The position numbers were made by a program, and so were the translations under genes. Below, piece by piece: positions 1 to 64,000 of a stretch of DNA of 64,000 nt; positions within the stretch are counted from its first letter, which is position 1; each line of letters starts with the position of its first letter. The notes beneath the pieces are model-generated. The model made no database searches. It was given only the letters and a program-made list of their open reading frames with translations, and was not told the origin of the DNA. The DNA is from an uncultured Anaerolineae bacterium. GTDB lineage: Bacteria > Chloroflexota > Anaerolineae > Anaerolineales > Villigracilaceae. The stretch lies in NCBI GenBank assembly GCA_903875215.1, contig CAIQVH010000031.1, positions 496,001-560,000 of the forward strand, in the 5' to 3' direction.

Positions 1-1
1 C

Positions 2-1366
2 GTGTTTATCGGCATCGATGCGTTGGCGGAGGTCTTTGGCCGCAGCATCCTATTCCTGCTGGCAGCTTTCGTCGGTTATCTCATCAGCGCCGCAGGCGAC
101 TATTTCGAATCCCGCTCCACTACCCAAAAAATCTTGCGCCAGGTCGGCAAATGGATCGTGCTGATTGGGATGGTCCTTTTTCTGCTCACCGCCAACATTT
201 TTCAGGGTTTGCTGGCTATCATCAACAAACTCGCGAACCCAATGGGGATCACCGCCATTGTCAGTCTGATCATCTTCGGACTGGCACTCTGGGGCATGTG
301 GCGTGAACCAACCGCCAGCGCTCTGAAAGCCAAGACCAATCACGAGCAAATGCTCAACGGCTGGCTGTTCCTCTCCCCGAACTTGCTCGGCTTCCTGATC
401 TTCTTTGCCGGGCCGCTGCTGCTCTCGTTTTATTTTTCATTTACTGACTCCGATGCCTTCAATACCCCCAAATGGGTCGGGGTCGAAAATTACGCCAAAA
501 TCCTGAACATCACCATCAAACCGCTGGCCGCACCCGACCAACTGGCGCGAGAAGCCCTCGACATTCAGGTATACGACGAGGTTGGTCGCATTAAATTCGG
601 CAATGGCGGAATCTTATTCGGGGCTGAAGACAAATTGTTCTGGCTTGCGCTCAGAAATACGCTCGTTTATGCTCTCTTCGCCGTGCCCCTGAGCGTCATC
701 CCCGCCCTGCTTCTCTCAAATATCTTGAATAGTAAACTACCCGGGATGAAATTTTTCAGGGCGGTCTATTTTATTCCCAGCATTGCCGCCATCGTCGGGA
801 TCTCTCTCGTCTGGCAATGGCTCTATAATGCCACCATCGGATATATCAATTATTTCATCACAATCGGCGTCGAGTTCTGGAACAACCTGTTCAATACCGG
901 CCTGATTGACCCCAAGATCAACTGGGTCTCGGATGAAAAAACCGCCTTGCTGGCAATCATCATCATCGCGGCCTGGCAAACCATGGGCTTCAACACCGTC
1001 CTATTCCTGGCTGGCCTGCAAAATATCCCTGGCGAACTTTATGAAGCCGCCACCGTCGACGGCGCAGGCCCCTGGGATAAATTCTGGCGCATCACCCTGC
1101 CTATGCTAGCCCCCACCACTTTCTACGTCGTATCGACCACAACCATCCAGGCAATGCAAGTCTTCGAACAGGTTTTTATCCTGATGAACCCACCAGAGGG
1201 CCCCAACAATTCCACAATTACGCTGGTTCTCTACCTTTATCGCAGCGGTTTTCAAAATTTCAAACAGGGCTATGCTTCTGCGCTGGCCTGGGTCCTCTTC
1301 ATCGTCATATTCGGATTAACGCTGATCCAGTTTCAGAATCAGCGTAAAAACAGTCTGTATGAATAG
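2..1366 (+). CDS. sugar ABC transporter permease, MalF-like (5' end may be cut)
   Basis: Inner-membrane permease of a carbohydrate-type ABC importer. The first possible start is a GTG at base 2, so the true start may lie outside the window. About four extra hydrophobic segments (residues 10-105) precede the usual MalF-type core, which begins near residue 120. The EAA loop that contacts the ATPase is visible near residue 347 (YEAATVDGAG, then ITLPML). An insert of roughly 45 residues follows the first core TM segment and probably faces the outside. The gene is followed after 12 nt by a second permease, the usual MalF-MalG pair; the ATPase and binding protein are not in the window. Family assignment is secure, substrate unknown. 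Confidence 0.9.
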   Translation: MFIGIDALAEVFGRSILFLLAAFVGYLISAAGDYFESRSTTQKILRQVGKWIVLIGMVLFLLTANIFQGLLAIINKLANPMGITAIVSLIIFGLALWGMWREPTASALKAKTNHEQMLNGWLFLSPNLLGFLIFFAGPLLLSFYFSFTDSDAFNTPKWVGVENYAKILNITIKPLAAPDQLAREALDIQVYDEVGRIKFGNGGILFGAEDKLFWLALRNTLVYALFAVPLSVIPALLLSNILNSKLPGMKFFRAVYFIPSIAAIVGISLVWQWLYNATIGYINYFITIGVEFWNNLFNTGLIDPKINWVSDEKTALLAIIIIAAWQTMGFNTVLFLAGLQNIPGELYEAATVDGAGPWDKFWRITLPMLAPTTFYVVSTTTIQAMQVFEQVFILMNPPEGPNNSTITLVLYLYRSGFQNFKQGYASALAWVLFIVIFGLTLIQFQNQRKNSLYE

Positions 1367-1378
1367 CCGGAGGCTACT

Positions 1379-2599
1379 ATTAACCTAAAATCGTACCGCC
1401 TCATCCGATCGCTGAGCAATCTGGCCGTATACTTCGTGCTGACCTTTTTCGCGCTGGTGATGATCTTTCCATTTATCTACATGGTCGCCACCTCCCTAAA
1501 GATCCCAGCCGATACCTTCCGCTACCCTCCGCGCATCCTGCCGCGTGACCCGATAACCATTGCAGTGGAGGGCTTCAAGGATCCCTTGCCGCTTTACTAC
1601 GTTGAAATCCAGGGCCAAAAGCAAGAATATGCACTGGCCAAGAGCAATATCAAAGTGGGTCAATATGCCGACCCTGGCAACCCAACCATAACCGCGGAAC
1701 GCCGCCTGACAGAAGTGAAACCCACCGGCGGCGCAATGAATCAAAAAACAGCCACCATCAATGGAAAAGAAGAAAAACTGTTCGACGTAGAGGTGGATGG
1801 GAAAACCATCCCCATGTATCTCGCCAGCCAGACCACCGTGGGAGAATTCATCGACCCCAAAAATCCAAGCAGCAAAGTCTATCAAAACGTTCGTCTGAGC
1901 ACGCCCGTCGAAAACCTTAGCTCCCACCCCGAAAACTATACCAATGTCGTCGCTCTGCAAGGCATCGACCGCGCGCTGACCAACACCGCACTCGTCACCA
2001 TTTTGGTTGTCCTTGGACAGTTAGCCACCTCGATCGTTGGCGGGTATGCCTTCGCGCGTCTCAAATTCCCCGGCCGCGACTCGGTGTTTATCTTCTATCT
2101 CGGCACCATCATGATTCCCTTCGTGATGCTGATCGTGCCACTTTACCAACTGATGGTGCTGATAGGCTGGACCGACCGGCTCGCCGCGCTCATTGTCCCC
2201 TGGATGTTTACCGCCTACGGCACTTTTCTGATGCGCCAACATTTCATCACTTTCCCAAAAGAAATTGAAGAAGCCGCCCTGCTCGATGGCGCCTCCCGAC
2301 TGCAAATCCTGACAAAAATCATTGTCCCCGCCAGCGTTCCGGCTCTTGCCACCCAGGCCACATTTACCTTCCTGTATGCCTGGAATTCCTTTCTCTGGCC
2401 TCTTGTCATCATCAATGTCGGCAATGAAAAGAACCACGTCCTCACCCTTGCCCTGAACGTTCTGCGCGGACGAGCTTCCGATTCCCCGAACCTGATCCTG
2501 GCAGGCGCTGCCATTGCAATTCTCCCCCCCCTGGTAGTATTCATTCTGGGCCAACGATTTTTCGTTGAAAGTGTTGCCAGCAGCGGCGTCAAAGGTTAA
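1379..2599 (+). CDS. sugar ABC transporter permease, MalG-like, with probable ATT start
   Basis: Second permease of the importer, partner of the gene just upstream. The EAA loop is seen as EEAALLDGAS followed by IIVPASVPAL. The first ATG/GTG/TTG in frame is a GTG at 1436, which would cut off the start of TM1. Reading upstream without a stop gives NLKSYRLIRSLSNLAVYFVL, a normal N-terminus for this family, and it begins at an ATT (1379) placed 5 nt after a GGAGG (1369-1373). I therefore propose ATT as the initiator, giving about 406 residues. Between TM1 and the permease core there is an extra region of about 120 residues (roughly 52-175), rich in polar and beta-forming residues, which would lie outside the membrane. 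Confidence 0.85.
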   Translation: MNLKSYRLIRSLSNLAVYFVLTFFALVMIFPFIYMVATSLKIPADTFRYPPRILPRDPITIAVEGFKDPLPLYYVEIQGQKQEYALAKSNIKVGQYADPGNPTITAERRLTEVKPTGGAMNQKTATINGKEEKLFDVEVDGKTIPMYLASQTTVGEFIDPKNPSSKVYQNVRLSTPVENLSSHPENYTNVVALQGIDRALTNTALVTILVVLGQLATSIVGGYAFARLKFPGRDSVFIFYLGTIMIPFVMLIVPLYQLMVLIGWTDRLAALIVPWMFTAYGTFLMRQHFITFPKEIEEAALLDGASRLQILTKIIVPASVPALATQATFTFLYAWNSFLWPLVIINVGNEKNHVLTLALNVLRGRASDSPNLILAGAAIAILPPLVVFILGQRFFVESVASSGVKG

Positions 2600-2613
2600 A
2601 ACAGCAGGGTGCC

Positions 2614-3405
2614 ATGTTCAACAACCCAAATCTGCACAATCCCCATCTCGAAGGCGGCCCATTTTTCTGGAAAGCCGGCCCGGTGGGAATTTTTCTGGCG
2701 CACGGGTTTACCGCCACCACCGCCGAAATCCGGCCCTTGGCCGAGAACTTGCACGCCCAGGGCTATACCGTAGCCGGGCCACTCCTGCCCGGGCACGGAA
2801 CCACCCCACAGGACCTGAATCGGGTGCGCTGGCAGGACTGGGTCCAGGCCGGAAACAAAACCTGCCAGGATTTATTCAACCAATGTGACCGCGTCCTGGT
2901 GGGCGGTCATTCCATGGGCGGGGTCCTGGCGCTGTACCTGGCCAGCCAAAACCCGCAATTATCCGGAGTTCTGCTATCAGCCCCCGCCCTGCGATTGACC
3001 CTTTCAACCCTGGATAAAATAAAACTGACCCTTGGCGCAATATTTTTAAGCGAAGTTCCTCGCACCTCGCTGGATGGCTCTGAACAATGGCAAGGCTACC
3101 CCGGCCTGCCGCTTAAAGGTGCCATCCAGCTCCTGCGCTTCGAAGCCGCCACCCTGCCCCGGCTGAATAAAATTTACCAGCCAGTCCTGGTGCTTCAGGG
3201 GCGCCAGGATACCACCGTCGCTCCTGAAGCCGGGAACATCATCCTCTCCGGCGTCAGCTCCACCATAAAAGAACATCACTGGTTGGAAAAATCCAACCAC
3301 GCCATCCCGATTGGCCCAGAACAATCCAGGCTCGCTGAAATCACCTTGACCTTCATTGCAAAATGTCTGGAAACGCAGCCCAAAGGCATTCCCTCTCAAT
3401 CCTGA
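2614..3405 (+). CDS. alpha/beta hydrolase (carboxylesterase/lipase-like)
   Basis: Cytoplasmic serine hydrolase of the alpha/beta fold, resembling small bacterial carboxylesterases and monoacylglycerol lipases. The oxyanion-hole region is seen as LAHGFTATT (about 28-36), the nucleophile elbow as GHSMGG with Ser100, the acid as Asp199 in QGRQDTTV and the base as His229 in KSNHAIP, so the triad is complete. At 263 residues its length is typical. It starts 14 nt after the permease gene and is probably co-transcribed. The natural ester is unknown; the context with a sugar importer could suggest deacylation of carbohydrates or lipids, but that is inference. Confidence 0.88.
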   Translation: MFNNPNLHNPHLEGGPFFWKAGPVGIFLAHGFTATTAEIRPLAENLHAQGYTVAGPLLPGHGTTPQDLNRVRWQDWVQAGNKTCQDLFNQCDRVLVGGHSMGGVLALYLASQNPQLSGVLLSAPALRLTLSTLDKIKLTLGAIFLSEVPRTSLDGSEQWQGYPGLPLKGAIQLLRFEAATLPRLNKIYQPVLVLQGRQDTTVAPEAGNIILSGVSSTIKEHHWLEKSNHAIPIGPEQSRLAEITLTFIAKCLETQPKGIPSQS

Positions 3406-3425
3406 CTCATCCAACTATTTTGCTC

Positions 3426-4508
3426 ATGCTTTCCTACAAACCCAATCTCGACGAAACCATGCAACGCATGGATGCCTTTTGGGCACACTCTGTTCTTGAT
3501 CGTCCCATCGTTCAATTCACATTGGAAAAACCTGCCGACGAACAAATCCCCCTCCCGGAATCACATCACGCCACCACCGCCGAGCGCTGGCTGGATGTGG
3601 ACTACCAATCCCGGCTGGCTGATGCCCAGCTTGCAAACCGCCTTTTCCTTGCCGACAGCCTGCCCGTCGCTTTCCCAAACCTCGGGCCAGAAGTTTTGGC
3701 CGCATTTTACGGCGCGCCACTCCACTTTGGCGATTATGGCACCAGCTGGAGCGACCCGATCCTGAAAGATTGGAAAGCCGTTGAAGAAATCAACCTGCAA
3801 TGGCAGAATTTTTACTTCGAAAAGCTCGCAGCCCTGACCGACGCAATGCTGGCGCTTGGCCAGGGAAAATACATCGTCGGCATCCCAGACTGGCACCCTG
3901 GGGGCGACCTGATTGCTGCGTTGCGCAATCCACAGGATTTGGCCCTCGACTTGATCGAACACCCGGCCCAAGTCAAAGGCCTGCTCCAGCGTTTACAGCC
4001 CGACTACTACAGAGTGTATGATTACTGGTATGATAAATTAAAGAAAAACGGCCAACCACTTACCAGCTGGCTGGATTTGGCGAGCTACGACAAATACTAT
4101 ATCCCATCCAATGATTTCGCTGCAATGATCAGCCCCAAAATGTACCGCGAATTCTTCCTGGACGGAATTATTGAAGAATGCAACTTCCTCGACCATTCCA
4201 TCTACCACCTGGACGGCCCCGGAGCACTGCGCCACCTCGACGCACTCCTTGCCATTCCCAAACTGCACGCCATCCAATGGGTCCCCGGCGCAGGACGCGA
4301 GAATTTTTCAAGCTGGATTGCAGTCTATCAAAGGATCCAAGCCGCTGGTAAAAGTATCATCGTCTACTGTCGGACCGAGGACCTGGAACTGGTCCGGCAA
4401 ACCCTGCACCCGCGCGGACTTGCGCTCTCCATCAGCGACGTCTCCAGCCTCGAAACGGGAGAAAGGCTCGTGTCCGAGTTGGAAAATTGGACACGCTTAA
4501 GCTCGTAG
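3426..4508 (+). CDS. uroporphyrinogen decarboxylase-like protein (URO-D/MtaA superfamily)
   Basis: About 360 residues with the feel of the URO-D superfamily, which includes HemE and corrinoid/CoM methyltransferases. The clearest segments are a YHLDGPGALRHLD stretch with the AIQWVPGAG that follows it, matching the late barrel strands of the family, and the GIPDWHPGGDL region. I chose the ATG at 3426 because the longer frame from 3363 overlaps the hydrolase and has no family-like sequence. No methyltransferase partner, corrinoid protein or heme gene sits nearby, so heme synthesis is unlikely. Members found beside sugar transporters are mostly uncharacterised; function unknown. Confidence 0.75.
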   Translation: MLSYKPNLDETMQRMDAFWAHSVLDRPIVQFTLEKPADEQIPLPESHHATTAERWLDVDYQSRLADAQLANRLFLADSLPVAFPNLGPEVLAAFYGAPLHFGDYGTSWSDPILKDWKAVEEINLQWQNFYFEKLAALTDAMLALGQGKYIVGIPDWHPGGDLIAALRNPQDLALDLIEHPAQVKGLLQRLQPDYYRVYDYWYDKLKKNGQPLTSWLDLASYDKYYIPSNDFAAMISPKMYREFFLDGIIEECNFLDHSIYHLDGPGALRHLDALLAIPKLHAIQWVPGAGRENFSSWIAVYQRIQAAGKSIIVYCRTEDLELVRQTLHPRGLALSISDVSSLETGERLVSELENWTRLSS

Positions 4509-4557
4509 CCGTTTATCCCGCTCTTTAAGCAATCAAACTTTCATCAGGAGAATCATC

Positions 4558-6078
4558 ATGAAAAAAGTAAATGGCCGCTACGAAGTCTATGGCAATGCCA
4601 TCAGCGCTGCGCAAACCCGCGCCGCCGATCAGTGGCAGGCAATGTTCGCCAAGAAATTTAACTACAACCCTCAGGAAGTGTACAACCTGAGTGTGAAAGA
4701 TAACCCGTACGGCCACGAGATTTTCGGGCTGAAAGATATCGTCCGTGAAGGGGACGGCGCGCCGCTCCAAAAGGAGAACGGCGTGATCGTCAGCACCATC
4801 CGCATGGGTTTTGGGCATTACCGCATTGCCATGGCCGGTGTTTCAGCGGCGCGGGCCATGGGCTTCACGCCTTACTGGCTTGATCTGCTGGCCATCCCCG
4901 GCATCCCCACCGACGTGATCAACTGGTGCAACACCAACTATAGTAAATATTCGCGCATTTCGCAGCGTTACCCGTGGTTCGACAAATACGTCTGGGAAAG
5001 CCTGACCACCGGAGAAGCTTCACTTCCCGGCCTGAATACGCTTTTTAACAATTGGATTTCCACCTGGCCCTGGCGCTTCCTGAAAACGGAAGTGAAGGAC
5101 TACAAGATGAGCGAACTGTTCAAGAACCTGTATGGCGCCCTGCCCAGCGATATGCCGATCCTGACTTCGCACATGTGGAACTGCATGGGTGCCGTTGCCG
5201 GTGGCATGACCAATGTGGTCGACATGATGTTCGATAACTGGCCTATGGCCTTTCAGCTCACCGAAGGCGCCAAGCACGCCGTCCAATCGCCCTCCGGTTA
5301 CTACGGATTTCGCGTCATGCGCGGTTTCGACGAAAGCAACAAGGTGATGAAGCCCGTCCCGACCGATGCGCTTTACTATGTAGGCCACCACGTCGACCAC
5401 GAACTGGTCGAAAATATCGAAGTGGATTGTCATGCCCGTCTGAACCGCATGCATGCCAGGGAACCACGCCGTTTCCTCGTCACCATGGGCGGCGCCGGAG
5501 CGCAGCGCGAACTGTTCAAGGCCATCATCGAGCACGCCATCCCAATGGTGCAGAAAGATAAAATCGCCCTGTTCATCAACCTGGGCGACCATAAAAACAA
5601 CTGGGAATGGCTGCAAGGCGAACTTGCGCAGCACAAAGACTTGATTCACACGCACTTCACCTGGGAGGATACCCGCGCCTTTACCGACAGCATCCGCGAC
5701 CAGCCTGCCCACGGCCTGCACGTTTTCCTGCACGACAACACTTTCCACGCCGTGTATGCCACCAACTATCTGATGCGCGTCATGGATGTCATGATCACCA
5801 AGCCTTCCGAGCTGGCCTTTTACCCCGTCCCGAAGATTTTCAACGCCCGCGTCGGCGGGCACGAAATGTGGGGCGCCATCCGCGGCGCGGAAATCGGCGA
5901 CAGCACCGTCGAAGTCCGCACCATCCCACAGACCTTGCAAGCCATAGACCTGTTGACCGAAGCGGACGACCTGCTGACCATGTACTGCGAACATATTATC
6001 AAGAACAAGAGCATCGGCATCTACGACGGCGCTTACAAAAGCGTCGAACTCGCCACCGGGAAAAAATTCGTGCGCTGA
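4558..6078 (+). CDS. uncharacterised protein with GT-B glycosyltransferase-like features
   Basis: A 506-residue soluble protein I cannot name. An N-terminal segment (VIVSTIRMGFGHYRIAMAG, about 79-97) resembles the glycine/histidine loop of GT-B enzymes such as MurG and diacylglycerol glycosyltransferases. A second, mid-protein segment (RRFLVTMGGAGAQRELF, about 304-320) resembles the start of the C-terminal nucleotide-sugar domain. It has no signal peptide or TM helix. A good ribosome site (AGGAG, 4545-4549) precedes the ATG. It follows the URO-D-like gene by 49 nt and is followed by a terminator, so it closes the putative sugar-uptake operon. The GT-B call is inference from two short motifs. 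Confidence 0.6.
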   Translation: MKKVNGRYEVYGNAISAAQTRAADQWQAMFAKKFNYNPQEVYNLSVKDNPYGHEIFGLKDIVREGDGAPLQKENGVIVSTIRMGFGHYRIAMAGVSAARAMGFTPYWLDLLAIPGIPTDVINWCNTNYSKYSRISQRYPWFDKYVWESLTTGEASLPGLNTLFNNWISTWPWRFLKTEVKDYKMSELFKNLYGALPSDMPILTSHMWNCMGAVAGGMTNVVDMMFDNWPMAFQLTEGAKHAVQSPSGYYGFRVMRGFDESNKVMKPVPTDALYYVGHHVDHELVENIEVDCHARLNRMHAREPRRFLVTMGGAGAQRELFKAIIEHAIPMVQKDKIALFINLGDHKNNWEWLQGELAQHKDLIHTHFTWEDTRAFTDSIRDQPAHGLHVFLHDNTFHAVYATNYLMRVMDVMITKPSELAFYPVPKIFNARVGGHEMWGAIRGAEIGDSTVEVRTIPQTLQAIDLLTEADDLLTMYCEHIIKNKSIGIYDGAYKSVELATGKKFVR

Positions 6079-6111
6079 ATCAATCTCCCGTCTCCGCTCC
6101 CTGCACCTGCC

Positions 6112-6148
6112 AACAGGGCCGCCGCACAGGCGCGCCCTGTTTCTTTTC
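6112..6148 (+). terminator. rho-independent terminator
   Basis: Inverted repeat AACAGGGC (6112-6119) and GCCCTGTT (6134-6141), with a short inner GCC/GGC pairing, followed by TCTTTT. It ends the operon of the GT-B-like gene. Confidence 0.65.
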
Positions 6149-6180
6149 CAAATCCGCAAGCAAACTTCCCCGGCCTCCCT

Positions 6181-6186
6181 TATAAT
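6181..6186 (+). promoter_or_regulatory. -10 box (TATAAT) of a probably leaderless gene
   Basis: Perfect TATAAT whose last base is 7 nt before the GTG start at 6194. A transcript from this box would begin at about 6193, at the start codon itself. No clear -35 box and no ribosome binding site are seen. Confidence 0.45.
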
Positions 6187-6193
6187 CAGCCCC

Positions 6194-7435
6194 GTGAAAC
6201 TCCAGACCACCCCCATCCCGGCAGAATACCGCCGCAACTTCCTGCACCTATACTTCGATATCGGCTGGTACGGCCTGCTGGCTGGCAGCGCCGCGAACTT
6301 CATCAACATTTACGCCGCGCGCCTGGGCGCCAGCGGACTGCAAATCGGCCTGATGGGCGGCATGACCGCCGCCATCAACCTCGTCCTGGCCATCCCGGCC
6401 GGGCGCTGGCTGGAAAGACGCCCCATCGGAAAAGCCGTTTTTTGGACCGCACTACTCTACCGGCTCGGATATCTCAGCTGGGTTTTCCTGCCGCTGCTCT
6501 TTGGAAAAAACAACCTGGCACAGATCAACGCCCTGCTCCTGATCAACTTCCTGATGGGCATTCCATTGACCGCCGTCGGGCTGGGGTTCAACGCCCTGTT
6601 CGCCGAAGCCACGCCCGCCAACTGGCGCGCCTACGTGGCAGGCATCCGCAACAGCGTCCTCTCCATCACCTTCATGCTCACTTCGCTGGCCAGCGGCTAC
6701 ATTCTCAGCCGCCTGCCTTTTCCCCTGGGATACCAGGTCATCTTCCTGATTGGATTTTTCGGCGCGCTGATGAGCAGTTACCACCTCTATTTCATCCAAC
6801 CTCTGCCGCACCTCCCAGAGACCGGATTGGACGACCAGTCTCCAGCCCCAAACGCACCCGTCCACAACCCGCACACCAACCTGAGACTGGACATCCTGCG
6901 CAGCCCATTCCGCACCACCCTGCTCGTCCTGTTTGCCTTTCACCTGGCGCAATATCTTGCCATCCCACTCTTTCCACTCGCATTCGTCCACAGCCTGCAC
7001 CTGACCGACGCCCAGATCGGCACCGGCACCGCCCTCTTCTACCTGACCGTCCTGCTCGGATCAACCCAACTCAGCCGCCTCGTCCGCTTGAGCGGCCACA
7101 AAAACATCACCGGATGGGGCGTCGTCTGCATGGCCATCTACCCGATTCTGCTGTCCATCTCCAGCCAGGTCTGGCATTTTTACGGTCTTTCAGCGGTGGG
7201 CGGCCTGGCCTGGGCCCTGGTTGGCGGAGCCTACGCCAATTACCTGCTCGAAAAAATCCCCGCCAACGACCGCCCCGCCCACCTGGCCTGGTATACCGTG
7301 GCCGCCAACGCCTGCGCGCTGATCGGCTCACTCGCCGGCCCCGCCCTGGTAAACCAGATCGGCCTTCCAGCCGCGCTGATTCTCTTCGGCCTGCTGCGCG
7401 CCGCAGCCGGAGCCTCAATCTTGCTTTGGGGCTAA
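6194..7435 (+). CDS. major facilitator superfamily transporter
   Basis: A 413-residue integral membrane protein with about twelve hydrophobic segments in two halves joined by a polar Pro/Asn-rich linker (about 208-235), as in MFS proteins. The loop after TM2 reads PAGRWLERRPIGKA, a recognisable variant of the MFS loop 2-3 motif. The substrate cannot be predicted. The GTG start follows a TATAAT by only 7 nt and lacks a ribosome site, so translation from a leaderless mRNA is likely. It is separated from the preceding genes by a terminator and lies 45 nt before smpB, so it is its own unit or the lead gene of smpB. Confidence 0.85.
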   Translation: MKLQTTPIPAEYRRNFLHLYFDIGWYGLLAGSAANFINIYAARLGASGLQIGLMGGMTAAINLVLAIPAGRWLERRPIGKAVFWTALLYRLGYLSWVFLPLLFGKNNLAQINALLLINFLMGIPLTAVGLGFNALFAEATPANWRAYVAGIRNSVLSITFMLTSLASGYILSRLPFPLGYQVIFLIGFFGALMSSYHLYFIQPLPHLPETGLDDQSPAPNAPVHNPHTNLRLDILRSPFRTTLLVLFAFHLAQYLAIPLFPLAFVHSLHLTDAQIGTGTALFYLTVLLGSTQLSRLVRLSGHKNITGWGVVCMAIYPILLSISSQVWHFYGLSAVGGLAWALVGGAYANYLLEKIPANDRPAHLAWYTVAANACALIGSLAGPALVNQIGLPAALILFGLLRAAAGASILLWG

Positions 7436-7480
7436 AAACCCTGATTCGATTTCCAATTCTCGTGATAACATCAAATTACC

Positions 7481-7936
7481 ATGACCGAAACCATCAAAGT
7501 AGTCGCATCCAACCGCAAAGCCGGGTTTGAATACTTCCTGCTGGAGCACTTCGAAGCCGGCCTGGCCCTGCAGGGCAGCGAAATCAAATCCATTCGCGCC
7601 GGGCAGGTCAGCCTGGCCGAAGCCTATGTCGAAACTGACGGACGCGAAGCCTGGCTGATCGAAGCCCACATTGCCCCCTACCTGCAAGCCAACCGCTTCA
7701 ATCACGACCCCAAACGCCCGCGCCGGCTGCTGCTCCACAAAAAGGAAATTCGCAAACTCTGGAACGAAGTCCGCCAGAAAGGCGTCACCATCATCCCGCT
7801 CAAAGTCTATCTCAAAGACGGACGCGCCAAGCTGGAAATTGCCCTGGCAAAGGGCAAAAAACTGCACGACAAGCGGGACGCCATTGCACGGCGCGACCAG
7901 GACCGAGAAATCGCCCGCGAACAACGCGCAGACTAA
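7481..7936 (+). CDS. smpB: SsrA-binding protein SmpB
   Basis: The tmRNA partner that brings the alanine-charged SsrA RNA to stalled ribosomes (trans-translation). At 151 residues it has the usual length. Family signatures are clear: NRKAGFEY near the N-terminus, GLALQGSEIKSIRAGQ, the HDPKRPRRLLLHKKEI block, and the basic C-terminal tail beginning at KGKKLHDKRD that enters the mRNA channel. No tmRNA gene was found in the window. There is little room for a leader; a weak GATAAC lies 11 nt before the ATG. Confidence 0.97.
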   Translation: MTETIKVVASNRKAGFEYFLLEHFEAGLALQGSEIKSIRAGQVSLAEAYVETDGREAWLIEAHIAPYLQANRFNHDPKRPRRLLLHKKEIRKLWNEVRQKGVTIIPLKVYLKDGRAKLEIALAKGKKLHDKRDAIARRDQDREIAREQRAD

Positions 7937-7958
7937 ACGCCCAAACGGAGAAAAAAAC

Positions 7959-8741
7959 ATGCCCCCTTCCACAATAGGCGGAATTAACCTGCTCCCCGAA
8001 GCCGAAAAACGCAGCATTTACAGCCGAATCATCCCCAACGAACTGCTCAAACGCTTCAACCTGCCGCCGGTTGATTCGCAGCGTCTCCAATCCCTGCTGG
8101 ATTTCAAATATACCCCCGGCGCCACTGACGTGGAAATTTCCCTGTACCACGAACAGCGCTACCCTGATCCAATTCTCTATGGCCATCTGACGGATACCAT
8201 GCATGGGCAGTTACACGTCCTGCTCTATATCCTCAACGACCCGGATTCGCCCCGCCATCCGGTTGACCGTATGCCCGACGGCACATCCACGCGCTTTGGC
8301 ACCCTTCGCCGCAACCTGGCCGCCGAAACCGGAGCCCTGGCCGATAAACTCGCCCCCGGGCAGGTGCGGCGCGGCTTAAGGCTGCTTGCGCCAGCCATCA
8401 CCACCTTCGAGAAATTTGTCGCCGGCCTTGGCCATGACCTGTACTTTGTCGAACCCCTCTACTACCACAATGCTATTATCTTCGAACGCTACGGCTTCAC
8501 CTACCAGATGGGCCGCCGGCTGATGGAACAGATCGAAGCCGGTTTTACCCCAGGCGGCGAATTATCCGCCCGGCTGGATGGATCCAGCCCCTTCCGCCAA
8601 CCCCAGGCCGCAAACAGCATCCGCCTGCGATCCTGGGCCATTCACGACGGAATTCTCGGCCAACCTTTCACCGATGTCACCATGTATAAACACGTGGGAA
8701 AATCTGCCGGGATCAGCACTTGCCCGGGCTGCGCCTGGTAA
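7959..8741 (+). CDS. conserved-looking protein of unknown function
   Basis: About 260 residues starting at an ATG preceded by an ACGGAGA ribosome site; the longer frame from 7671 only overlaps smpB out of frame. No signal peptide or TM helix. The sequence is rich in aromatic residues and histidines (LYHEQRYPDPILYGHL, EPLYYHNAIIFERYG), and ends in CPGCAW, a possible metal-binding pair of cysteines. I do not recognise the family. It sits 22 nt after smpB and ends just before a shared terminator. Codon use matches the neighbours, so it is a genuine gene. Confidence 0.75.
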   Translation: MPPSTIGGINLLPEAEKRSIYSRIIPNELLKRFNLPPVDSQRLQSLLDFKYTPGATDVEISLYHEQRYPDPILYGHLTDTMHGQLHVLLYILNDPDSPRHPVDRMPDGTSTRFGTLRRNLAAETGALADKLAPGQVRRGLRLLAPAITTFEKFVAGLGHDLYFVEPLYYHNAIIFERYGFTYQMGRRLMEQIEAGFTPGGELSARLDGSSPFRQPQAANSIRLRSWAIHDGILGQPFTDVTMYKHVGKSAGISTCPGCAW

Positions 8742-8749
8742 TCCAACAA

Positions 8750-8780
8750 AAGAAACTCCGGCTAGCTGCCGGAGTTTCTT
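8750..8780. terminator. bidirectional terminator between convergent genes
   Basis: Perfect 13-bp stem (AAGAAACTCCGGC / GCCGGAGTTTCTT) with a 5-nt TAGCT loop. The right arm lies inside the last codons of the minus-strand HD-GYP gene, whose TAG stop falls in the loop. Confidence 0.8.
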
Positions 8781-10264
8781 CCAGGGACAAAGGAAAACCA
8801 GTCAAAGTGCACCGGGTCCGAGGCAATGTGCGGATCAGGACAGGGAATGGTATCCACTTCATCGGAGTCTTCGCGCTCAAGCGCATCTGTAAAAACTCCC
8901 CGGTGGTATAAATCGAGGAAAGCAGTAACCAACTGGGGGTCAAAATAGATTCCAGAATACTTGCGAATATATTCCAGAACATAGGCTTCGGTCGAGCCCT
9001 GGCGATACGGGCGGGTGGAAAGTAACGCATCCCAAACATCAACGATCGAAAATATGCGTGCTTCGAGCGGAATCTCCTCGCCCCGCAAACCTCGCGGATA
9101 CCCTGATCCATCCCAACGTTCATGGTGGCAAAATGGAATCTCAAGCGCGCTGCGCAGGTAGGAAATGGGATACAGCATATGCAAAGCATATTCGGTGTGC
9201 TTGCGCATTTCCTGCCATTCTTCGGGGGTCAGCGGACCGGGTTTTTGGAGAATGGTATCGGGAATGGCCATTTTCCCAATGTCATGCAACAGCGCCCCGC
9301 GTCGCAGGTTGACGATCTGGGCTTCCGGAATATCCAGCGCGCGCGCCATGCGTACTGCCATTTCAGTCACCCGCTGGGTATGGCCTTCGGTCTCCCGGTC
9401 ACGCAGGTCTAGAACTCGCGACCAGGCTTTGATGGTTTCGTCGTATGCTTCGGTCAGATGACGGTGCGCGCGCTGCAATTCGACTTCAGCGAGTTTGCGC
9501 TCCGTAATATCGCGGATGATGGCAAGCAAACAGGGCACACCATCCACCTGGATGGTGCTGGCGGAGATGAGACCGATCCAGCTTTGGCCTTTGAAGTTCT
9601 TGAAGGCGGCTTCCAGATTTCTGACCTGGCCCTGCTGCTGAACCTCAAGAAGCAGCTTCTGGCTGGCACTCTCGTCCACCCACAGGCCCAGCTCTTGGCT
9701 GGTTTTTCCGAGCACTTCTGCAGCTGAAAAACCCATCAGGCGGGTGAAGCCATCATTCACTTCAATGTATTGCCCGTCAGACAGGCGGGTGATACTGATC
9801 GCATCCGGGGATGTGTGGAAGGCCCTGGAAAATTTGTCTTCGGAGCGCCGTAAGGCCATTTCTGAACGGCGCTGATCATCGCGCAGTTCTTTGCGCTGCA
9901 AGGCGCGTTCTAGAGCCTGCCCCAACCGACTCAGCCGGTCTTTGAGCAGGTAGTCGGCTGCGCCGCGTTGCATGGTTTCGACGGCGGCTTCTTCACTGAC
10001 GTTTCCGGTGATGACGATAAACGGGATGTCGTACCCGTGTTCCTGCAGCAAAGTCAGGGCCTGTAGGGCGTCAAATTGCGGCAAACTGTAATCAGCCAGA
10101 ATGACGTCCGGGGTGGTTTCCAGCGCGATCAGGTAATCTGCCTGGGTTTCCACTCGCAGGCTGGATAATTCATAGCCTGAACGCTTCAATTCGTAGAGAA
10201 TGAGCTCAGCATCGGCCAGCTGATCTTCAAGTTGCAGGATTCTTAATGGGCGATTGAGGGTCAT
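8762..10264 (-). CDS. response regulator with PAS and HD-GYP domains (putative c-di-GMP phosphodiesterase)
   Basis: A 500-residue cytoplasmic signalling protein in three parts. Residues 6-125 are a CheY-like receiver with phospho-acceptor Asp58 (ILADYS). About 140-260 is a PAS domain that begins FSRAFHTSPDAISITR and ends in the usual IIRDITERK linker. About 275-470 is an HD-GYP domain with HTQRVTEM, LLHDIGKMAIPD and HHERWDGSGYP all intact, so c-di-GMP hydrolysis is expected. It lies 12 nt downstream of a stand-alone receiver gene on the same strand, so a two-gene operon is likely. Its 3' end carries half of a terminator stem. Confidence 0.92.
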   Translation of the reverse strand: MTLNRPLRILQLEDQLADAELILYELKRSGYELSSLRVETQADYLIALETTPDVILADYSLPQFDALQALTLLQEHGYDIPFIVITGNVSEEAAVETMQRGAADYLLKDRLSRLGQALERALQRKELRDDQRRSEMALRRSEDKFSRAFHTSPDAISITRLSDGQYIEVNDGFTRLMGFSAAEVLGKTSQELGLWVDESASQKLLLEVQQQGQVRNLEAAFKNFKGQSWIGLISASTIQVDGVPCLLAIIRDITERKLAEVELQRAHRHLTEAYDETIKAWSRVLDLRDRETEGHTQRVTEMAVRMARALDIPEAQIVNLRRGALLHDIGKMAIPDTILQKPGPLTPEEWQEMRKHTEYALHMLYPISYLRSALEIPFCHHERWDGSGYPRGLRGEEIPLEARIFSIVDVWDALLSTRPYRQGSTEAYVLEYIRKYSGIYFDPQLVTAFLDLYHRGVFTDALEREDSDEVDTIPCPDPHIASDPVHFDWFSFVPGRNSGS

Positions 10265-10276
10265 GGCACCCGAGGC

Positions 10277-10726
10277 TTAATTGATCATGGCCGGGATCTG
10301 GTTAAGCGTCAGCCAGTACAAACCGATGTCACGCACGGCCTGCTTGAATTGTTCAAAATCAACCGGCTTGACGATGTAGCTATTGACGCCCAGGCGGTAA
10401 CATTCAAGAATGTCGCGCTCTTCGTTTGAAGCAGTGAGGATGACCACCGGAATGGCGCTAGTCATAGAGTTGGATTTTAGCTGGCGTAAAACTTCCTGCC
10501 CGTTGACCTTGGGGAGCTTCAGGTCGAGCAGAATCAAGCGCGGCAGGTGTACCGGTTGGGGGCTATCTGATGGGTTCGCGCCGAAAAAATATTCCAGCGC
10601 TTCAGCACCATCCTGGGCATGATGAATGCGCGTGGTGATGTTGAGCTTCCTTAGGGCGTAAAAAAGCAGTTCGGCTTCGTCAAAATTATCTTCCACAAAA
10701 AATATTTCAATTGGCGATGTTTGCAT
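10277..10726 (-). CDS. single-domain response regulator (Rcp1-like receiver)
   Basis: A 149-residue stand-alone receiver. The acidic pocket is seen as VEDN near residue 11, the phospho-acceptor as Asp68 in LLDLKLPKVNG, and the conserved lysine in YIVKPVDF. The variable loop after helix 2 (FFGANPSDSPQP) is typical of the Rcp1 type that pairs with phytochrome-like or large hybrid kinases. No output domain. It lies upstream of and close to the HD-GYP gene and just downstream of the large sensor kinase, a likely source of phosphate. The ATG is preceded by CCGGAGG. The 116-bp gap upstream is AT-rich (around 10800-10830) and may hold its promoter. Confidence 0.92.
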   Translation of the reverse strand: MQTSPIEIFFVEDNFDEAELLFYALRKLNITTRIHHAQDGAEALEYFFGANPSDSPQPVHLPRLILLDLKLPKVNGQEVLRQLKSNSMTSAIPVVILTASNEERDILECYRLGVNSYIVKPVDFEQFKQAVRDIGLYWLTLNQIPAMIN

Positions 10727-10842
10727 CCCTACCTCCGGGGAAAGAATGGAGTTTCTGAAAAGCTATGGCAGGTAACGGTGGGATTTATTGTTCGTGTTTT
10801 TTACCATATTATCGATCATTTTAACATAGTCCCGTGGTACTG

Positions 10843-13800
10843 TTAGTCATCGGCGCGCGGGAACTCAGGTGAATTTGAATTGGCCGACGGTAATCCATGA
10901 GTCTGGCTGGCACGCAAGGATACAAGAATATGCCTCATCTGAGCATGGAGCTGTTTTTCGGTGACTTGCAGGACGGCTAATAACTCCTGAGTGGAAGCAC
11001 CATCAGAAAGCAGGCTGAGGTGCAGCGCCTCTATACTAGATAAGCGCCGGACAGACCTGTCATTCGTTCCGATGGTTGAAAACACGCTGACCATCTTCGC
11101 GGCAACCGCTGGAGGAAGTCTGATTTCTCCCCGGGCAATTTCACCGAGCGCCGAAATGAGTTCTGCAGCGCCCAATCCTTTGGGCAGGCAAGCAGAAGCG
11201 CCGTTTTGGATGGCGTTGAACAACAGTGCGTCGTTGCTCTCGGAATTGGACAGAATTGCGATGGTGATTTCTGGAAACTCCGCCTTGATAGCCCGAGCCG
11301 CTTCAAGCCCGTCGCAGTGCGGCATGGAGATATCCATCAAAATCAGATCGGGGCGCAGTTTGCGGGCCTGCTGCTGGGCTTCGAGGCCATCATGGGCTGT
11401 GCCAGCTACGTTTATTTCATGGGTTTGCAAAACCAGGCCGAGGCCTTGCAGGAAGATGTCCGAATTGTCCACAAGGAGCAAGCGTAAATCCTGCAAAGTT
11501 TTGAATGTCGGGCCAGTGCCAAACTGGCCATCGCCAGGGATGGTGATCATGATGATCGTCCCCTTGCCCGGAGCCGATCGCACCTCCAGCCGGCCGCCGA
11601 TCATTTCCACACGTTCACGCATCATCGCCAGGCCAAAGTGCCGATTGGCGGGGCTGAACGGGCGATCAAGGTTAAAACCAACCCCGTCATCTTGAATGGT
11701 GACCTGAACCGAATGTTTGACGGAGCTGAACAGGATTTCGACCTGACGCGCCTGAGCATATTTCCGCACATTTACCAGGGCTTCCTGAATGATTTTAAGC
11801 AGTTGGGTTTCTACATCCGTTGCCAGGACCGGTAAAGGATGTTCGCTGGGCAAACTCAGGTGAACTTGAACCCCGCTCTGGGCGCTAAACTCCTGAAGGA
11901 GGTTTTCCAGGGAGCTGATCAGACCAGCGGCAGGCTTCTGTGGCTCACGCAGCCACAAGATCAGGTTGCGCAAGTCGGCGCTGGCCTCGCGAGACAGGCC
12001 GATGACGCGTTCCAGGTTTTCATTGGCCTGTGAAAACTCAGATTGCTTGAGCAGGTTTTGAGCCGCTACCGTTTGTAAAGTAATGGAGCTGAGCACCTGT
12101 CCCAAGCCGTCGTGCAAATTTCGGCTGAAGCGCATACGTTCATCCATGATCGCCAGGGCGCGCTGCTGCTCAATGACCTGGGCCTGCGAGGCCTGGCGAT
12201 CGGAGATTTCCTTTTGCAGAAGCAGGTTGCTTTTTTCCAGTTCGGTGGTGCGCTCAGCAACCATAATTTCCAGGCCATTAACGAAAGATTTCAACCAGGC
12301 GATCATTCGATTAAATGAATTCGCCAGCTGGCCAAATTCGTCATAGTGCCGGACCGGGATAACCACATCCAGATTGCCTTGATCCACCAGCCTGACACCT
12401 GCCATAAGCTGATGCAACGGGCGCACAATGGAATAATGGATAACAATGGGAATCAGTCCAAACAATACCAGGGCGGCAGAAAACACCAGCCAGAAAAGTG
12501 GAAAGATAAAGCTGTGTAATGCAGATCGAAATCCGAGATAATAATCTTGCAGAATGCCCTGACGGTCACTGGTGGTCGAATCTGCCAGATCCTGTACTAG
12601 TTTTGGTGGAGCAAACCCGCCCGGAGTGACACCACGCGCCCAGATATTATCGTACGGAGCCTCTGCCGGAATCGTTTTCCATTTTCTTGGAATGTCCTTG
12701 TAAATAAAATCAAAGCGGCCATCCCGATACAGCACGGCTTGAAAGGTTAAGACCATTTCCGGATGGGCTTCGACCGGAATGGAATTCCAGGTAACAATCA
12801 GACGGTCGTCCTGGGTTCGGGCGTAGATCCCGGCACCGGGCGCATCGGGCGCCAATGCCACCAGCAACGGGAAAAGGCCCGGGAAATGGCCATAATTCAG
12901 TTCAAGATTGGAGTAGGTGAGGTCATCATCCATTCGAATGAGACCGAAATTGGTGATAAAAACTGATGAATATTTTTCCCCGTACAAAGGGAAGGGAAAA
13001 TCCAGCTCGTAGCTACGGTTATTAGCCGATGATTTTATCGGCAGGCGGGTACCAAGATCAGTCTCGAACTGATACGGGATGGTTGTAATGTTGTACCCAC
13101 CCTCCGTATTGGGCGTGAAACGCAGCGAGGAATTTGATAAAGGGTTTTCTGAGTGATAAATATCCAGAAATCCTGGCATCATCACCCAGCCGGTGACGCC
13201 TGTCAGCACCAAAAGCAGAGTGAGATCACCCCCGATGATTTTGACAATAAACGAAATCTCGACGGGCTGGGAAGTGACATAGACATATCCGAACAACCAG
13301 AGGGCAGATAATAAGCCAATTGAAAAAGTCAGATCAAATATGCCGTCATATAGCTGGTTTTGGCCGCGGGTGAGATTGGCCAGTCCAAGCAGGATCACCA
13401 GGATGTAAATCCCCGCCATATTACGGGCAGCATTGGCGTCCCTGCCCTCGGGATTGAATAGTTTCCGGCCCCACGCAATGGGGCGCGAGTCTGCAAGCAA
13501 AGTCTGGCGCAGCAGGAGAATGAACGGAAAAGTCAATATAATGGCAAAAATAAAGTCCGCCCACATCGGACGGAAAACCACATCCCCATGGCTCAGAGCA
13601 TAATAACAAAAGATGGAATAACCAATTTCGAAGGCGGTATAAAGCCCAGTGGCGGTCAGAAATATATCAGCCAGCCAGTTGTGTTGATTAGGTTGCGGGA
13701 AAAGATCGCAAAACTTAATAAACAGGATCAGATCTATCGCCAGGATGGGGTTTTCAAGGTAAAGAAAAAACAGGCGTTCCTCTGGCAGCGATACCGTATC

Positions 13801-14040
13801 CAGAAACATGGTGATTGCAAACAGGAAAATGAAGAAGATAAACCCCAGTAAAAGAATCCATGGCTTTCCAGCCTGCGCACCCTGCAGATACTGCAAAGTT
13901 AGATAGGTCATTATGACAAAGGCTAGAATTGCCAGGGAAAGGTAACTGATCGAGGAAGGTGTGGAATAAAAACCGCTCAAGACTGACCTCGCTGAGGGCA
14001 AATGGGGCAAAATAGGGATGACAGGATTATACCGTTGCAT
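10843..14040 (-). CDS. membrane sensor histidine kinase fused to a NarL-type response regulator
   Basis: About 1065 residues. I start it at the ATG at 14040 because the extra 84 residues of the open frame lie antisense to the acyl-CoA dehydrogenase gene. Order of parts: about eight TM helices (25-290); an extracytoplasmic beta-rich region (about 300-480) with ITNFGLIRMDD and RLIVTWNSIPV, resembling nidogen-like domains; a TM helix; HAMP (about 537-590); a HisKA_3 dimerisation helix with His643 in RNLHDGLG; an HATPase domain (DDGVGFN); a receiver with Asp903 (LMDISMPHCDG); and a C-terminal helix-turn-helix resembling a diverged LuxR/NarL domain (TQELLAVLQVTEKQLHAQM). So sensor, kinase and putative DNA-binding regulator are one polypeptide, anchored in the membrane. 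The signal is unknown. Confidence 0.88.
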   Translation of the reverse strand: MQRYNPVIPILPHLPSARSVLSGFYSTPSSISYLSLAILAFVIMTYLTLQYLQGAQAGKPWILLLGFIFFIFLFAITMFLDTVSLPEERLFFLYLENPILAIDLILFIKFCDLFPQPNQHNWLADIFLTATGLYTAFEIGYSIFCYYALSHGDVVFRPMWADFIFAIILTFPFILLLRQTLLADSRPIAWGRKLFNPEGRDANAARNMAGIYILVILLGLANLTRGQNQLYDGIFDLTFSIGLLSALWLFGYVYVTSQPVEISFIVKIIGGDLTLLLVLTGVTGWVMMPGFLDIYHSENPLSNSSLRFTPNTEGGYNITTIPYQFETDLGTRLPIKSSANNRSYELDFPFPLYGEKYSSVFITNFGLIRMDDDLTYSNLELNYGHFPGLFPLLVALAPDAPGAGIYARTQDDRLIVTWNSIPVEAHPEMVLTFQAVLYRDGRFDFIYKDIPRKWKTIPAEAPYDNIWARGVTPGGFAPPKLVQDLADSTTSDRQGILQDYYLGFRSALHSFIFPLFWLVFSAALVLFGLIPIVIHYSIVRPLHQLMAGVRLVDQGNLDVVIPVRHYDEFGQLANSFNRMIAWLKSFVNGLEIMVAERTTELEKSNLLLQKEISDRQASQAQVIEQQRALAIMDERMRFSRNLHDGLGQVLSSITLQTVAAQNLLKQSEFSQANENLERVIGLSREASADLRNLILWLREPQKPAAGLISSLENLLQEFSAQSGVQVHLSLPSEHPLPVLATDVETQLLKIIQEALVNVRKYAQARQVEILFSSVKHSVQVTIQDDGVGFNLDRPFSPANRHFGLAMMRERVEMIGGRLEVRSAPGKGTIIMITIPGDGQFGTGPTFKTLQDLRLLLVDNSDIFLQGLGLVLQTHEINVAGTAHDGLEAQQQARKLRPDLILMDISMPHCDGLEAARAIKAEFPEITIAILSNSESNDALLFNAIQNGASACLPKGLGAAELISALGEIARGEIRLPPAVAAKMVSVFSTIGTNDRSVRRLSSIEALHLSLLSDGASTQELLAVLQVTEKQLHAQMRHILVSLRASQTHGLPSANSNSPEFPRADD

Positions 14041-14091
14041 CCAGCGGGCTGGCAGAGCGATTTCAAGGAGCCGATGGACAGTACCCGGCGG

Positions 14092-14097
14092 TATAAT
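14092..14097 (+). promoter_or_regulatory. -10 box for the acyl-CoA dehydrogenase gene
   Basis: TATAAT 31 nt before the ATG at 14129, in the divergent gap with the sensor kinase. No good -35 at the expected distance. Confidence 0.4.
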
Positions 14098-14128
14098 CAT
14101 GGCACATTTCCATCCCTGGAGGCATGCA

Positions 14129-15298
14129 ATGAACGACCTGGCAATATTTTCTCTGACCGATGAACATAAAATGATCCGCGATGCAGCGCGCGATTTTGCA
14201 CAAAGCGAGATCGCCCCGATCGCAGCTGAGCTTGACGAAAGCGGCGAGTTTCCGCAAAAAACGGTTAAAAAAATGGGGGCGCTGGGTTTCATGGGAATTG
14301 AAGTCCCAGAGCAATATGGCGGGGCAGGGCTGGATACTCTGGCCTATGTGTTGGCCCTGGAGGAAATCTGTCGAGCAGACGCGGCGCATGGCGTGATCAT
14401 GTCAGTGAACAACTCACTGTATTGTCACGGGATCCTGAAATTTGGAACGGAAGAGCAGAAAAAGAAATTCATCACTCCGGTCGCTTCTGGAAAAGCTGTC
14501 GGGGCTTACTCGTTGACCGAACCAACGAGCGGTTCAGACGCCGCCAACATGAAAAGCCGCGCAACCCGCGATGGGGACAGTTATGTGCTCAACGGGCGCA
14601 AATCCTGGGTAACCAGCGGACCCGTGGCGGAGTATGTGGTGGTTTTCATGATGACCAATCCCGAGAAAAAACAGAAGGGGGTTTCGGCTTTCCTGCTAGA
14701 GGCCAATACACCCGGCCTGGTGCGTGGTAAAAAAGAACCCAAGCTGGGTATTCGCGCCTCAGCCACCAGTGAACTGATCTTTGATAATGTTCGTGTGCCA
14801 GCTGAAAACCTGCTCGGCCAGGAAGGCGAGGGCTTTAAAATTGCCATGACTGTGTTGGACGTAGGTCGCATCGGCATCGCCGCACAAGCTCTCGGAATTG
14901 CAGAGGCTGCCTACGAGGCTGCCCGCCAATACGCAGGTCAACGCGAAGCCTTCGGCCAGCCGATTGGTGCCTTCCAGGGCACAGGGTTCAAAATCGCAGA
15001 CATGAAAACGCGCATCGAAGCCGCGCGCCTGCTACTGTACAATGCCGCCTTAAAGAAGGAACGTTCAAAAACATCCGGCGAACGCTTCTCGCAGGAAGCC
15101 GCCATGGCCAAGTTATTTGCCTCGGAGACAGCCATGTATGTAACCCATGCCGCGCTGCAAATTCACGGCGGCATGGGCTACAGCAAGGAATTGCCGGTCG
15201 AGCGCTATTTCCGCGACGCAAAAATCACCGAAATCTATGAGGGAACAAGCGAAATCCAACGCCTGGTCATCTCCCGCCAGGAGCTGGGGCTGAAGTAA
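14129..15298 (+). CDS. acyl-CoA dehydrogenase (short/medium-chain, butyryl-CoA type)
   Basis: FAD enzyme that introduces the alpha-beta double bond into acyl-CoA, passing electrons to ETF. The ATG at 14129 is preceded by CTGGAGG, giving 389 residues, the standard length. Signatures: YSLTEPTSGSDA in the middle domain, QALGIAEAAYEAA and QREAFGQPIGAFQG in the C-terminal helical domain, and IHGGMGYSKELPVERYFRDAKITEIYEGTSEIQ near the end, where the catalytic glutamate of this subclass lies (IYEGTSE). No ETF or thiolase gene is adjacent. Chain length is not predictable with certainty. Confidence 0.95.
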   Translation: MNDLAIFSLTDEHKMIRDAARDFAQSEIAPIAAELDESGEFPQKTVKKMGALGFMGIEVPEQYGGAGLDTLAYVLALEEICRADAAHGVIMSVNNSLYCHGILKFGTEEQKKKFITPVASGKAVGAYSLTEPTSGSDAANMKSRATRDGDSYVLNGRKSWVTSGPVAEYVVVFMMTNPEKKQKGVSAFLLEANTPGLVRGKKEPKLGIRASATSELIFDNVRVPAENLLGQEGEGFKIAMTVLDVGRIGIAAQALGIAEAAYEAARQYAGQREAFGQPIGAFQGTGFKIADMKTRIEAARLLLYNAALKKERSKTSGERFSQEAAMAKLFASETAMYVTHAALQIHGGMGYSKELPVERYFRDAKITEIYEGTSEIQRLVISRQELGLK

Positions 15299-15322
15299 GC
15301 AGCGGTTGCCGCTACACAATTC

Positions 15323-15370
15323 AAGAGCGGGAAGATGTGGTGAGAAGGCCATCTCCCCTCCCCCGCTCTT
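15323..15370 (+). terminator. weak hairpin after the acyl-CoA dehydrogenase gene
   Basis: AAGAGCGGG (15323-15331) pairs with CCCGCTCTT (15362-15370) around a 30-nt loop. There is no T-run, so its role as a terminator is uncertain. Confidence 0.35.
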
Positions 15371-15415
15371 CCCATATCAGCAGGGGGATGGCGCGGTTCA
15401 AACAGTCAACAATGC

Positions 15416-15421
15416 TATAAT
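15416..15421 (+). promoter_or_regulatory. -10 box for the methyltransferase/GT-C operon
   Basis: TATAAT 38 nt before the ATG at 15460; no convincing -35. Confidence 0.4.
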
Positions 15422-15459
15422 CGTTGCAATATCCGTAAACAAAAGAGAAGCTGACATTC

Positions 15460-16110
15460 ATGCCTGACCAACCAGTACCGGGATTATGGGATTCATTCTG
15501 GGCCATCCACGCCTCCAGCGACGACCTGTTTCATCAACTCCTTTGGCGCATCCGGTTTATTTTCTCCAGCGCCTATGCGCGCCACATGGCGAAGCTGACC
15601 GCAGACTTGCAAAGCCCGCGCCTGTTGGAAGTGGGCTGCGGTTCAGCGCGCACCCTGCACTTTCTGGCTAAACACTTCAAAGCCAGCCAATGTTATGCTC
15701 TTGACCTGTCTCCGCAGGCCATTCAGGTGGTGCGCCAAATCAGCCCGGACTTTCAGACTGGAGTGGCCAGCGCCCTGGCATTACCCCTGCCCGCCGACAG
15801 CTTCGAGGTCAGCTTCAGCATTGGCCTGATCGAACACTTCACCCGCGCCCAGGCCGCACAAATGATGCTGGAAAAGCTCCGCGTCACACGCCCCGGCTGC
15901 TGGGTGGGAGTGGTTGTTCCCTGGCAGAGTTCAGTCTACAACCTGATCGTGCGCAAAGCCTTTGGCCGGCACTGGCCCTTTGGCGAAGAAAATCCATTCC
16001 GGCGCGCAGAGTTAAGACATTTCCTCACAGCCCAAGGACTGCAAGAAGTGCAAATATTCGTCATTTACGGCAGCACCCTGCTAGGCGCAGGCCGCAAACC
16101 CAGTCTATGA
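15460..16110 (+). CDS. class I SAM-dependent methyltransferase
   Basis: A 216-residue soluble protein with the Rossmann methyltransferase motif I LLEVGCGSARTLHFL (about 65-79), motif II CYALDLSPQAIQVV, and a motif IV-like DSFEVSFSIGLIEHF, matching the Methyltransf_11 group. The substrate is unknown. Its stop overlaps the next start by 4 nt (ATGA), so it is translationally coupled to a GT-C glycosyltransferase; methylation of a lipid-linked sugar or polyprenol intermediate is a reasonable guess but only that. Confidence 0.88.
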   Translation: MPDQPVPGLWDSFWAIHASSDDLFHQLLWRIRFIFSSAYARHMAKLTADLQSPRLLEVGCGSARTLHFLAKHFKASQCYALDLSPQAIQVVRQISPDFQTGVASALALPLPADSFEVSFSIGLIEHFTRAQAAQMMLEKLRVTRPGCWVGVVVPWQSSVYNLIVRKAFGRHWPFGEENPFRRAELRHFLTAQGLQEVQIFVIYGSTLLGAGRKPSL

Positions 16111-18188
16111 ACCAGATCATCCCCCCAAAAAACCAGCCCGACCGGCAAGGAAACGGAGAGTTGCTGCTCGTAGTGGCTGTGTTGTGCGCCGCTACCGCCC
16201 AGGGTGTGTTAATCGTTTCCGCTTCTGATCAGGCCATTTATTGGGATGTCTCTGCCTGGTTCAAAAACCTCGGGCAGAATGCCTCGCCCATGCCGGGATT
16301 GAGCCTGTACCTGTTGGCCGGACTCTTGTTCATCCTTGGTTTGCGCCAGTTGGGAAACGGTAGAAGCGCTTCAGCCACTCATTCCATAGAACCGCGCACC
16401 CCGCAGCCCGCGCGTTTCGGCTTCTGGCTGACAAGCGCCGGGCTGGCCCTCCTGATTGCTGTTTATACAGCCGATCCCCAACGCGCAGCAGCCAACGGTT
16501 ACGCCTTGAGCCTGCTCTGGCTCCTCAGCATTGGCCTGCTGATTTTTTCCGTCCTGCATCAGGCCGGATGGCAGCCTCCACAGGCACGCCAGCTCCTGGG
16601 GTGGATCAAAACCAATCGCCACGAGTTACTGCTCCTGCTCGCCCTGCTGGCCGCCGCCCTGCTGGTACGCACCATCGACCTTGAATTGCATCCCTACTCG
16701 ATGGTCAACGATGAAGGCGAAATGGGCAAAGGAGCGCTCTGCCTGCTGAGCGGCACCTGCCGAAATATCTTCGCCATCGCCTGGGCCTCACAACCGCTGG
16801 TTTCCTACCTTCCCCACGCCTTAAGCATTGGCCTGCTCGGACACAGCGCCGCCCTCCCGGTGCGGATGGTCTCGGTGGTGACCGGCATGCTGGCGGTGGT
16901 CAGCACCTACCTATTCGCCCGCGAAACCTTTGGCAAGAAGACGGCTTTTCTCGCCGCGCTGTTGCTGGCGACCTTTCCCTTCCACGTACATTTCAGCCGC
17001 GTCGGCGTCAACAACATCATCGACTCGTTCACGTCACCATTGTTGCTGTGGCTGTTGATGCGCGCCATTCGTAAAGGAAGCGCCGGCTATTTCCTGGCCG
17101 CCGGGATTGTCAGCGGCCTGTGCCTATATACCTACCCGGGCAGCCGGCTGGCCATCGCCCTGGCGGCCGCCCTGCTGGTTGCCGCCATCCTGACCCGGCG
17201 CGGTTTCCTGCGCGCCCAGTTTTCCAACCTGATGATTTTCATTCTGGCGGCCCTCATCACTGTTGCACCCCTTCTCGGCACCTATTCAACCACCAGCGGA
17301 GAATTCAACGGACGATTGAATTCGGTGAGCATCTTCAATAATGGTGTGCTGAAAGCGGAAATGAAACAATCCGGCCTGACTGCCACGCAGGTCCTGGTAG
17401 AACAGTTCTTCAAATCCAGCCTGCCCTTCATCTCCCTTTCCGGCCCGATGAATTTCTTCAACACTCCGCGCGCCTACCTCTCAACCATTGCGGCCATCTT
17501 CCTGATGCTCGGCCTTGCACTCAGCTTCTGGAAACTGCTCGATCTACGGTATTTCATCCTATTGGCCTGGTTTTTCGGGCCGATTTGTCTCGGGTCGGCG
17601 CTGACGGCAGGCCCACCCAGCAACCAGCGTATGTTGGGAAGCAGCCCCGCCGCGGTCATCCTTGCCGCGCTGGCCATGCTGGCACTGTTACAAGGGCTAA
17701 GCCAAAATACCGGCCCGCGGCTGCGTCAAATGGCTGCTTTGCTGCTCGTAGCCGCAATTAGCTTCAATGCCTATCAGGATCTCAGCTTCTACTTCGGCAC
17801 TTACCGGAGTGGGCATTACTTTGAAGACCTGAGCAACGAAATCACCTACGAATCGCACACGATCATCTCAGAACTGGGCAGCAACGGTCGCTTTTACCTG
17901 ATCGGCGCTCCGATGACGTTCACAATCTTTGGGAATTTCGACTATTTTTCCCCCAATGTCGAGAAGTTTGATCTCGACACCATCACCCCCGATAGTATCG
18001 CCTCTCTACCCAAGGATAAAACTGCCCTGTTCCTGGCCATTCCCTCGCGAAAGGCAGACCTGCAAAAAATCGCCGCCTGGATACCCAACGGTGAGTGGAG
18101 CGCGGTCAAACGCCGCTTCCGGCCGGAGGAGGAGCTCTATTTTGCCTACAAAGTCAAAGCGGAACAATTGCAGGCTTTTCAGCCATGA
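16107..18188 (+). CDS. GT-C fold membrane glycosyltransferase (GT39/PMT-like)
   Basis: A 693-residue polytopic protein with about a dozen TM helices. After four N-terminal hydrophobic segments the catalytic-type loop reads MVNDEGEMGKGA, the acidic motif found in the first outer loop of dolichyl/undecaprenyl-phosphate-sugar transferases. A later loop has FHVHFSRVGVNNIID, a second motif of this superfamily. The C-terminal 130 residues form a soluble outer domain. Such enzymes move a sugar from a polyprenyl-phosphate donor onto proteins or glycolipids outside the cell. It overlaps both neighbours by ATGA junctions, showing a tight operon. Acceptor unknown. Confidence 0.8.
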   Translation: MNQIIPPKNQPDRQGNGELLLVVAVLCAATAQGVLIVSASDQAIYWDVSAWFKNLGQNASPMPGLSLYLLAGLLFILGLRQLGNGRSASATHSIEPRTPQPARFGFWLTSAGLALLIAVYTADPQRAAANGYALSLLWLLSIGLLIFSVLHQAGWQPPQARQLLGWIKTNRHELLLLLALLAAALLVRTIDLELHPYSMVNDEGEMGKGALCLLSGTCRNIFAIAWASQPLVSYLPHALSIGLLGHSAALPVRMVSVVTGMLAVVSTYLFARETFGKKTAFLAALLLATFPFHVHFSRVGVNNIIDSFTSPLLLWLLMRAIRKGSAGYFLAAGIVSGLCLYTYPGSRLAIALAAALLVAAILTRRGFLRAQFSNLMIFILAALITVAPLLGTYSTTSGEFNGRLNSVSIFNNGVLKAEMKQSGLTATQVLVEQFFKSSLPFISLSGPMNFFNTPRAYLSTIAAIFLMLGLALSFWKLLDLRYFILLAWFFGPICLGSALTAGPPSNQRMLGSSPAAVILAALAMLALLQGLSQNTGPRLRQMAALLLVAAISFNAYQDLSFYFGTYRSGHYFEDLSNEITYESHTIISELGSNGRFYLIGAPMTFTIFGNFDYFSPNVEKFDLDTITPDSIASLPKDKTALFLAIPSRKADLQKIAAWIPNGEWSAVKRRFRPEEELYFAYKVKAEQLQAFQP

Positions 18189-20746
18189 CAAGTGAATTGA
18201 TCCTCCGATTGATTCTCACCATCGGCCTGTCGCTCGGGCTGGATATGATGCTCGTGCGCCTGCGACGTGATCCAGCCTTGAAAAACCTGGCGCCGGCTGC
18301 TTTGGCGGGTACACTACTCGACCGGTTTTCCAGTTGGTTCGAGGGCAGGCAGGCAGCAGGTGCCCGCCTGGTCGGAAAGATCAAACTCCCGTGGCGCACT
18401 GAAAACCGTCAGCCTGAATCTGCACCGCTAGTGGAAGCATCTTTCAGCCAGCCGGTAACGGAATCTGCCCCGGGCGTGGCGCCCGGCCCTGGTAACGAGA
18501 GTCAGGCTGCGCAGGTGGGCCTTGTGCATGTCCAGATTAATGCGGATGTGCCGCCCGGCACCGTCGTCCATATCACCATCACCACCCAGGCGGACGGCCA
18601 GGCGCTCGTTCAGCAGTCCCAAACCCCAAGCGCGCGCCAGAGTGGCCCAGGCCGGCGTTTTACATGGCCAGTTTTGCGCTTTAATCCGGCGGCGCTGCTG
18701 AAGGTTCCGCCGCTGCAACTGGCAAACAGCCTGTTCCTGCTCACGTTGGCGCTCTACCTGCTGACGCGCCTGGTCGGCTTGAGCAATTACCCAATCTACT
18801 TTTTTGGCGACGAGGCCGTACAGACCGTTTCAGCCGCCGAGTTGCTGCGGCACGGTTTGCGCGGCCCAAGTGGAATCTTCCTGCCGACGTATTTTCAGAA
18901 TGGCGCCTATTTCAATTTGAGCTTGAGCGTCTATCTGCAGGTGCTGCCACAGATGCTATTTGGAAATTCGATCGTGGTGACGCGAGGAACTTCGGTGCTA
19001 TTGACCCTGCTGGCGGTATTCGCCGTTGCAAAAGCGATGCAGCGGGCGTTCAATGCCAACTATTGGTGGGCGGCCGGGTTGCTGCTGGCGGTCATTCCGG
19101 CCTGGTTCCTGCATTCACGCACCGCCTTCGAAACTGCGCTGTTTGTCTCGTTTTACGCGGGATTCCTCTACTTTTACCTGGAATACCGTCTGCGCGATCC
19201 GCGCCAGGCAACCTGGGCGGCGCTGCTGGCCGGGCTGGCCTTTTACTCTTACAGCCCCGGGCAGCTCGTCCTGGCAGTCACCGTGATGTTGTTGTTCCTC
19301 AACGATCTGAAATATCACTGGCAACAACGCATTCACCTGTCAGGCGCGTTGACACTGGCAGTGCTGATGGCCGTGCCTTATCTGCGCTTCCGCCTGACAT
19401 CGACCTATTCCCCGCTCGATCATTTGCGCCAACTCGGTTCTTACTGGATCGAGCCGCTGCCGCTGACCGAAAAACTGCTGCGCTACTTCCAGACCTATCT
19501 GTACGGGCTCAGTCCCGGATACTGGTTTGCATCCGCCAACACCGACCTGGTGCGCCATCACATGCGCGGCTACGGGAATTTGCCGCTCTGGAGCCTGCCC
19601 CTATTTGCAACCGGCCTGATCGTAGCCCTGCGCCGCTTCCGCGAGACTGCGTACCGCGTGGTGCTGGTGGCCGCGCTGGCCGCGCCCTGCGGCGCCTCCC
19701 TGGCAGAGATCGGCATTACGCGGGTGCTGGTTTTCGTCATCCCCGCCAGCCTGCTGACAGCAATCGGGCTGGAGGCACTGCTGGGCTGGCTGGAAGGCCG
19801 GCTGGCAAGCCTAACAAAACGGCCATTCACTCAGCCTCTGATGCTGCTGCTTTTTCTCACCCTGGCCAGCCTGAACCTGGCCCTGCTGACCGATGCTCTG
19901 CGCAACGGGCCCACCTGGTACCCCGACTATGGCCTGTATGGAATGCAATATGGCGCCAAACAGATTTACAGCGAAACCGTCCTTCCCATCCTCAAACAGG
20001 ATCCAGACGCGAGTTTTGTCATTACACCCTCCTGGGCCAACGGCGCGGAGCAATTCCTGGGCTTTTTCATCCCCGCCGCCGACCAACCCCGCGTGATGCT
20101 CGGACAAATCTATGACTTGCTGCCCCGCCACCCAACCCTCTCCGAAAAAGTCTATTTCATCGTCTCGCCCGAAGAGCACGAAAAACTTACCCACGATCCA
20201 AAAATCAAGGAAATCGTCGAGCGCCTGATCATTCCCTACCCAAACGGCCAACCCGGGTTTTACGTCCTCAACCTGAAACTGGCCGATAACATCGATGCCC
20301 TCCTGGCGGCAGAACAGGAAGCAGCCCGCCGGCCCGTGGAAGAAGATATCGAACTAAACGGCATAGTCCTGCATGCCGTCCATTCACCGCTCGGTGGCGG
20401 CAGTCTGGCTGACCTGATGGACGGTGATCCCCACACCCTGGCCAAAGGCGCAGAAGCCAACCCCTTGCTGCTCGAATACTACTACCCCACGCCCATCCAG
20501 GCCACCCAACTGGTGCTGACCACCGGCTCAATGAGCAATTTTGACGTCAGCATCCAGCTCTTCCCGCCCGGCTCCGACCAATCCATCAGCTACGTAAAAA
20601 ATTTCAGCGGGCTGCCCCCCGATCCAACCATCACCCTTGCATTCACCAACGGCCCCGCCAGCTTTGACCATTTCCTGCTCACCGTGAAAGACAATGGCCA
20701 GGGACAAATTGCCCAGGTCCACATCCGCGAAATCTCCTTCAAGTAA
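18185..20746 (+). CDS. GT-C fold membrane glycosyltransferase with cytoplasmic N-terminal and large C-terminal domains
   Basis: About 853 residues from the ATG at 18185, which overlaps the previous stop (ATGA); the longer frame from 18095 is not used. A first hydrophobic helix is followed by a polar, Pro/Gln-rich stretch (about 40-160), then the GT-C core from about residue 180 with the acidic loop FFGDEAVQTVSAAELL and the paired SRTAFETALF motif. The last 250 residues are non-membrane and include a beta-rich, discoidin-like end (about 735-853). It is related in plan to the gene before it. The pair plus the methyltransferase probably decorate an envelope glycan or protein; this is inference. 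Confidence 0.78.
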   Translation: MTSELILRLILTIGLSLGLDMMLVRLRRDPALKNLAPAALAGTLLDRFSSWFEGRQAAGARLVGKIKLPWRTENRQPESAPLVEASFSQPVTESAPGVAPGPGNESQAAQVGLVHVQINADVPPGTVVHITITTQADGQALVQQSQTPSARQSGPGRRFTWPVLRFNPAALLKVPPLQLANSLFLLTLALYLLTRLVGLSNYPIYFFGDEAVQTVSAAELLRHGLRGPSGIFLPTYFQNGAYFNLSLSVYLQVLPQMLFGNSIVVTRGTSVLLTLLAVFAVAKAMQRAFNANYWWAAGLLLAVIPAWFLHSRTAFETALFVSFYAGFLYFYLEYRLRDPRQATWAALLAGLAFYSYSPGQLVLAVTVMLLFLNDLKYHWQQRIHLSGALTLAVLMAVPYLRFRLTSTYSPLDHLRQLGSYWIEPLPLTEKLLRYFQTYLYGLSPGYWFASANTDLVRHHMRGYGNLPLWSLPLFATGLIVALRRFRETAYRVVLVAALAAPCGASLAEIGITRVLVFVIPASLLTAIGLEALLGWLEGRLASLTKRPFTQPLMLLLFLTLASLNLALLTDALRNGPTWYPDYGLYGMQYGAKQIYSETVLPILKQDPDASFVITPSWANGAEQFLGFFIPAADQPRVMLGQIYDLLPRHPTLSEKVYFIVSPEEHEKLTHDPKIKEIVERLIIPYPNGQPGFYVLNLKLADNIDALLAAEQEAARRPVEEDIELNGIVLHAVHSPLGGGSLADLMDGDPHTLAKGAEANPLLLEYYYPTPIQATQLVLTTGSMSNFDVSIQLFPPGSDQSISYVKNFSGLPPDPTITLAFTNGPASFDHFLLTVKDNGQGQIAQVHIREISFK

Positions 20747-20863
20747 TAGAGACAAAATTCCGCACAAAGAACAACTGGAACGCGGTGAACAATTGGGTAA
20801 AATAACCCCGGAAATCTAGCCCTGCGCACCCCACGCTCCGAAACACCCTGCACCGAGGCCAAT

Positions 20864-22939
20864 TTGAAATTTCTGAAACGTATGCACTGGTTTGAACTGG
20901 CGCTGATCGTGGTCATCATGAGCACCCACCTCTACGCAGCCATCTCCGCGCCGCATAACTTCTCCAGCCGCTGGTTTGTCCGCGACGACGCCTATTACTA
21001 CTTCAAAGTCGCCCAGAATGTCAGCGAGGGACGCGGCTCCACATTCGATGGGATCAATCTCACCAACGGATACCATCCGCTCTGGATGCTGGTTTGTGTG
21101 CCCATCTTCGCCCTGGCTCGCTTTGACCTGATCTTGCCCCTGCGCCTGCTCACCCTCGTCATGGCCGCGCTAAGCGCTGTCAGTGGCATTCTCCTCTTCA
21201 GACTGCTGAAAAAAACCGCCGGAGAACCGCTCGCCATGCTCGCCGCCGCCTTCTGGACGCTCGACCTGGGCCTGCATGACATCATCACCCAGCAAGGCAT
21301 GGAAACGGGCCTGCTCGCCCTCGCGATCATTTTCCTGCTGCGCCAGATGCAACTCCTCGACGAAAAACCAGACCCGCTCTCCAGCTCTGATTTCATCAAA
21401 CTGGCAATTACCGCACTCGTAATGCTCTTCAGCCGCCTCGATAGCATCTACCTGCTCCTGCTGGCCGGCGTCTGGATGATTTTTCGCCGCAGCCCCATCC
21501 GCTACCTGCTGCCCTGCGACCTGCTCTTCACCTTTGGCGCCATCATCGGCGCCTACATCCAGCGCGCCGGTTGGAAGTACTATCTGCTCGTCCTGCCCAA
21601 CTCGGCAATTTTAATGAGCGCCCTGGCCTTCATCCTGCAAACCATCATTTTCTATTTGATAGGGATGTATGACCACCCCAGGCAGCAAACCACCCGCCAG
21701 ATCATACTGCGCAGCCTGGCAGGCACGGCCCTCTCCGCAGTCCTCGTAACCCTGATTATGATCCTCCTCCAGGCCGCCGATTTGGTCCTGCTGCCGCGCG
21801 CCGTGCCGCTCCTCTACTGGCCGCTCGCCACCTTGCTCACCATCCTGACCCGGCTGGCCGCGCGAGCAATTTCACTCCAACCGGTTCAACCTGCCACACC
21901 CCAGCCGCTCTTCTTACAGATCAAAACCCGAATTAAGGGCCTTACTTATTGGTTACGCGATATTTTTATCTATTTCGGGCTGACCGGCACCGGGCTGGTG
22001 ATTTACATGGCAATCAACAAAGTCCTGTTCGGCACTTTTATGCCCGTCAGCGGGCAGATCAAGCGCTGGTGGGGTTCGTTTCCTTATGCCGTCTATGGCG
22101 GCGGGGCCAAGTCGGCGCTGGATATTTTTACGTTCGATCCGCAGTTTTCTAAAAATTGGGAGTTGCTGACCAGGCCGCTCTACACCTGGGCGGAGAATCT
22201 TTCTGTAAACGGTGGCACGCCTGAAGCGTGGTATTGGTCAATGTTGGCAGTGCTGGTCATTCTCTGGCTGGCAGTCAGCCTGAGAAAGCCGGAGGCCGGT
22301 CTGCCCCGTCTGGTCAAAAGTGGAGTTCTCCCCTTGCTGATCAGCGCCGAATTGCATGGCTTTTTGTATGGCGCGCTGGGGTATTCGGCTTCGCATGAGT
22401 GGTATTGGGTGATGCAGATGCTGGCGCTGGTAATCCTGGCGGCGCTGGGCTTGCGCGGCCTGCTGGATTTGTTGCCCCCCACCCATCTATTGCGGCTGGC
22501 GACCTGGGGGCTGGCGGGCACGGCCAGCCTGGTGCTGGCATATGGCCTGACCAGCACCATCATCCGCCTGATGCCGCTGCGTGATGCCATCCCCAACCAG
22601 CCCTACATGGACATGCTCCCGATCCTGGAAGGGTTCACCGAGCCAGGCGCCATCATTGGGATGACCGGCGGCGGCAACGCGGGCTACTTCATTCACGACC
22701 GGACGATTGTCAACATGGACGGCCTGATCAATTCCAATGAGTACTTCCAGGCGTTGAAAAGCGGCCAGGCTGGGAATTTCCTTGCGCGGATGGGCATGGA
22801 TTATATCTTTGCCAATTACCTGATCGTGACCGCCTCAATGCCATATGGCGAGCAGTTTTCTCCCGAGCAATTTGTGCCTGTTGTTGGCGCTCCGGTGTAT
22901 GGACAGAAAGAATTGCTGAAATTTATCCCAACACCCTGA
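20864..22939 (+). CDS. GT-C fold membrane glycosyltransferase-like protein
   Basis: A 691-residue polytopic protein. The first outer loop contains VRDDAYYYFKVAQNVSEG and TNGYHPLWML, a hallmark arrangement (paired Asp, then a TNGxHPLW segment) in a group of uncharacterised GT-C-like proteins. About 13 TM helices follow and a C-terminal outer segment (about 580-691) carries GMTGGGNAGYFIHD. I keep the TTG start at 20864 because GAGG (20855-20858) sits 5 nt upstream; the alternative is the ATG at 20882. It is separated by 117 nt from the preceding GT-C pair, with a weak TAAAAT at 20798, and ends at a strong terminator. Confidence 0.78.
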   Translation: MKFLKRMHWFELALIVVIMSTHLYAAISAPHNFSSRWFVRDDAYYYFKVAQNVSEGRGSTFDGINLTNGYHPLWMLVCVPIFALARFDLILPLRLLTLVMAALSAVSGILLFRLLKKTAGEPLAMLAAAFWTLDLGLHDIITQQGMETGLLALAIIFLLRQMQLLDEKPDPLSSSDFIKLAITALVMLFSRLDSIYLLLLAGVWMIFRRSPIRYLLPCDLLFTFGAIIGAYIQRAGWKYYLLVLPNSAILMSALAFILQTIIFYLIGMYDHPRQQTTRQIILRSLAGTALSAVLVTLIMILLQAADLVLLPRAVPLLYWPLATLLTILTRLAARAISLQPVQPATPQPLFLQIKTRIKGLTYWLRDIFIYFGLTGTGLVIYMAINKVLFGTFMPVSGQIKRWWGSFPYAVYGGGAKSALDIFTFDPQFSKNWELLTRPLYTWAENLSVNGGTPEAWYWSMLAVLVILWLAVSLRKPEAGLPRLVKSGVLPLLISAELHGFLYGALGYSASHEWYWVMQMLALVILAALGLRGLLDLLPPTHLLRLATWGLAGTASLVLAYGLTSTIIRLMPLRDAIPNQPYMDMLPILEGFTEPGAIIGMTGGGNAGYFIHDRTIVNMDGLINSNEYFQALKSGQAGNFLARMGMDYIFANYLIVTASMPYGEQFSPEQFVPVVGAPVYGQKELLKFIPTP

Positions 22940-22949
22940 ACGCATGCAC

Positions 22950-22999
22950 GACTTGCGCTTGCCAACCTGATCCTGTGTCTGGCAAGCGCAAGTCATTTT
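22950..22999 (+). terminator. rho-independent terminator
   Basis: Perfect 15-bp stem (GACTTGCGCTTGCCA, 22950-22964; TGGCAAGCGCAAGTC, 22980-22994) with a 15-nt loop and a following ATTTTT. It ends the GT-C gene block. Confidence 0.85.
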
Positions 23000-23015
23000 T
23001 CCCAGGATCCCCAAA

Positions 23016-23420
23016 ATGCCCTTTTTCTTGAAGCGCCCTGCCAGCGTAACTATCCTATCCGTGTTTGTGTTATGTATCACGTCCTGGCACACGTTACGTG
23101 CCGTGAGCGCGTTCGCCAGTTGGAAGATTCAGCAGGAATTTGGCGCTTCGCCAGCCTACCTGCTCGGTTCCGGACTGGCCTGGTCAACAGCCGGGCTGTG
23201 GCTTGCGGTTATTCTCTGGCAGGGCAAACGGCTGGCCATCCCAGCCGCTTTGGGTCTGACCGGGTTATATCTGGCATGGTACTGGCTGGACAGGCTCGTC
23301 ATCCAGGCAGTGCCGGCTCCCAACGCCGTCTTTAGCGCGGCGGTTTCCACTGCGTGCCTGCTATTTGTCATCATTAATTTGGTTTTATCGAAAGCCTTTT
23401 TCGATGAGGAGAGAGGATGA
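23016..23420 (+). CDS. small four-helix membrane protein coupled to the carboxylase genes
   Basis: 134 residues with about four hydrophobic helices (centred near residues 17, 60, 80 and 112) and short polar loops. I do not recognise the family. The stop overlaps the start of the carboxyltransferase gene by 4 nt (ATGA), so translation of the two is coupled and expression of the small protein is tied to that of the enzyme. The short gap to the upstream terminator leaves little space for a promoter; no clear -10 was seen. Codon use is normal. Role unknown; a membrane anchor for the carboxylase is possible but unsupported. Confidence 0.75.
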
Positions 23421-24967
23421 GCGAAAATCCACGCAACAAGACTCTGCGCGATAAAAAAGCCCAGGCCCAATTGGGCGGTGGCGCAGAACGCATCAAAGCC
23501 CAGCACCAACGCGGAAAAATGACCGCCCGCGAACGCATTGAGCTTCTGTTAGATAAAGGCTCCTTCCGCGAGATCGATGCCTTTATTCAGCACCGCACCC
23601 ACGATTTCGGCCTGGACAAGCAGCGCTTTCCCTCCGACAGCGTGGTGACTGGCTGGGGCACCATTGAGGGGCGGCTGGTCTATGTCTTCTCGCAAGATTT
23701 CACCGTCTTTGGCGGCTCGCTTGGCGAAGTTCACTCCGAAAAAGTCGTCAAGATCATGGAAATGGCGCTGAAAAACGGCGCTCCGCTGATCGGAATGAAC
23801 GACTCGGGCGGCGCACGCATCCAGGAAGGCGTGGTTTCGTTGGGCGGGTACGCCGATATTTTCCTGCGCAATACCCTCGCCAGTGGAGTCATCCCACAGA
23901 TTTCAGCCATCATGGGGCCATGCGCCGGAGGCGCAGTCTATTCTCCGGCGCTAACCGATTTTATTTTCATGGTGCGCAACTCCTCCTACATGTTCGTCAC
24001 CGGGCCAGATGTCGTCAAGGCGGTCACACACGAAGAGGTATCGCAGGAAGAGCTGGGCGGCGCCAGCGTCCACTCCGAAAAATCCGGCGTCTGTCACGTG
24101 GCCGCTGATAGTGAAGCGGATACGCTCTACCTGATTCGCAAGCTGATGAGCTACATTCCACAAAACAACATGGAAGACCCGCCCTACGTCCCCAACGACG
24201 ACGACCCGTTGCGTATCGAAGAGTCCCTCGACACCATCATCCCGGACGACCCCGGCAAACCTTATGACATCAAGGACGTCATCCGCCTGATCATTGACAA
24301 CGGCGATTTCTTCGAAATTCACGAAAATTACGCCATGAATGTCGTGGTCGGCTTTGCGCGCCTGGGCGGGCACTCCATTGGAATTATCGCCAACCAGCCC
24401 GCAGTGCTGGCTGGCGTCCTGGATATTGACGCCAGCGAAAAAGCGGCTCGTTTCATCCGCTTCTGCGACTCCTTCAACATCCCAATCGTCACCTTTGAAG
24501 ACGTTCCCGGCTTTCTGCCCGGAACCATTCAGGAACACGGCGGCATTATCCGCTCGGGCGCTAAATTGCTCTACGCCTACTGCGAGGCAACCGTCCCCAA
24601 GCTGACGGTCATCACCCGCAAAGCCTACGGCGGCGCCTATTGCGTCATGTCCTCCAAGCACATTCGCGGCGATGTGAACCTGGCCTGGCCAACAGCAGAA
24701 ATCGCGGTAATGGGACCGGACGGTGCTGTGAACATTATTTTCCGCAAAGAATTGGACAAAGCCGAAGACCCGGTCGCACGGAAAGCCGAATTGGTCGCCG
24801 ATTACCGCGAAAAATTTGCCAATCCCTATGTGGCGGCAGAACGCGGTTACGTTGATGACGTCATTGAACCGAAAGAGACCCGTTCACGCCTGATCAATGC
24901 GCTGGAAATGCTCCAGAACAAGCGGGATTCCAATCCGGCCAAAAAACATGGGAATATTCCGCTCTAA
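23417..24967 (+). CDS. acyl-CoA carboxylase, carboxyltransferase subunit
   Basis: 516-residue PccB/MmdA-type carboxyltransferase, which moves the carboxyl group from carboxybiotin to acetyl-CoA or propionyl-CoA. Both crotonase-like halves are present. The N-terminal half has the [20 protein letters not shown] segment and the [19 protein letters not shown] oxyanion region, with [13 protein letters not shown] after it. The C-terminal half has [15 protein letters not shown] and [12 protein letters not shown], with [15 protein letters not shown] near the end. The biotin carboxylase and biotin carrier genes lie within 3 kb downstream in the same operon. Substrate preference cannot be told from sequence alone by eye; the family covers propionyl-, acetyl- and methylmalonyl-CoA enzymes. 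Confidence 0.95.
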
Positions 24968-24968
24968 G

Positions 24969-25601
24969 ATGGACGCCAACCAGCGATTTAACAAAATTGC
25001 GGCCTACATCGAAGAGCGGCGCGGAAATAGAAACAACCCGGCCCTGGACTACCGCTGGCAGCACAGCCTGCGCGTGGCGCATTATGGCCAACAAATTGCA
25101 CTGGCTGAAAACGCCGCGGTAGAGCAAGTCATCGCCGCCTGCCTGCTGCACGATGTTGCCCGGTTTGATGAAGTAGATCATGGCATTGAACATGGGCGCG
25201 TCGGCGCCCGCCTGGTTCGCCCATTCCTGGCCGAATTGGGTTACAGCCCGGCGGAAATCAACAACATCTGCTTTGCCATCGCCGCGCACGTGGATGATCA
25301 GGCTGATTTCGAACACCCCTTTACGCTGGAAGCGAAAGTTGTCAACGATGCTGATAATATTGATCGTTTCAGCACCTACCGCATCCTGTTGCACTTCCAG
25401 GACTGCCTGGATGATTATCATCAACTCATAAACCGCGCCAGCCAGCGGGTGGAAAAGCTGAAAACCCTTCAGCCGCCGCAGTTTATGGCCACGCCCAGCG
25501 GCGAGCGTCTCTTCAGGCACCAGCTTGAAATGCAAATCGAATTCCTGGAACGCCTGATTGCCGATAGCAAGATCAGTATCCTCCCGCAAATCAAGGAGTA
25601 G
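24969..25601 (+). CDS. HD-domain phosphohydrolase within the carboxylase operon
   Basis: About 210 residues from the ATG at 24969, one nt after the carboxyltransferase stop. Metal ligands of the HD fold are visible: His in WQHSLRVAHYG, the HD pair in ACLLHDVARFDEVDH, a further His in IAAHVDDQ and Asp in KVVNDADNIDRF. This pattern fits small HD hydrolases acting on nucleotides or related phosphates. Stop and next start (biotin carboxylase) are separated by only 2 nt, with AGGAG in between, so co-translation is strong. Why a hydrolase is fixed between two carboxylase subunits is unclear. Confidence 0.85.
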   Translation: MDANQRFNKIAAYIEERRGNRNNPALDYRWQHSLRVAHYGQQIALAENAAVEQVIAACLLHDVARFDEVDHGIEHGRVGARLVRPFLAELGYSPAEINNICFAIAAHVDDQADFEHPFTLEAKVVNDADNIDRFSTYRILLHFQDCLDDYHQLINRASQRVEKLKTLQPPQFMATPSGERLFRHQLEMQIEFLERLIADSKISILPQIKE

Positions 25602-25603
25602 GA

Positions 25604-27106
25604 ATGTTCAAAAAAGTCCTAATCGCCAATCGCGGTGAAATCGCCGTCCGCATCCTGCGAGCCTGCCGGGAAATTGGCATTGACACGGTGGCGGTATTTT
25701 CAGAAGCGGACCGGCAGGCCTTGCATGTCCGCCTGGCCGATGAAGCCTACCTGCTTGGCCCGGCACAGTCACGCGATTCATACCTGCGGATGGATAAACT
25801 GCTGGACATTGCCCGCAAGTCCGGAGCAGATGCCATCCACCCAGGTTATGGATTCCTGGCCGAGCGGGAAGACTTTGCCGAAGCCTGCACAGAACGCGGC
25901 ATCACCTTCATCGGGCCAAAGGCATCCTCGATTGCGGCCATGGGCGATAAAATGACCGCGCGTGAAACCGTCCGCAAGGCCGGCATCCCGGTTGTGCCGG
26001 GAACCGAGGATATCGGCAACCTGCGCGACGAAGATCTGCTGGGAATTGCGCGTCAGATCGGCTTTCCACTATTAATCAAGGCCACGGCGGGCGGCGGCGG
26101 CAAGGGGATGCGTGAAGTCTCCAACCTGGACGAGATGCCGGAACTGTTGAAATCTGCGCGGCGCGAAGCGGAATCCTCTTTCGGTGATGGGAATGTTTAC
26201 CTGGAAAAACTCGTTGAAGGCGCGCGGCATATCGAGATGCAGGTGCTGGCCGATGAACAGGGTAACGTGATTCACCTGAACGAGCGCGAATGTTCCATCC
26301 AGCGTCGTCATCAAAAGCTGGTCGAAGAATCGCCGTCCTCTTTCCTGGATGAGGAGTTACGGCGCAAAATGGGCGAGGTGGCAGTCAAAGCTGCCCAGGC
26401 TGTGGACTATGTCAACGCCGGGACGATCGAATTCCTGGTGGACAAGGAGCGGAATTTTTTCTTTCTTGAGATGAATACCCGGCTGCAAGTGGAGCATCCG
26501 GTTACGGAGATGGTGACCGGCGTTGACATCGTTAAAGAACAAATCCGCATCGCGCGGGGGCGGCCGCTCAGTTACCGCCAGGAAGATATCAAGATCAACG
26601 GGGCGGCGATCGAGTGCCGCATCAACGCCGAGGATCCTTTCAATAATTTTATTCCATCCACCGGCCGGATCACGCACAGCCTGTTGCCAACCGGGCCTGG
26701 CGTCCGCATAGATACCGGCGTTTATCCTGGCTTCGAGATTACCCCGTTCTACGATCCAATGATTTCCAAGCTGATCGTCTGGGGAGAGACGCGCGCTCAG
26801 GCCATTCTGCGCATGCGCCGCGCCCTGGAGGAGTATCGTATTGTCGGTGTGCGGACGAATATTCCCTTCCACCAGATGTTGATGGACAGTCACCGCTTTA
26901 TGGCCGGTCAATATGACACGCGTTTTGTGGAAGAGCGGTTTGCGATTGCGGATGAAAGCGACCCGGCCATGATGGAAATTGCCGCGGTGCTGGCCACGCT
27001 CGCCGCTCATCAGCAGGCCCAGCGTTCTGCCCAGCTGGTGCAGCGCAACGAGCGTGATACATCCAACTGGAAATGGGTCGGGCGCTGGGAACGGATGCAT
27101 CGCTAG
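25604..27106 (+). CDS. accC: biotin carboxylase subunit of an acyl-CoA carboxylase
   Basis: 500-residue ATP-grasp enzyme that carboxylates biotin on the carrier protein with bicarbonate and ATP. Diagnostic parts: N-terminal KVLIANRGEIAVRILRACRE, the ATP-binding KATAGGGGKGMR, ERECSIQRRHQKLVEESPS, EMNTRLQVEHPVTEMVTG with the catalytic Arg/Glu, and a C-terminal domain with RINAEDPFNNFIPSTG. At 500 residues it is slightly longer than stand-alone AccC (about 450). Its partner subunits flank it in the same operon. The start is set by AGGAG 6 nt upstream. Confidence 0.95.
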   Translation: MFKKVLIANRGEIAVRILRACREIGIDTVAVFSEADRQALHVRLADEAYLLGPAQSRDSYLRMDKLLDIARKSGADAIHPGYGFLAEREDFAEACTERGITFIGPKASSIAAMGDKMTARETVRKAGIPVVPGTEDIGNLRDEDLLGIARQIGFPLLIKATAGGGGKGMREVSNLDEMPELLKSARREAESSFGDGNVYLEKLVEGARHIEMQVLADEQGNVIHLNERECSIQRRHQKLVEESPSSFLDEELRRKMGEVAVKAAQAVDYVNAGTIEFLVDKERNFFFLEMNTRLQVEHPVTEMVTGVDIVKEQIRIARGRPLSYRQEDIKINGAAIECRINAEDPFNNFIPSTGRITHSLLPTGPGVRIDTGVYPGFEITPFYDPMISKLIVWGETRAQAILRMRRALEEYRIVGVRTNIPFHQMLMDSHRFMAGQYDTRFVEERFAIADESDPAMMEIAAVLATLAAHQQAQRSAQLVQRNERDTSNWKWVGRWERMHR

Positions 27107-27181
27107 ACCAGCAAGGTCTTTCCAGCGTGCCGGAAGGCCAGGATCCTATCTTGCGTCGGGCTATGGAAATTGCGAGGAGAA

Positions 27182-27676
27182 ATGAAATACGTTACCACAA
27201 TTGAAGGGAAAGAATTTACCGTCGAGATTCTCGACGAAAAGCACATCCGTGTAAACGAACTGGTGCTGGAAATGGATTTTATGGCGGTCAGCGGCCAGCC
27301 GGTCTATTCGCTGTTGATCGATGGCAAATCTTATGAGGCCTACGTCTACCCCGAAGAGAAAGACTGGCAGGTATTGCTGCGTGGGCGCCAGTACCAGGCG
27401 CAGGTGGAGGATGAGCGGAAAAAGCGGCTGAAAACGGCAGGCGGGTTAAGTGCCGAGGGCGGGGAATTCCATCTCAAAGCGCCGATGCCCGGGTTGGTGG
27501 TGGCAATTCCAGTCAACGAGGGTCAGGTGATCCAAAAAGGCCAGGTGCTCGTCATCCTCGAATCAATGAAAATGCAGAATGAACTGAAAGCGCCGCGGGA
27601 CGGTACCGTGCACCGCATCCGCGTCAAGCCCGGTGAAAGCGTCGAGCAGCGCCAGCCTTTGTTGAACATCCTCTAG
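27182..27676 (+). CDS. biotin carboxyl carrier protein
   Basis: 164 residues from the ATG at 27182. The C-terminal 75 residues are a biotinyl domain with KAPMPGLVVAIPVNEGQ and the biotin site ESMKMQNEL, Lys130 being the modified residue. The N-terminal part (1-80) resembles the domain that joins carrier to carboxylase in three-subunit acyl-CoA carboxylases and oxaloacetate decarboxylase, where it is followed by a charged linker (about 75-92). Together with the biotin carboxylase 75 nt upstream and the carboxyltransferase it completes the holoenzyme. A TTG at 27170 is a possible longer start, but the GAGG lies between the two. Confidence 0.93.
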   Translation: MKYVTTIEGKEFTVEILDEKHIRVNELVLEMDFMAVSGQPVYSLLIDGKSYEAYVYPEEKDWQVLLRGRQYQAQVEDERKKRLKTAGGLSAEGGEFHLKAPMPGLVVAIPVNEGQVIQKGQVLVILESMKMQNELKAPRDGTVHRIRVKPGESVEQRQPLLNIL

Positions 27677-27693
27677 CCGTTATCGAGCCGGTC

Positions 27694-28314
27694 ATGAGCC
27701 ACGAAAACCAGGAAATTGAAGCCAAGTTTTACGTCCACACCCTTGCGCCGGTGGAGGCGAGGTTGCAGGCATTGGGCGCAGTCTGCAAGGTTCCGCGCGG
27801 GTTTGAATATAACCTGCGCTATGATGACAATGCCGGCAGCCTGCGCGCGGCGCACAAAGTCCTGCGCCTGCGAAAATTCGATGATGTGCGCCTGACCTTC
27901 AAAGGGCCGGGAGAAGCGCTCGTCGGAGCGCTGGCGCGCACCGAAATTGAGCTGATCGTCCAGGATTTTGACACGGCGCAAAAATTTCTTGAAGGCCTGG
28001 GGTACCACGTGACCGCAGTCTATGAAAAATACCGCGCCATGTACAGCCTGGCCCAGGCCTTGATTACGCTGGACGAATTACCTTATGGGAATTTTGTCGA
28101 AATTGAGGCAGTGAATGCTGAAACGATCCGGAAACTTGCCAAAAAACTGGGATTAAATCCCGAAGCCGCCATCCCGGCCAGCTATCAGGGCTTGTTTGAG
28201 CAGGTCAAAGCGGTGAAAAACCTGCCCGCCAAAAACCTGGTCTTTGGGGAATTTGAAACCATCCGGCTTTCTGCCGCTGACCTGGGCGTGGAGCCCGCTG
28301 ACGAAAGCGATTGA
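27694..28314 (+). CDS. CYTH-domain protein (class IV adenylate cyclase / triphosphatase-like)
   Basis: 206 residues. The CYTH signature ExExK is seen at the start as EIEAKF, and the tunnel-lining basic and acidic residues follow (LRLRKFDD, RLTFKG, RTEIEL, VYEKYRAMY, and a late EIEAVN). Proteins of this fold use divalent metal to cleave triphosphates, including thiamine-triphosphate and inorganic triphosphate, or make cAMP. The sequence alone does not decide between these. It follows the carrier-protein gene by 17 nt and so is likely the last gene of the operon, ahead of convergent murI. Confidence 0.88.
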   Translation: MSHENQEIEAKFYVHTLAPVEARLQALGAVCKVPRGFEYNLRYDDNAGSLRAAHKVLRLRKFDDVRLTFKGPGEALVGALARTEIELIVQDFDTAQKFLEGLGYHVTAVYEKYRAMYSLAQALITLDELPYGNFVEIEAVNAETIRKLAKKLGLNPEAAIPASYQGLFEQVKAVKNLPAKNLVFGEFETIRLSAADLGVEPADESD

Positions 28315-28393
28315 TTTCTCCCCTTGCATTTGAACACCGCGAGGCGGAAGACACTCCAACCTTGTAAACCCTTCCCCCTTCAGACTGCCTGCT

Positions 28394-29212
28394 CTATTCT
28401 GTCAATCTTCCCTGCACCCAGCGCAACTCGCGCACGGCGCCCGGCTCGCCCAGCAACAGCGGCAAAAGATTTTTCATGGAATCTGCCGCCGCAGTGGTGT
28501 AAACCGTGACTGATTCGTTTGCCCGCGCCGGCGGGCGCAAGCCGCGCGAGACAAACAATCGCCCCGTCTGCCGCGCCACCGCGGGAGCGGGATCAATAAC
28601 CCGCACATTTTCCCCGGCAATCCGCTCAATCAGCGGAATCACAAAAGGATAGTGGGTGCAGCCCAAAACCACCGTATCGATGTGCTTTTCGAGCATCGGC
28701 ATCAGCGCCGCCCTGAGAATGGATTCCGTTTCAGGCGCTTCCAGCGCCCCTTTTTCAATCTGCCCCACCAGCCCGGGACAGGTATCCTGCAAAACGGTCA
28801 CACCCTGCGCGAAGCGTTCCACCACCGAAGCATACAGCACTCCCTGAAAAGTGGCTGGCGTCGCCAGAACGCCCACCACCCCGCTTTTGGTCTGTTCCGC
28901 CGCCGGTTTGACAGCCGGTTCCATGCCCACAAACGGCACATCCGGGAAAGTCCGGCGCAAATGCTCCAACGCCGCCGCAGAAGCCGTGTTACAGGCCACC
29001 ACAATCAATTTTGCACCCCGGCTCAATAGAAAACGTGTAATCTCTTCTGAAAAATCCCGCACTTCTTCCAATGGACGAGGCCCATACGGCACATGGCCCT
29101 GATCGCCCAGGTATGTCACCGGCACATCCGGCAGCTGCGCGCGAATAGCGCGCAACACGGAAAGACCGCCAACGCCCGAGTCGAACACTCCAATCGAAGC
29201 CTGTCCGATCAC
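28394..29212 (-). CDS. murI: glutamate racemase
   Basis: Cofactor-free enzyme that makes D-glutamate for peptidoglycan. 272 residues. Both catalytic cysteines are present: Cys74 in VVACNTAS and Cys185 in VVLGCTHYPF. The N-terminal VFDSGVGGLSVLRAI, and LGDQGHVPYGPRP soon after, are also diagnostic. The start is GTG, one nt after the stop of the SUI1-like gene (TAATGTG), so the two are translated together; an ATG shares those bases but is followed at once by TGA. The three-gene minus-strand unit ends here, facing the CYTH gene; no clear terminator was seen in the 79-bp gap. Confidence 0.96.
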   Translation of the reverse strand: MIGQASIGVFDSGVGGLSVLRAIRAQLPDVPVTYLGDQGHVPYGPRPLEEVRDFSEEITRFLLSRGAKLIVVACNTASAAALEHLRRTFPDVPFVGMEPAVKPAAEQTKSGVVGVLATPATFQGVLYASVVERFAQGVTVLQDTCPGLVGQIEKGALEAPETESILRAALMPMLEKHIDTVVLGCTHYPFVIPLIERIAGENVRVIDPAPAVARQTGRLFVSRGLRPPARANESVTVYTTAAADSMKNLLPLLLGEPGAVRELRWVQGRLTE

Positions 29213-29213
29213 A

Positions 29214-29549
29214 TTACCCGCCTGCCAGCTTGGTTTTGTAACCCAGCTTGCGCAGCACCTCGGCGATTTTCTCGCGATGCTCGCCCTGGATCTCGATCAC
29301 ACCATCCTTGACTGTCCCACCGCTGCCGACTGCCTGCTTGATGGTTTTTGCCAGCGCCTGCAAATCCGCTTCGGTCAACACCAGATTTTTGATCAGCGTC
29401 ACAGCCTTGCCTCCGCGGCCTTTTGAGTCGCGATGCAAATAGGCCATCTGCTGGGCCGGCGGGAGGGAAATGACCTGCGCGGAAGGCTGCTGCTTGCGCT
29501 GGTCGCCATCATCAGAAGACCAGACCAACTGGCTTGGACCGGGGGTCAT
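29214..29549 (-). CDS. SUI1/eIF1-like translation factor (YciH family)
   Basis: 111 residues ending in the SUI1 fold: KGRGGKAVTLIKNLVL, then the GSGGTVKDGVIEIQGEHREKI segment, whose basic GSGGT-VK-IEIQG pattern is the family signature, and a KLGYKTKL end. The family is universal in archaea and eukaryotes, where it controls start-codon choice, and scattered in bacteria, where its job is not settled. The N-terminal 45 residues are polar and likely disordered. It lies 6 nt after the amidotransferase gene and 1 nt before murI. Given possible ATT and leaderless starts in this genome its presence is notable. Confidence 0.9.
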   Translation of the reverse strand: MTPGPSQLVWSSDDGDQRKQQPSAQVISLPPAQQMAYLHRDSKGRGGKAVTLIKNLVLTEADLQALAKTIKQAVGSGGTVKDGVIEIQGEHREKIAEVLRKLGYKTKLAGG

Positions 29550-29555
29550 GCGCCC

Positions 29556-30269
29556 TCACTTCCGCGCCGCAGCGACAAATGACTGAAAGAGCCGGCGTGC
29601 CGAGGCATGCTCCGTCAGCCATTCAGGGTGCCACTGGACAGCCAGCCCAAACGGATGCCCGGGCATTTCAACCGCTTCCACCAGCCCGTCTGGAGCAAAA
29701 GCCACCGCTTGCAACGCCGGAGCCAGCTTCTGGATGCCCTGGTGGTGCAGGCTGTTCACCCCAAGCAGCGGCTCAGCCAAAATCTGCGCCGCCAGGCTGC
29801 CTTCCTGCACCCTGACCGGGTGGGCCAGATGATTGCGCGGCAGATCATCGAACTGGTCGTGGCCCAAAGCGCCAGGAAGTTGGTCGGTGATGTGGGTGAA
29901 AAGCGTCCCGCCCAGGGCCACGTTGGTCACCTGCAGGCCGCGGCAAATGCCCAGAAACGGTTTTCCATCTTCAGCGGCGGCGCGTAAAAGGGGCAGTTCG
30001 AGGGCATCCCTCTCACGATTGATCCCGCTGACACGGGGATGATCCTCCCCGTGAAAAATCCCGGTTTCGATATCGCCTCCGCCAGTGAAGACAATGCCAT
30101 CCAGCCGGTTATATAGTTCGCGCCAGGCGGGTTCATCCAGCTGGTTGGGAATCAGAACCGGCGTGCCGCCAGCCTGCAAAATGGCGCGGACATAGTGAGT
30201 GGACAGGCTGACAAGGGGATTGCGTTTGGAATTGAGACTATCGGAGGTGGTCAAACCAATCAAGGGCAT
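29556..30269 (-). CDS. class I glutamine amidotransferase-like hydrolase (PuuD/peptidase C26)
   Basis: About 237 residues from the ATG at 30269, preceded by GGAG; the longer frame to 30332 is hydrophobic and reaches into the divergent promoter. Nucleophile Cys109 lies in FLGICRGLQV, and the catalytic His/Glu in QWHPEWL. The GGGDIETG segment near residue 63 is the typical substrate-loop of gamma-glutamyl-gamma-aminobutyrate hydrolases. Related enzymes cleave gamma-glutamyl amides such as gamma-glutamyl-GABA from putrescine breakdown. No other putrescine genes are nearby, so the substrate is open. First gene of the murI unit. Confidence 0.9.
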   Translation of the reverse strand: MPLIGLTTSDSLNSKRNPLVSLSTHYVRAILQAGGTPVLIPNQLDEPAWRELYNRLDGIVFTGGGDIETGIFHGEDHPRVSGINRERDALELPLLRAAAEDGKPFLGICRGLQVTNVALGGTLFTHITDQLPGALGHDQFDDLPRNHLAHPVRVQEGSLAAQILAEPLLGVNSLHHQGIQKLAPALQAVAFAPDGLVEAVEMPGHPFGLAVQWHPEWLTEHASARRLFQSFVAAARK

Positions 30270-30324
30270 AGCTGCTCCAAAAAGAAAGATAATAAATTCT
30301 ATCACGGTCACTCTGAACCAGCGA

Positions 30325-30352
30325 TTGGACAAATGCTGGCGACAGGTATAAT
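30325..30352 (+). promoter_or_regulatory. sigma-70-type promoter for the HAD gene
   Basis: TTGGAC (30325-30330), a 16-bp spacer and TATAAT (30347-30352); predicted start near 30359, giving a short leader that includes the GAGGAAG ribosome site before the ATG at 30383. Confidence 0.65.
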
Positions 30353-30382
30353 ACCGCCATATTACATTGAGGAAGTGGAAAA

Positions 30383-31183
30383 ATGAATGAACTGCCAGCC
30401 AATACCCAAGGCCTGATCTTAGATATGGATGGTGTGCTGTGGGCTGATTCGCAAGCCCTGATTGACCTGCCCGCCACCTTTGCGCGCTTCAAGCAGCTGA
30501 GACTGGGCGTTACCCTCGCCACCAACAATGGTACCCGCACCGTGGATCAGTATGTGGAAAAACTGGCCGGGTTCGGTGTGCAAATAGAACCCTGGCAGGT
30601 GCTCACCTCGGCTCTGGGCGTGGCCGAATTGGTGGCGCGCCGCTTCCCGCCCGGCACGCCATTATTCGTGATCGGCGGCTCCGGTGTATACGCCGCCCTG
30701 CGCGCCAAAGACTTCGACTTGCTGCCAGTCGAGCAGGCTCAACGCGCCGAGGCGGTTGTTTTTGGCATCGACCGCGCGATCAGTTTCGAGAAGATGGTCG
30801 AGGCCACGTTACTGGTGCGCGCCGGACGCCCTTTTTACGCCACCAACACCGATCGAACCTTTCCCACCCCCCGCGGACAGATCCCTGGCGCGGGATCCTG
30901 GCTCTCCGTCATCACCACTGCCAGCGAAAGACAACCCGAAGTAGCCGGCAAACCATCCCCCACCATTTTACAAATGGCCCTCGAACGCCTCGGCACCCCG
31001 CGAGAGCAGACCTTCGTCGTTGGCGACCGCCTGGAAACCGACATCGCCGGCGGGCAGGCCCTCGGCTGCCCAACCGCCCTGGTGTTGACCGGCGTATCCA
31101 CCCAGGCTCAGGGCCTGGCCTGGCAGCCCAAAATTGACCGGATCGCCTCAAGCCTGGCCGCCCTGGTGGGGCTAACCGATTAG
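30383..31183 (+). CDS. HAD-superfamily IIA phosphatase (NagD-like)
   Basis: 266 residues. Motif I is LILDMDGVLWAD with nucleophile Asp14 and Asp16, motif II is LATNNGTR, and motif IV is VVGDRLETDIAGG. The large C2-type cap between motifs II and III and the overall length match NagD and phosphoglycolate/p-nitrophenyl phosphatases. These dephosphorylate small sugar phosphates or nucleotides in the cytoplasm. It has its own promoter just upstream and is divergent from the amidotransferase. The downstream rlmN appears to have a separate start site. Confidence 0.92.
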   Translation: MNELPANTQGLILDMDGVLWADSQALIDLPATFARFKQLRLGVTLATNNGTRTVDQYVEKLAGFGVQIEPWQVLTSALGVAELVARRFPPGTPLFVIGGSGVYAALRAKDFDLLPVEQAQRAEAVVFGIDRAISFEKMVEATLLVRAGRPFYATNTDRTFPTPRGQIPGAGSWLSVITTASERQPEVAGKPSPTILQMALERLGTPREQTFVVGDRLETDIAGGQALGCPTALVLTGVSTQAQGLAWQPKIDRIASSLAALVGLTD

Positions 31184-31209
31184 GGGATAAGCGCCCGCGC
31201 TTTGCGTGA

Positions 31210-31215
31210 TAGAAT
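31210..31215 (+). promoter_or_regulatory. -10-like box of rlmN
   Basis: TAGAAT ending 9 nt before the rlmN ATG (31225); transcription from it would start about 3 nt before the codon, so the mRNA would be nearly leaderless. No ribosome site or clear -35 is seen. Confidence 0.35.
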
Positions 31216-31224
31216 TCCTCCACG

Positions 31225-32304
31225 ATGAAAACCCTGATCTACGATCTCGACCTTCCCGCCCTGGGGACCCTGCTGCACACCTGGGGACAGCCCGCCTACC
31301 GTGCAAAACAAATCTGGCAGGGATTGTATCAACAGCTCTGGGACACCCCAGAACAATTCACCAGCCTGCCCAAAACCCTGCGGGATAAAATGGCAAAGGA
31401 GCTGGAATTCTCTCCTCTGACCCCCACCCGCAAACTCGATTCGAGCGACGGGCAAACCCGCAAAACACTCTTTCGCCTGCCCGATGGCCACCAGGTGGAA
31501 GCTGTGCTGATGCGCTACGACCCGGCCCCGCAAACCGACGACGACAGCATCCGGCCTGCCACTTCGCGCCGGACGCTCTGCATCTCCACCCAGGTCGGCT
31601 GTGCCATGGGTTGTACCTTCTGCGCCACCGGACAAATGGGCTTCACCCGCCACCTTTCGAGCGGGGAAATCGTAGCCCAGGTGCTGTATTACGCCCGGCA
31701 GCTGCAACAAAGCGGAGAAAGCGTCAGCAATGTCGTTGTGATGGGCATGGGAGAACCTTTTCATAATTACGACAACACCCTGGCCGCCATAGACCGGTTG
31801 AACGATTCGCAGGGCTTCAACTTTGGCGCGCGGCGCTTCACCATCTCCACCTCCGGCCTGGTCCCCGCCATCCGGCGTTTTGCCAGCGAAAAGCGGCAGG
31901 TCAACCTGGCCATCTCACTGCATGCCGCGCAGGATGCCCAGCGCGAAGCCATGATGCCGGTCAACAAACGCTACCCCATCTCCGAGCTGATCGAAGCCTG
32001 TCGCGACTACGTCCAGGCCACCGGGCGGCGCATCACCTTCGAATGGGCCCTGATCCACGGCGTCAACGACACCCCGGAAACCGCCCGGCAGCTGGCAGCC
32101 CTGCTCAAGGGCCTGCTCTGCCATGTCAACGCCATCCCGCTCAACCCCACCACCGGCTACCAGGGAAAGGCCACAACCCGCGAACGCGCCGCCGCCTTCC
32201 AGCGCACCCTCGAACAAGCCGGCATCCCCTGCACCATCCGCATGCGGCGCGGCATCGACATCCAGGCCGGCTGCGGCCAGCTGGCCGCCCGTCCAGGCGC
32301 ATAA
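31225..32304 (+). CDS. rlmN: dual-specificity rRNA/tRNA adenine-C2 methyltransferase RlmN
   Basis: Radical SAM enzyme that methylates A2503 of 23S rRNA and A37 of some tRNAs. 359 residues, usual length. The iron-sulfur cluster cysteines are Cys126, Cys130 and Cys133 (GCAMGCTFCATG). The GMGEPFHNYDN segment and the near-terminal IQAGCGQL, which holds the catalytic cysteine, are intact; the methyl-carrying cysteine of the family is this C-terminal one's partner. The N-terminal helical domain (about 1-90) for RNA contact is present, with PAYRAKQIWQGLY. It appears to be a single-gene unit, 57 nt before the Agl23-like gene. Confidence 0.96.
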   Translation: MKTLIYDLDLPALGTLLHTWGQPAYRAKQIWQGLYQQLWDTPEQFTSLPKTLRDKMAKELEFSPLTPTRKLDSSDGQTRKTLFRLPDGHQVEAVLMRYDPAPQTDDDSIRPATSRRTLCISTQVGCAMGCTFCATGQMGFTRHLSSGEIVAQVLYYARQLQQSGESVSNVVVMGMGEPFHNYDNTLAAIDRLNDSQGFNFGARRFTISTSGLVPAIRRFASEKRQVNLAISLHAAQDAQREAMMPVNKRYPISELIEACRDYVQATGRRITFEWALIHGVNDTPETARQLAALLKGLLCHVNAIPLNPTTGYQGKATTRERAAAFQRTLEQAGIPCTIRMRRGIDIQAGCGQLAARPGA

Positions 32305-32361
32305 CTTGTCAGAAAAGCCACATTGCAGTATAAGTCACGCATTCCACCCCCTGAGGGAACC

Positions 32362-35300
32362 ATGAGCGAAGAAAACCGTAACTGGCTGGACAAAACCCCC
32401 ATCCCTGCGCTTCCCTGGCTGACCACCGAAGTGCTGATTTTTGCCGCGTTAATTCTGACCGCCATCATCACCCGTTTCTATGATCTCGGAACGCGCGTGA
32501 TGAGTCACGATGAGAGCCTGCACACGTACTACTCCTGGCTGCTCTACAAAGGTCAGGGCTACCAGCACAACCCGATGATGCACGGCCCACTGCAATTCCA
32601 CTTGCTGGCGCTGTCTTACTTTATCTTTGGCGCTTCGGATTTCACCGCGCGCATCCCGGCTGCCCTTTTCAGCATCGCCACCGTCTGGGCGCTGTGGTAC
32701 TGGCGGCGCTACCTGGGCCGCGCTGGGGTCATTGCCGCTGGAATCATGATGGTATTTTCCCCGTACATGCTCTATTACGGCCGGTACGTCCGCAACGAAT
32801 CTTTCGTGGCATTATTTGGCGTACTCACCCTGTATGCCGTTCTGCGCTATTTTGAAACCGGCCAGGCAAAATACCTTTACCTTTTGACTGCCGGAATTGT
32901 TCTACATTTCACCGTCAAAGAAACCGCCTTTATTTACACCGCCGAATTGCTGTTATTCCTGGCCGCCGTCCTGATCGCCCAGATCACGCGCCGCCCATGG
33001 AAGAACGCCCTGAACGACTACCGCAGCTTCCTGATCAGTCTGATCCTCAGCGCACTGACCTTCGGCGGAGCAATCACCCTCCACTTTATTGAGAAGGGCA
33101 AGGCCGCTCTCGAAACCAGCGCCCAGACCGCCGCCCCTGCCCTGCCCGGCAGCGGAGCCTCGCCGCTCGCGCCACTTGCCTCCAGCTTTTCACCCGCCAC
33201 GATTCTCATCGCGCTGGGCGCACTGGGCATCGCCGGCGCCATCTTCTTTGCCCTGCGCGGCTACGGCCTGCAAAAACTGCGCCAAGAACGCTCCTTCGAC
33301 CTGGCCATATTAACCGGCACGCTGATCCTGCCGATGCTCTCCGTCTTCGTCATGTCCTGGCTGTCACCGTATACCCAGAACTGGTTCGGAGTGCCGGTCG
33401 CTGTACCGGTTTCCGCCAGCGACCTAAGCACCTTCACAATCCCCAGTCTCGGCCTGATGATCGGCATCCTGGCCATTTTCTCGCTCCTTTCCGTCGGACT
33501 GGGCATCTTCTGGAATCAGGAAATCTGGTGGAAAGCCGCCCTGCTGTTCTACGCCATTTTCACCGTTTTCTACACCACCTTATTCACCAACGGCGGCGGC
33601 TTCTTCACCGGCCTGCTCGGCTCGCTCGGCTACTGGCTTGAGCAGCAGGGAGTCCAACGTGGCAGCCAGCCGATTTATTACTACCTGCTCGTTCAAATTC
33701 CGGTCTACGAATTTCTGCCTGCGCTTGCCAGCCTGATGGCCGCTTTCCTTGGGCTGCGGAGATTGCGCCAGGCACCCATTGAAACCGACGAAGCCTCACA
33801 GAATCTACCCACCACCTACGCCCTGCTCGTCTGGTGGTCCTTCGCCAGCCTGGTAGCTTTCAGCATCGCCGGCGAAAAAATGCCCTGGCTGACGGTTCAC
33901 ATCACCCTGCCCTTCATCCTGCTCGGCGGCTGGGGCATTGGCGCACTGATCGACCGAATCGACTGGGAAGACTTGCACCGCCGCAACGCTGCGCTCATCC
34001 TGAGCCTGGTGGCGATATTCTTATTCAGCGTGATCGGAATATTCATCTCCCTGCTGGGCGACCCGCTGCCGTTTCAGGGCGCACAACTGGCGCAGCTGCA
34101 AACCACCTCCAGCTTCTTGCTGGCCCTGCTCGGGGCACTGGCCAGCGGCTACGGGTTATTCCACCTGCTGGGAGAATGGGACGGAAAACAAATCACCGCC
34201 CTCGCCGGCGTGCTCTTTTTCGGAATTCTGGCAGTACTGACAGCCCGCAGCGCCTTCCGCGCCAGCTACATCAACTACAACAGCGCTCAGGAATACCTTG
34301 TCTACGCCCACAGCTTCACCGGCGTCAAAGACGTGCTCAAAGAAGTTACCTCCCTTTCCGAGAAAACCGTCGGCACCCCGCAAGATATCGTCGTCGCCTA
34401 TGATGACGACACCTCCTGGCCATTGTCCTGGTACCTGCGCGATTTCCCCAAAGCACGCTACTACGGCAACGTCCCCGACATGACCCTGCGCGAAGTCCCC
34501 GCCATCATCGTCGGCGACAACAATTTCGGCAAGATCGAACCGCTCGTCGGCGATCAATTCTACCGCTTCGATTACCTGCGCATGGTCTGGCCCAACCAGG
34601 ATTACTTCAATCTGGTCACCACCCGGCCCGACCCCGCCAGCCCCTTCCTCGCCGATTATTCCTGCCGCGGCCTGCTCGGCTTCTTCAAGCTATTTAAGAG
34701 CAAAGACTACAGCCGCGTCTGTAATGCCCTCGGCGACCCGGCCATGCGCGCCGGCCTGTTCGACATCTGGCTGAATCGGGATTTCAGCCAATATGCCAAG
34801 GCTGTCGAACCCTACGCCAAAATTTACAACCCCAATTACGACCCCAGCACCTACACCGATACCAACTGGGATCCCACCGATCGAATGCGCCTCTACATCC
34901 GCAAGGATGTCGCCGACATGGTCTGGAATTACGGCATCAAGGCCAGCGAACTCAAACCCGATCCGTATGCCCAGGGCATGATGACCTACTCCGCCGACCT
35001 GATGATTGGCACACCAGGCAGTGATCCCGGTCAATTCAACACCCCGCGCGGCCTGGCTTTTGCGCCGGATGGCAGCCTGTATGTGGCCGACTCGCGCAAC
35101 AACCGCATCCAGCACTTCAGCAGCGGCGGGCAACTGATCAACACCTGGGGCACCTTCGCCGATATTGCCCAGGGCGCGGCCCCGCTCGGCACCTTCAACG
35201 AACCCTGGGGCGTGGCCGTCGGGCTGGATGGCAGTGTCTATGTCACCGACACCTGGAACTCGCGCGTGCAAAAATTCACCGCAGACGGGCAGCCGGTCAA

Positions 35301-35880
35301 GGCCTGGGGTGTCTTTGGATTGGCAGATACTCCCGGGGCGCTGTACGGCCCGCGCGGCATTACCGTGGACAACAAAGGCCGCATCTTTGTCGCCGATACC
35401 GGCAACAAGCGCATCGTCATCTACAACGGCGATGGCGCCATACTGGGACAATTCGGCACCGAAGGCTATGAAGCTGGACAATTCAGCGAACCGGTGGATG
35501 TCAAAGTGGATGTCTCGGGCAACGCCTATGTGACGGATACCTGGAATCAACGCATCCAAATGCTCAGCCCGCTCGAAGACCGGATCAGCTATGTGCCGGT
35601 CGCGCAGTGGCCGGTCAAAGGCTGGAAAAGCCAGTCGCTGGATAACAAACCCTTTATCGCCGTCTCAAAGGATGGGCGCATCTTTATCAGCGATCCAGAA
35701 AGCTACCGGGTGATTGAATTCAACCAGACTGGAGAGTTTATCCAACTCTGGGGCAGCTTCGGCACCGACACAAGCAATTTTGGCATGCCCAGCGGGGTCG
35801 CCTGCGACAGCGCGGGCAACCTGTGGGTCAGCGATGCCGGCAACGGGCGCATCATGCGCTTCTCCGTACCCAACAAGTAA
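32362..35880 (+). CDS. Agl23/TIGR03663-type membrane protein fused to an NHL-repeat domain
   Basis: About 1172 residues from the ATG at 32362, preceded by GAGGGAA. Residues 20-650 are polytopic GT-C-like, with the family's early [17 protein letters not shown] and [12 protein letters not shown] outer-loop motifs and a later KETAFIYT. Residues about 660-880 are a soluble outer part. From about 885 to the end there are five or so NHL repeats ([28 protein letters not shown]-like units at about 45-residue spacing), expected to form a beta-propeller outside the cell. Proteins named Agl23 are linked to archaeal N-glycosylation neighbourhoods. The fused propeller could bind the acceptor protein; function here is inferred. 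Confidence 0.85.
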
Positions 35881-35895
35881 GTCAACCCACCTGCA

Positions 35896-35923
35896 GGGGC
35901 AGCCAGGCGGCTGCCCCTTTTTT
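35896..35923 (+). terminator. rho-independent terminator
   Basis: Perfect 9-bp stem GGGGCAGCC / GGCTGCCCC with a 4-nt loop and TTTTTT, 15 nt after the Agl23-like stop. Confidence 0.9.
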
Positions 35924-35931
35924 GTTGGTGG

Positions 35932-35937
35932 TATAAT
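35932..35937 (+). promoter_or_regulatory. -10 box of sucCD
   Basis: TATAAT 55 nt before the sucC ATG and only 8 nt after the preceding terminator; the -35 region would lie inside the terminator stem and matches the consensus poorly. Confidence 0.4.
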
Positions 35938-35992
35938 CCCCCTTCGCAAGACAGGGAGAGTACGTCAAAAATTGTCTGGGAGAGTGACCTGC

Positions 35993-37129
35993 ATGAAACT
36001 CCATGAGTACCAATCCAAACTTATTTTCTCCCGCTACGGGATTCCGATCCCGAAGGGGAGAGTCGCGTCCACAGCCGGCGAAGCCCGGCAAATCGCCGAA
36101 GAGCTGGGCGGGCGCGTTGTCATCAAATCACAGGTACTGGTAGGTGGACGGGGCAAAGCCGGCGGTATCAAAGTGGCAAGTGACCCGGCCGAGGCCGAAC
36201 TGCTCGCCACGCAGATTCTTTCAATGGAAATCAAGGGCCTGCCGGTGCGAAAGGTGCTGGTCGATGAAGCCGCGGCAATTGACCAGGAAATTTATCTGGG
36301 CATCACCAATGACCGGGCCGCGAAAAAGCCGGTCATCATGTGCTCAGCAGCGGGCGGCGTGGAAATCGAAGAAGTTGCCCGCACCAACCCGGAAAAAATC
36401 ATCAAGGTGCATGTCAACCCGCTGCTGGGCATCAAAGATTACCAGACGCGTGATATCGCCGCCGGAATTGACTTGCCGCGTGAATATTGGAAATCCTTCG
36501 GGGATATTTTGCGGGGGCTGTGGCAGGCCTACATGGACAACGACGCCACGCTGGCCGAGATCAACCCGCTTATCATCAGCAAAGACAAACGCCTGGTGGC
36601 ATTGGATGGCAAAATGCTGATTGATGATAACGCCCTCTTCCGCCGCCCCGAGCTTTCGGAGCTGCGCGATACCGATGAAGATGCCCCCTCCGAAGTGGAA
36701 GCCCGCAAATACGGCCTGACCTTCATCAAGCTGGATGGCAACATCGGCTGCATGGTCAACGGAGCCGGATTGGCAATGGCTTCGATGGACATTCTGAAAT
36801 TCTTCGGGGGCGATCCTGCCAATTTTCTGGATATCGGCGGCGGCGCAGGCGCAGATAAAGTCGCCGCGGCAATGCGCATCATCCTGGCCGATCCCAATGT
36901 CAAGGCGATATTATTCAATATTTTCGGGGGCATCACCCGTTGTGACGAAGTAGCCAGAGGCATCCTGACAGCCATGGCAGAAGTCAAACCCAAGGTGCCG
37001 ATGGTTGTCCGGTTGGTGGGAACCAACGCCGAGGAAGGGCGCGCCATGCTCGCCAATGCCAACATGATCACCGCCGAAACCCTGGCTGACGCTGCCCAAA
37101 AAGCCGTCGCCGCCGCAAAAGGAGCTTAA
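35993..37129 (+). CDS. sucC: succinate-CoA ligase (ADP/GDP-forming), beta subunit
   Basis: TCA-cycle enzyme subunit that binds nucleotide and succinate. From the ATG at 35993 it has 378 residues, close to E. coli SucC. Signatures: the [20 protein letters not shown] start, the ATP-grasp [22 protein letters not shown], the phosphate-binding [12 protein letters not shown], and [10 protein letters not shown] near the end. A longer open frame from 35714 is only a shadow of the upstream gene. It lies 3 nt before sucD; the two subunits are made together. Confidence 0.97.
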
Positions 37130-37132
37130 CCG

Positions 37133-37993
37133 ATGAGCATCCTGGTCAATAAAGAAACCCGCCTGCTGGTGCAGGGCATCACCGGCAGCGAAGGCCTGTT
37201 CCACACCCGCCAGATGGTCGCTTATGGTACAAATGTCGTCGCCGGTGTAACACCCGGCAAAGGCGGCCAATGGGTCGATGAAAAAATCCCGGTTTTCGAT
37301 TCGGTCAAAATTGCCAAAGAAGCCACCGGCGCGAATACCAGCATCATCTTCGTCCCGGCACGCTTCGCCGCCGATTCGATTTTCGAAGCCGCCGATGCCG
37401 GCATCCCCTTCATCGTCTGCATCACCGAGGGCATCCCGGTCAGCGACATGATGCGCGTGCGCAATTACATCGACCAGAAAAACGTGCGCCTGTTGGGGCC
37501 TAACTGCCCCGGCCTGCTGACGCCCGGCGAAGCCAAAGTCGGCATCATCCCCGGCAACATTGCCATCCCCGGCAACGTGGGCATCGTCTCGCGCTCTGGC
37601 ACACTGACCTACGAAGTGCTGTACGCGCTCAAGCAGGTGGGCATGGGCTCATCCACCACCGTCGGGATTGGCGGCGACCCCGTCAACGGCACCAATCACA
37701 TCGACGTGCTGCGCATGTTCGAGGACGACCCGCATACCGATAAAATTGTCATGATCGGCGAAATTGGCGGCAGCGATGAAGAAAAAGCCGCCGAATTCAT
37801 CGCCACCCGCATGACCAAGCCCGTGGTCGGGTTTATCGCCGGGCAGACTGCCCCAGCCGGCAAACGCATGGGGCACGCCGGCGCAATCGTCGAAGGCGGC
37901 GAAGGCACCGCCGATGCCAAGATCCGGGCCCTCGAAGCGGCTGGCGTCAAAGTGGCGCGCCATCCCGAGGAAATCCCGCAATTGCTGAAGTAG
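37133..37993 (+). CDS. sucD: succinate-CoA ligase, alpha subunit
   Basis: 286 residues; the subunit that binds CoA and carries the phosphohistidine. Seen are the N-terminal [16 protein letters not shown] CoA-binding Rossmann motif, [14 protein letters not shown], the [14 protein letters not shown] region and [16 protein letters not shown] with the active-site histidine. With sucC it interconverts succinyl-CoA and succinate with substrate-level phosphorylation. A strong two-way terminator follows, facing acpP. Confidence 0.97.
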
Positions 37994-38020
37994 GCCGCCT
38001 CTCCAATTCCTCTCAAAAAT

Positions 38021-38056
38021 AAAGGAGGGGTGTCCCGTTTGGGACGCCCCTCCTTT
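38021..38056. terminator. bidirectional terminator between sucD and acpP
   Basis: 16-bp stem with one T-G pair: AAAGGAGGGGTGTCCC, loop GTTT, GGGACGCCCCTCCTTT. A/T-runs on both sides serve both convergent genes. Confidence 0.85.
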
Positions 38057-38079
38057 ATAATACCGGTCATCCGGCGCGC

Positions 38080-38313
38080 TTAGCGGTGCGAATCGATGTA
38101 GCGCACAGCCTCACCGACAGTCGTGATCTTCTGGGCGTCTTCATCCGAGATTTCCGCGCCGAATTTGTCCTCGAAAGCCATGATCAGCTCGACCAGGTCA
38201 AGCGAATCGGCTTCGAGTTCTTCGCGGAAGCGCGCGTCCATATTAATCTTGCCCTCGTCCACACCGAGCAAGTCCACGATGATTGCCTTGATTTCAGCAT
38301 AAGTGTCAGCCAT
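38080..38313 (-). CDS. acpP: acyl carrier protein
   Basis: 77-residue acidic helical protein that carries growing fatty acyl chains on a phosphopantetheine arm. The attachment site is Ser37 in the family motif [12 protein letters not shown]. Length and the [17 protein letters not shown] end fit AcpP. The start is clear from AGGAGG just upstream. It stands alone, away from other fab genes; it is the nearest convergent neighbour of sucCD and is divergent from fni. Confidence 0.96.
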
Positions 38314-38417
38314 AACAACCTCCTGTTGAGTTCTACTGGTTTTTCGCAGGGCACATTTTACACCACTTTTGATGCATCTGCCACCCGGCAGTCTTCATAA
38401 CACAGGAACACAAGAGC

Positions 38418-39455
38418 ATGAAAAAAGTTGCGCCAATTGAACAACGAAAAGACGACCACATTCGCATCAACCTCGAGCAGGATGTCCGCTCACAAATCAC
38501 CACCGGGCTGGAAAAGTACACCTTCTGCCACGAGGCCTTGCCCGAGCTGGATCTGGATGAAATCGACACCAGCCTGAGCCTGTTCGGGAAACCGCTGCAG
38601 GCCCCCATCCTGATCAGCTCGATGACCGGCGGGACCGCCGAAGCCGAAACCCTGAACCTGCGCCTGGCACGCGCCGCGCAGGCCTGCGGGCTGGCCATGG
38701 GAGTCGGGTCACAGCGCGCCGCGCTGGAACAACCCGAGCTGGCCGCCAGCTTCCAGGTGCGCCGCGTCGCGCCGGATCTTTTGCTGTTCGCCAACCTCGG
38801 CGCAGTCCAACTCAACTACGGCTACGGCGTGGAAGCCTGCCAGCGCGCCGTCGAAATGATCGCAGCCGACGCGCTCTACCTGCACCTCAACCCGCTCCAG
38901 GAGGCCGTCCAACATGGCGGCGATGGAAACTGGAAAGGGCTGGCGCGCAAAATAGAAACCGTGTGCAAAAAATTAAGCGTACCCGTCATCGCCAAGGAAG
39001 TAGGCTGGGGCATTTCAGCGCGCAGCGCCAAACTCCTGGCCGAATGCGGCGTCGCCGCCATCGACGTAGCCGGGGCAGGCGGGACAAGCTGGTCACAGGT
39101 GGAAATGTATCGCGCCCCGGATGAATTCCTGCGCAGCCTGGCCGCCACCTTCTCCGGCTGGGGCATTCCCACCGCCGAATCGATCCTGGCGGTGCGCGCC
39201 GCTGCGCCCGGCCTGCCCATCTTTGCCAGTGGAGGCCTGAAAGACGGCCTCGACCTGGCCAAAACCCTGGCCCTCGGCGCAACCCTGGGCGGCATGGCTG
39301 GCCCCTTCCTCAAAGCCGCCGCCATCTCCACTGAAAACGCCATTGAAAAAATGAAACTAACCCGCCTCCAACTGCAGGTGACCATGTTTTGCGCCGCCGC
39401 CGGCCGCCTGAAAGATTTACCCGCCAAATTGACCCGCCAACCTTCCCAGGAGTAG
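38418..39455 (+). CDS. fni: type 2 isopentenyl-diphosphate delta-isomerase
   Basis: FMN- and NAD(P)H-dependent enzyme that interconverts IPP and DMAPP for isoprenoid synthesis. 345 residues. Seen are [14 protein letters not shown] at the start, [62 protein letters not shown] and the flavin-phosphate loop [10 protein letters not shown] with [12 protein letters not shown]. These define the type 2 (TIM-barrel) enzyme rather than the Nudix type 1. It is followed after 2 nt by a DDAH-like gene, with the ribosome site for that gene inside its end. Confidence 0.95.
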
Positions 39456-39457
39456 CC

Positions 39458-40228
39458 ATGAAAACCATGCACGCCATCACCCGCGCCATCAGCCCCCGCT
39501 TCAACGAATGCGAACTGACCCACCTCGCACGCACCCCCATTGACCTGGCGCTGGCACGCGCCCAGCACGCCCAGTATGAACAGGCTCTCACCAGCCTAGC
39601 GGTTCAGGTTCACAGCCTGCCGGCCGAACCCGATTTCCCCGATTCCGTTTTTGTTGAAGATACCGCCCTGGTATTGGACGAAATCGCCATCCTGACCCGC
39701 CCCGGCGCCGATTCACGCAAGGCGGAAGTGGACTCCATCGCCCAGGCACTGGCTCCCTACCGCAAGCTGGTGCACATCACAGCACCGGGCAGCATCGATG
39801 GCGGCGACATCCTGCAAGCAGGCAAAACCATTTATGTCGGCCTCAGCACCCGCTCGAACAACAGCGCCATCGAGCAGATGCAGGCCGCGCTCGCGCCGTA
39901 CGGCTATACCGTCCGCGGCGTAGCGGTGACAGGCTGCCTGCATCTCAAAAGCGCCGTGACCCAGGCCAGCCCCGACACCCTGCTGATCAACCCCGCCTGG
40001 GTGGAAAAAAGCCACTTTCCCGGCTGGAAATTTATCGAAGTTGATCCCAACGAGCCTTCCGCCGCGAACATCGTGCTCGTGCCGGGCGGCGCCATCTTCC
40101 CGGCGCATTTCCCCGCCACGCAAAAACGCCTCGAACAGGCCGGCCTCCGCCTGACCCTGGTTGGGGCAACCGAAGTGGCCAAAGCCGAAGGCGCGGTCAC
40201 CTGCTGTTCATTGATCTTCACAGCATAA
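39458..40228 (+). CDS. dimethylarginine dimethylaminohydrolase-like amidinohydrolase
   Basis: 256 residues from the ATG at 39458 (AGGAG upstream). The pentein fold is suggested by PDSVFVEDTALVL, GSIDGGDIL, His162 in GCLHLKSAVT and the near-terminal catalytic cysteine in VTCCSLIF. Enzymes of this group split N-methylated arginines into citrulline and methylamines; close relatives act on arginine or peptidyl-arginine. Two cysteines are adjacent (249, 250), one of them the nucleophile. Linked to fni by a 2-nt gap, though no shared pathway is obvious. Confidence 0.9.
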   Translation: MKTMHAITRAISPRFNECELTHLARTPIDLALARAQHAQYEQALTSLAVQVHSLPAEPDFPDSVFVEDTALVLDEIAILTRPGADSRKAEVDSIAQALAPYRKLVHITAPGSIDGGDILQAGKTIYVGLSTRSNNSAIEQMQAALAPYGYTVRGVAVTGCLHLKSAVTQASPDTLLINPAWVEKSHFPGWKFIEVDPNEPSAANIVLVPGGAIFPAHFPATQKRLEQAGLRLTLVGATEVAKAEGAVTCCSLIFTA

Positions 40229-40238
40229 AACAGTTCTC

Positions 40239-40286
40239 AAAAAAAGGCCTCCACCCAGATTCGATGCTGGATGGAGGCCTTTTTTT
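40239..40286. terminator. strong, possibly bidirectional terminator
   Basis: A-run plus GGCCTCCA (40246-40253) pairs with TGGAGGCC (40272-40279) and a T-run, with an inner CCAG/CTGG. It lies between the DDAH-like gene and the convergent rhodanese, whose stop it touches. Confidence 0.88.
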
Positions 40287-40635
40287 ACGCGCTGCCTTTC
40301 TTCACCGGCAGGCGCGACCGCTCCCAGGCCAGCATGCCGCCCTGCAAGTTGAACACCTGGTACCCCGCCTCAAGCAGTTTCCGCGCAGCCGGCACACTGC
40401 GGCTGCCGGTATGACAAACGCAAATGATCTCCCGGCCCGCCGGAAGCTCTTTCAGCCGCCCGCCCAACTCGCCAAGCGGAATCTGCTTCGCCCCGGCAAT
40501 ATGTCCGCCGCGAAACTCCTCCGGCTGGCGCACATCCAAAATCAACGGGCGCTGACCCTGCTTCAATTTCTCGTTCACCTCCAGCGCGTTCAGCGTAGGC
40601 ACCGGCGCGCCAAATAACCTGGAAAATAAATCCAT
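40285..40635 (-). CDS. single-domain rhodanese-like protein
   Basis: 116 residues forming one rhodanese domain: LILDVRQPEEFRGGHIAGA, then the active-site loop CHTGSRS with Cys74, and NLQGGMLAWE. The six-residue loop after the cysteine fits sulfur-transferring rhodaneses rather than phosphatases. The N-terminal 17 residues (MDLFSRLFGA...) are amphipathic and could touch the membrane. Stand-alone domains like this carry persulfide sulfur or detoxify thiosulfate or cyanide; which is not clear here. It is divergent from the alpha-2-macroglobulin gene. Confidence 0.92.
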   Translation of the reverse strand: MDLFSRLFGAPVPTLNALEVNEKLKQGQRPLILDVRQPEEFRGGHIAGAKQIPLGELGGRLKELPAGREIICVCHTGSRSVPAARKLLEAGYQVFNLQGGMLAWERSRLPVKKGSA

Positions 40636-40719
40636 CAGTACATCTCCTCGTCAAATTTCCTTTTAGATGCGCGGGGAACCCAAAAGTTGCATACCAGCCT
40701 GCCAAACCGGGAACCAATC

Positions 40720-40748
40720 TTGACAGAAAAACGTCCTCGCAGCATACT
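40720..40748 (+). promoter_or_regulatory. sigma-70-type promoter for the alpha-2-macroglobulin gene
   Basis: Perfect -35 TTGACA (40720-40725), 17-bp spacer, -10 CATACT (40743-40748). Predicted transcript start near 40755, 44 nt before the ATG, with AAGGAAA as ribosome site. Confidence 0.7.
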
Positions 40749-40798
40749 GGAATGGCAGCTGGCATTTTTTCCTGCCTGCCGCTCTAAAAAGGAAACCC

Positions 40799-43700
40799 AT
40801 GAAAAAAGAATTCCTTCGGTTAGGACTAACTCCCTTATTAATGCTCCTGGCGCTGGCCGCCTGCACGGTCACCCCCATCGAAACAAACCCCACACCCACG
40901 CTCGAAACAATATCCGTGGAAGCGGCGTCCGCCGCCTACCCGCAGATCACCCGCCAAAACCCCCTGCCGGGCGAACGGCTGGGACTTTCGCCGGTGATTG
41001 AAATTTCCTTCGACCGCAACATGGAACCCGCCCAAACCGCATCCGCCTGGAGCTTTCTCGATGAGCAGGGCCAGCCCATTGCCGGGAAAATCGCCTGGGT
41101 GGACGCGCAAACCCTGAAATTCACGCCTCAACAGCCCCTGGCCGCCGGGGCAACCTATACCGGCGTTCTCTCCACCGCCGCAGTCAGCGCAGAAGGCGCC
41201 CACCTGCCCGAGGAAATCCGTCTGAAATATCAAACCACCTACGAACTGCTCGTCGGCCAGGTTTTTCCATCCAATGACGCCAGCCAGGTTGACCGGACCA
41301 GCGCCATCACCGTCATCTTTAACAAACCGGTCATCCCGTTGATGACCAAGGAAGCCCAGGCCAGCCTGCCGGCACCCATAAAAATTTCCCCGCCAGTCAC
41401 AGGCCAAGGCGATTGGGTCAGCCCGTCGGTCTACGTCTTCCAGCCGGAAACGATGCTGAAGAGCAGTACCCGTTACCAGGTCACCGTTGCAGCCGGCCTG
41501 CAAGAACCCGGCGGCACAGCCCTGGCTGGTGATTACAGCTGGAGCTTTACCACCAGCTCGCCAGTGGTGACAGGCTTTGAGATGAAAAATGTCAGCCGCG
41601 AATGGTCCGAAGAAATCTCGGACGTGCTGCTCGACCAGGCCTTTGTGATCACCTTCAGCCAGCCCATGGCAGCCGAGAGCCTGCCTGCCGCACTCAGCCT
41701 GACCAATGTGGAAAGCAAAGCCAAATTCCCGGTCACGCTCAGCTGGGATAAAAGCGGGACCATTTTGACGGTCACGCCGGTCGGGAAGTACGCCATTGCC
41801 AGTTTTTACAGCCTGACCATCGCCACCAGCGCGCAAGCGCAGGACGGTGGGACGCTGATGGAGCCCTATCAGGTCAAGCTGAATACCATTCCCCTGCCGG
41901 CGGTGCTCAATACCGAGCCGCAGGGCGGGCGGCAGGATTATTTTTCTCCCAGCCTGAGCGTGTTCTTTGCCTCGCCAATGAACTTCGAGAGCCTGAAAAC
42001 CCGCATCCGCGTGCAGCCAGAGCCGGACACCCCGCTGGAACTCTACTATGACGAGTACCAGAAACGGCTGGATATCCGCGGGTTGGAACCTTCCACCGAA
42101 TACGTGATCCGCCTCCAGCCAGGTTCCGCCGACTTGTACGGCAATCTCATCGCGCGGGAGGTCTCCTTCCGCCTCGAAACTGCCAGCCTGAGTCCGCAGG
42201 CCCGCATGGAACTGCCCTACTATTCTCCGCTGATCTACCGCGCACAGGGCGAAAAGAACCTGTTCTTCCAATATACCAACCTCGCTTCAGCCCGGATCGC
42301 GCTCTACCCGCTGACCTTTGAAGAATTCACCGCCCTGCAAAGCGGCCAGATCCCCTTCGAGGACCTGGATGTGAGCGCAAAAACGCCGGTCAGCATCATC
42401 CAGCCAGACTTAAAAGCCGCCCGGGATCGTTACGCGCGGATTGTGCTGAACCTGGATGAGCCTGCGCCGCTGGCTCCTGGTTTTTATTACGCCGGCCTGA
42501 CCGCCGCCCCCATCGAAACCAGCACCCGGTTCCTGCAGGGCGCGATCTTCCTGGTGAGCGGCCAGAGCCTGATGCTGAAAGCCGGCCAGGCGGACGCACT
42601 GGCCTGGCTGGTGGATACCGAAAGCGGCCTGCCGGTGGCGGGTGTTCCGCTGACCTTTTATGACAGCAACTGGAGCGTGGTCGGCCAGGCCAGCACCGAC
42701 CGCGATGGTCTGGCCAGCGTCAAAGACGCCGCCGGTGTTCAGTTTGTGCGCAGCACAGATTCGCGGCAGGTGGCCGCGGCGGCGCTCAACTGGGGCGCGG
42801 GCGTTTCGGAGGGCCAATACGGCATCTGGAGCGATTACTGGATGCCGGTAAAATCCACCTTTGCCTACGTCTACTCGGAACGGGCGCTTTACCGGCCCGG
42901 CCAGCCGGTGTATCTGAAAGGCATCGTGCGCGAAAACGATGATCTGCACTACAGCCTGCCCGCCGCCCGGCAGGTTTACCTGGATATTGAAAACGATCAG
43001 GGCAGGGTCTTTGGCGGGAGCGTGGCGCTTTCCAAGGAAGGGACCTTTGCCAGCGAATATGCCCTGAGCGCGGATGCGCCGGTGGGGAATTATTATGTCT
43101 ATGTGCGCGAGTCGGCCCAAAGCGATAATTTCCTCGGGTCGGGCTATTTCCGCGTGGCGGAATATGTCAAGCCGCAGTTCGCCGTCTCGGCCAGCGCCAT
43201 GCCGGATGAAATTCTGAACGGCGAGACGGTCAAATTTGGGCTGCAGGCAGCCTATTATTCGGGCGGGAACCTGGCGAATGCCACCGTCAATTGGTTCCTG
43301 GAAGCCCAGCCGCATTATTACCAGCCGCCCGAAGCCTACAACAATTTCAGTTTTAACGATTTCGATGACAGCATTTATTTTGGCGACGGCTCGGCCACCA
43401 GCGGCCCGCCCATCCGCCAGGAGGGCCAGGGCCTGACCGACGCCCAGGGCCATTTTGAAGTGGAGCAGGTGTTGAAGCTGGCCCAGGAAGGCCAGAGCGA
43501 ACAGGTTTCTTTCAGCGCCAACGTCAGCGATGTGGGTGGGAACCTGGTGGGAACCAGCGCGCAGGTGACGGTGCTGGGAAGCAGCCTGCACGCCGGGATC
43601 CGCCCGGAGAATTATCTGGCCAGCCAGGGCCAGCCAGCCAGCTTCCAGCTGGTGGTGCTCAACCGCGAGGGCGCGCCGGTGGCGGGACAATCCGTCAGCG

Positions 43701-46700
43701 TGGCCTTTGCCGAACAGCGCTGGTACAGCGTCATCCGTGAGGATGAAAACGGCCTGGAGCGCTGGGAAACCTCGGTCAAAAGCCTCCCCGCCGGGCAGGC
43801 CTCCGCAGTGAGCGATGAGAACGGCCTGGCAACGGTAACCTTTACGCCGCCCAATGGGGGCCAATTCAAGGCCACCGTCAGCACGCAGGATGAAGCCGGG
43901 CGGCCTGCGCGGGCTTCCACGCAGATCTGGGTTTCCAGCGAGAGCTACATCCCCTGGAAGCAGACCAATGACCGTTCCTTTGAACTGGTGTCCGACCAGA
44001 AAAGCTATCACCCCGGCGAAACCGCCAAAATCCTGATCGCCCAGCCGTTCGAGGGCGAGGTGAAAGCCCTCGTCACGCTGGAGCGCGGACATATTTACGA
44101 GAAAAAGGTCATCACCCTGCAGAACAACAGCACAGTCTATGAGCTTCCCATCAGCGGCGATATGGCCCCGGCAATGTATGTTTCGGTGATGGTCATTAAG
44201 GGCGCCGATGGCAGCAGACCGCCCGATTTCAAGCTGGGCATGCTGCGCATCAACGTCGATCCATCCCAGCAGGGCATCCTGGTCAACGTGGAAAGCGACC
44301 GCGAAACAGCCCGCCCCGGCGAAAGTGTCACCTACACCGTGACGACCCGCGACTTGAACGGCCAGCCGGTGGCGGCGGATGTCTCGCTGGCGCTGGTGGA
44401 TCAGGCGGTGCTGGCGCTGGCGCCTGTCAGCAGTCAGCCGCTGATCGAGGCCTTTTATCCCCTGCGCGGACTGGGCGTTATGACTGCATCGAGCATCGTG
44501 CTCAACGCCGAGGAATTTAACGCCAACTTCAAGGCCACCGACCCAAGCGGCGAACAGGCCGGCTCGGGAGGCGGCAAGGGCGAAGGCGATGCGGGCATCG
44601 TCACCGTGCGGCAGGATTTCAAAGATACTGCCTTCTGGCAGGCCCAGGTACTGACCGGCCCAACCGGCAGCGCCCAGGTGCAGGTGACCCTGCCCGACAA
44701 CCTGACCACCTGGCAGATGAAAGCGCGCGCCGTCACCACTGATACGCGCGTCGGCGAGGCCACCAGCGACCTGCTCAGCACCCTGCCGCTGCAAATTCAA
44801 CTGCAAACACCGCGCTTCTTCGTCAGCGGAGATGCGGCCCGCCTGGGCGCCGTGATCCATAACAACACCGAAAAAGCGCTCGAGGTCACTGTCAGCCTGC
44901 AAGCCGAAGGCGTGACTCTGCGCCAGGCCGAGCAACAAACCCTCCGCGTGGAAGCCGGCGCGCAAGGCTATGTCAGCTGGGAGGCCAATGTCAAACCCGG
45001 CGTGGAGCGTGTTGACCTGACCGCCAGCGCTAGCGGCGGCGGCCTGAGCGATTCGACCCGCCCCACACTCGGCACCCTGCCCGGCCAGGGAATTCCCGTC
45101 CTGTCTTATCATGTCACCGAAACGGTCGGCAGTTCCGGCCTGCTGCGCGATGCCGGTTCCATCACCGAGACCATTCAACTGGCCTCCCCGCCCGCCCGCC
45201 AGAACGCCACACTCAACCTCGAAGTCTCGCCCTCCCTGGCGGCTTCGATGACCGACGGCCTGACCTATCTCGAAGATTTCCCCTACCTGTGCATGGAACA
45301 GACCGTCTCACGCTTCCTGCCCAACCTGGTCTCGCTCGAGGCGCTCAAACTGGCCGGAAAATCCACCAGCGACCTGCAAAAGAACCTGGATCTGCAGGTC
45401 AAGCCGGCCCTGCAGCGCCTGATCGGCAACCAAAACTACGATGGCGGCTGGGGCCAATGGCCCGGCACAGAAAGCCAGCCCACCACCAGCGCCTACGTCA
45501 TGCTTGGGCTGGTTGAGGCGCGCCAGGCCGGTTACAGCATCCCGGACGAAGTCCTTGAATACGGCCTGAACTACCTGGGCAGCAGCCTGCCCCAAACCGG
45601 CGCCACCACCGAAAACTGGCAGCTGAACCAGGCCGCCTTCCAACTCTACGCGCTGGCGCGCGGCGGACAGCCCAACCCGGGCGCCAACTCCGACCTGTTT
45701 GAAAACCGCGCCAACCTGGACCTGTATGGCAAGGGCCTGCTGATGCAGGCCATGCACCTGGCCGACCCACAGGATGCGCGCCTGACCGACCTGCTCTCCG
45801 AAATTGACAGCGCGGCCACCCAATCGGCGGCCGGAGCCTGGTGGAGCGAAAAAAGCACCGACTACTGGAACTGGAACACCGACACACGCTCCACTGCCAT
45901 CCTGCTCAACGCGCTGATGCAGGTTGACCCCCAAAACCCGCTCCTGCCCGCCGGCGTCCGCTGGCTGATGAAGCACCGTCAGGGCGCGCACTGGTACACC
46001 ACGCAAGAAACCGCCTGGTCGCTGATGGCGCTGACCCACTGGCTGACGCTCTCGCAGGAATTTGAGACCGATTACACCTATGCCATCGGCCTGAATGGAA
46101 CCCGGCTCGCCACCCAACACGCCAGCGCCGCCCACCTGACCGAAAGCACACGCCTGCAATTAAGCGCGGAAGAACTCCTGCCGCAGGCGCTCAACGCCCT
46201 GGTGTTCGCGCGCGGCGCCGGCCCCGGCACGCTGTATTACACCGCCTACCTGGATTCGATCCTGCCAGTCAAGGACATTACCGCGCTTGACCAGGGCATC
46301 CTGATCTCGCGCCAATACTTCCACCCCGCTGACCTGAAAACCCCCATTACCCAGGCCGCGCGCGGGGACCTGATTCAGGTCAGGCTGACGCTCGTCGTCC
46401 CGGACAGCCTGCACTACGTGGTGATTGACGACCCCCTGCCCGCCGGGATGGAAGCGATTGACGCCTCCCTGCAAACCTCGCAACAGGTGCCGATGGTGTA
46501 CCAGGCCGGCGATTATGACCGTCTGGGCTGGGGCTGGTGGTATTTCCCCTACAAACAAATCAACGACGAGAAAGTCGTCTTCTCCGCCGACTACCTGCCA
46601 GCCGGAACCTACACCCTCACCTACCTGGCGCGCGCCAGCCTGGCCGGAGAATTCAACGTCCTGCCCTCCAGTGCCAGCGAATTCTACTTCCCCGAGGTGG

Positions 46701-46741
46701 CCGGACGCAGCGCCGGGAGCCTGTTCACCATCACGCCCTGA
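40799..46741 (+). CDS. giant alpha-2-macroglobulin family lipoprotein
   Basis: 1980 residues. A lipoprotein signal ends in LAAC with Cys22. About residues 50-460 hold four Ig-like (Big_5-type) domains, recognised from repeated EISFDRNM / TVIFNKPV / VITFSQPM / SVFFASPM strands. Macroglobulin domains follow, then the bait-like region (about 1220-1290, Gly/Glu-rich SGGGKGEGD), and an alpha/alpha thioester domain (about 1480-1780) with the reactive site CMEQ at 1498-1501. These proteins trap proteases outside the cell and tether them through the thioester. Typical bacterial members have about 1600-1700 residues, so this is large. No penicillin-binding protein 1C gene, the common partner, is adjacent. 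It has its own promoter and terminator. Confidence 0.92.
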   Translation: MKKEFLRLGLTPLLMLLALAACTVTPIETNPTPTLETISVEAASAAYPQITRQNPLPGERLGLSPVIEISFDRNMEPAQTASAWSFLDEQGQPIAGKIAWVDAQTLKFTPQQPLAAGATYTGVLSTAAVSAEGAHLPEEIRLKYQTTYELLVGQVFPSNDASQVDRTSAITVIFNKPVIPLMTKEAQASLPAPIKISPPVTGQGDWVSPSVYVFQPETMLKSSTRYQVTVAAGLQEPGGTALAGDYSWSFTTSSPVVTGFEMKNVSREWSEEISDVLLDQAFVITFSQPMAAESLPAALSLTNVESKAKFPVTLSWDKSGTILTVTPVGKYAIASFYSLTIATSAQAQDGGTLMEPYQVKLNTIPLPAVLNTEPQGGRQDYFSPSLSVFFASPMNFESLKTRIRVQPEPDTPLELYYDEYQKRLDIRGLEPSTEYVIRLQPGSADLYGNLIAREVSFRLETASLSPQARMELPYYSPLIYRAQGEKNLFFQYTNLASARIALYPLTFEEFTALQSGQIPFEDLDVSAKTPVSIIQPDLKAARDRYARIVLNLDEPAPLAPGFYYAGLTAAPIETSTRFLQGAIFLVSGQSLMLKAGQADALAWLVDTESGLPVAGVPLTFYDSNWSVVGQASTDRDGLASVKDAAGVQFVRSTDSRQVAAAALNWGAGVSEGQYGIWSDYWMPVKSTFAYVYSERALYRPGQPVYLKGIVRENDDLHYSLPAARQVYLDIENDQGRVFGGSVALSKEGTFASEYALSADAPVGNYYVYVRESAQSDNFLGSGYFRVAEYVKPQFAVSASAMPDEILNGETVKFGLQAAYYSGGNLANATVNWFLEAQPHYYQPPEAYNNFSFNDFDDSIYFGDGSATSGPPIRQEGQGLTDAQGHFEVEQVLKLAQEGQSEQVSFSANVSDVGGNLVGTSAQVTVLGSSLHAGIRPENYLASQGQPASFQLVVLNREGAPVAGQSVSVAFAEQRWYSVIREDENGLERWETSVKSLPAGQASAVSDENGLATVTFTPPNGGQFKATVSTQDEAGRPARASTQIWVSSESYIPWKQTNDRSFELVSDQKSYHPGETAKILIAQPFEGEVKALVTLERGHIYEKKVITLQNNSTVYELPISGDMAPAMYVSVMVIKGADGSRPPDFKLGMLRINVDPSQQGILVNVESDRETARPGESVTYTVTTRDLNGQPVAADVSLALVDQAVLALAPVSSQPLIEAFYPLRGLGVMTASSIVLNAEEFNANFKATDPSGEQAGSGGGKGEGDAGIVTVRQDFKDTAFWQAQVLTGPTGSAQVQVTLPDNLTTWQMKARAVTTDTRVGEATSDLLSTLPLQIQLQTPRFFVSGDAARLGAVIHNNTEKALEVTVSLQAEGVTLRQAEQQTLRVEAGAQGYVSWEANVKPGVERVDLTASASGGGLSDSTRPTLGTLPGQGIPVLSYHVTETVGSSGLLRDAGSITETIQLASPPARQNATLNLEVSPSLAASMTDGLTYLEDFPYLCMEQTVSRFLPNLVSLEALKLAGKSTSDLQKNLDLQVKPALQRLIGNQNYDGGWGQWPGTESQPTTSAYVMLGLVEARQAGYSIPDEVLEYGLNYLGSSLPQTGATTENWQLNQAAFQLYALARGGQPNPGANSDLFENRANLDLYGKGLLMQAMHLADPQDARLTDLLSEIDSAATQSAAGAWWSEKSTDYWNWNTDTRSTAILLNALMQVDPQNPLLPAGVRWLMKHRQGAHWYTTQETAWSLMALTHWLTLSQEFETDYTYAIGLNGTRLATQHASAAHLTESTRLQLSAEELLPQALNALVFARGAGPGTLYYTAYLDSILPVKDITALDQGILISRQYFHPADLKTPITQAARGDLIQVRLTLVVPDSLHYVVIDDPLPAGMEAIDASLQTSQQVPMVYQAGDYDRLGWGWWYFPYKQINDEKVVFSADYLPAGTYTLTYLARASLAGEFNVLPSSASEFYFPEVAGRSAGSLFTITP

Positions 46742-46763
46742 GCCAGACTCCCTTTCAACCAGC

Positions 46764-46799
46764 AAAAGACGCCGCCCGGCAGCCGGGCGGCGTCTTTTT
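46764..46799. terminator. bidirectional terminator
   Basis: 12-bp GC-rich stem (GACGCCGCCCGG / CCGGGCGGCGTC, 3-nt loop) with AAAA before and TTTTT after, between the alpha-2-macroglobulin and the convergent ABC operon. Confidence 0.9.
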
Positions 46800-46813
46800 A
46801 CAGGGCCGGCCGA

Positions 46814-47704
46814 TCAGCGCGCCAGGCGCTTACGGCGCATGGAATAAAAATACAGCGCCGCCAGCGTGGCCAGGTAAGGCACCATGGCCGTGAACTGGGA
46901 GGGCAGACTCTGCTGCAGCCACAACCCCAGCCCATCGGTAAAGCCAAACAGCAGCGAGATCAGGGCAATGCCCCACGGATTGCCGTTGACCAGGATGACC
47001 GCCGCCAGCGAGATCCACCCGCGCCCGGCGGACATATTTTCCGAAAACAAGGTGACGTAGCCCAGCGAAAGATACGCCCCCGCCAGCCCGCACAGCACCC
47101 CGCAGATCAACAGCGCCCAAACGCGAATGACAGCCGTCCTGACCCCGCTCGAATCCAGGCTGGGGGCGTTATACCCGGCGGCGCGCAGACGCAGGCCAAA
47201 ACGGGTTTTGAAGATGACATAGACCGACAGCAGCAGCGCGGCCAGCATGAGATAGACAAGCAGATTCTGCCCGCTGAGAATCTCACCCAGCACGGGCACC
47301 TTTTCCAGCCCGGCCAGGTGCAGGCGCGGGATGGGCAATATCTCCGGGCTGGAGAAGGCCCCCTTGACGGCAAAAATCTGCCGCAGCAGGTAGGTGGTCG
47401 CGCCGACGGCAAAGAGATTCAACGCAATGCCGGTGATAAATTCATCCGTTTTCAGCACCACCGCAAACAGGATGAAAATCAGCGCCAGCAGGGTGGACCC
47501 CAGGATAGCGCACAACAACCCGGCCAGCCAGGAATGGAAAAAGTACGAGCCCAGCACCGCGCCAAAGGCCCCGGCCAGCATCATGCCTTCCATGGCAATG
47601 TTGAAGATGCCGGCATAATAGGTGTAGGTGCCGCCCAGCGCCGCCAGCAGGATGGGCGTGGCCCCGGCAATCATGCCATTGATCAGACCCTTGAAGATAT
47701 TCAT
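46814..47704 (-). CDS. BMP-family ABC transporter permease 2
   Basis: About 296 residues with eight or so TM helices; the start at 47704 overlaps the stop of permease 1 by 4 nt (ATGA). Family features are [24 protein letters not shown] near the N-terminus and [24 protein letters not shown], the cytoplasmic loop that meets the ATPase, and [23 protein letters not shown]. This is the smaller of the two permeases of nucleoside-type importers (YufQ/NupQ kind). Last gene of the operon. Confidence 0.92.
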
Positions 47705-48738
47705 GCCGCCCGCTCCCGCGCCTTCTGCCGGGCCAGGCTGCGCTCCAGCAGCCAATCCAGCCTGCCGCGCCCGGCCACCACCACCAGCACAATGACGGCC
47801 TGCAAGACCTGGATAAACTCGCCCGGCACGGCGGTGATCAATTCCATCCCCAGCGCTCCGGTCTGCAGGGAGCTGAAGAACAGCCCGTACAACAGGGTGC
47901 CCACCAGCCCGTTGTTGGCCACCACGGCGATCATGACACCATCCCAGGCGTAATTGGCGCCCAGGCCCTTAAGAAAGCGATGCGGCCCGGCCATCACCAC
48001 CAGCCCGCCAGCCAGCCCGGCCAGCGCGCCGGTGACGAGCATGACGGCCAGGTAGTTGCGCTCGATGTTGACACCACCCAGGCGGGCGAAGAGCCCATTC
48101 TGCCCGGTCAGGCGCCACTCATACCCGGCGGTCAGACGGTTGAAGAGGAACCACAGCGCGCCAAATGCCGCCAGCATCACCAGCACATTGCTGTTGAAAT
48201 CACCAAATTCCGGCAGCCAGCCGGCGCGATGGATTTGCGGCGTCATGGGCGAGAAGGCTTCGGCATCATACAACGGATAGGAAATGGCCCAGTAGGTGAA
48301 ATAATCGGCGATCATGTTCAGCATCAGGGTGGTGATGAATTCATCCATATTGAACCAGTGCCGGGCCAGGGCGGCCAGCCCCGACCAGAACGCGCCGCCC
48401 AGCATGGCGAGCAGCAGCAGGACGGGGATCATCACCAGCGGCGGCAGGTCGAGGCTCAGCCCGCCCAGCGTGGCGAACAGCGCCCCCATCAGCAGCTGGC
48501 CGGGCTGGCCCAAATTGACCGGCCCGGAGGCAAATGCCACCGAAGCCGAAAGCCCTGTCAGAATTAGCGGCACGGCATTGCGCAGGGTGGTGGCCAGCGG
48601 CGACCAGCCCAACAGCGAGAAGCTGAACAGGGCGGCGTAGGTGCTGAGCGGGTTGTAGCCCTGCAGCAGCATGATCAACGCGCCGAGCGCCAGCGCGATC
48701 AACACACCGAGCAAAGCACTAATCAGCTTGCGGCCCAT
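47701..48738 (-). CDS. BMP-family ABC transporter permease 1
   Basis: 345 residues; larger permease (YufP/NupP kind). Recognised from [30 protein letters not shown], with its typical Phe/Asn/Gly-rich helix, the [22 protein letters not shown] block and [21 protein letters not shown], the coupling loop. Its 5' end overlaps the ATPase gene by 20 nt and its 3' end overlaps permease 2 by 4 nt, so the four genes are tightly coupled. It forms the membrane channel with permease 2. Confidence 0.92.
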
Positions 48739-50245
48739 CCGGGTGCTCCTTTCCTTCCAGCATCAGCGCCCCGACCTGCTCCAGGCTGGCCGAGACGGCG
48801 GGCAGATCCGCAACCAGGCGGCCGCGATGCAGTACCACGATCCGGTCTGAAAGGCGGAAGAGTTCTTCCAGGTCGGCGGAGATCAGCAGAATGGCGCGTT
48901 GTTCGGCGCGCAGGGTCAAGATCAGCTCGTGGACGTATTCCATCGAGCCGACATCCAGGCCGCGGGTGGGCTGGTCGAGCAGCAGGAAGGGCGTTTCGAG
49001 CAGCAGTTCGCGCCCCAGGATCACCTTTTGCTGGTTGCCGCCCGAAAGCGATTGGAAGGGCTGCTCTGGCGAAGCCATGCTGACCCCAAATTGCGTTTCG
49101 ATGCGGCGCGCAAACTGGAGCGCGGCGCGCGCTTCCAGGCGCCAGCCGCGCCAGCGGGTGAAACGCGGGTTGAGACGGTGGTGGGTCATCAGCGCGTTTT
49201 CGGTGATGGTGGCGCGCACCGCCGCCCCCAGCCGCCCGCGATCCTGCGAGACGAAGGCAATGCGCCGCCGCCGTTCCAGGATTTCGGCGCGGGTCAGGTC
49301 GTGGCCCTGCACCAGCAGGCGGCCGCTTTCCGGCGGGTTGAGACCCATCAGCACGTTGACCAGCTCGAACTGGCCGTTGCCTTCCACACCCGCCACGCCC
49401 ACAATTTCACCGGCGCGCACCTGCAGGCTCAGGTCTTGCAGGCGCAGGCGGCCTGCGCCGTCGCGGTAAGACAGGCCTTCCACTTCCAGCACAGGCTGGC
49501 CGGGCGGCGCGGCGGCCGGCCGCGGCGGGCGCGCAAGCTCGCGGCCAATCATCAGGCGCGAGAGTTCGGCCTGGTTGGTGGCGGAGGTTTCGAGCGTGGC
49601 CACCTGGCGGCCCTTGCGCAGGACGGTGATACGGTCGCTCAGTTCCAGCACTTCCTCCAGGTGGTGCGAGATGAAGAGGATCGTCTTGCCGCCCGCCCGC
49701 AGACGGCGCAGTTCGGCAAACAACTGCGGAATTTCCTGCGGGGTCAGCACGGCGGTCGGCTCATCCAAAATCAGCACGGCGACATTGCGGTAGAGCAGTT
49801 TTAGGATCTCCACCTTCTGGCGCGCCGCCACCGAAATCTCGCCCACCCGCGCCAGCGGGTCGAGGTTGAAGTGAAATTCATCTATTTTTTGCTGCACACT
49901 GCGGAGCGCCTGGCGCTCATCCAGCCGCCCAAACCAGCCGGCCGGTTCCAGCCCCAGCACAATATTCTCCCAAACGCGGTATTCCTGCACCAACAAAATC
50001 TCTTGATGCACCATGCCAATGCCCGCCGCAATGGCCTGCCCCGGGCTGTGAAACTGCACCGCCTGGCCGCGCAGCTGGATCTGGCCGCTGTTGGCCGCTT
50101 CGAGACCGTACAGCACCTTCATCAGCGTGCTCTTCCCGGCGCCGTTTTCACCCACCACAGCATGGATCTCGCCGGGCCGAAACTCCACGCTGACGCGATC
50201 CAGCGCCACCACGGCGGGCGGGAATATTTTGAGAATTTCTTGCAT
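48719..50245 (-). CDS. BMP-family ABC transporter ATP-binding protein (two fused NBDs)
   Basis: About 508 residues from the ATG at 50245; an upstream extension to 50341 would reach into an intercistronic hairpin. First NBD: Walker [10 protein letters not shown], signature region around [16 protein letters not shown], Walker [16 protein letters not shown]. Second NBD: the Walker A is degenerate ([16 protein letters not shown]), then [17 protein letters not shown] and [14 protein letters not shown] weakened second Walker A is the rule for this ribose/nucleoside group (RbsA, NupO). It powers uptake through the two permeases just downstream. Confidence 0.93.
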
Positions 50246-50288
50246 GGCTAGAAATGGGACGCTCACCCGCAGGCTCCTGTCAGGGGAA

Positions 50289-50336
50289 GGATCGTAACGG
50301 CCGGCGAGGGCCAGCCGCGCCGGGCCGTTACGATCC
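50289..50336 (-). promoter_or_regulatory. intercistronic stem-loop inside the ABC operon
   Basis: 14-bp perfect stem (GGATCGTAACGGCC / GGCCGTTACGATCC, 50289-50302 and 50323-50336) extended by GGCG/CGCC. It lies between the binding-protein gene and the ATPase gene and has no T-run, so mRNA stabilisation of the upstream cistron is more likely than termination. Confidence 0.6.
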
Positions 50337-50346
50337 CCCAAAACTA

Positions 50347-51360
50347 TTACGGCTGGTAAAGTTCGACCTTGATCTTGCCGTCGATGATGTCCTGGCGCAC
50401 GGCGTTGATCTGGGCCTGGGCCGCGCTGGAAAGCACCGGCGCGGCTGCGCTCATATCCAGGTCCACACCGCCGCTCGCCAGGCCGTAGCTGAGGGTCTGG
50501 CCGGGCTGGTAGGTGCCCTTTTTGATGCTGGAAAAGACCTCGTAGATGGCCTTCCCCACATCCTTGGTGTCGCTGGCAATCACGTGACCGGGCACCAGGT
50601 CATTCTGGTTGGTATCCACGCCGATGGCGTACAGCCCGCGCTCTCCGGCAGCCTGCAGCACACCCATCCCGGCCGCCGCGGCGATCTGGAAGACGACATC
50701 CGCGCCCTGATCATACAGCTGCAGGGCGGCCTGCTTGCCCTTGGCGGTATCATCCCAACTGCCCAGGTACTTGGTTTCGACGCTGATTTCCGGGTCGACG
50801 GAGTGGGCCCCGTTGGTGTAAGCGAACACAAAGGCCTGGATGACCGGGTCAACATCTCCGCCGACGGCGCCGATCAGTTTCTCCGGGTTGGTTCCGGCCA
50901 GGCTGGCATCGCTGGTGGCCAGGGCGGCGGCCACGCCCGCCAGGTAGGCCGATTCTTCTTCGACGAAATCAACCGAGGTGATGGTCTTTTTCTCGTTCTG
51001 CACCACGGTATCGAGGTTGACGAAGATTTTGTTGGGGTATTGATCGGCAATTTCCTTAAGCTGGTCTTCGAAACCGTAGGAGATGACGAAGATCACGTCG
51101 GCATAGTTGACGGCGGCCTGCAGGGCCGGTTCGTATTGCCCGGCGTCGAAGTTGGTTTCGAGGGTGCGGGTTTCCACGCCGAAGTCTTTGGCCACCTGGT
51201 CGAGGCCTTTTTGGCCGGAATCATAGAAGGCGTTATCGCCCAGGGCGCCATTGATCAGGTAGACGACTTTTTCGGTCTTGGGGGCGCTGGCCGCCGGGGA
51301 ACAGGCCGCCAGGCTGGCAATCAGCAGGCTGGCGAGCAGGAGCAGGGTTATTTTTTTCAT
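50347..51360 (-). CDS. BMP-family substrate-binding lipoprotein
   Basis: 337 residues from the ATG at 51360, set by AAGGAG. A lipoprotein signal ends in SLAAC with Cys21. The mature protein has the BMP/Med fold: [21 protein letters not shown] at the start, [27 protein letters not shown] and [22 protein letters not shown], then [17 protein letters not shown]. Such proteins bind purine nucleosides or related compounds outside the membrane. First gene of the operon, followed by a long stem-loop that may raise its level over the other subunits. A strong promoter lies 58 nt upstream. Confidence 0.94.
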
Positions 51361-51417
51361 CTTTTTCTCCTTGGGAAAGGGATGCGGGGCGCGCCCAGGG
51401 CGCGCCGGCCAGCCTTG

Positions 51418-51446
51418 AGAATACCGGTTTTTTGTTTTTTTTTCAA
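51418..51446 (-). promoter_or_regulatory. sigma-70-type promoter of the BMP transporter operon
   Basis: On the minus strand: -35 TTGAAA (51446-51441), a 17-bp A-rich spacer, -10 TATTCT (51423-51418). The leader (about 50 nt) contains two adjacent GGCGCGCC palindromes (51388-51395 and 51399-51406), which can pair into a GC-rich hairpin. Confidence 0.65.
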
Positions 51447-51488
51447 GGGCTGGGCCCAAACCCCGCCCGCCAGCGGGCCTCTTACCCG

Positions 51489-51564
51489 CCTTCCCTTCGT
51501 GTTCTTCGTGTTTCATCGCCCTTGCCAAATGCCTTCCCTTCGTGTCCTTTGTGTTTAATCCCCC
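51489..51564. repeat. two imperfect copies of a 33-bp CTTCGTGT-type intergenic repeat
   Basis: Copies at 51489-51521 and 51532-51564, each starting CCTTCCCTTCGTGT and continuing CTTCGTGTTTCATC or CTTTGTGTTTAATC. Read on the other strand they give spurious peptides of the KHEEHEG type. The rest of the 386-bp gap (51361-51746) holds the ABC promoter and a GC-rich stretch; no gene is seen. Confidence 0.7.
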
Positions 51565-51746
51565 TCCTGGCCGCAGAGATAATTTCCGCCCCCAAAACCC
51601 GGGGCTGCGGACTTTGGGGGCGTGGGGATCTGCGTTCCTTTGCTGCGGCAGGCATGCTCGCAAGGTAATCTCCCTGGAAAGTGGCTGTCTCTGGCTCAGG
51701 ACTGAACCGATTCACCATGGCCCGAACGGTTAGCGTTAGCCCGCTC

Positions 51747-54419
51747 CTAGTCTTTGTACTTCCTGAAATTAAATATAAGTTCGCCAAATGATTTCGGATC
51801 ATACTTTTCAAATTCATCTTCTTCAACAAAAACATAATCAAAGCGGATTTTATTATGCGTTGCGTTTATATCTTCACACCATTTCTTCAGACGTTCCATC
51901 TTGAGAGGAACGTCCAAATCTTCAAGCCCTTTGGTTTCGACAATCCAAATTTCTTTCGGACTTGTTTTTACAATAAAATCGGGATAGTAATTTGAAATAT
52001 TCCCATCGGCATTGATGTAATCAATACGGAAATTCACAGCGAAATAGTTCTTAGCGTAGGAAATTACATCATTACATTTTTCGAGGAATGATGCGAACAA
52101 TAATTCAAGGTGGCTGTCTCCAACAATTTTATTGAAAACGCTTTTCTGCGCCATAAGATAACCTTGCTCTTTGACCACGAACGGGCGGGTTTGCCTGAGC
52201 TTGATAGTGTCGCGTATCTCGGCGCTGCCCTTGTCCTGGACGGTCAAATCATTGATTTTCTTCTTGAAAGTTTCGATAATCGTCTTGCTGGCTTCCAGTT
52301 CGGAAAGATTGCGGATGGTGTTCAGATTATCAATATCCACAATCGTAGTGAACAGGTGTTGCGTGATAAATTCCTTGACTTTGCCATATAGCACATCATA
52401 CCCGCTAAAAAGGCGCAAGTCTTTCATAATAACCTGGGTAAAGTAACCAATCACGCTCCGATAATCTGTCACGGCGGCAGAATCAAGATAAGTGCTGTGA
52501 TTGATTTCGCCCGTTGTAATGTCCTTGAAAATAATCTCTCGCATTTCCTTTTCAGAAAATTGCCTGTATATGATTTTCTTGTTGCCAAAGGCAGCGGGCG
52601 CAAGGTCTTCAAGTCGTTTATATTCGCGGTAAATGCGCGGCGTCAGCACTGGGATTTCAATATCGAGTTTATCTACATCTTTTTTGGTGTTTTCATTATC
52701 CACTTCGATAATGATGGGCGCGTGCGCGGCGGTGCCTGTTCCCATTGGTTTGCGTTCCAGTTGTACGCCTTCGCTTTTGATGGATTCGACAAAATCCATA
52801 AAGGCTTCTGTGCCAACCACGCTGACATACTCGGTGCCGTCTGCGCCAGGATACATGCGGCGTAAACCGCGCCCCAATGTTTGTTCGGGAAGAATATTGC
52901 TTTTTGAAGCATACGCCCGCAAACCGACAATCGTTGTCACGTTGCGCACGTCCCAACCTTCTTTGAGCATCAACACGGAAACAATCACTTTGTAGGGACT
53001 GTCCCAGGTGTCAATTTGATTGGACTCTTTACGCAGTTTTTCCAGTTCTTCTTTGCTTTTCTTGGCGTCCGATTCTGAAATTTCGCCGTTGTTGTTGGTA
53101 TGAATGACCAACACGGCATCTTTAAATTCGGGATAGGTGCTTTCCAGGTATTCAGCAACATCGTCACAGTTCTTGGTATCATCCGTCATCACAAATAAAA
53201 CGGCTTTCTTGCCAAGTTTCTCATGTTCTGGATACACCTTACGCCATTCTTCCACGCCCAGGTGAATGTAATCGGCATAATGTTCGGTGTACTTTGAACT
53301 CTTGCGTTCCACCAGTTTGGCGCGGCTGGCAAAATCGGGCAGGATGGGATGTTTGACCACATTCTGGACAATGGCTTCCACCAGCGGATAATCGCACACG
53401 GTTTGCACAAAGATTGCGCCGTTATTGTGTTTCGGCGTGGCGGTCACATCCAACTGAATGGAAAGGAAATGGTCTTTTTGTTTCAGGCGGTTGTGAATAT
53501 CTTGAATTGACTTGAACCATGCCAGGCGGCTATCATGGATGTGATGGGCTTCATCGTTGATTACCACCAGTTCGTCAATCTCACGCACAATCATGCCCAA
53601 ATCCACTTTAGATTCATTGGTTTTGCCGGTGGGACGTTTGCCAAGAAAATAATCTTCGAGATTATCGTCATCAAAGCTTGGTTCGGTTTCATTCCCCGCA
53701 TAAACCCGATGAATATTGGTCAGGAACAGGTTGCCCGTTTTGCGGACAATGGAAACATCATCCTGGATATGCAAGGTCATCTGGAAATCATCCTGCCAGT
53801 TTTGACCTTCATATCCGTTATCGGGTAAAAGCGGGTCTTGAAAGAAAATTTTCAAGCCATCAAAATCGGTTCGTAAGCGGTCAAGTACGATGATGTTGGG
53901 GGCAATCAATAAAAAGTTCGTGGCAAGCTGCGAATCTTCTTCGTAAAGTTTGTGGAAGTAACACCATGTAATGAAAAGACTCATCACTTTTGTCTTTCCG
54001 CTTCCTGTTGCCATCTTTACCACAAGCCTGAGCCATTCTTCATCGAACATGCCTGTTGAAACTGCTCCCGATGAATCATAACGCATCAGGTCGTATTTGT
54101 CTTTGACCTGGGCCACTTCATACAGATAAATTACCGTTTCAACAGATTCGCGTTGGGCAAAATAATATTGAAATTCTTTCAGATCTTCGCGGATGTGCTG
54201 ACAGTTGAACCACCAATTTAATAAGGCTTTGCTGGTTGCGCTTGCCCCTTCGTATTGATTCTTGCGCCATGTTTTTACTTCCCTGCGAATTTTATTGACC
54301 AAGGGCGGAACAAGTTTGTCATAGGCGGAATCGCGCAAATCTTCATCGGCGGGGAACCAACGATGTTCGGGGTTGAGGATTTCATAAGGCGAGGTAGGGA
54401 AGGCGGGATGGATTGCCAT
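51747..54419 (-). CDS. type III restriction enzyme, Res (helicase-nuclease) subunit
   Basis: 890 residues, a superfamily 2 helicase with nuclease. Walker A is VKMATGSGKTKVM (about 135-147), the DEAH box is VINDEAHHIHD (289-292), motif III-like VTATPKHNNG follows, and motif VI reads QTLGRGLRRMYPG. Near the C-terminus YYPDFIV and IWIVETKG give the PD-(D/E)xK nuclease residues. In type III systems Res works only with the Mod subunit and cuts about 25 nt from the site. Mod is encoded upstream on the same strand, with one extra gene between. Composition is visibly more AT-rich than the core genes around it, consistent with transfer. Confidence 0.92.
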   Translation of the reverse strand: MAIHPAFPTSPYEILNPEHRWFPADEDLRDSAYDKLVPPLVNKIRREVKTWRKNQYEGASATSKALLNWWFNCQHIREDLKEFQYYFAQRESVETVIYLYEVAQVKDKYDLMRYDSSGAVSTGMFDEEWLRLVVKMATGSGKTKVMSLFITWCYFHKLYEEDSQLATNFLLIAPNIIVLDRLRTDFDGLKIFFQDPLLPDNGYEGQNWQDDFQMTLHIQDDVSIVRKTGNLFLTNIHRVYAGNETEPSFDDDNLEDYFLGKRPTGKTNESKVDLGMIVREIDELVVINDEAHHIHDSRLAWFKSIQDIHNRLKQKDHFLSIQLDVTATPKHNNGAIFVQTVCDYPLVEAIVQNVVKHPILPDFASRAKLVERKSSKYTEHYADYIHLGVEEWRKVYPEHEKLGKKAVLFVMTDDTKNCDDVAEYLESTYPEFKDAVLVIHTNNNGEISESDAKKSKEELEKLRKESNQIDTWDSPYKVIVSVLMLKEGWDVRNVTTIVGLRAYASKSNILPEQTLGRGLRRMYPGADGTEYVSVVGTEAFMDFVESIKSEGVQLERKPMGTGTAAHAPIIIEVDNENTKKDVDKLDIEIPVLTPRIYREYKRLEDLAPAAFGNKKIIYRQFSEKEMREIIFKDITTGEINHSTYLDSAAVTDYRSVIGYFTQVIMKDLRLFSGYDVLYGKVKEFITQHLFTTIVDIDNLNTIRNLSELEASKTIIETFKKKINDLTVQDKGSAEIRDTIKLRQTRPFVVKEQGYLMAQKSVFNKIVGDSHLELLFASFLEKCNDVISYAKNYFAVNFRIDYINADGNISNYYPDFIVKTSPKEIWIVETKGLEDLDVPLKMERLKKWCEDINATHNKIRFDYVFVEEDEFEKYDPKSFGELIFNFRKYKD

Positions 54420-54440
54420 GTGTTCTCCAATTTAGGTAAA

Positions 54441-54500
54441 CCGTCCAGGAATGCTCCACGAATAAACCAATGAGAGTCGCCTATTCGAGTATTCGCGGTC
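54441..54500. repeat. degenerate copy of the palindromic CCACGAAT/ATTCGTGG repeat
   Basis: The res-side gap resembles the mod-side repeats: CCGTCCAGGAAT, CCACGAAT, GAGTCGCCTATTCG and ATTCGCGGTC occur in the same order as in the second mod-side unit, but the palindrome is eroded. Judged by eye. Confidence 0.4.
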
Positions 54501-54519
54501 TGTTGCGGGAATGGTCTTG

Positions 54520-54957
54520 TTACTTCTTAATCGCGTTATCTCTTCCAATTCTCTGAACCGGTTTCATATCCTTGCCAGGGAAGACGCGCCGATATTCAAG
54601 TTGCCTACGCCCAAAATTGAAAAGCAGTCCGACGGACGCGCCAGTGGCTTTGAGGTAGTTGATGACTTGCGCCAGTTCATCATTCGTCAATTGGTGGCTG
54701 AACGCTTTGACTTCCACAACAACCTGCTGATTGGGAAACAGGTCTAAATAAAACGTGGCAACCCGTTCTCCTTCAAAATCAACAAAGACTTCAAATTGAC
54801 GGAATGGCTCGATGCCCGCATGGTTGAGTTTGACTTCCAACGCCTTTTCGTACACTTCTTCTTTGAAACCATAACCAATTTCATTGTGGACTTCCATTGC
54901 CAGGCCAATGAGTTTATAGGTCAGGTTGTTGCCAGTAGCGTCTGTGACAAGTGGCAT
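54520..54957 (-). CDS. GxxExxY family protein
   Basis: 145 residues with the naming motif GFKEEVYEKAL (G-x-x-E-x-x-Y) near residue 30, then FVDFEGERVATFYLDLF and VVVEVKAFSHQL, which resembles the D-(E/Q)xK core of PD-(D/E)xK nucleases, and the conserved ATGASVGLLFNFGRRQLEYRRV end. The family is widespread in environmental bacteria, often in many copies, with no established role. Here it sits between mod and res, in the same direction, so it would be co-transcribed with the R-M system. Palindromic repeats lie on its upstream side and a worn copy on the other. Confidence 0.92.
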   Translation of the reverse strand: MPLVTDATGNNLTYKLIGLAMEVHNEIGYGFKEEVYEKALEVKLNHAGIEPFRQFEVFVDFEGERVATFYLDLFPNQQVVVEVKAFSHQLTNDELAQVINYLKATGASVGLLFNFGRRQLEYRRVFPGKDMKPVQRIGRDNAIKK

Positions 54958-54980
54958 AGATTTTTCCTTTCAGGGGCCAC

Positions 54981-55135
54981 CCATCCACGAATTTATCACG
55001 AATTCACGAATACATACCGCCCATTCGCGCATTCGTGGATGGTTTTTCCCGCACAACCCATCCACGAATATTTCACGAAAACGAGAATGCGAGTCTTCAA
55101 TTCGCAAATTCGTGGTCTCATTCGTGGACGGTTTT
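54981..55135. repeat. two tandem ~77-bp palindromic units
   Basis: Unit 1 (54981-55057) and unit 2 (55058-55135). Each opens with CCATCCACGAAT and closes with ATTCGTGGATGG or ATTCGTGGACGG, i.e. 12-bp terminal inverted repeats (12/12 and 11/12), followed by TTTTTCCCG or TTTTTCACG. The middles are rich in further CACGAA/TTCG words. No ORF of note. Confidence 0.8.
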
Positions 55136-55144
55136 TCACGGGCT

Positions 55145-57373
55145 TCACTTCCCTACCATCACATCCAATATCTTCATCGTGTCGTTGCCAAAAATATCCA
55201 CCACTTTGACGGCTATCTTGCGCCTTCCTGCGGGGACTTCATGCGGCGGGGTTTTCAGTTCAAGGGCGCGGTCTTTCTTGGTGCGGAAGGACTGCCATTC
55301 ATTCTCGAAGATAAAATCACCTGTCCATTTTTCTTCCATTTCGCCGCTGGCTTCATCTTTCATGCGCACAATCTCGCGCTTGTTCTCGAAGTCAAAATCC
55401 ACCGCCCAATAATCAATCCAGTCCGTCCACTTTTTGGTGAGAATTTCGCGGGTAACAATGCCCGCCTTGTCTTTTGAGACTTTGATGATTTTGCCGCCTT
55501 CAACCACAATTTTATTTGCGCCTTCCTTCAGGCTGGTCGCGGCGCTTTCAACCGAATCCTGTGAATAGAATACCGAAAAATCGGTCAATTCAACTGCCAC
55601 GCTGCCCTTATTGACAATGGGCTTGACTTCGATATAGGAAACATCGTGAAAGACCACCTGGTTCTTTTCGATGGCGCGTTTATCGAAGACTTCACGCGGA
55701 ATGTATTTGAGCGCCAGGTCAATCCCTTTGGACTTGGCTTCTTCCTGCACATTAGGGAACAGCCCCATTTCAAACTCGAAGGCCAGAATATCCACGCGGG
55801 AAATGCGTTTTTCACGGCACTCTAAAATAATTTCTTCCACAAACAGGCGGGTAACGGGCAAATTGACCGAACCCACCGCCACCATGCGCCCGGATTTCTT
55901 GCCATGAAAAGTGCGCAGGTTTTCAACCACTTCGGCTTTATAGGCGCGCAAAATCAGCGCAATAAAATCCTTTTCGCGTTGTATCAATTGCTGCCTTTGT
56001 TCTTCTTCCCGCAGGTTCAAATTGACGCCGATATAATGCGCCCGCTCGTACTTGCCCAGGTTGAGAATCTCGAAGGCGCGAAAATCCTTGCCTGCCGCTT
56101 TCAGTTCGCGCTGCACGCCGATCAGACGCTTGCGCGTGGTGTGAATGGCAAACTTGCCCAAGTCCGAACCAATCCATTTACGGTTGAGTTTTTCGGCAAC
56201 GGCTAAGGTGGTGCCAGAACCACAGAAGAAATCAGCGACAATATCATTTTCGTTGGATGAGGCATTGATAATGCGTTCAACCAGGATTTCTGGCTTTTGA
56301 GTATCGTACCCCAATCTCTCTATTGATGATGTAGTCAAGGCTTTTATGCCCCAAACGTCATCAACTGCCTTGCCTTCGATCATTACATCTTTGAGATAAC
56401 GTTTTACTGTATTTCTCCCATCAGCCCAGACAAACTGCCCATTATTGTCAGTCTTTATACTTTGCTTTCTGTTAGCAATATATTCTTTAAGTAAATCAAC
56501 CAGATAAACTTTTGAACCATTTTCCAAGACAAAATCGCCATTATTATCTTTCCTTACTTCAAGATTCTTCAACTCGCTGATAGTTTTGTCTGGTATCCAA
56601 GATTCGGATATTGCCTGATAATTCCATTTCTCATTGTTTTTTGTGTAAAAGAAAATAGTGTCGTGTTTTCTGCTAAACTGTTGATTGTCTGCTCTACGCC
56701 AACCACTGTAACTCCAAATAATTTCATTACGAAAATTATCTTTTCCAAAAATCTCATCTAATGATAAACGCAAATATGAACTAACTCGCCAATCGCAATG
56801 GACAAAAATACTTCCATCTTCTGCAAGTAAATCACGCATGATAACCAAGCGTTCGTAAATCATGGCGATGAAACTGTCTGCGCCTTTGCCCCAGGTATCA
56901 CGGTAGGCCAGTTCTTCCAGTACATTGGGGCGTTTGGTGAAGGTATCGTCACCGATTTCTATATCCATTGAAAAATCTGCGCCCACATCGAAAGGCGGGT
57001 CAATGTAAATCAGTTTAATGCCGCCGTTCTTTTCAATCTCTTCACGCATTGCGCCATTTTTCAAAGACGAAAGAATTAACTTGTTATCGCCCCAAATGAG
57101 TTTGTTTGTCCAGCCACTTTTTTGCCTTCCGCGTGTGTCGAACATAGACATTTGCAAAGCAGAGTCTTCTAATTTCTCGGCGCGTGGCTCGTCCACTTGC
57201 TCGATGACTTGAAAAGGCAAAACGATATTTGTAACTTCGTTACTTTTGCCATTCCAAATCAATTCCACTTCGCGCTTATCGTCAAACAGCAGGAAGCGGT
57301 ATTTATCCGGCAGGGGCCGGTCGTGTTCGAGCAGTCTCAAGATTTCGCGTTTTTCGTTGTCGGTAAGTTTCAT
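55145..57373 (-). CDS. type III DNA methyltransferase, Mod subunit
   Basis: 742 residues from the ATG at 57373; the longer frame to 57553 is not family-like. Beta-class adenine methyltransferase order: catalytic motif [13 protein letters not shown] (DPPF at 125-128) first, then the SAM-binding motif [28 protein letters not shown] near residue 385. Between them (about 205-360) lies the target-recognition region, encoded by DNA clearly richer in A+T (about 56290-56760) than both sides. The C-terminal 300 residues interact with Res in this class. It methylates adenine within an asymmetric 5-6-bp site and also guides cleavage by Res. The site cannot be predicted. Confidence 0.93.
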
Positions 57374-57488
57374 AATTTTCCAATTGATCCAACCAGGATA
57401 GCAAGGTAGGGACGATTTACGGTGCCAGCGCGGGGCGGGCCTATTCCCCAAAAAGAACCGGGCCGCTTTGGGGGCAAAACTACTGGCT

Positions 57489-58181
57489 TCAATCAACCAG
57501 GTGCCCAAGGGTATAACAATACACGTTACGCTCTTCCGCCAACTTCTTTTCAAAAAGTAAAATTTTCTGGATTATTTCTTCCGGTTGTTTCTCCAAACCA
57601 GCCAGGCAGCTCTTCACCGCCGCATCAAACCATTCACTTCTCCGCAAGACGTCCGCCAGGATCGCTTCCTGAACGCCATCCCCTTCTGCAAATTCATCCC
57701 CGTTTTTCTGAGCCAAAATAAACAACTCAGTCGCGCGTTGTCGACACAAGCTGGATGTCTCCATTTTCTTGCGCACATCAGTCTTCTGGTAATTTTCCCA
57801 GCTATCATCACAAGCCCATGCCGCACTCAGGGCCGCCCACCCTGCCGCGCCATAAACGCCCTGGGCTTCCAAAATCATGGCCCGGCATAAGAAACGATTG
57901 GCGAGCCTGGGAAAGGAGCGCTTCTTAAGTTGTTTTCGATACTCGGGCGAGAGAACAATCTTGCGAACCGCTTCCGCTTCCCCGCCTTCTTCAAGACTCT
58001 CTGCGCAATACCCGCATTTCGGGCATTCTCTAACCCACATCTCCATGGTCGAGCGCCGCATTTCCGGCGGGCGCGTATCCAGGTCAGAAAACCCCATGGC
58101 ATTCGTGGACCCTATTTCGGCATGGCTGCTGACGGTTCCACAAACCAGGCATTGTTCGGTAATCTCAAAAATGGTGGTCAT
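57489..58181 (-). CDS. DUF2225-like zinc-ribbon protein
   Basis: 230 residues. Two cysteine pairs, CLVCGT (about 11-14) and [10 protein letters not shown] (about 53-59), form a likely zinc site. They are followed by a helical part with [17 protein letters not shown] and [14 protein letters not shown], resembling TPR-like helices. The plan matches DUF2225 proteins, of unknown function. The start follows a GGAG. It is near the R-M system but has host-like base composition, so it may be part of the older chromosome. A promoter candidate lies about 225 nt upstream. Confidence 0.8.
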
Positions 58182-58389
58182 AATTTTCCCTTTCTCCTTT
58201 TATGTGATAGCGGAACGACCGTGTGATCCAGAACTTTTCCATGTCAGCACCCGCGCCGGGGGCGGATATGGAAAACCTGCCGAGAGAAACGCTCTACATT
58301 GGGGAAACAACGCTAAATCAAGGGCAAAATTACACAGCGTAAACCAATAAAAATCCCGCGCTGTGGGCAGGCTGTGGGGTCAGCCCGCC

Positions 58390-58433
58390 GGGGTGAACAC
58401 CCCTATTATAGCGGATGGATGCTCTACAGGCAA
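58390..58433 (-). promoter_or_regulatory. promoter with an inverted repeat at the start site
   Basis: Minus strand: TTGCCT (58433-58428), 17-bp spacer, TATAAT (58410-58405), then at once GGGGTG-TT-CACCCC (58403-58390). The repeat covers the predicted transcription start and could be an operator. It points to the DUF2225-like gene. Nothing else is seen between 58182 and 58389. Confidence 0.45.
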
Positions 58434-58503
58434 CGCACCCGCCAACAAGCCAGCGATTCCAAATCTGAACCCAGGCCCTTGTCAGCAGGTACGCAAAGTA
58501 CGT

Positions 58504-58671
58504 GGCAGGAAAGACATTTTACGGGGTAGGAAAGACATTTTACGCGGTAGCAGACACATTTTACGCGGTAGGAAAGACATTTTACGCAGTAGGAAAGACA
58601 TCTTACGCGGTAGCAGACACATTTTACGCGGTAGCAGACACATTTTACGGGGTAGCAGACACATTTTACGG
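58504..58671. repeat. eight-copy 21-bp tandem array with two unit types
   Basis: Eight head-to-tail 21-bp units. All share a GGTA-like start and a CATTTTACG-type end; the middle is either GGAAAGA (type A) or GCAGACA (type B). Order on the plus strand is A A B A A B B B. Because 21 is a multiple of three, several frames stay open through it, giving spurious proteins. There are no spacers between units. After it, up to 58764, no gene is seen. Confidence 0.9.
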
Positions 58672-58764
58672 GGTAATAGTCCCCGTTCTTGAGTTTAGAG
58701 TTGGTTTTTTAGAGCTTAAGCAGCGATCAACTTCCTTTTCCGGCCTGTAAGGAATAGTTGGGGC

Positions 58765-58890
58765 TTACGAGAATCTGGCCCGGCTTGCGCGAATTGCGTC
58801 AAGAATATCTGCTTTAGAAATAGGAAGGTTTATGCTTCGCACTTCGAACGGCGAAGTCTTTTGGATGCGTTCCTAAGAATAATTCGTCAT
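58765..58890 (-). pseudogene. small 41-codon ORF with an in-frame amber stop
   Basis: From an ATG at 58890 that overlaps the stop of the PIN remnant (ATGA) the frame reads MTNYS, then TAG, then 35 further codons ending at TAA (58767-58765). The part after the amber looks coding (VRSINLPISKADILDAIRAS). It resembles the tail of a small toxin-antitoxin-type gene; not identified further. The single stop suggests recent inactivation. Confidence 0.4.
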
Positions 58891-59126
58891 AGGTGCACCC
58901 AAAGAAGTTGAATGCCTTCTTGTTTGGAAATGTCAAGCATATTTTGGTCAAGCGAAATTAACGGAAGATTATGCTCGATAGCAGTAAGGGATTTGAATGG
59001 GGAAATCAATTTTCAGGGTCTGAATTGCTTCCGCAAAAAGCTCCGCCGTGTTGCCCAGCAAGCAGAGAGCCGCTTTGTGATAAACCGCCAGTCTGCAGAT
59101 TGGGCCAACACCACCACGCGATTCAT
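58887..59126 (-). pseudogene. frameshifted remnant of a PIN-domain protein
   Basis: The last 34 codons read LTAIEHNLPLISLDQNMLDI and end in IQLLWVHL, matching the C-terminal part of VapC-type PIN nucleases (late Asp and the final strand). Upstream the coding signal (HKAALCLLGNTAELFAEAI) continues in another frame, so a frameshift near 58990 breaks the gene, and the N-terminal half with the first acidic residues is missing. It overlaps the stop of the GIY-YIG-like gene. By-eye family call. Confidence 0.5.
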
Positions 59127-59644
59127 ACCGCGCCTCGCGCCTGATCCTGCTCCTCCAGGGCCTGTCTCAAGCGGCGGGTCTGTTCAATCTGCACAGCGCG
59201 CTGCGCTTCGCGCACCAACGCCGGTAAACTGCGCCGCCGCCGGAAGGGCGCATTGGCCGGGAGATACACCTGCGGAAGAGCGTGGGGCTGGCTGTTGAGC
59301 GCCACGTTAAAACAGGGCGCCCAACGCTGAATCAACCAGCGCTCCGCCGCGCTGACCTCGTTCCCAACCGCCGCGAAGCTCTCCGCTTGCGAACTGAACA
59401 ATTCCAGGCTGAAATTCATCGAGGCCGGCCAGTTGACCCACACAAAGCGCCCCACCATCGAATGGCCTTTATATCCGCCCAGCAAATGCTCCCACACCCG
59501 CCCAAATGCCAGCTGCGACTGCCCGACATAAAACACCACTTCCGCATCCCGCAGCAGGTACAAATCCAGGCTCTGCCACTCCGCCGGGCACTCCGGAACC
59601 AGCAAAAACTGCTTAAGAGAAATCACCATCGCCGGCACGCTCAT
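59123..59644 (-). CDS. GIY-YIG nuclease-like protein
   Basis: 173 residues. LDLYLLRDAEVVFYVGQSQ is read as the GIY...YIG strand pair, with a following Arg in GRVWEHLLGGY, and AERWLIQRWAPCFNVALN supplies the late Glu and Asn typical of the fold. The C-terminal 45 residues are basic and helical (RRRRSLPALVREAQRAV), possibly DNA-binding. No other domain, so it is a stand-alone member. It may start at the internal ATG at 59629. It is the first of a short decayed unit with the PIN remnant and the amber-containing ORF. Confidence 0.65.
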   Translation of the reverse strand: MSVPAMVISLKQFLLVPECPAEWQSLDLYLLRDAEVVFYVGQSQLAFGRVWEHLLGGYKGHSMVGRFVWVNWPASMNFSLELFSSQAESFAAVGNEVSAAERWLIQRWAPCFNVALNSQPHALPQVYLPANAPFRRRRSLPALVREAQRAVQIEQTRRLRQALEEQDQARGAV

Positions 59645-59697
59645 AACCCGATTTTATCGCGAAATGCCTGGTGATTTCGCGTCCTGTCCGTAAAACT

Positions 59698-59801
59698 CCC
59701 TCACCCTAACCCTCTTCCTTTTGGAGAGTGAATTGCCCCCTCTCCCCCCGGAAGAGGGAATTGCCCCCTCTCCCCCCGGGAGAGGGCAGGGGTGAGGGTA
59801 A
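59698..59801. repeat. compound intergenic repeat (CCCTCACCC...GGGTGAGGG)
   Basis: Ends are inverted (CCCTCACCC near 59698, GGGGTGAGGG near 59790). Inside, a 28-bp unit starting GAATTGCCCCCTCTCCCCCC occurs twice in tandem (59730 and 59758). Elements of this look are common between genes in environmental genomes. Just before it a GCGAAAT/ATTTCGC hairpin (59659-59680) is seen. Confidence 0.7.
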
Positions 59802-59906
59802 AAGTCTGCTCGATCCCAGTCAATCAGCCTTGCAAAACAGAAAAGACATCTTAACAAAATCTAAACATTTATTAAGTAAGATAGCGACATGTTGAAAGGA
59901 CTACCG

Positions 59907-61304
59907 ATGAAACCCAAATCTTTATACCTTGTGAGCTTGTTCGTTTTATTGTCCCTCCTGGCCGGCGCCTGCGCCCCGGCCGCCCAGCCAGCCCAGGCCG
60001 CCCAGGCCCCTGCCGGGCAATCCCAGCCAGCCAGCACCGCCGCGCTTGAACCGACCCTGGCGCCCTCCCTGCCGCAAACTACGCCCGCCGCAGTCACCCT
60101 CACCCCGGCCACCCAAAAACAGAAAAAACAGCCCGGCGAAAAAATGCCGACCGGCCCCGGTTCCTTCACCATGGAACAAACCCTTTCCGATAAAGCCCAG
60201 GAAATGACCATCGCCTTCGACGGCCTGGCCTTCCTGACCGGCAACCTCGGCTCCGACTCGTTCTTCCCGCCCGGCAAAGTGGCCGATTTCTGGGGCTTCC
60301 AATACCTGCGGGATAATGACCCCAGCGAGATGGGCCACAACACCGACTTCCTGACCCTGGCCTCGCTCAACATGTTCAGCATCCTCACCAGCCAGCAGAA
60401 AACCCAACTGGCCGATCTCGCCCGCAGCCAGGTCGCATCGATCAACGACTACGGCTACAAACGCTTCGTCCTGATGACCGCCTTCCGCCGCCTGCTGGAT
60501 GGCGACCTGCCGGCCGGAACCAGCGGCCTGAACGAGGAAGCCGTCCGCGCCCTCTCAGCCGAAATGTACCGTCTCGACGGCCAGATCAGCCTCGAACGCG
60601 CCCAGGTCATGGGCAATATCCTGTACAACCTGAACGACGAACAAAAAGCCTACCTGGCCAAAATGGTCGGGCAAGGCATGACCAGCTGGCCGGTGGTGGA
60701 CGAACCGGTTGAACTGCGCCCGCTCTCGCGCGATGAGAAAATCGCCGTGATGACCTACTCCGGCGATCTGTTCAGCTGGTATGCCGGTTCCATCGAAGCG
60801 GATGTTTACTTCTGCCCCGAGCGCCACGGCACCTACTTCGGCTCCTTCTACATGAAAGACGCGCCCGCGGTTGGCAATCCCGGCTACAGCATCGGCACCA
60901 ACATCACCGCCGATATGGGCGATGCCTTTATCGCCGCGCTCAGCCCCGAACAGGCGCCGCTCATCACCGGCCTGGTCGACATCCAGCGCCCCTACCTGGA
61001 AGGCATCGTCGACGTGCGCACCCAGGTCTCCACCGAGCTGCGCCAAACCATCAGCGGCGGCAGCGTGGATAGCGCCAAGGTCCTCAGCCTGATGGAACAA
61101 TATGGCCAACTGGATGGCTCGCTCGTCTACAATTTTGCCACCAACTTTGCCAAAGTCGGCCAAACACTGACGGAAGCCCAAAAAGCCACCCTGATGGACC
61201 TGCGCCACCAGACCCTCGGCGATTACACACCCGATGCCGCCTACCTGTTCTCCGAACCCATCCCATTCCCCGACGTGCCGAATACCGATTTCCTGTTCAA
61301 ATAA
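59907..61304 (+). CDS. internally duplicated lipoprotein with four LTxxQ-like motifs
   Basis: 465 residues from the ATG at 59907, preceded by AAAGGA; an ATG 18 nt upstream is less well placed. Lipoprotein signal with Cys22 (LLAGAC). A Pro/Ala/Thr/Gln-rich linker with a lysine patch (about 23-88) leads to two homologous halves, about 95-252 and 273-432. Each half carries FWGFQYLRD or YFGSFYMKD, then two L(T/S/N)xxQ motifs: LTSQQ 160, LNDEQ 242, LSPEQ 345, LTEAQ 421. LTxxQ is the hallmark of Spy/CpxP periplasmic chaperones, but the rest is not clearly that family. Helical, surface-anchored; function unknown. First of three lipoprotein genes. Confidence 0.8.
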   Translation: MKPKSLYLVSLFVLLSLLAGACAPAAQPAQAAQAPAGQSQPASTAALEPTLAPSLPQTTPAAVTLTPATQKQKKQPGEKMPTGPGSFTMEQTLSDKAQEMTIAFDGLAFLTGNLGSDSFFPPGKVADFWGFQYLRDNDPSEMGHNTDFLTLASLNMFSILTSQQKTQLADLARSQVASINDYGYKRFVLMTAFRRLLDGDLPAGTSGLNEEAVRALSAEMYRLDGQISLERAQVMGNILYNLNDEQKAYLAKMVGQGMTSWPVVDEPVELRPLSRDEKIAVMTYSGDLFSWYAGSIEADVYFCPERHGTYFGSFYMKDAPAVGNPGYSIGTNITADMGDAFIAALSPEQAPLITGLVDIQRPYLEGIVDVRTQVSTELRQTISGGSVDSAKVLSLMEQYGQLDGSLVYNFATNFAKVGQTLTEAQKATLMDLRHQTLGDYTPDAAYLFSEPIPFPDVPNTDFLFK

Positions 61305-61312
61305 CCCCCCTG

Positions 61313-61349
61313 CCCCGGCCTCCAGCCCCTCTACGGCTGGAGGCCGGGG
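61313..61349 (+). promoter_or_regulatory. 15-bp perfect hairpin between lipoprotein genes
   Basis: CCCCGGCCTCCAGCC (61313-61327) and GGCTGGAGGCCGGGG (61335-61349), 7-nt loop, no T-run. It ends 15 nt before the next ATG, so it may limit or process the message between the two cistrons. Confidence 0.55.
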
Positions 61350-61364
61350 AGATAGGCCCAGCCC

Positions 61365-62939
61365 ATGAAACGAATCATCCTTTTATTGACCCTGATTGCC
61401 CTGCTGACCGCCTGCAGCGCAAACGCCCCGGCCGCCGAGCAACCCTCCGCGCCCCAAAACCCCGCGCCCGAAACGGCCCTCGCCTCCACGGCAGCAACCC
61501 TGCCCGAAGCCACGGCCACCGCCCCAGCCCTGACTCCAGCCGCCACCAAGAAACCCAAAAAAGGAGAGCCGACCGCCGCGCTGACCCCCGGCGCAGACGC
61601 CTCCACCTCCCAGGGTTCGAAAGAAAAAGGCCCCGCCCCCGCCGCGCCAACTTCCGCCAACCCGGCCTACCTCGCCACTGAAATCTCCGGGCGGCCAACG
61701 GCCAACGGCCTGACCCTCAACATCGTCCCGGCCGCCGAGATGCAAATCGTGATCGCCTACGGCACCGCCCCCGGCAACTACACCAGCCAGACCGCCCCCG
61801 CCACGCTGACGGCTAACACGCCCCATGAAATCGAACTGACCAACCTGACGCCGGACACCGCCTACTATTACAGCGTGCTCTCGAATGGCACGCCCGGCCC
61901 CGAACACAGCTTCCACACCGCGCGCGCCCCCGGCAGCGCCTTCACCTTCGAGATCCAAGGCGATTCGCATCCCGAGCGCACCAAGAACCAGTTCGACCCC
62001 GCGCTCTACACCCGCACCCTGAGCAGCGCCGCCGCCGACCAGCCCGATTTTTACATCGCCATCGGCGACGATTTCAGCGTCGATACGCTCAAAAACGTCA
62101 ACGCCGAAACGGTGCGCGCGCTGTACATCAACCAGCGCCAATGGCTGGGCCTGGTCGATGCGCCGGTTTTCCTGGTCAATGGCAACCACGAACAGGCCTC
62201 GCTCGCCAACCTGAACAACACAGCCGAAAACGTCGCCGTCTGGGCACAGACTTCGCGCAACGCCTACTATCCCCAGCCCGCGCCGGATGCCTTCTACAGC
62301 GGCGACAGCGAACCGGTTGAATTTATCGGCCCGCTGCGCGATTACTACGCCTTCACCTGGGGTGACGCGCTCTTCGTCGTGATCGACCCCTACTGGCACT
62401 CCCCGCAAACCGTCGACAACCAGTTTGGCGCCGACCGCACCAACGACAAGAAAAACCGCGACATGTGGAACACCACCCTCGGCGACGCCCAATACCAGTG
62501 GTTCAAGCAAACCCTCGAAACCAGCAGCGCAAAATACAAGTTCGTTTTCACCCATCATGTGCTCGGCTCCGGGCGCGGCGGCATCGAAATGGCCAACTCC
62601 TTCGAGTGGGGTGACGCCGCCAATCTCGCCGCGCACCGCCCCGGCTGGGATAAAACCATCCACCAGCTGATGGTGGACAACGGCGTGACCATCTTCTTCC
62701 AGGGCCACGATCACATCTTCGCCCGCCAGGAACTGGATGGAGTCATTTACCAGTCTTTGCCTGAACCCGCCAATCCCTTCTACAGCTGGGAAAACGAAGA
62801 CGCCTACAAAACCGGCGACAAATTCCCCAACAGCGGGCGCGTGCGTGTCAGCGTCGCGCCGGGCGGCGTCACGGTAGACTACGTCCGCTCCTATCTCGAC
62901 AAGCCCGACGAAGTGGCCTTCACCTACACCCTGCCCTAA
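61365..62939 (+). CDS. metallophosphoesterase lipoprotein with FN3-like domain
   Basis: 524 residues. Lipoprotein signal with Cys17 (LLTAC), then a Pro/Ala/Thr linker with a KKPKKGEP patch (about 18-98), an FN3-like domain (about 105-187; NLTPDTAYYYSVLSNGTPGPEHSF), and a calcineurin-like phosphoesterase domain. Metal ligands: GDSH (Asp200, His202), GDD (Asp235), GNHE (Asn274, His275), THH (397-398) and GHDH (447-450), so the site is complete. The FN3-plus-phosphoesterase plan is that of purple-acid-phosphatase-like enzymes. It is expected to be anchored outside the membrane and to release phosphate from an unknown ester. A paralogue follows after 13 nt. Confidence 0.9.
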   Translation: MKRIILLLTLIALLTACSANAPAAEQPSAPQNPAPETALASTAATLPEATATAPALTPAATKKPKKGEPTAALTPGADASTSQGSKEKGPAPAAPTSANPAYLATEISGRPTANGLTLNIVPAAEMQIVIAYGTAPGNYTSQTAPATLTANTPHEIELTNLTPDTAYYYSVLSNGTPGPEHSFHTARAPGSAFTFEIQGDSHPERTKNQFDPALYTRTLSSAAADQPDFYIAIGDDFSVDTLKNVNAETVRALYINQRQWLGLVDAPVFLVNGNHEQASLANLNNTAENVAVWAQTSRNAYYPQPAPDAFYSGDSEPVEFIGPLRDYYAFTWGDALFVVIDPYWHSPQTVDNQFGADRTNDKKNRDMWNTTLGDAQYQWFKQTLETSSAKYKFVFTHHVLGSGRGGIEMANSFEWGDAANLAAHRPGWDKTIHQLMVDNGVTIFFQGHDHIFARQELDGVIYQSLPEPANPFYSWENEDAYKTGDKFPNSGRVRVSVAPGGVTVDYVRSYLDKPDEVAFTYTLP

Positions 62940-62952
62940 CATTGGATAACCC

Positions 62953-64000
62953 ATGAAAACACCCCGCTTTAGCCTGCTCCTGCCCCTGCTTATTTTGCTC
63001 GCCCTGGCCGTTTCCTGCGCCGCAGTCCCGGCGCAAGCCCCGCAAAGCCAGCCTGCCGCCAATCCCGCCCAAACCTCCCCCACGGCCAGCCTCGCCCCGG
63101 CCGAGGCCGGCACTGCCACCCCCGCGCCGCAAAAGACGCGCAACCCGAAAGGGCCCAAAGGAACCCCCGGCGCAAAAGGAACACCCGGCGCCAACAAAGG
63201 CACCCCCGGCGCGCAAGGCTCGCAGGGTTCGCAAGGCGCACAAGACCCGCAGGCCTTCCCAACCTCCTCGTATCGTCCCGTCACCGCCGACTTTAACCTG
63301 ATCCTGGGCCGCCCAACGAGCAATTCCATCGCCGCCAGCCTGTACGCCAAATCAGATCTGCAGATTACGCTGGCCTATGGCACCGCCCCCGGCGTGTACA
63401 GCACCCAGAGCAACCCGGTCAATCTCAAGGCCGGGGTTCCCCAGACCATCGAACTGACCAGCCTGGCGCCAGACACGGCTTACTACTACACCATCCTCAC
63501 CAATGGCGTGCCTTCCACCGAGCACAGCTTTCACACCGCCCGCCCGGCCGGCAGCAGCTTCACCTTCACCATAGACGCCGACCCGCACAACCGCGACCCG
63601 CGCTTCAGCGGCGAACTGTACGCCACCACGTTCGCCAACGTCCTGGCCGACCGCCCCGACTTTCACATCAACCTGGGCGACACCTTCATGACTGAAAAAG
63701 TCCAGGCGCGCAGCTACGCCGTGGCCGAAAGCACCTTCACCGACATGCGTCCCTACTTCGGTCTGCTCGGCGCGGATGTGCCGCTGTTCCTCGTCAACGG
63801 CAACCACGAAGGCGAGCTCGGCTGGCTGGTCACCAGCGCACAGGATAAAGACCTGCCGGTCTGGACAACGCAATTGCGCGAGCTTTACTACCCCAACCCC
63901 GTTCCCAACGGTTTCTACACCGGCGCTGCCAGCACCGATAGCGCCCTCAACGCCCCGCGTGACGGCTACTTCGCCTGGAGCTGGGGCGACGCCCAATTCA
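62953..64000 (+). CDS. metallophosphoesterase lipoprotein with collagen-like linker (3' end outside window)
   Basis: Open from the ATG at 62953 to the window edge (349 codons). Lipoprotein signal with Cys22 (LAVSC). The linker contains a Gly-x-y stretch (about residues 67-97, GPKGTPGAKGTPGAN and onward) of about ten triplets with one slip, collagen-like. Then an FN3-like domain (SLAPDTAYYYTILTNGVPSTEHSF) and the start of a phosphoesterase domain with DPH, LGDT and GNHE; the later His motifs fall beyond the window. Clearly a paralogue of the gene before it, and in the same operon. No stop is seen in the window. Confidence 0.88.
   Translation, partial: MKTPRFSLLLPLLILLALAVSCAAVPAQAPQSQPAANPAQTSPTASLAPAEAGTATPAPQKTRNPKGPKGTPGAKGTPGANKGTPGAQGSQGSQGAQDPQAFPTSSYRPVTADFNLILGRPTSNSIAASLYAKSDLQITLAYGTAPGVYSTQSNPVNLKAGVPQTIELTSLAPDTAYYYTILTNGVPSTEHSFHTARPAGSSFTFTIDADPHNRDPRFSGELYATTFANVLADRPDFHINLGDTFMTEKVQARSYAVAESTFTDMRPYFGLLGADVPLFLVNGNHEGELGWLVTSAQDKDLPVWTTQLRELYYPNPVPNGFYTGAASTDSALNAPRDGYFAWSWGDAQF

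Follow-up and report, generated by a model that had tools for sequence, protein, structure and literature searches.

Organization of the Locus

The window analyzed here, a stretch of 64,000 nucleotides from an uncultured Anaerolineae bacterium, ends in three consecutive genes on one strand that encode an LTXXQ lipoprotein and two lipoprotein phosphoesterases, MPE1 and MPE2 (Table 1), the last of which continues past the window (541 aa in full, L035:3953-5578). The original suggestion was that more members might follow, and reading of further sequence revealed a response regulator and a histidine kinase past the window end. The five genes run from the LTXXQ lipoprotein through MPE1 and MPE2 to the response regulator and then the histidine kinase, with intergenic gaps of 60, 13, 34, and −4 bp. 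A consensus scan was uninformative, with 0 promoter-like sites (1.7 expected) and 11 terminator-like sites (9.1 expected).

The three lipoproteins had been said to share one plan, and all do have a signal peptide and lipobox Cys, as judged by eye (MPE1 also matches Pfam LPAM_1), and then a Pro/Ala/Thr linker that contains a basic patch. The linker plan is not special to them, however, as it is common among lipoproteins of this genome: the signal/linker part of the LTXXQ protein weakly matches 12 further places in the genome (E 0.005 to 6.6), one being the MPE1 gene.

Table 1. Features of the five-gene unit and its upstream region.
Feature	Position	Strand	Remarks
Direct repeat CTTAACA-aaat-CTAAACA, 11-bp period	59850..59867	+	21 bases ahead of the first possible LTXXQ start (59889)
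LTXXQ lipoprotein gene	59907..61304	+	465 aa; alternative start 59889
First repeat of LTXXQ protein	60195..60674	+	Residues 17-176 of the fragment starting at 60147; hhalign of halves
Conserved loop 1, FFPPGKVADFWGFQYLRDND	60261..60320	+	Conservation over 77 rows
Second repeat of LTXXQ protein	60741..61211	+	Residues 199-355 of the fragment; hhalign of halves
Conserved loop 2, DVYFCPERHGTYFGSFYMKD	60801..60860	+	Conservation over 77 rows
MPE1 lipoprotein gene	61365..62939	+	524 aa; FN3/PAP-N-like domain plus metallophosphoesterase
MPE2, paralogous lipoprotein phosphoesterase	62953..64000, on past the window to L035:5578	+	Short Gly-x-y linker
Response regulator, OmpR/PhoB-type	L035:5613-6302, outside the window		After MPE2
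Histidine kinase, BaeS-like	L035:6299-7645, outside the window		After the response regulator

The Duplicated LTXXQ Lipoprotein

The internal duplication proposed for the first protein is confirmed by the alignment of its N- and C-terminal half profiles (152 columns, probability 98.5, E 2.1e-15 by hhalign, versus E 0.19 for a reversed control). The four LTxxQ-like motifs are also present, two of them exact (LTSQQ at fragment residues 80-84 and LTEAQ at 341-345) and two approximate (LNDEQ at 162-166 and LSPEQ at 265-269), with L80, Q84, Q166, L265, and Q269 conserved in at least 97% of the 77 aligned rows. In a predicted model of high confidence, the first two motifs are separated by long helices at 82-118 and 130-160. 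The protein had been assigned to no known family, but this is ruled out by its match to Pfam LTXXQ (PF07813), with scores of 25.4 bits for the whole protein and 28.0 for the fragment against a cut-off of 24.3. Several relatives score below this cut-off; PF07813 is matched at E<=1 by 70 of the 76 family rows and PF13801 (Metal_resist) by 26.

Sequence identity between phyla is about 50%, and 70 positions are conserved at 97% or more (L087, which contains X residues, was left out of the conservation and identity comparisons, and L120 also of the latter). Residues K44, D47, Q52, R55, D56, H64, D219, E225, R226, and K237 are invariant in 77/77 rows, and Cys223 is nearly so (75/77). Residues 32-68 and 202-258, 94 in all, contain 41 of the 70 most highly conserved positions (P about 7e-12 by a hypergeometric test, for ranges picked after the conservation had been seen).

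In a fold search with a half model, ZraP (Z 6.4, rank 1), NccX (6.1), and CnrX (6.0) filled ranks 1-5, with CpxP (5.8, rank 9) and Spy (5.3, rank 21) lower down, although Z values of 5-6, being under 8, are in the range of chance matches among helical proteins, and unrelated rows tie with them. Foldseek found no match at E<=0.001 for the half model and nothing at that threshold for the whole model, whose best VIA Z score (5.0) was to an unrelated transporter and whose fold search gave no enzyme match; a sequence-profile search for a solved relative gave none (best E 1.8). Each half resembles the LTXXQ domain of CpxP, Spy, ZraP, and CnrX, with a new and nearly invariant loop ahead of it. Common to this superfamily and the protein described here are the LTXXQ motifs, a helical hairpin, an extracytoplasmic location and, often, a nearby two-component or ECF-type system. 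The present protein differs in being a tandem duplication of about 385 aa rather than a single small domain, in the extra loop preceding each hairpin, in its lipid anchor, in its strong conservation between phyla, and in its partners, which are phosphoesterases, PEBP proteins, and sulfotransferases. Three copies occur in the genome, two of them on another contig.

The Two Phosphoesterases

MPE1 and MPE2 are 46% identical and, as had been recognized, are paralogous phosphoesterases, each with a PAP-N-like and a Metallophos domain (the PAP-N score of MPE2 is below the cut-off). The D-x-H, GD, GNH, and H motifs are invariant in an alignment of 52 MPEs, all from MPE-tagged ORFs longer than 350 aa and free of a sulfotransferase tag, and GHDH is found in 51, the other having a gap; by this alignment the metal-site motifs of both enzymes are intact. 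The arrangement of an N-terminal FN3-like domain and a metallophosphoesterase core is also that of purple acid and PhoD-like phosphatases. Purple acid phosphatases have a Tyr metal ligand after GDx; the MPEs differ in having Phe (51/52) or Ile (1/52) at this position, and a purple acid phosphatase identity was rejected because the Tyr ligand is absent (0/52). The Pfam PhoD scores, 30.2 for MPE1 and 25.8 for MPE2, straddle the cut-off of 27, and MPE1 had no match among PDB sequences at E<=0.01.

The Gly-x-y run in the MPE2 linker, previously described as collagen-like, is real but weak (18 bits with Pfam Collagen, under the cut-off of 27.2). Its longest unbroken run is five triplets, compared with six in the nearest orthologue, five in L070, four in L090, and fewer in the other rows shown, and the collagen-like linker was rejected as a functional feature in view of these runs.

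The Two-Component System and the Direct-Repeat Box

The kinase aligns with BaeS over its full length (E 3e-82) and scores 276.8 bits with the BaeS model (equivalog cut-off 500) and 182.4 bits with PhoR, while the regulator scores 190.6 with BaeR (equivalog cut-off 380) and has PhoB as its best model, with a score below the PhoB cut-off. Close relatives of the kinase are found in 44 of 101 genomes, which rules it out as a marker of the module; since 37 of these 44 lack an LTXXQ gene, the sensor is not exclusive to the module.

The direct repeat upstream of the LTXXQ gene is an 18-bp box of the pattern CTDAACA-N4-CTDAACA. Exact matches to CTDAACANNNNCTDAACA occur only twice in the 3.77-Mb genome, in both cases upstream of an LTXXQ gene (the window gene and a paralogue). 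Allowing one mismatch gives six places, of which five are directly upstream of surface-module genes and one falls within a coding region of unrelated kind; one box-bearing gene, on C19, encodes a YkcB-type GT39 glycosyltransferase (PMT_2 114.3 bits, cut-off 26.1; YkcB_C 67.6 bits, cut-off 27). The Lcl_C gene of this genome has no box (best site four mismatches, opposite strand), nor does its regulator gene have one with fewer than five mismatches.

Across 12 genomes of the window's family there are 19 exact matches, compared with three for the reversed pattern, and 18 of the 19 precede module genes by no more than 150 bp. Of these genes, 17 were tagged by profile and one, for an Lcl-type lipoprotein, was recognized by eye; they include a YkcB-type glycosyltransferase gene and the regulator genes of G023 and G034. 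The regulator gene of G008 has a box with one mismatch. In five genomes that lack LTXXQ but have a close relative of the kinase, the box is found (0-1 mismatch) ahead of Lcl_C, SMP-30, a YkcB-type GT39, a lipoprotein beside GT39, or the regulator. With up to one mismatch there is no excess in six relatives (54 boxes versus 61 for the reversed control), the signal being positional only, and exact matches and positions were therefore used. Of the 60 such places in the seven LTXXQ-containing genomes, those inspected were 22 ahead of module genes and seven others, and several of the relatives' sites are on contigs used for motif discovery and are therefore not independent of it. Among 114 upstream regions from all phyla, those scoring 12 or more of 14 were Chloroflexota loci, with none elsewhere.

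Co-occurrence and Gene Neighborhood

In a set of 101 genomes, comprising the source genome and its relatives, strong LTXXQ matches (E <= 1e-100) are found in seven, and MPE genes (E <= 1e-10) in all seven of these and in one of the other 94 (8/101 in total); the LTXXQ count omits seven further genomes whose matches were confined, wholly or for the most part, to the signal/linker region (query residues 4-124). The refuting condition originally set joined membership of a known family with a lack of co-occurrence; the LTXXQ family is broadly a known one, but its co-occurrence with the phosphoesterases is strong. The neighborhood was analyzed at 78 loci, consisting of the window and 77 kept from 321 relatives. 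An MPE gene is in the same-strand run with LTXXQ in 34 of them, a PEBP gene in 29, the Lcl_C core in 21, a response regulator in 17, SMP-30 in 14, a histidine kinase in 11, and arylsulfotransferase and FGE in eight each. Relative to LTXXQ, the MPE genes are at +1 in 22 cases, +2 in 15, +3 in seven, and +4 in five, with none at +5 to +7 among the 78 loci. By record title, the runs with an MPE gene come from eight named phyla (Chloroflexota, Bacteroidota, Planctomycetota, Methanobacteriota, Caldifarciminota, Bacillota, Ignavibacteriota, and Actinomycetota), as well as from two "delta" bins and one bin without a phylum. The module is thus present in widely differing bacteria and a single archaeal assembly, and the LTXXQ domain seems to have spread horizontally across phyla along with the phosphoesterases. 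No MPE gene is in the run at 44 of the 78 loci, and L048 and L057 have solo LTXXQ genes. Signs of surface display include a fused SLH domain in L038 and, in L106 and L118, sulfotransferases with Por secretion tails.

The Lcl_C counts were made with the core alone, since the full seed shares a 45-residue Cys module with 25 LTXXQ proteins, and an Lcl_C domain within these 25 proteins was rejected as a product of that module. A viral origin was also rejected, as none of 26 pattern matches in viral contigs was a relative by tblastn. One plasmid record, in Chlorohelix, carries the family. A string search for YADD, YMDD, or YVDD, with a link to diversity-generating retroelements via Lcl_C/FGE in mind, gave eight ORFs, two of which are sulfotransferases.

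A Candidate Surface Regulon

The three window genes can be understood as the start of the five-gene unit of a dedicated two-component regulon for cell-surface proteins, to which we assign a probability of about one half. This is the most likely explanation because of the operon, the co-occurrence, the conserved neighborhood, and the box upstream of module genes. The BaeS-like kinase would sense a change in the envelope, and the OmpR/PhoB-type regulator would bind the repeat and induce the LTXXQ lipoprotein with its three copies, the phosphoesterases, an SMP-30/PEBP lipoprotein, and the YkcB-type membrane glycosyltransferase. The last may add sugars to surface acceptors, possibly the Thr/Pro-rich lipoprotein linkers, while the phosphoesterases, and elsewhere the arylsulfotransferases, may strip or swap phosphate and sulfate groups of surface glycans or lipids, and the two conserved loops of the duplicated protein could hold a ligand or client of the surface layer in the manner of Spy/CpxP-type proteins. 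The BaeSR and CpxAR envelope stress responses of Escherichia coli include spy, and the predicted system would work similarly, with a BaeS-like kinase and an OmpR-type regulator controlling a Spy-type protein. It differs in that its kinase and regulator are under the equivalog cut-offs and in its contents, the putative regulon consisting of surface lipoproteins, among them the duplicated protein, plus a glycosyltransferase.

It is doubtful that the LTXXQ lipoprotein is instead an accessory sensor like CpxP or CnrX, one that binds metal or misfolded protein via its loops and restrains the kinase, or a sigma/anti-sigma pair in other phyla, until a signal arrives. The CpxP/ZraP/CnrX-like Pfam matches and fold hints are consistent with such a role, as are His64 and Cys223, which could bind metal, the kinase and regulator genes within seven genes at 31 and 39 of the 78 loci, respectively, though both kinds are abundant in genomes, and the neighbors of LTXXQ in L099 and L106, which include anti-sigma-like proteins, short LTXXQ/Metal_resist proteins, and, labeled by eye, ECF-sigma-like ones. 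The kinase relatives and box in five genomes without any LTXXQ gene argue against it, as do the extra copies on another contig and a conservation across phyla that is probably above what would be expected for a regulator of changing kinases. That the protein is an enzyme or a dedicated ligand-binding core, its pseudo-symmetric loops forming one pocket for a ligand made or cleared by the phosphoesterases and partners, is unlikely: the concentration of conserved positions in the loop regions, the ten invariant residues, and the high-confidence model would suit this role, but no fold match to an enzyme was obtained and the loop conservation could also be structural.

Phosphate scavenging, one of the two functions originally suggested, would have the phosphoesterases free phosphate from surface organic esters under a PhoB/PhoR-like system, and is quite improbable. 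Intact catalytic motifs and the PhoB-leaning regulator are compatible with it, and Pho boxes are likewise heptamer direct repeats with an 11-bp period, but the kinase fits BaeS over PhoR and the boxes of this genome with up to one mismatch, judged from their places, lie ahead of genes for a glycosyltransferase, PEBP, and LTXXQ proteins, and none lies ahead of a gene for phosphate transport. Nor do the 25 commonest of the 76 families in 50 unclassified operon neighbors include one for phosphate uptake. A Pho regulon is thus opposed by box positions and kinase type, and envelope or surface remodeling, the other suggested function, is likelier. The shared linker plan, being common in the genome, would allow the three lipoproteins to be simply adjacent and have no common role, which is extremely unlikely because of their co-occurrence, their neighborhood in many phyla, and the common box.

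Beyond the predicted surface regulon, we tentatively propose an undescribed, horizontally spread surface-modification system in which a duplicated Spy-fold core with a pseudo-symmetric, nearly invariant predicted binding site would act with phosphoesterases, sulfotransferases, PEBP/SMP-30 proteins, and the YkcB glycosyltransferase to build or strip surface phosphate, sulfate, and sugar under its own two-component system and DNA box. Taken together, these genes appear to form an undescribed set, in agreement with the original suggestion; no account was found in the literature searched, which lay mostly outside subscription journals. Orphan hypothetical lipoproteins would thereby become part of a regulon with a predicted, testable regulator-binding site, and the LTXXQ protein provides an example of a duplicated Spy/CpxP-type domain with what appears to be a very conserved extra site.

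A further parallel is the YrkPQ two-component system of Bacillus subtilis, which controls a YkcB-type PMT_2 glycosyltransferase, YkcB/YkcC (PMC10128005; PMC8035078), although the descriptions consulted, as far as they cover the system, mention no LTXXQ or phosphoesterase partner. The function of YkcBC was given as unknown (PMC8035078), and these glycosyltransferases would gain co-regulated candidate acceptors from the association seen here. A comparable link between a two-component system and such an enzyme is found in the gene row of Clostridium magnum DSM 2767, which reads regulator, kinase, GT2, GtrA, GT39, LTXXQ, and two MPE genes separated by one small gene.

The lipoprotein operon and its continuation

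The window ends within an operon of lipoprotein genes, in which an LTXXQ protein is followed by two phosphoesterases, MPE1 and MPE2, with intergenic gaps of 60 and 13 bp. As the original prediction had anticipated, the operon has further members beyond the window, and these are a response regulator and a histidine kinase, found downstream in the same genome (locus L035). For the kinase, the alignment to BaeS covers the whole length and scores 276.8 bits (E = 3e-82), short of the 500 set as equivalog cut-off; the regulator is matched best by models of the PhoB/MtrA type, again with scores short of their cut-offs. Some 5 kb past the kinase gene, beyond a SpoIIE-phosphatase gene, several STAS-like and HATPase-like genes in succession (L035:12711-19782) resemble a stressosome/Rsb-type cluster.

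Coordinates of the operon, its upstream repeat and examples of a shared Cys module (window positions unless a locus is named)
Feature	Position	Remarks
Box, CTTAACA-aaat-CTAAACA	59850-59867	upstream of LTXXQ gene
LTXXQ lipoprotein gene	59907-61304	first of three same-strand genes
MPE1 lipoprotein gene	61365-62939	second of three
MPE2 lipoprotein gene	from 62953 to stop at L035:5578	third of three; stop past window end
Response regulator, OmpR/PhoB-type	L035:5613-6302	34 bp after MPE2 end; outside window
Histidine kinase, HAMP/HisKA	L035:6299-7645	start overlaps regulator end by 4 bp
45-residue Cys module, example genes	L037:8661-10241, L037:13669-15294, L069:6194-8392	

The LTXXQ protein

The first lipoprotein had been described as an internal duplication belonging to no familiar family. 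The tandem duplication is upheld by half-profiles taken from a 77-row family alignment, which align over 152 columns with an E of 2.1e-15 (reversed control, 0.19), while the absence of a family is contradicted by a match to Pfam LTXXQ of 25.4 bits against a cut-off of 24.3. This model is matched at E ≤ 1 by 70 of 76 family rows, and Metal_resist by 26 of 76. The AlphaFold model is nearly all helix and of high confidence (mean pLDDT 95.1, pTM 0.93); as a whole it had no clear match in the PDB, and Foldseek with a single half (pLDDT 84.8) gave none at E ≤ 0.001. A second structure list for the half-model had ZraP, NccX and CnrX in ranks 1-5 (Z 6.4 to 5.9), CpxP in 9th place and Spy in 21st. Unrelated helical proteins tie with these, so that the ranking, though in agreement with Pfam, is no proof by itself.

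The novel element of the protein is the loop ahead of each hairpin, FFPPGKVADFWGFQYLRDND in half one and DVYFCPERHGTYFGSFYMKD in half two, and the two loops align with one another in the half-versus-half comparison. Of the 70 positions with the strongest conservation, 41 fall within residues 32-68 and 202-258 (counted from the fragment starting at 60147), which together make up 94 of 385 residues (P about 7e-12, with the ranges picked post hoc). K44, D47, Q52, R55, D56, H64, D219, E225, R226 and K237 are invariant in all 77 rows, and C223 is kept in 75.

The phosphoesterases

MPE1 and MPE2 share a domain plan of an FN3-like, purple-acid-phosphatase-like N-domain followed by a metallophosphoesterase core. 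When they were aligned with neighbourhood relatives longer than 350 aa (n = 52), the D-x-H, GD, GNH and H motifs were invariant and GHDH was kept in 51 sequences, the remaining row having a gap; judged by sequence, both should be active enzymes. Purple acid phosphatases have a Tyr at a metal-site position that is Phe in 51 of the 52 MPEs and Ile in the other, and their identity as purple acid phosphatases was rejected on this ground. The collagen-like linker noted earlier in MPE2 is present, but it is short and similar runs occur in the nearest orthologue and in a relative's locus (L070).

Co-occurrence and gene neighbourhood

In a set of 101 genomes (own and relatives), LTXXQ is matched strongly in 7 and MPE is present in 8. 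The proposed co-occurrence holds in that the 8 include all 7 (hypergeometric probability about 5e-10, for genomes that are related to each other). Scanning of GTDB genome contigs gave 321 LTXXQ relatives, from which 77 loci were kept and, with the window, counted for neighbours, whose domain identities were examined on examples. Counted over the same-strand run that includes the LTXXQ gene, MPE is found in 34 of the 78 loci, PEBP in 29, the Lcl_C core in 21, response regulators in 17, SMP-30 in 14, histidine kinases in 11, and arylsulfotransferase and FGE-like domains in 8 each; in 6 loci a GT39 of YkcB type is no more than 7 genes away. The frequency of MPE drops steeply with distance from the LTXXQ gene, MPE is absent from the run in 44 loci, and solo LTXXQ genes exist. 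The LTXXQ-MPE link is present in 8 named phyla, going by record titles, which can be wrong for metagenome bins. In the cultured Clostridium magnum DSM 2767 (L100), genes for a regulator, kinase, GT2, GtrA, GT39, LTXXQ, MPE, a small protein and a second MPE are consecutive.

A 45-residue Cys module (PP-EA--AC-GK----C-F----G---GTC-------L-C-P) recurs among the module's LTXXQ, Lcl_C and GT39 proteins; it had no Pfam match in the scanned proteins and is possibly a shared surface domain. In a Desulfocapsa assembly, TolC-, HlyD-type adaptor- and MacB efflux-looking genes follow the LTXXQ gene (L094:5923-10508).

A direct repeat upstream of module genes

Box-like repeats were scored in 114 regions upstream of the 78 loci. 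The highest scores came from loci of Chloroflexota, where the repeat is on the coding strand and usually 20-80 bp ahead of the called start (two lie just within the called ORF, where the start is possibly called too early); the box was not seen outside Chloroflexota in these regions. High-scoring repeats also precede solo LTXXQ genes with no adjoining kinase.

At ≤1 mismatch, CTDAACANNNNCTDAACA occurs at 6 places in the own genome (reversed control, 3), of which 5 are directly upstream of module genes and one falls within a coding region. The 5 genes are three of LTXXQ type, the SMP-30/PEBP gene and, on a different contig, a gene for a YkcB-type glycosyltransferase (PMT_2 and YkcB_C domains). 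The two exact matches are both ahead of LTXXQ genes, four of the five places not used in motif discovery are ahead of module genes, and the Lcl_C and regulator genes of this genome have no box of their own. Twelve genomes of the window's family gave 19 exact matches (reversed pattern, 3), 18 of them ≤150 bp upstream of module genes (17 profile-tagged, one an Lcl-type lipoprotein by eye); the remaining one, in G001, precedes what by eye is an arginase-like ORF. The relatives' sites are not all independent, several being on contigs already in the motif-scoring set. Six genomes without LTXXQ, one of which (G055) has MPE, gave 2 exact matches. Because the total at ≤1 mismatch in six relatives shows no excess over the control (54 versus 61), it is the positions that give evidence for the box: of the 60 such places in the seven LTXXQ genomes, 29 were looked at and at least 22 are module promoters.

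In five genomes with a close kinase relative and no LTXXQ, copies of the box stand ahead of Lcl_C, SMP-30, GT39, GT39-adjacent lipoprotein or regulator genes, and the wider regulon therefore seems to comprise the two-component system, the glycosyltransferase and Lcl_C/SMP-30 lipoproteins, with LTXXQ and the phosphoesterases added in some genomes only. Relatives of the kinase are common in genomes without the module.

Proposed function

Gene order, motifs, box and co-occurrence are established, and the module of surface proteins is real, non-random and built from known kinds of parts. With the exception of the regulator and the kinase's cytoplasmic part, its members look extracytoplasmic or membrane-bound, and signs of surface location include lipoboxes (by eye), an SLH fusion in L038 and Por tails on the sulfotransferases of L106 and L118. 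The kinase may sense an envelope or surface change, the regulator would then bind the direct repeat, and this binding would lead to production of the surface set. The module probably remodels glycans or lipids of the surface by means of sugar, phosphate and sulfate groups, and the LTXXQ protein would be the part that binds a ligand or client; phosphate scavenging, also suggested originally, finds no support in the regulon content. A related known theme is the YrkPQ regulon of Bacillus subtilis, which includes YkcB and YkcC (PMC10128005); a 2021 review gives YkcBC function as unknown (PMC8035078). The literature within reach of our search contained no description of the module.

Spread across lineages

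The LTXXQ family has a patchy distribution (within the phylum, 5 of 400 genomes have it), and its tree interleaves phyla with strong support. In one clade (100/100), C. magnum groups with a second clostridial assembly, two loci from Chloroheliaceae and two assemblies of Omnitrophota. A Methanofastidiosum assembly, which is archaeal, pairs with a Thermoflexales assembly (100/100). Horizontal transfer is the simplest reading, and mis-binning may lie behind single cases. No relatives were found in viral contigs, and a single plasmid record, from Ca. Chlorohelix allophototropha, has two LTXXQ places, the better of which has a PEBP of YbhB type and a glycosyltransferase of family 39 as neighbours. 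Also near the LTXXQ gene on this plasmid (L134:854-21787) are lgt, for lipoprotein lipidation, and a block of genes for sulfur metabolism.

Other features upstream of the operon

A hairpin of the CCCTCTCCCCCCGGGAGAGGG type occurs in three copies of 28 bp between the box and the upstream minus-strand gene (59710-59793) and looks like a dispersed palindromic repeat. A 173-aa ORF (59123-59644, minus strand), with no Pfam or NCBIfam match at E ≤ 1, is by eye reminiscent of GIY-YIG nucleases. A 21-bp tandem array (58499-58675; 8.4 copies, 89% matches) has one open frame with GKTFYAV-like repeats. The G+C content falls to 46-49% in 52001-60000, around an N6/N4 DNA methylase gene (55145-57553, minus strand), and the region may be a restriction-modification island next to the operon of lipoprotein genes.
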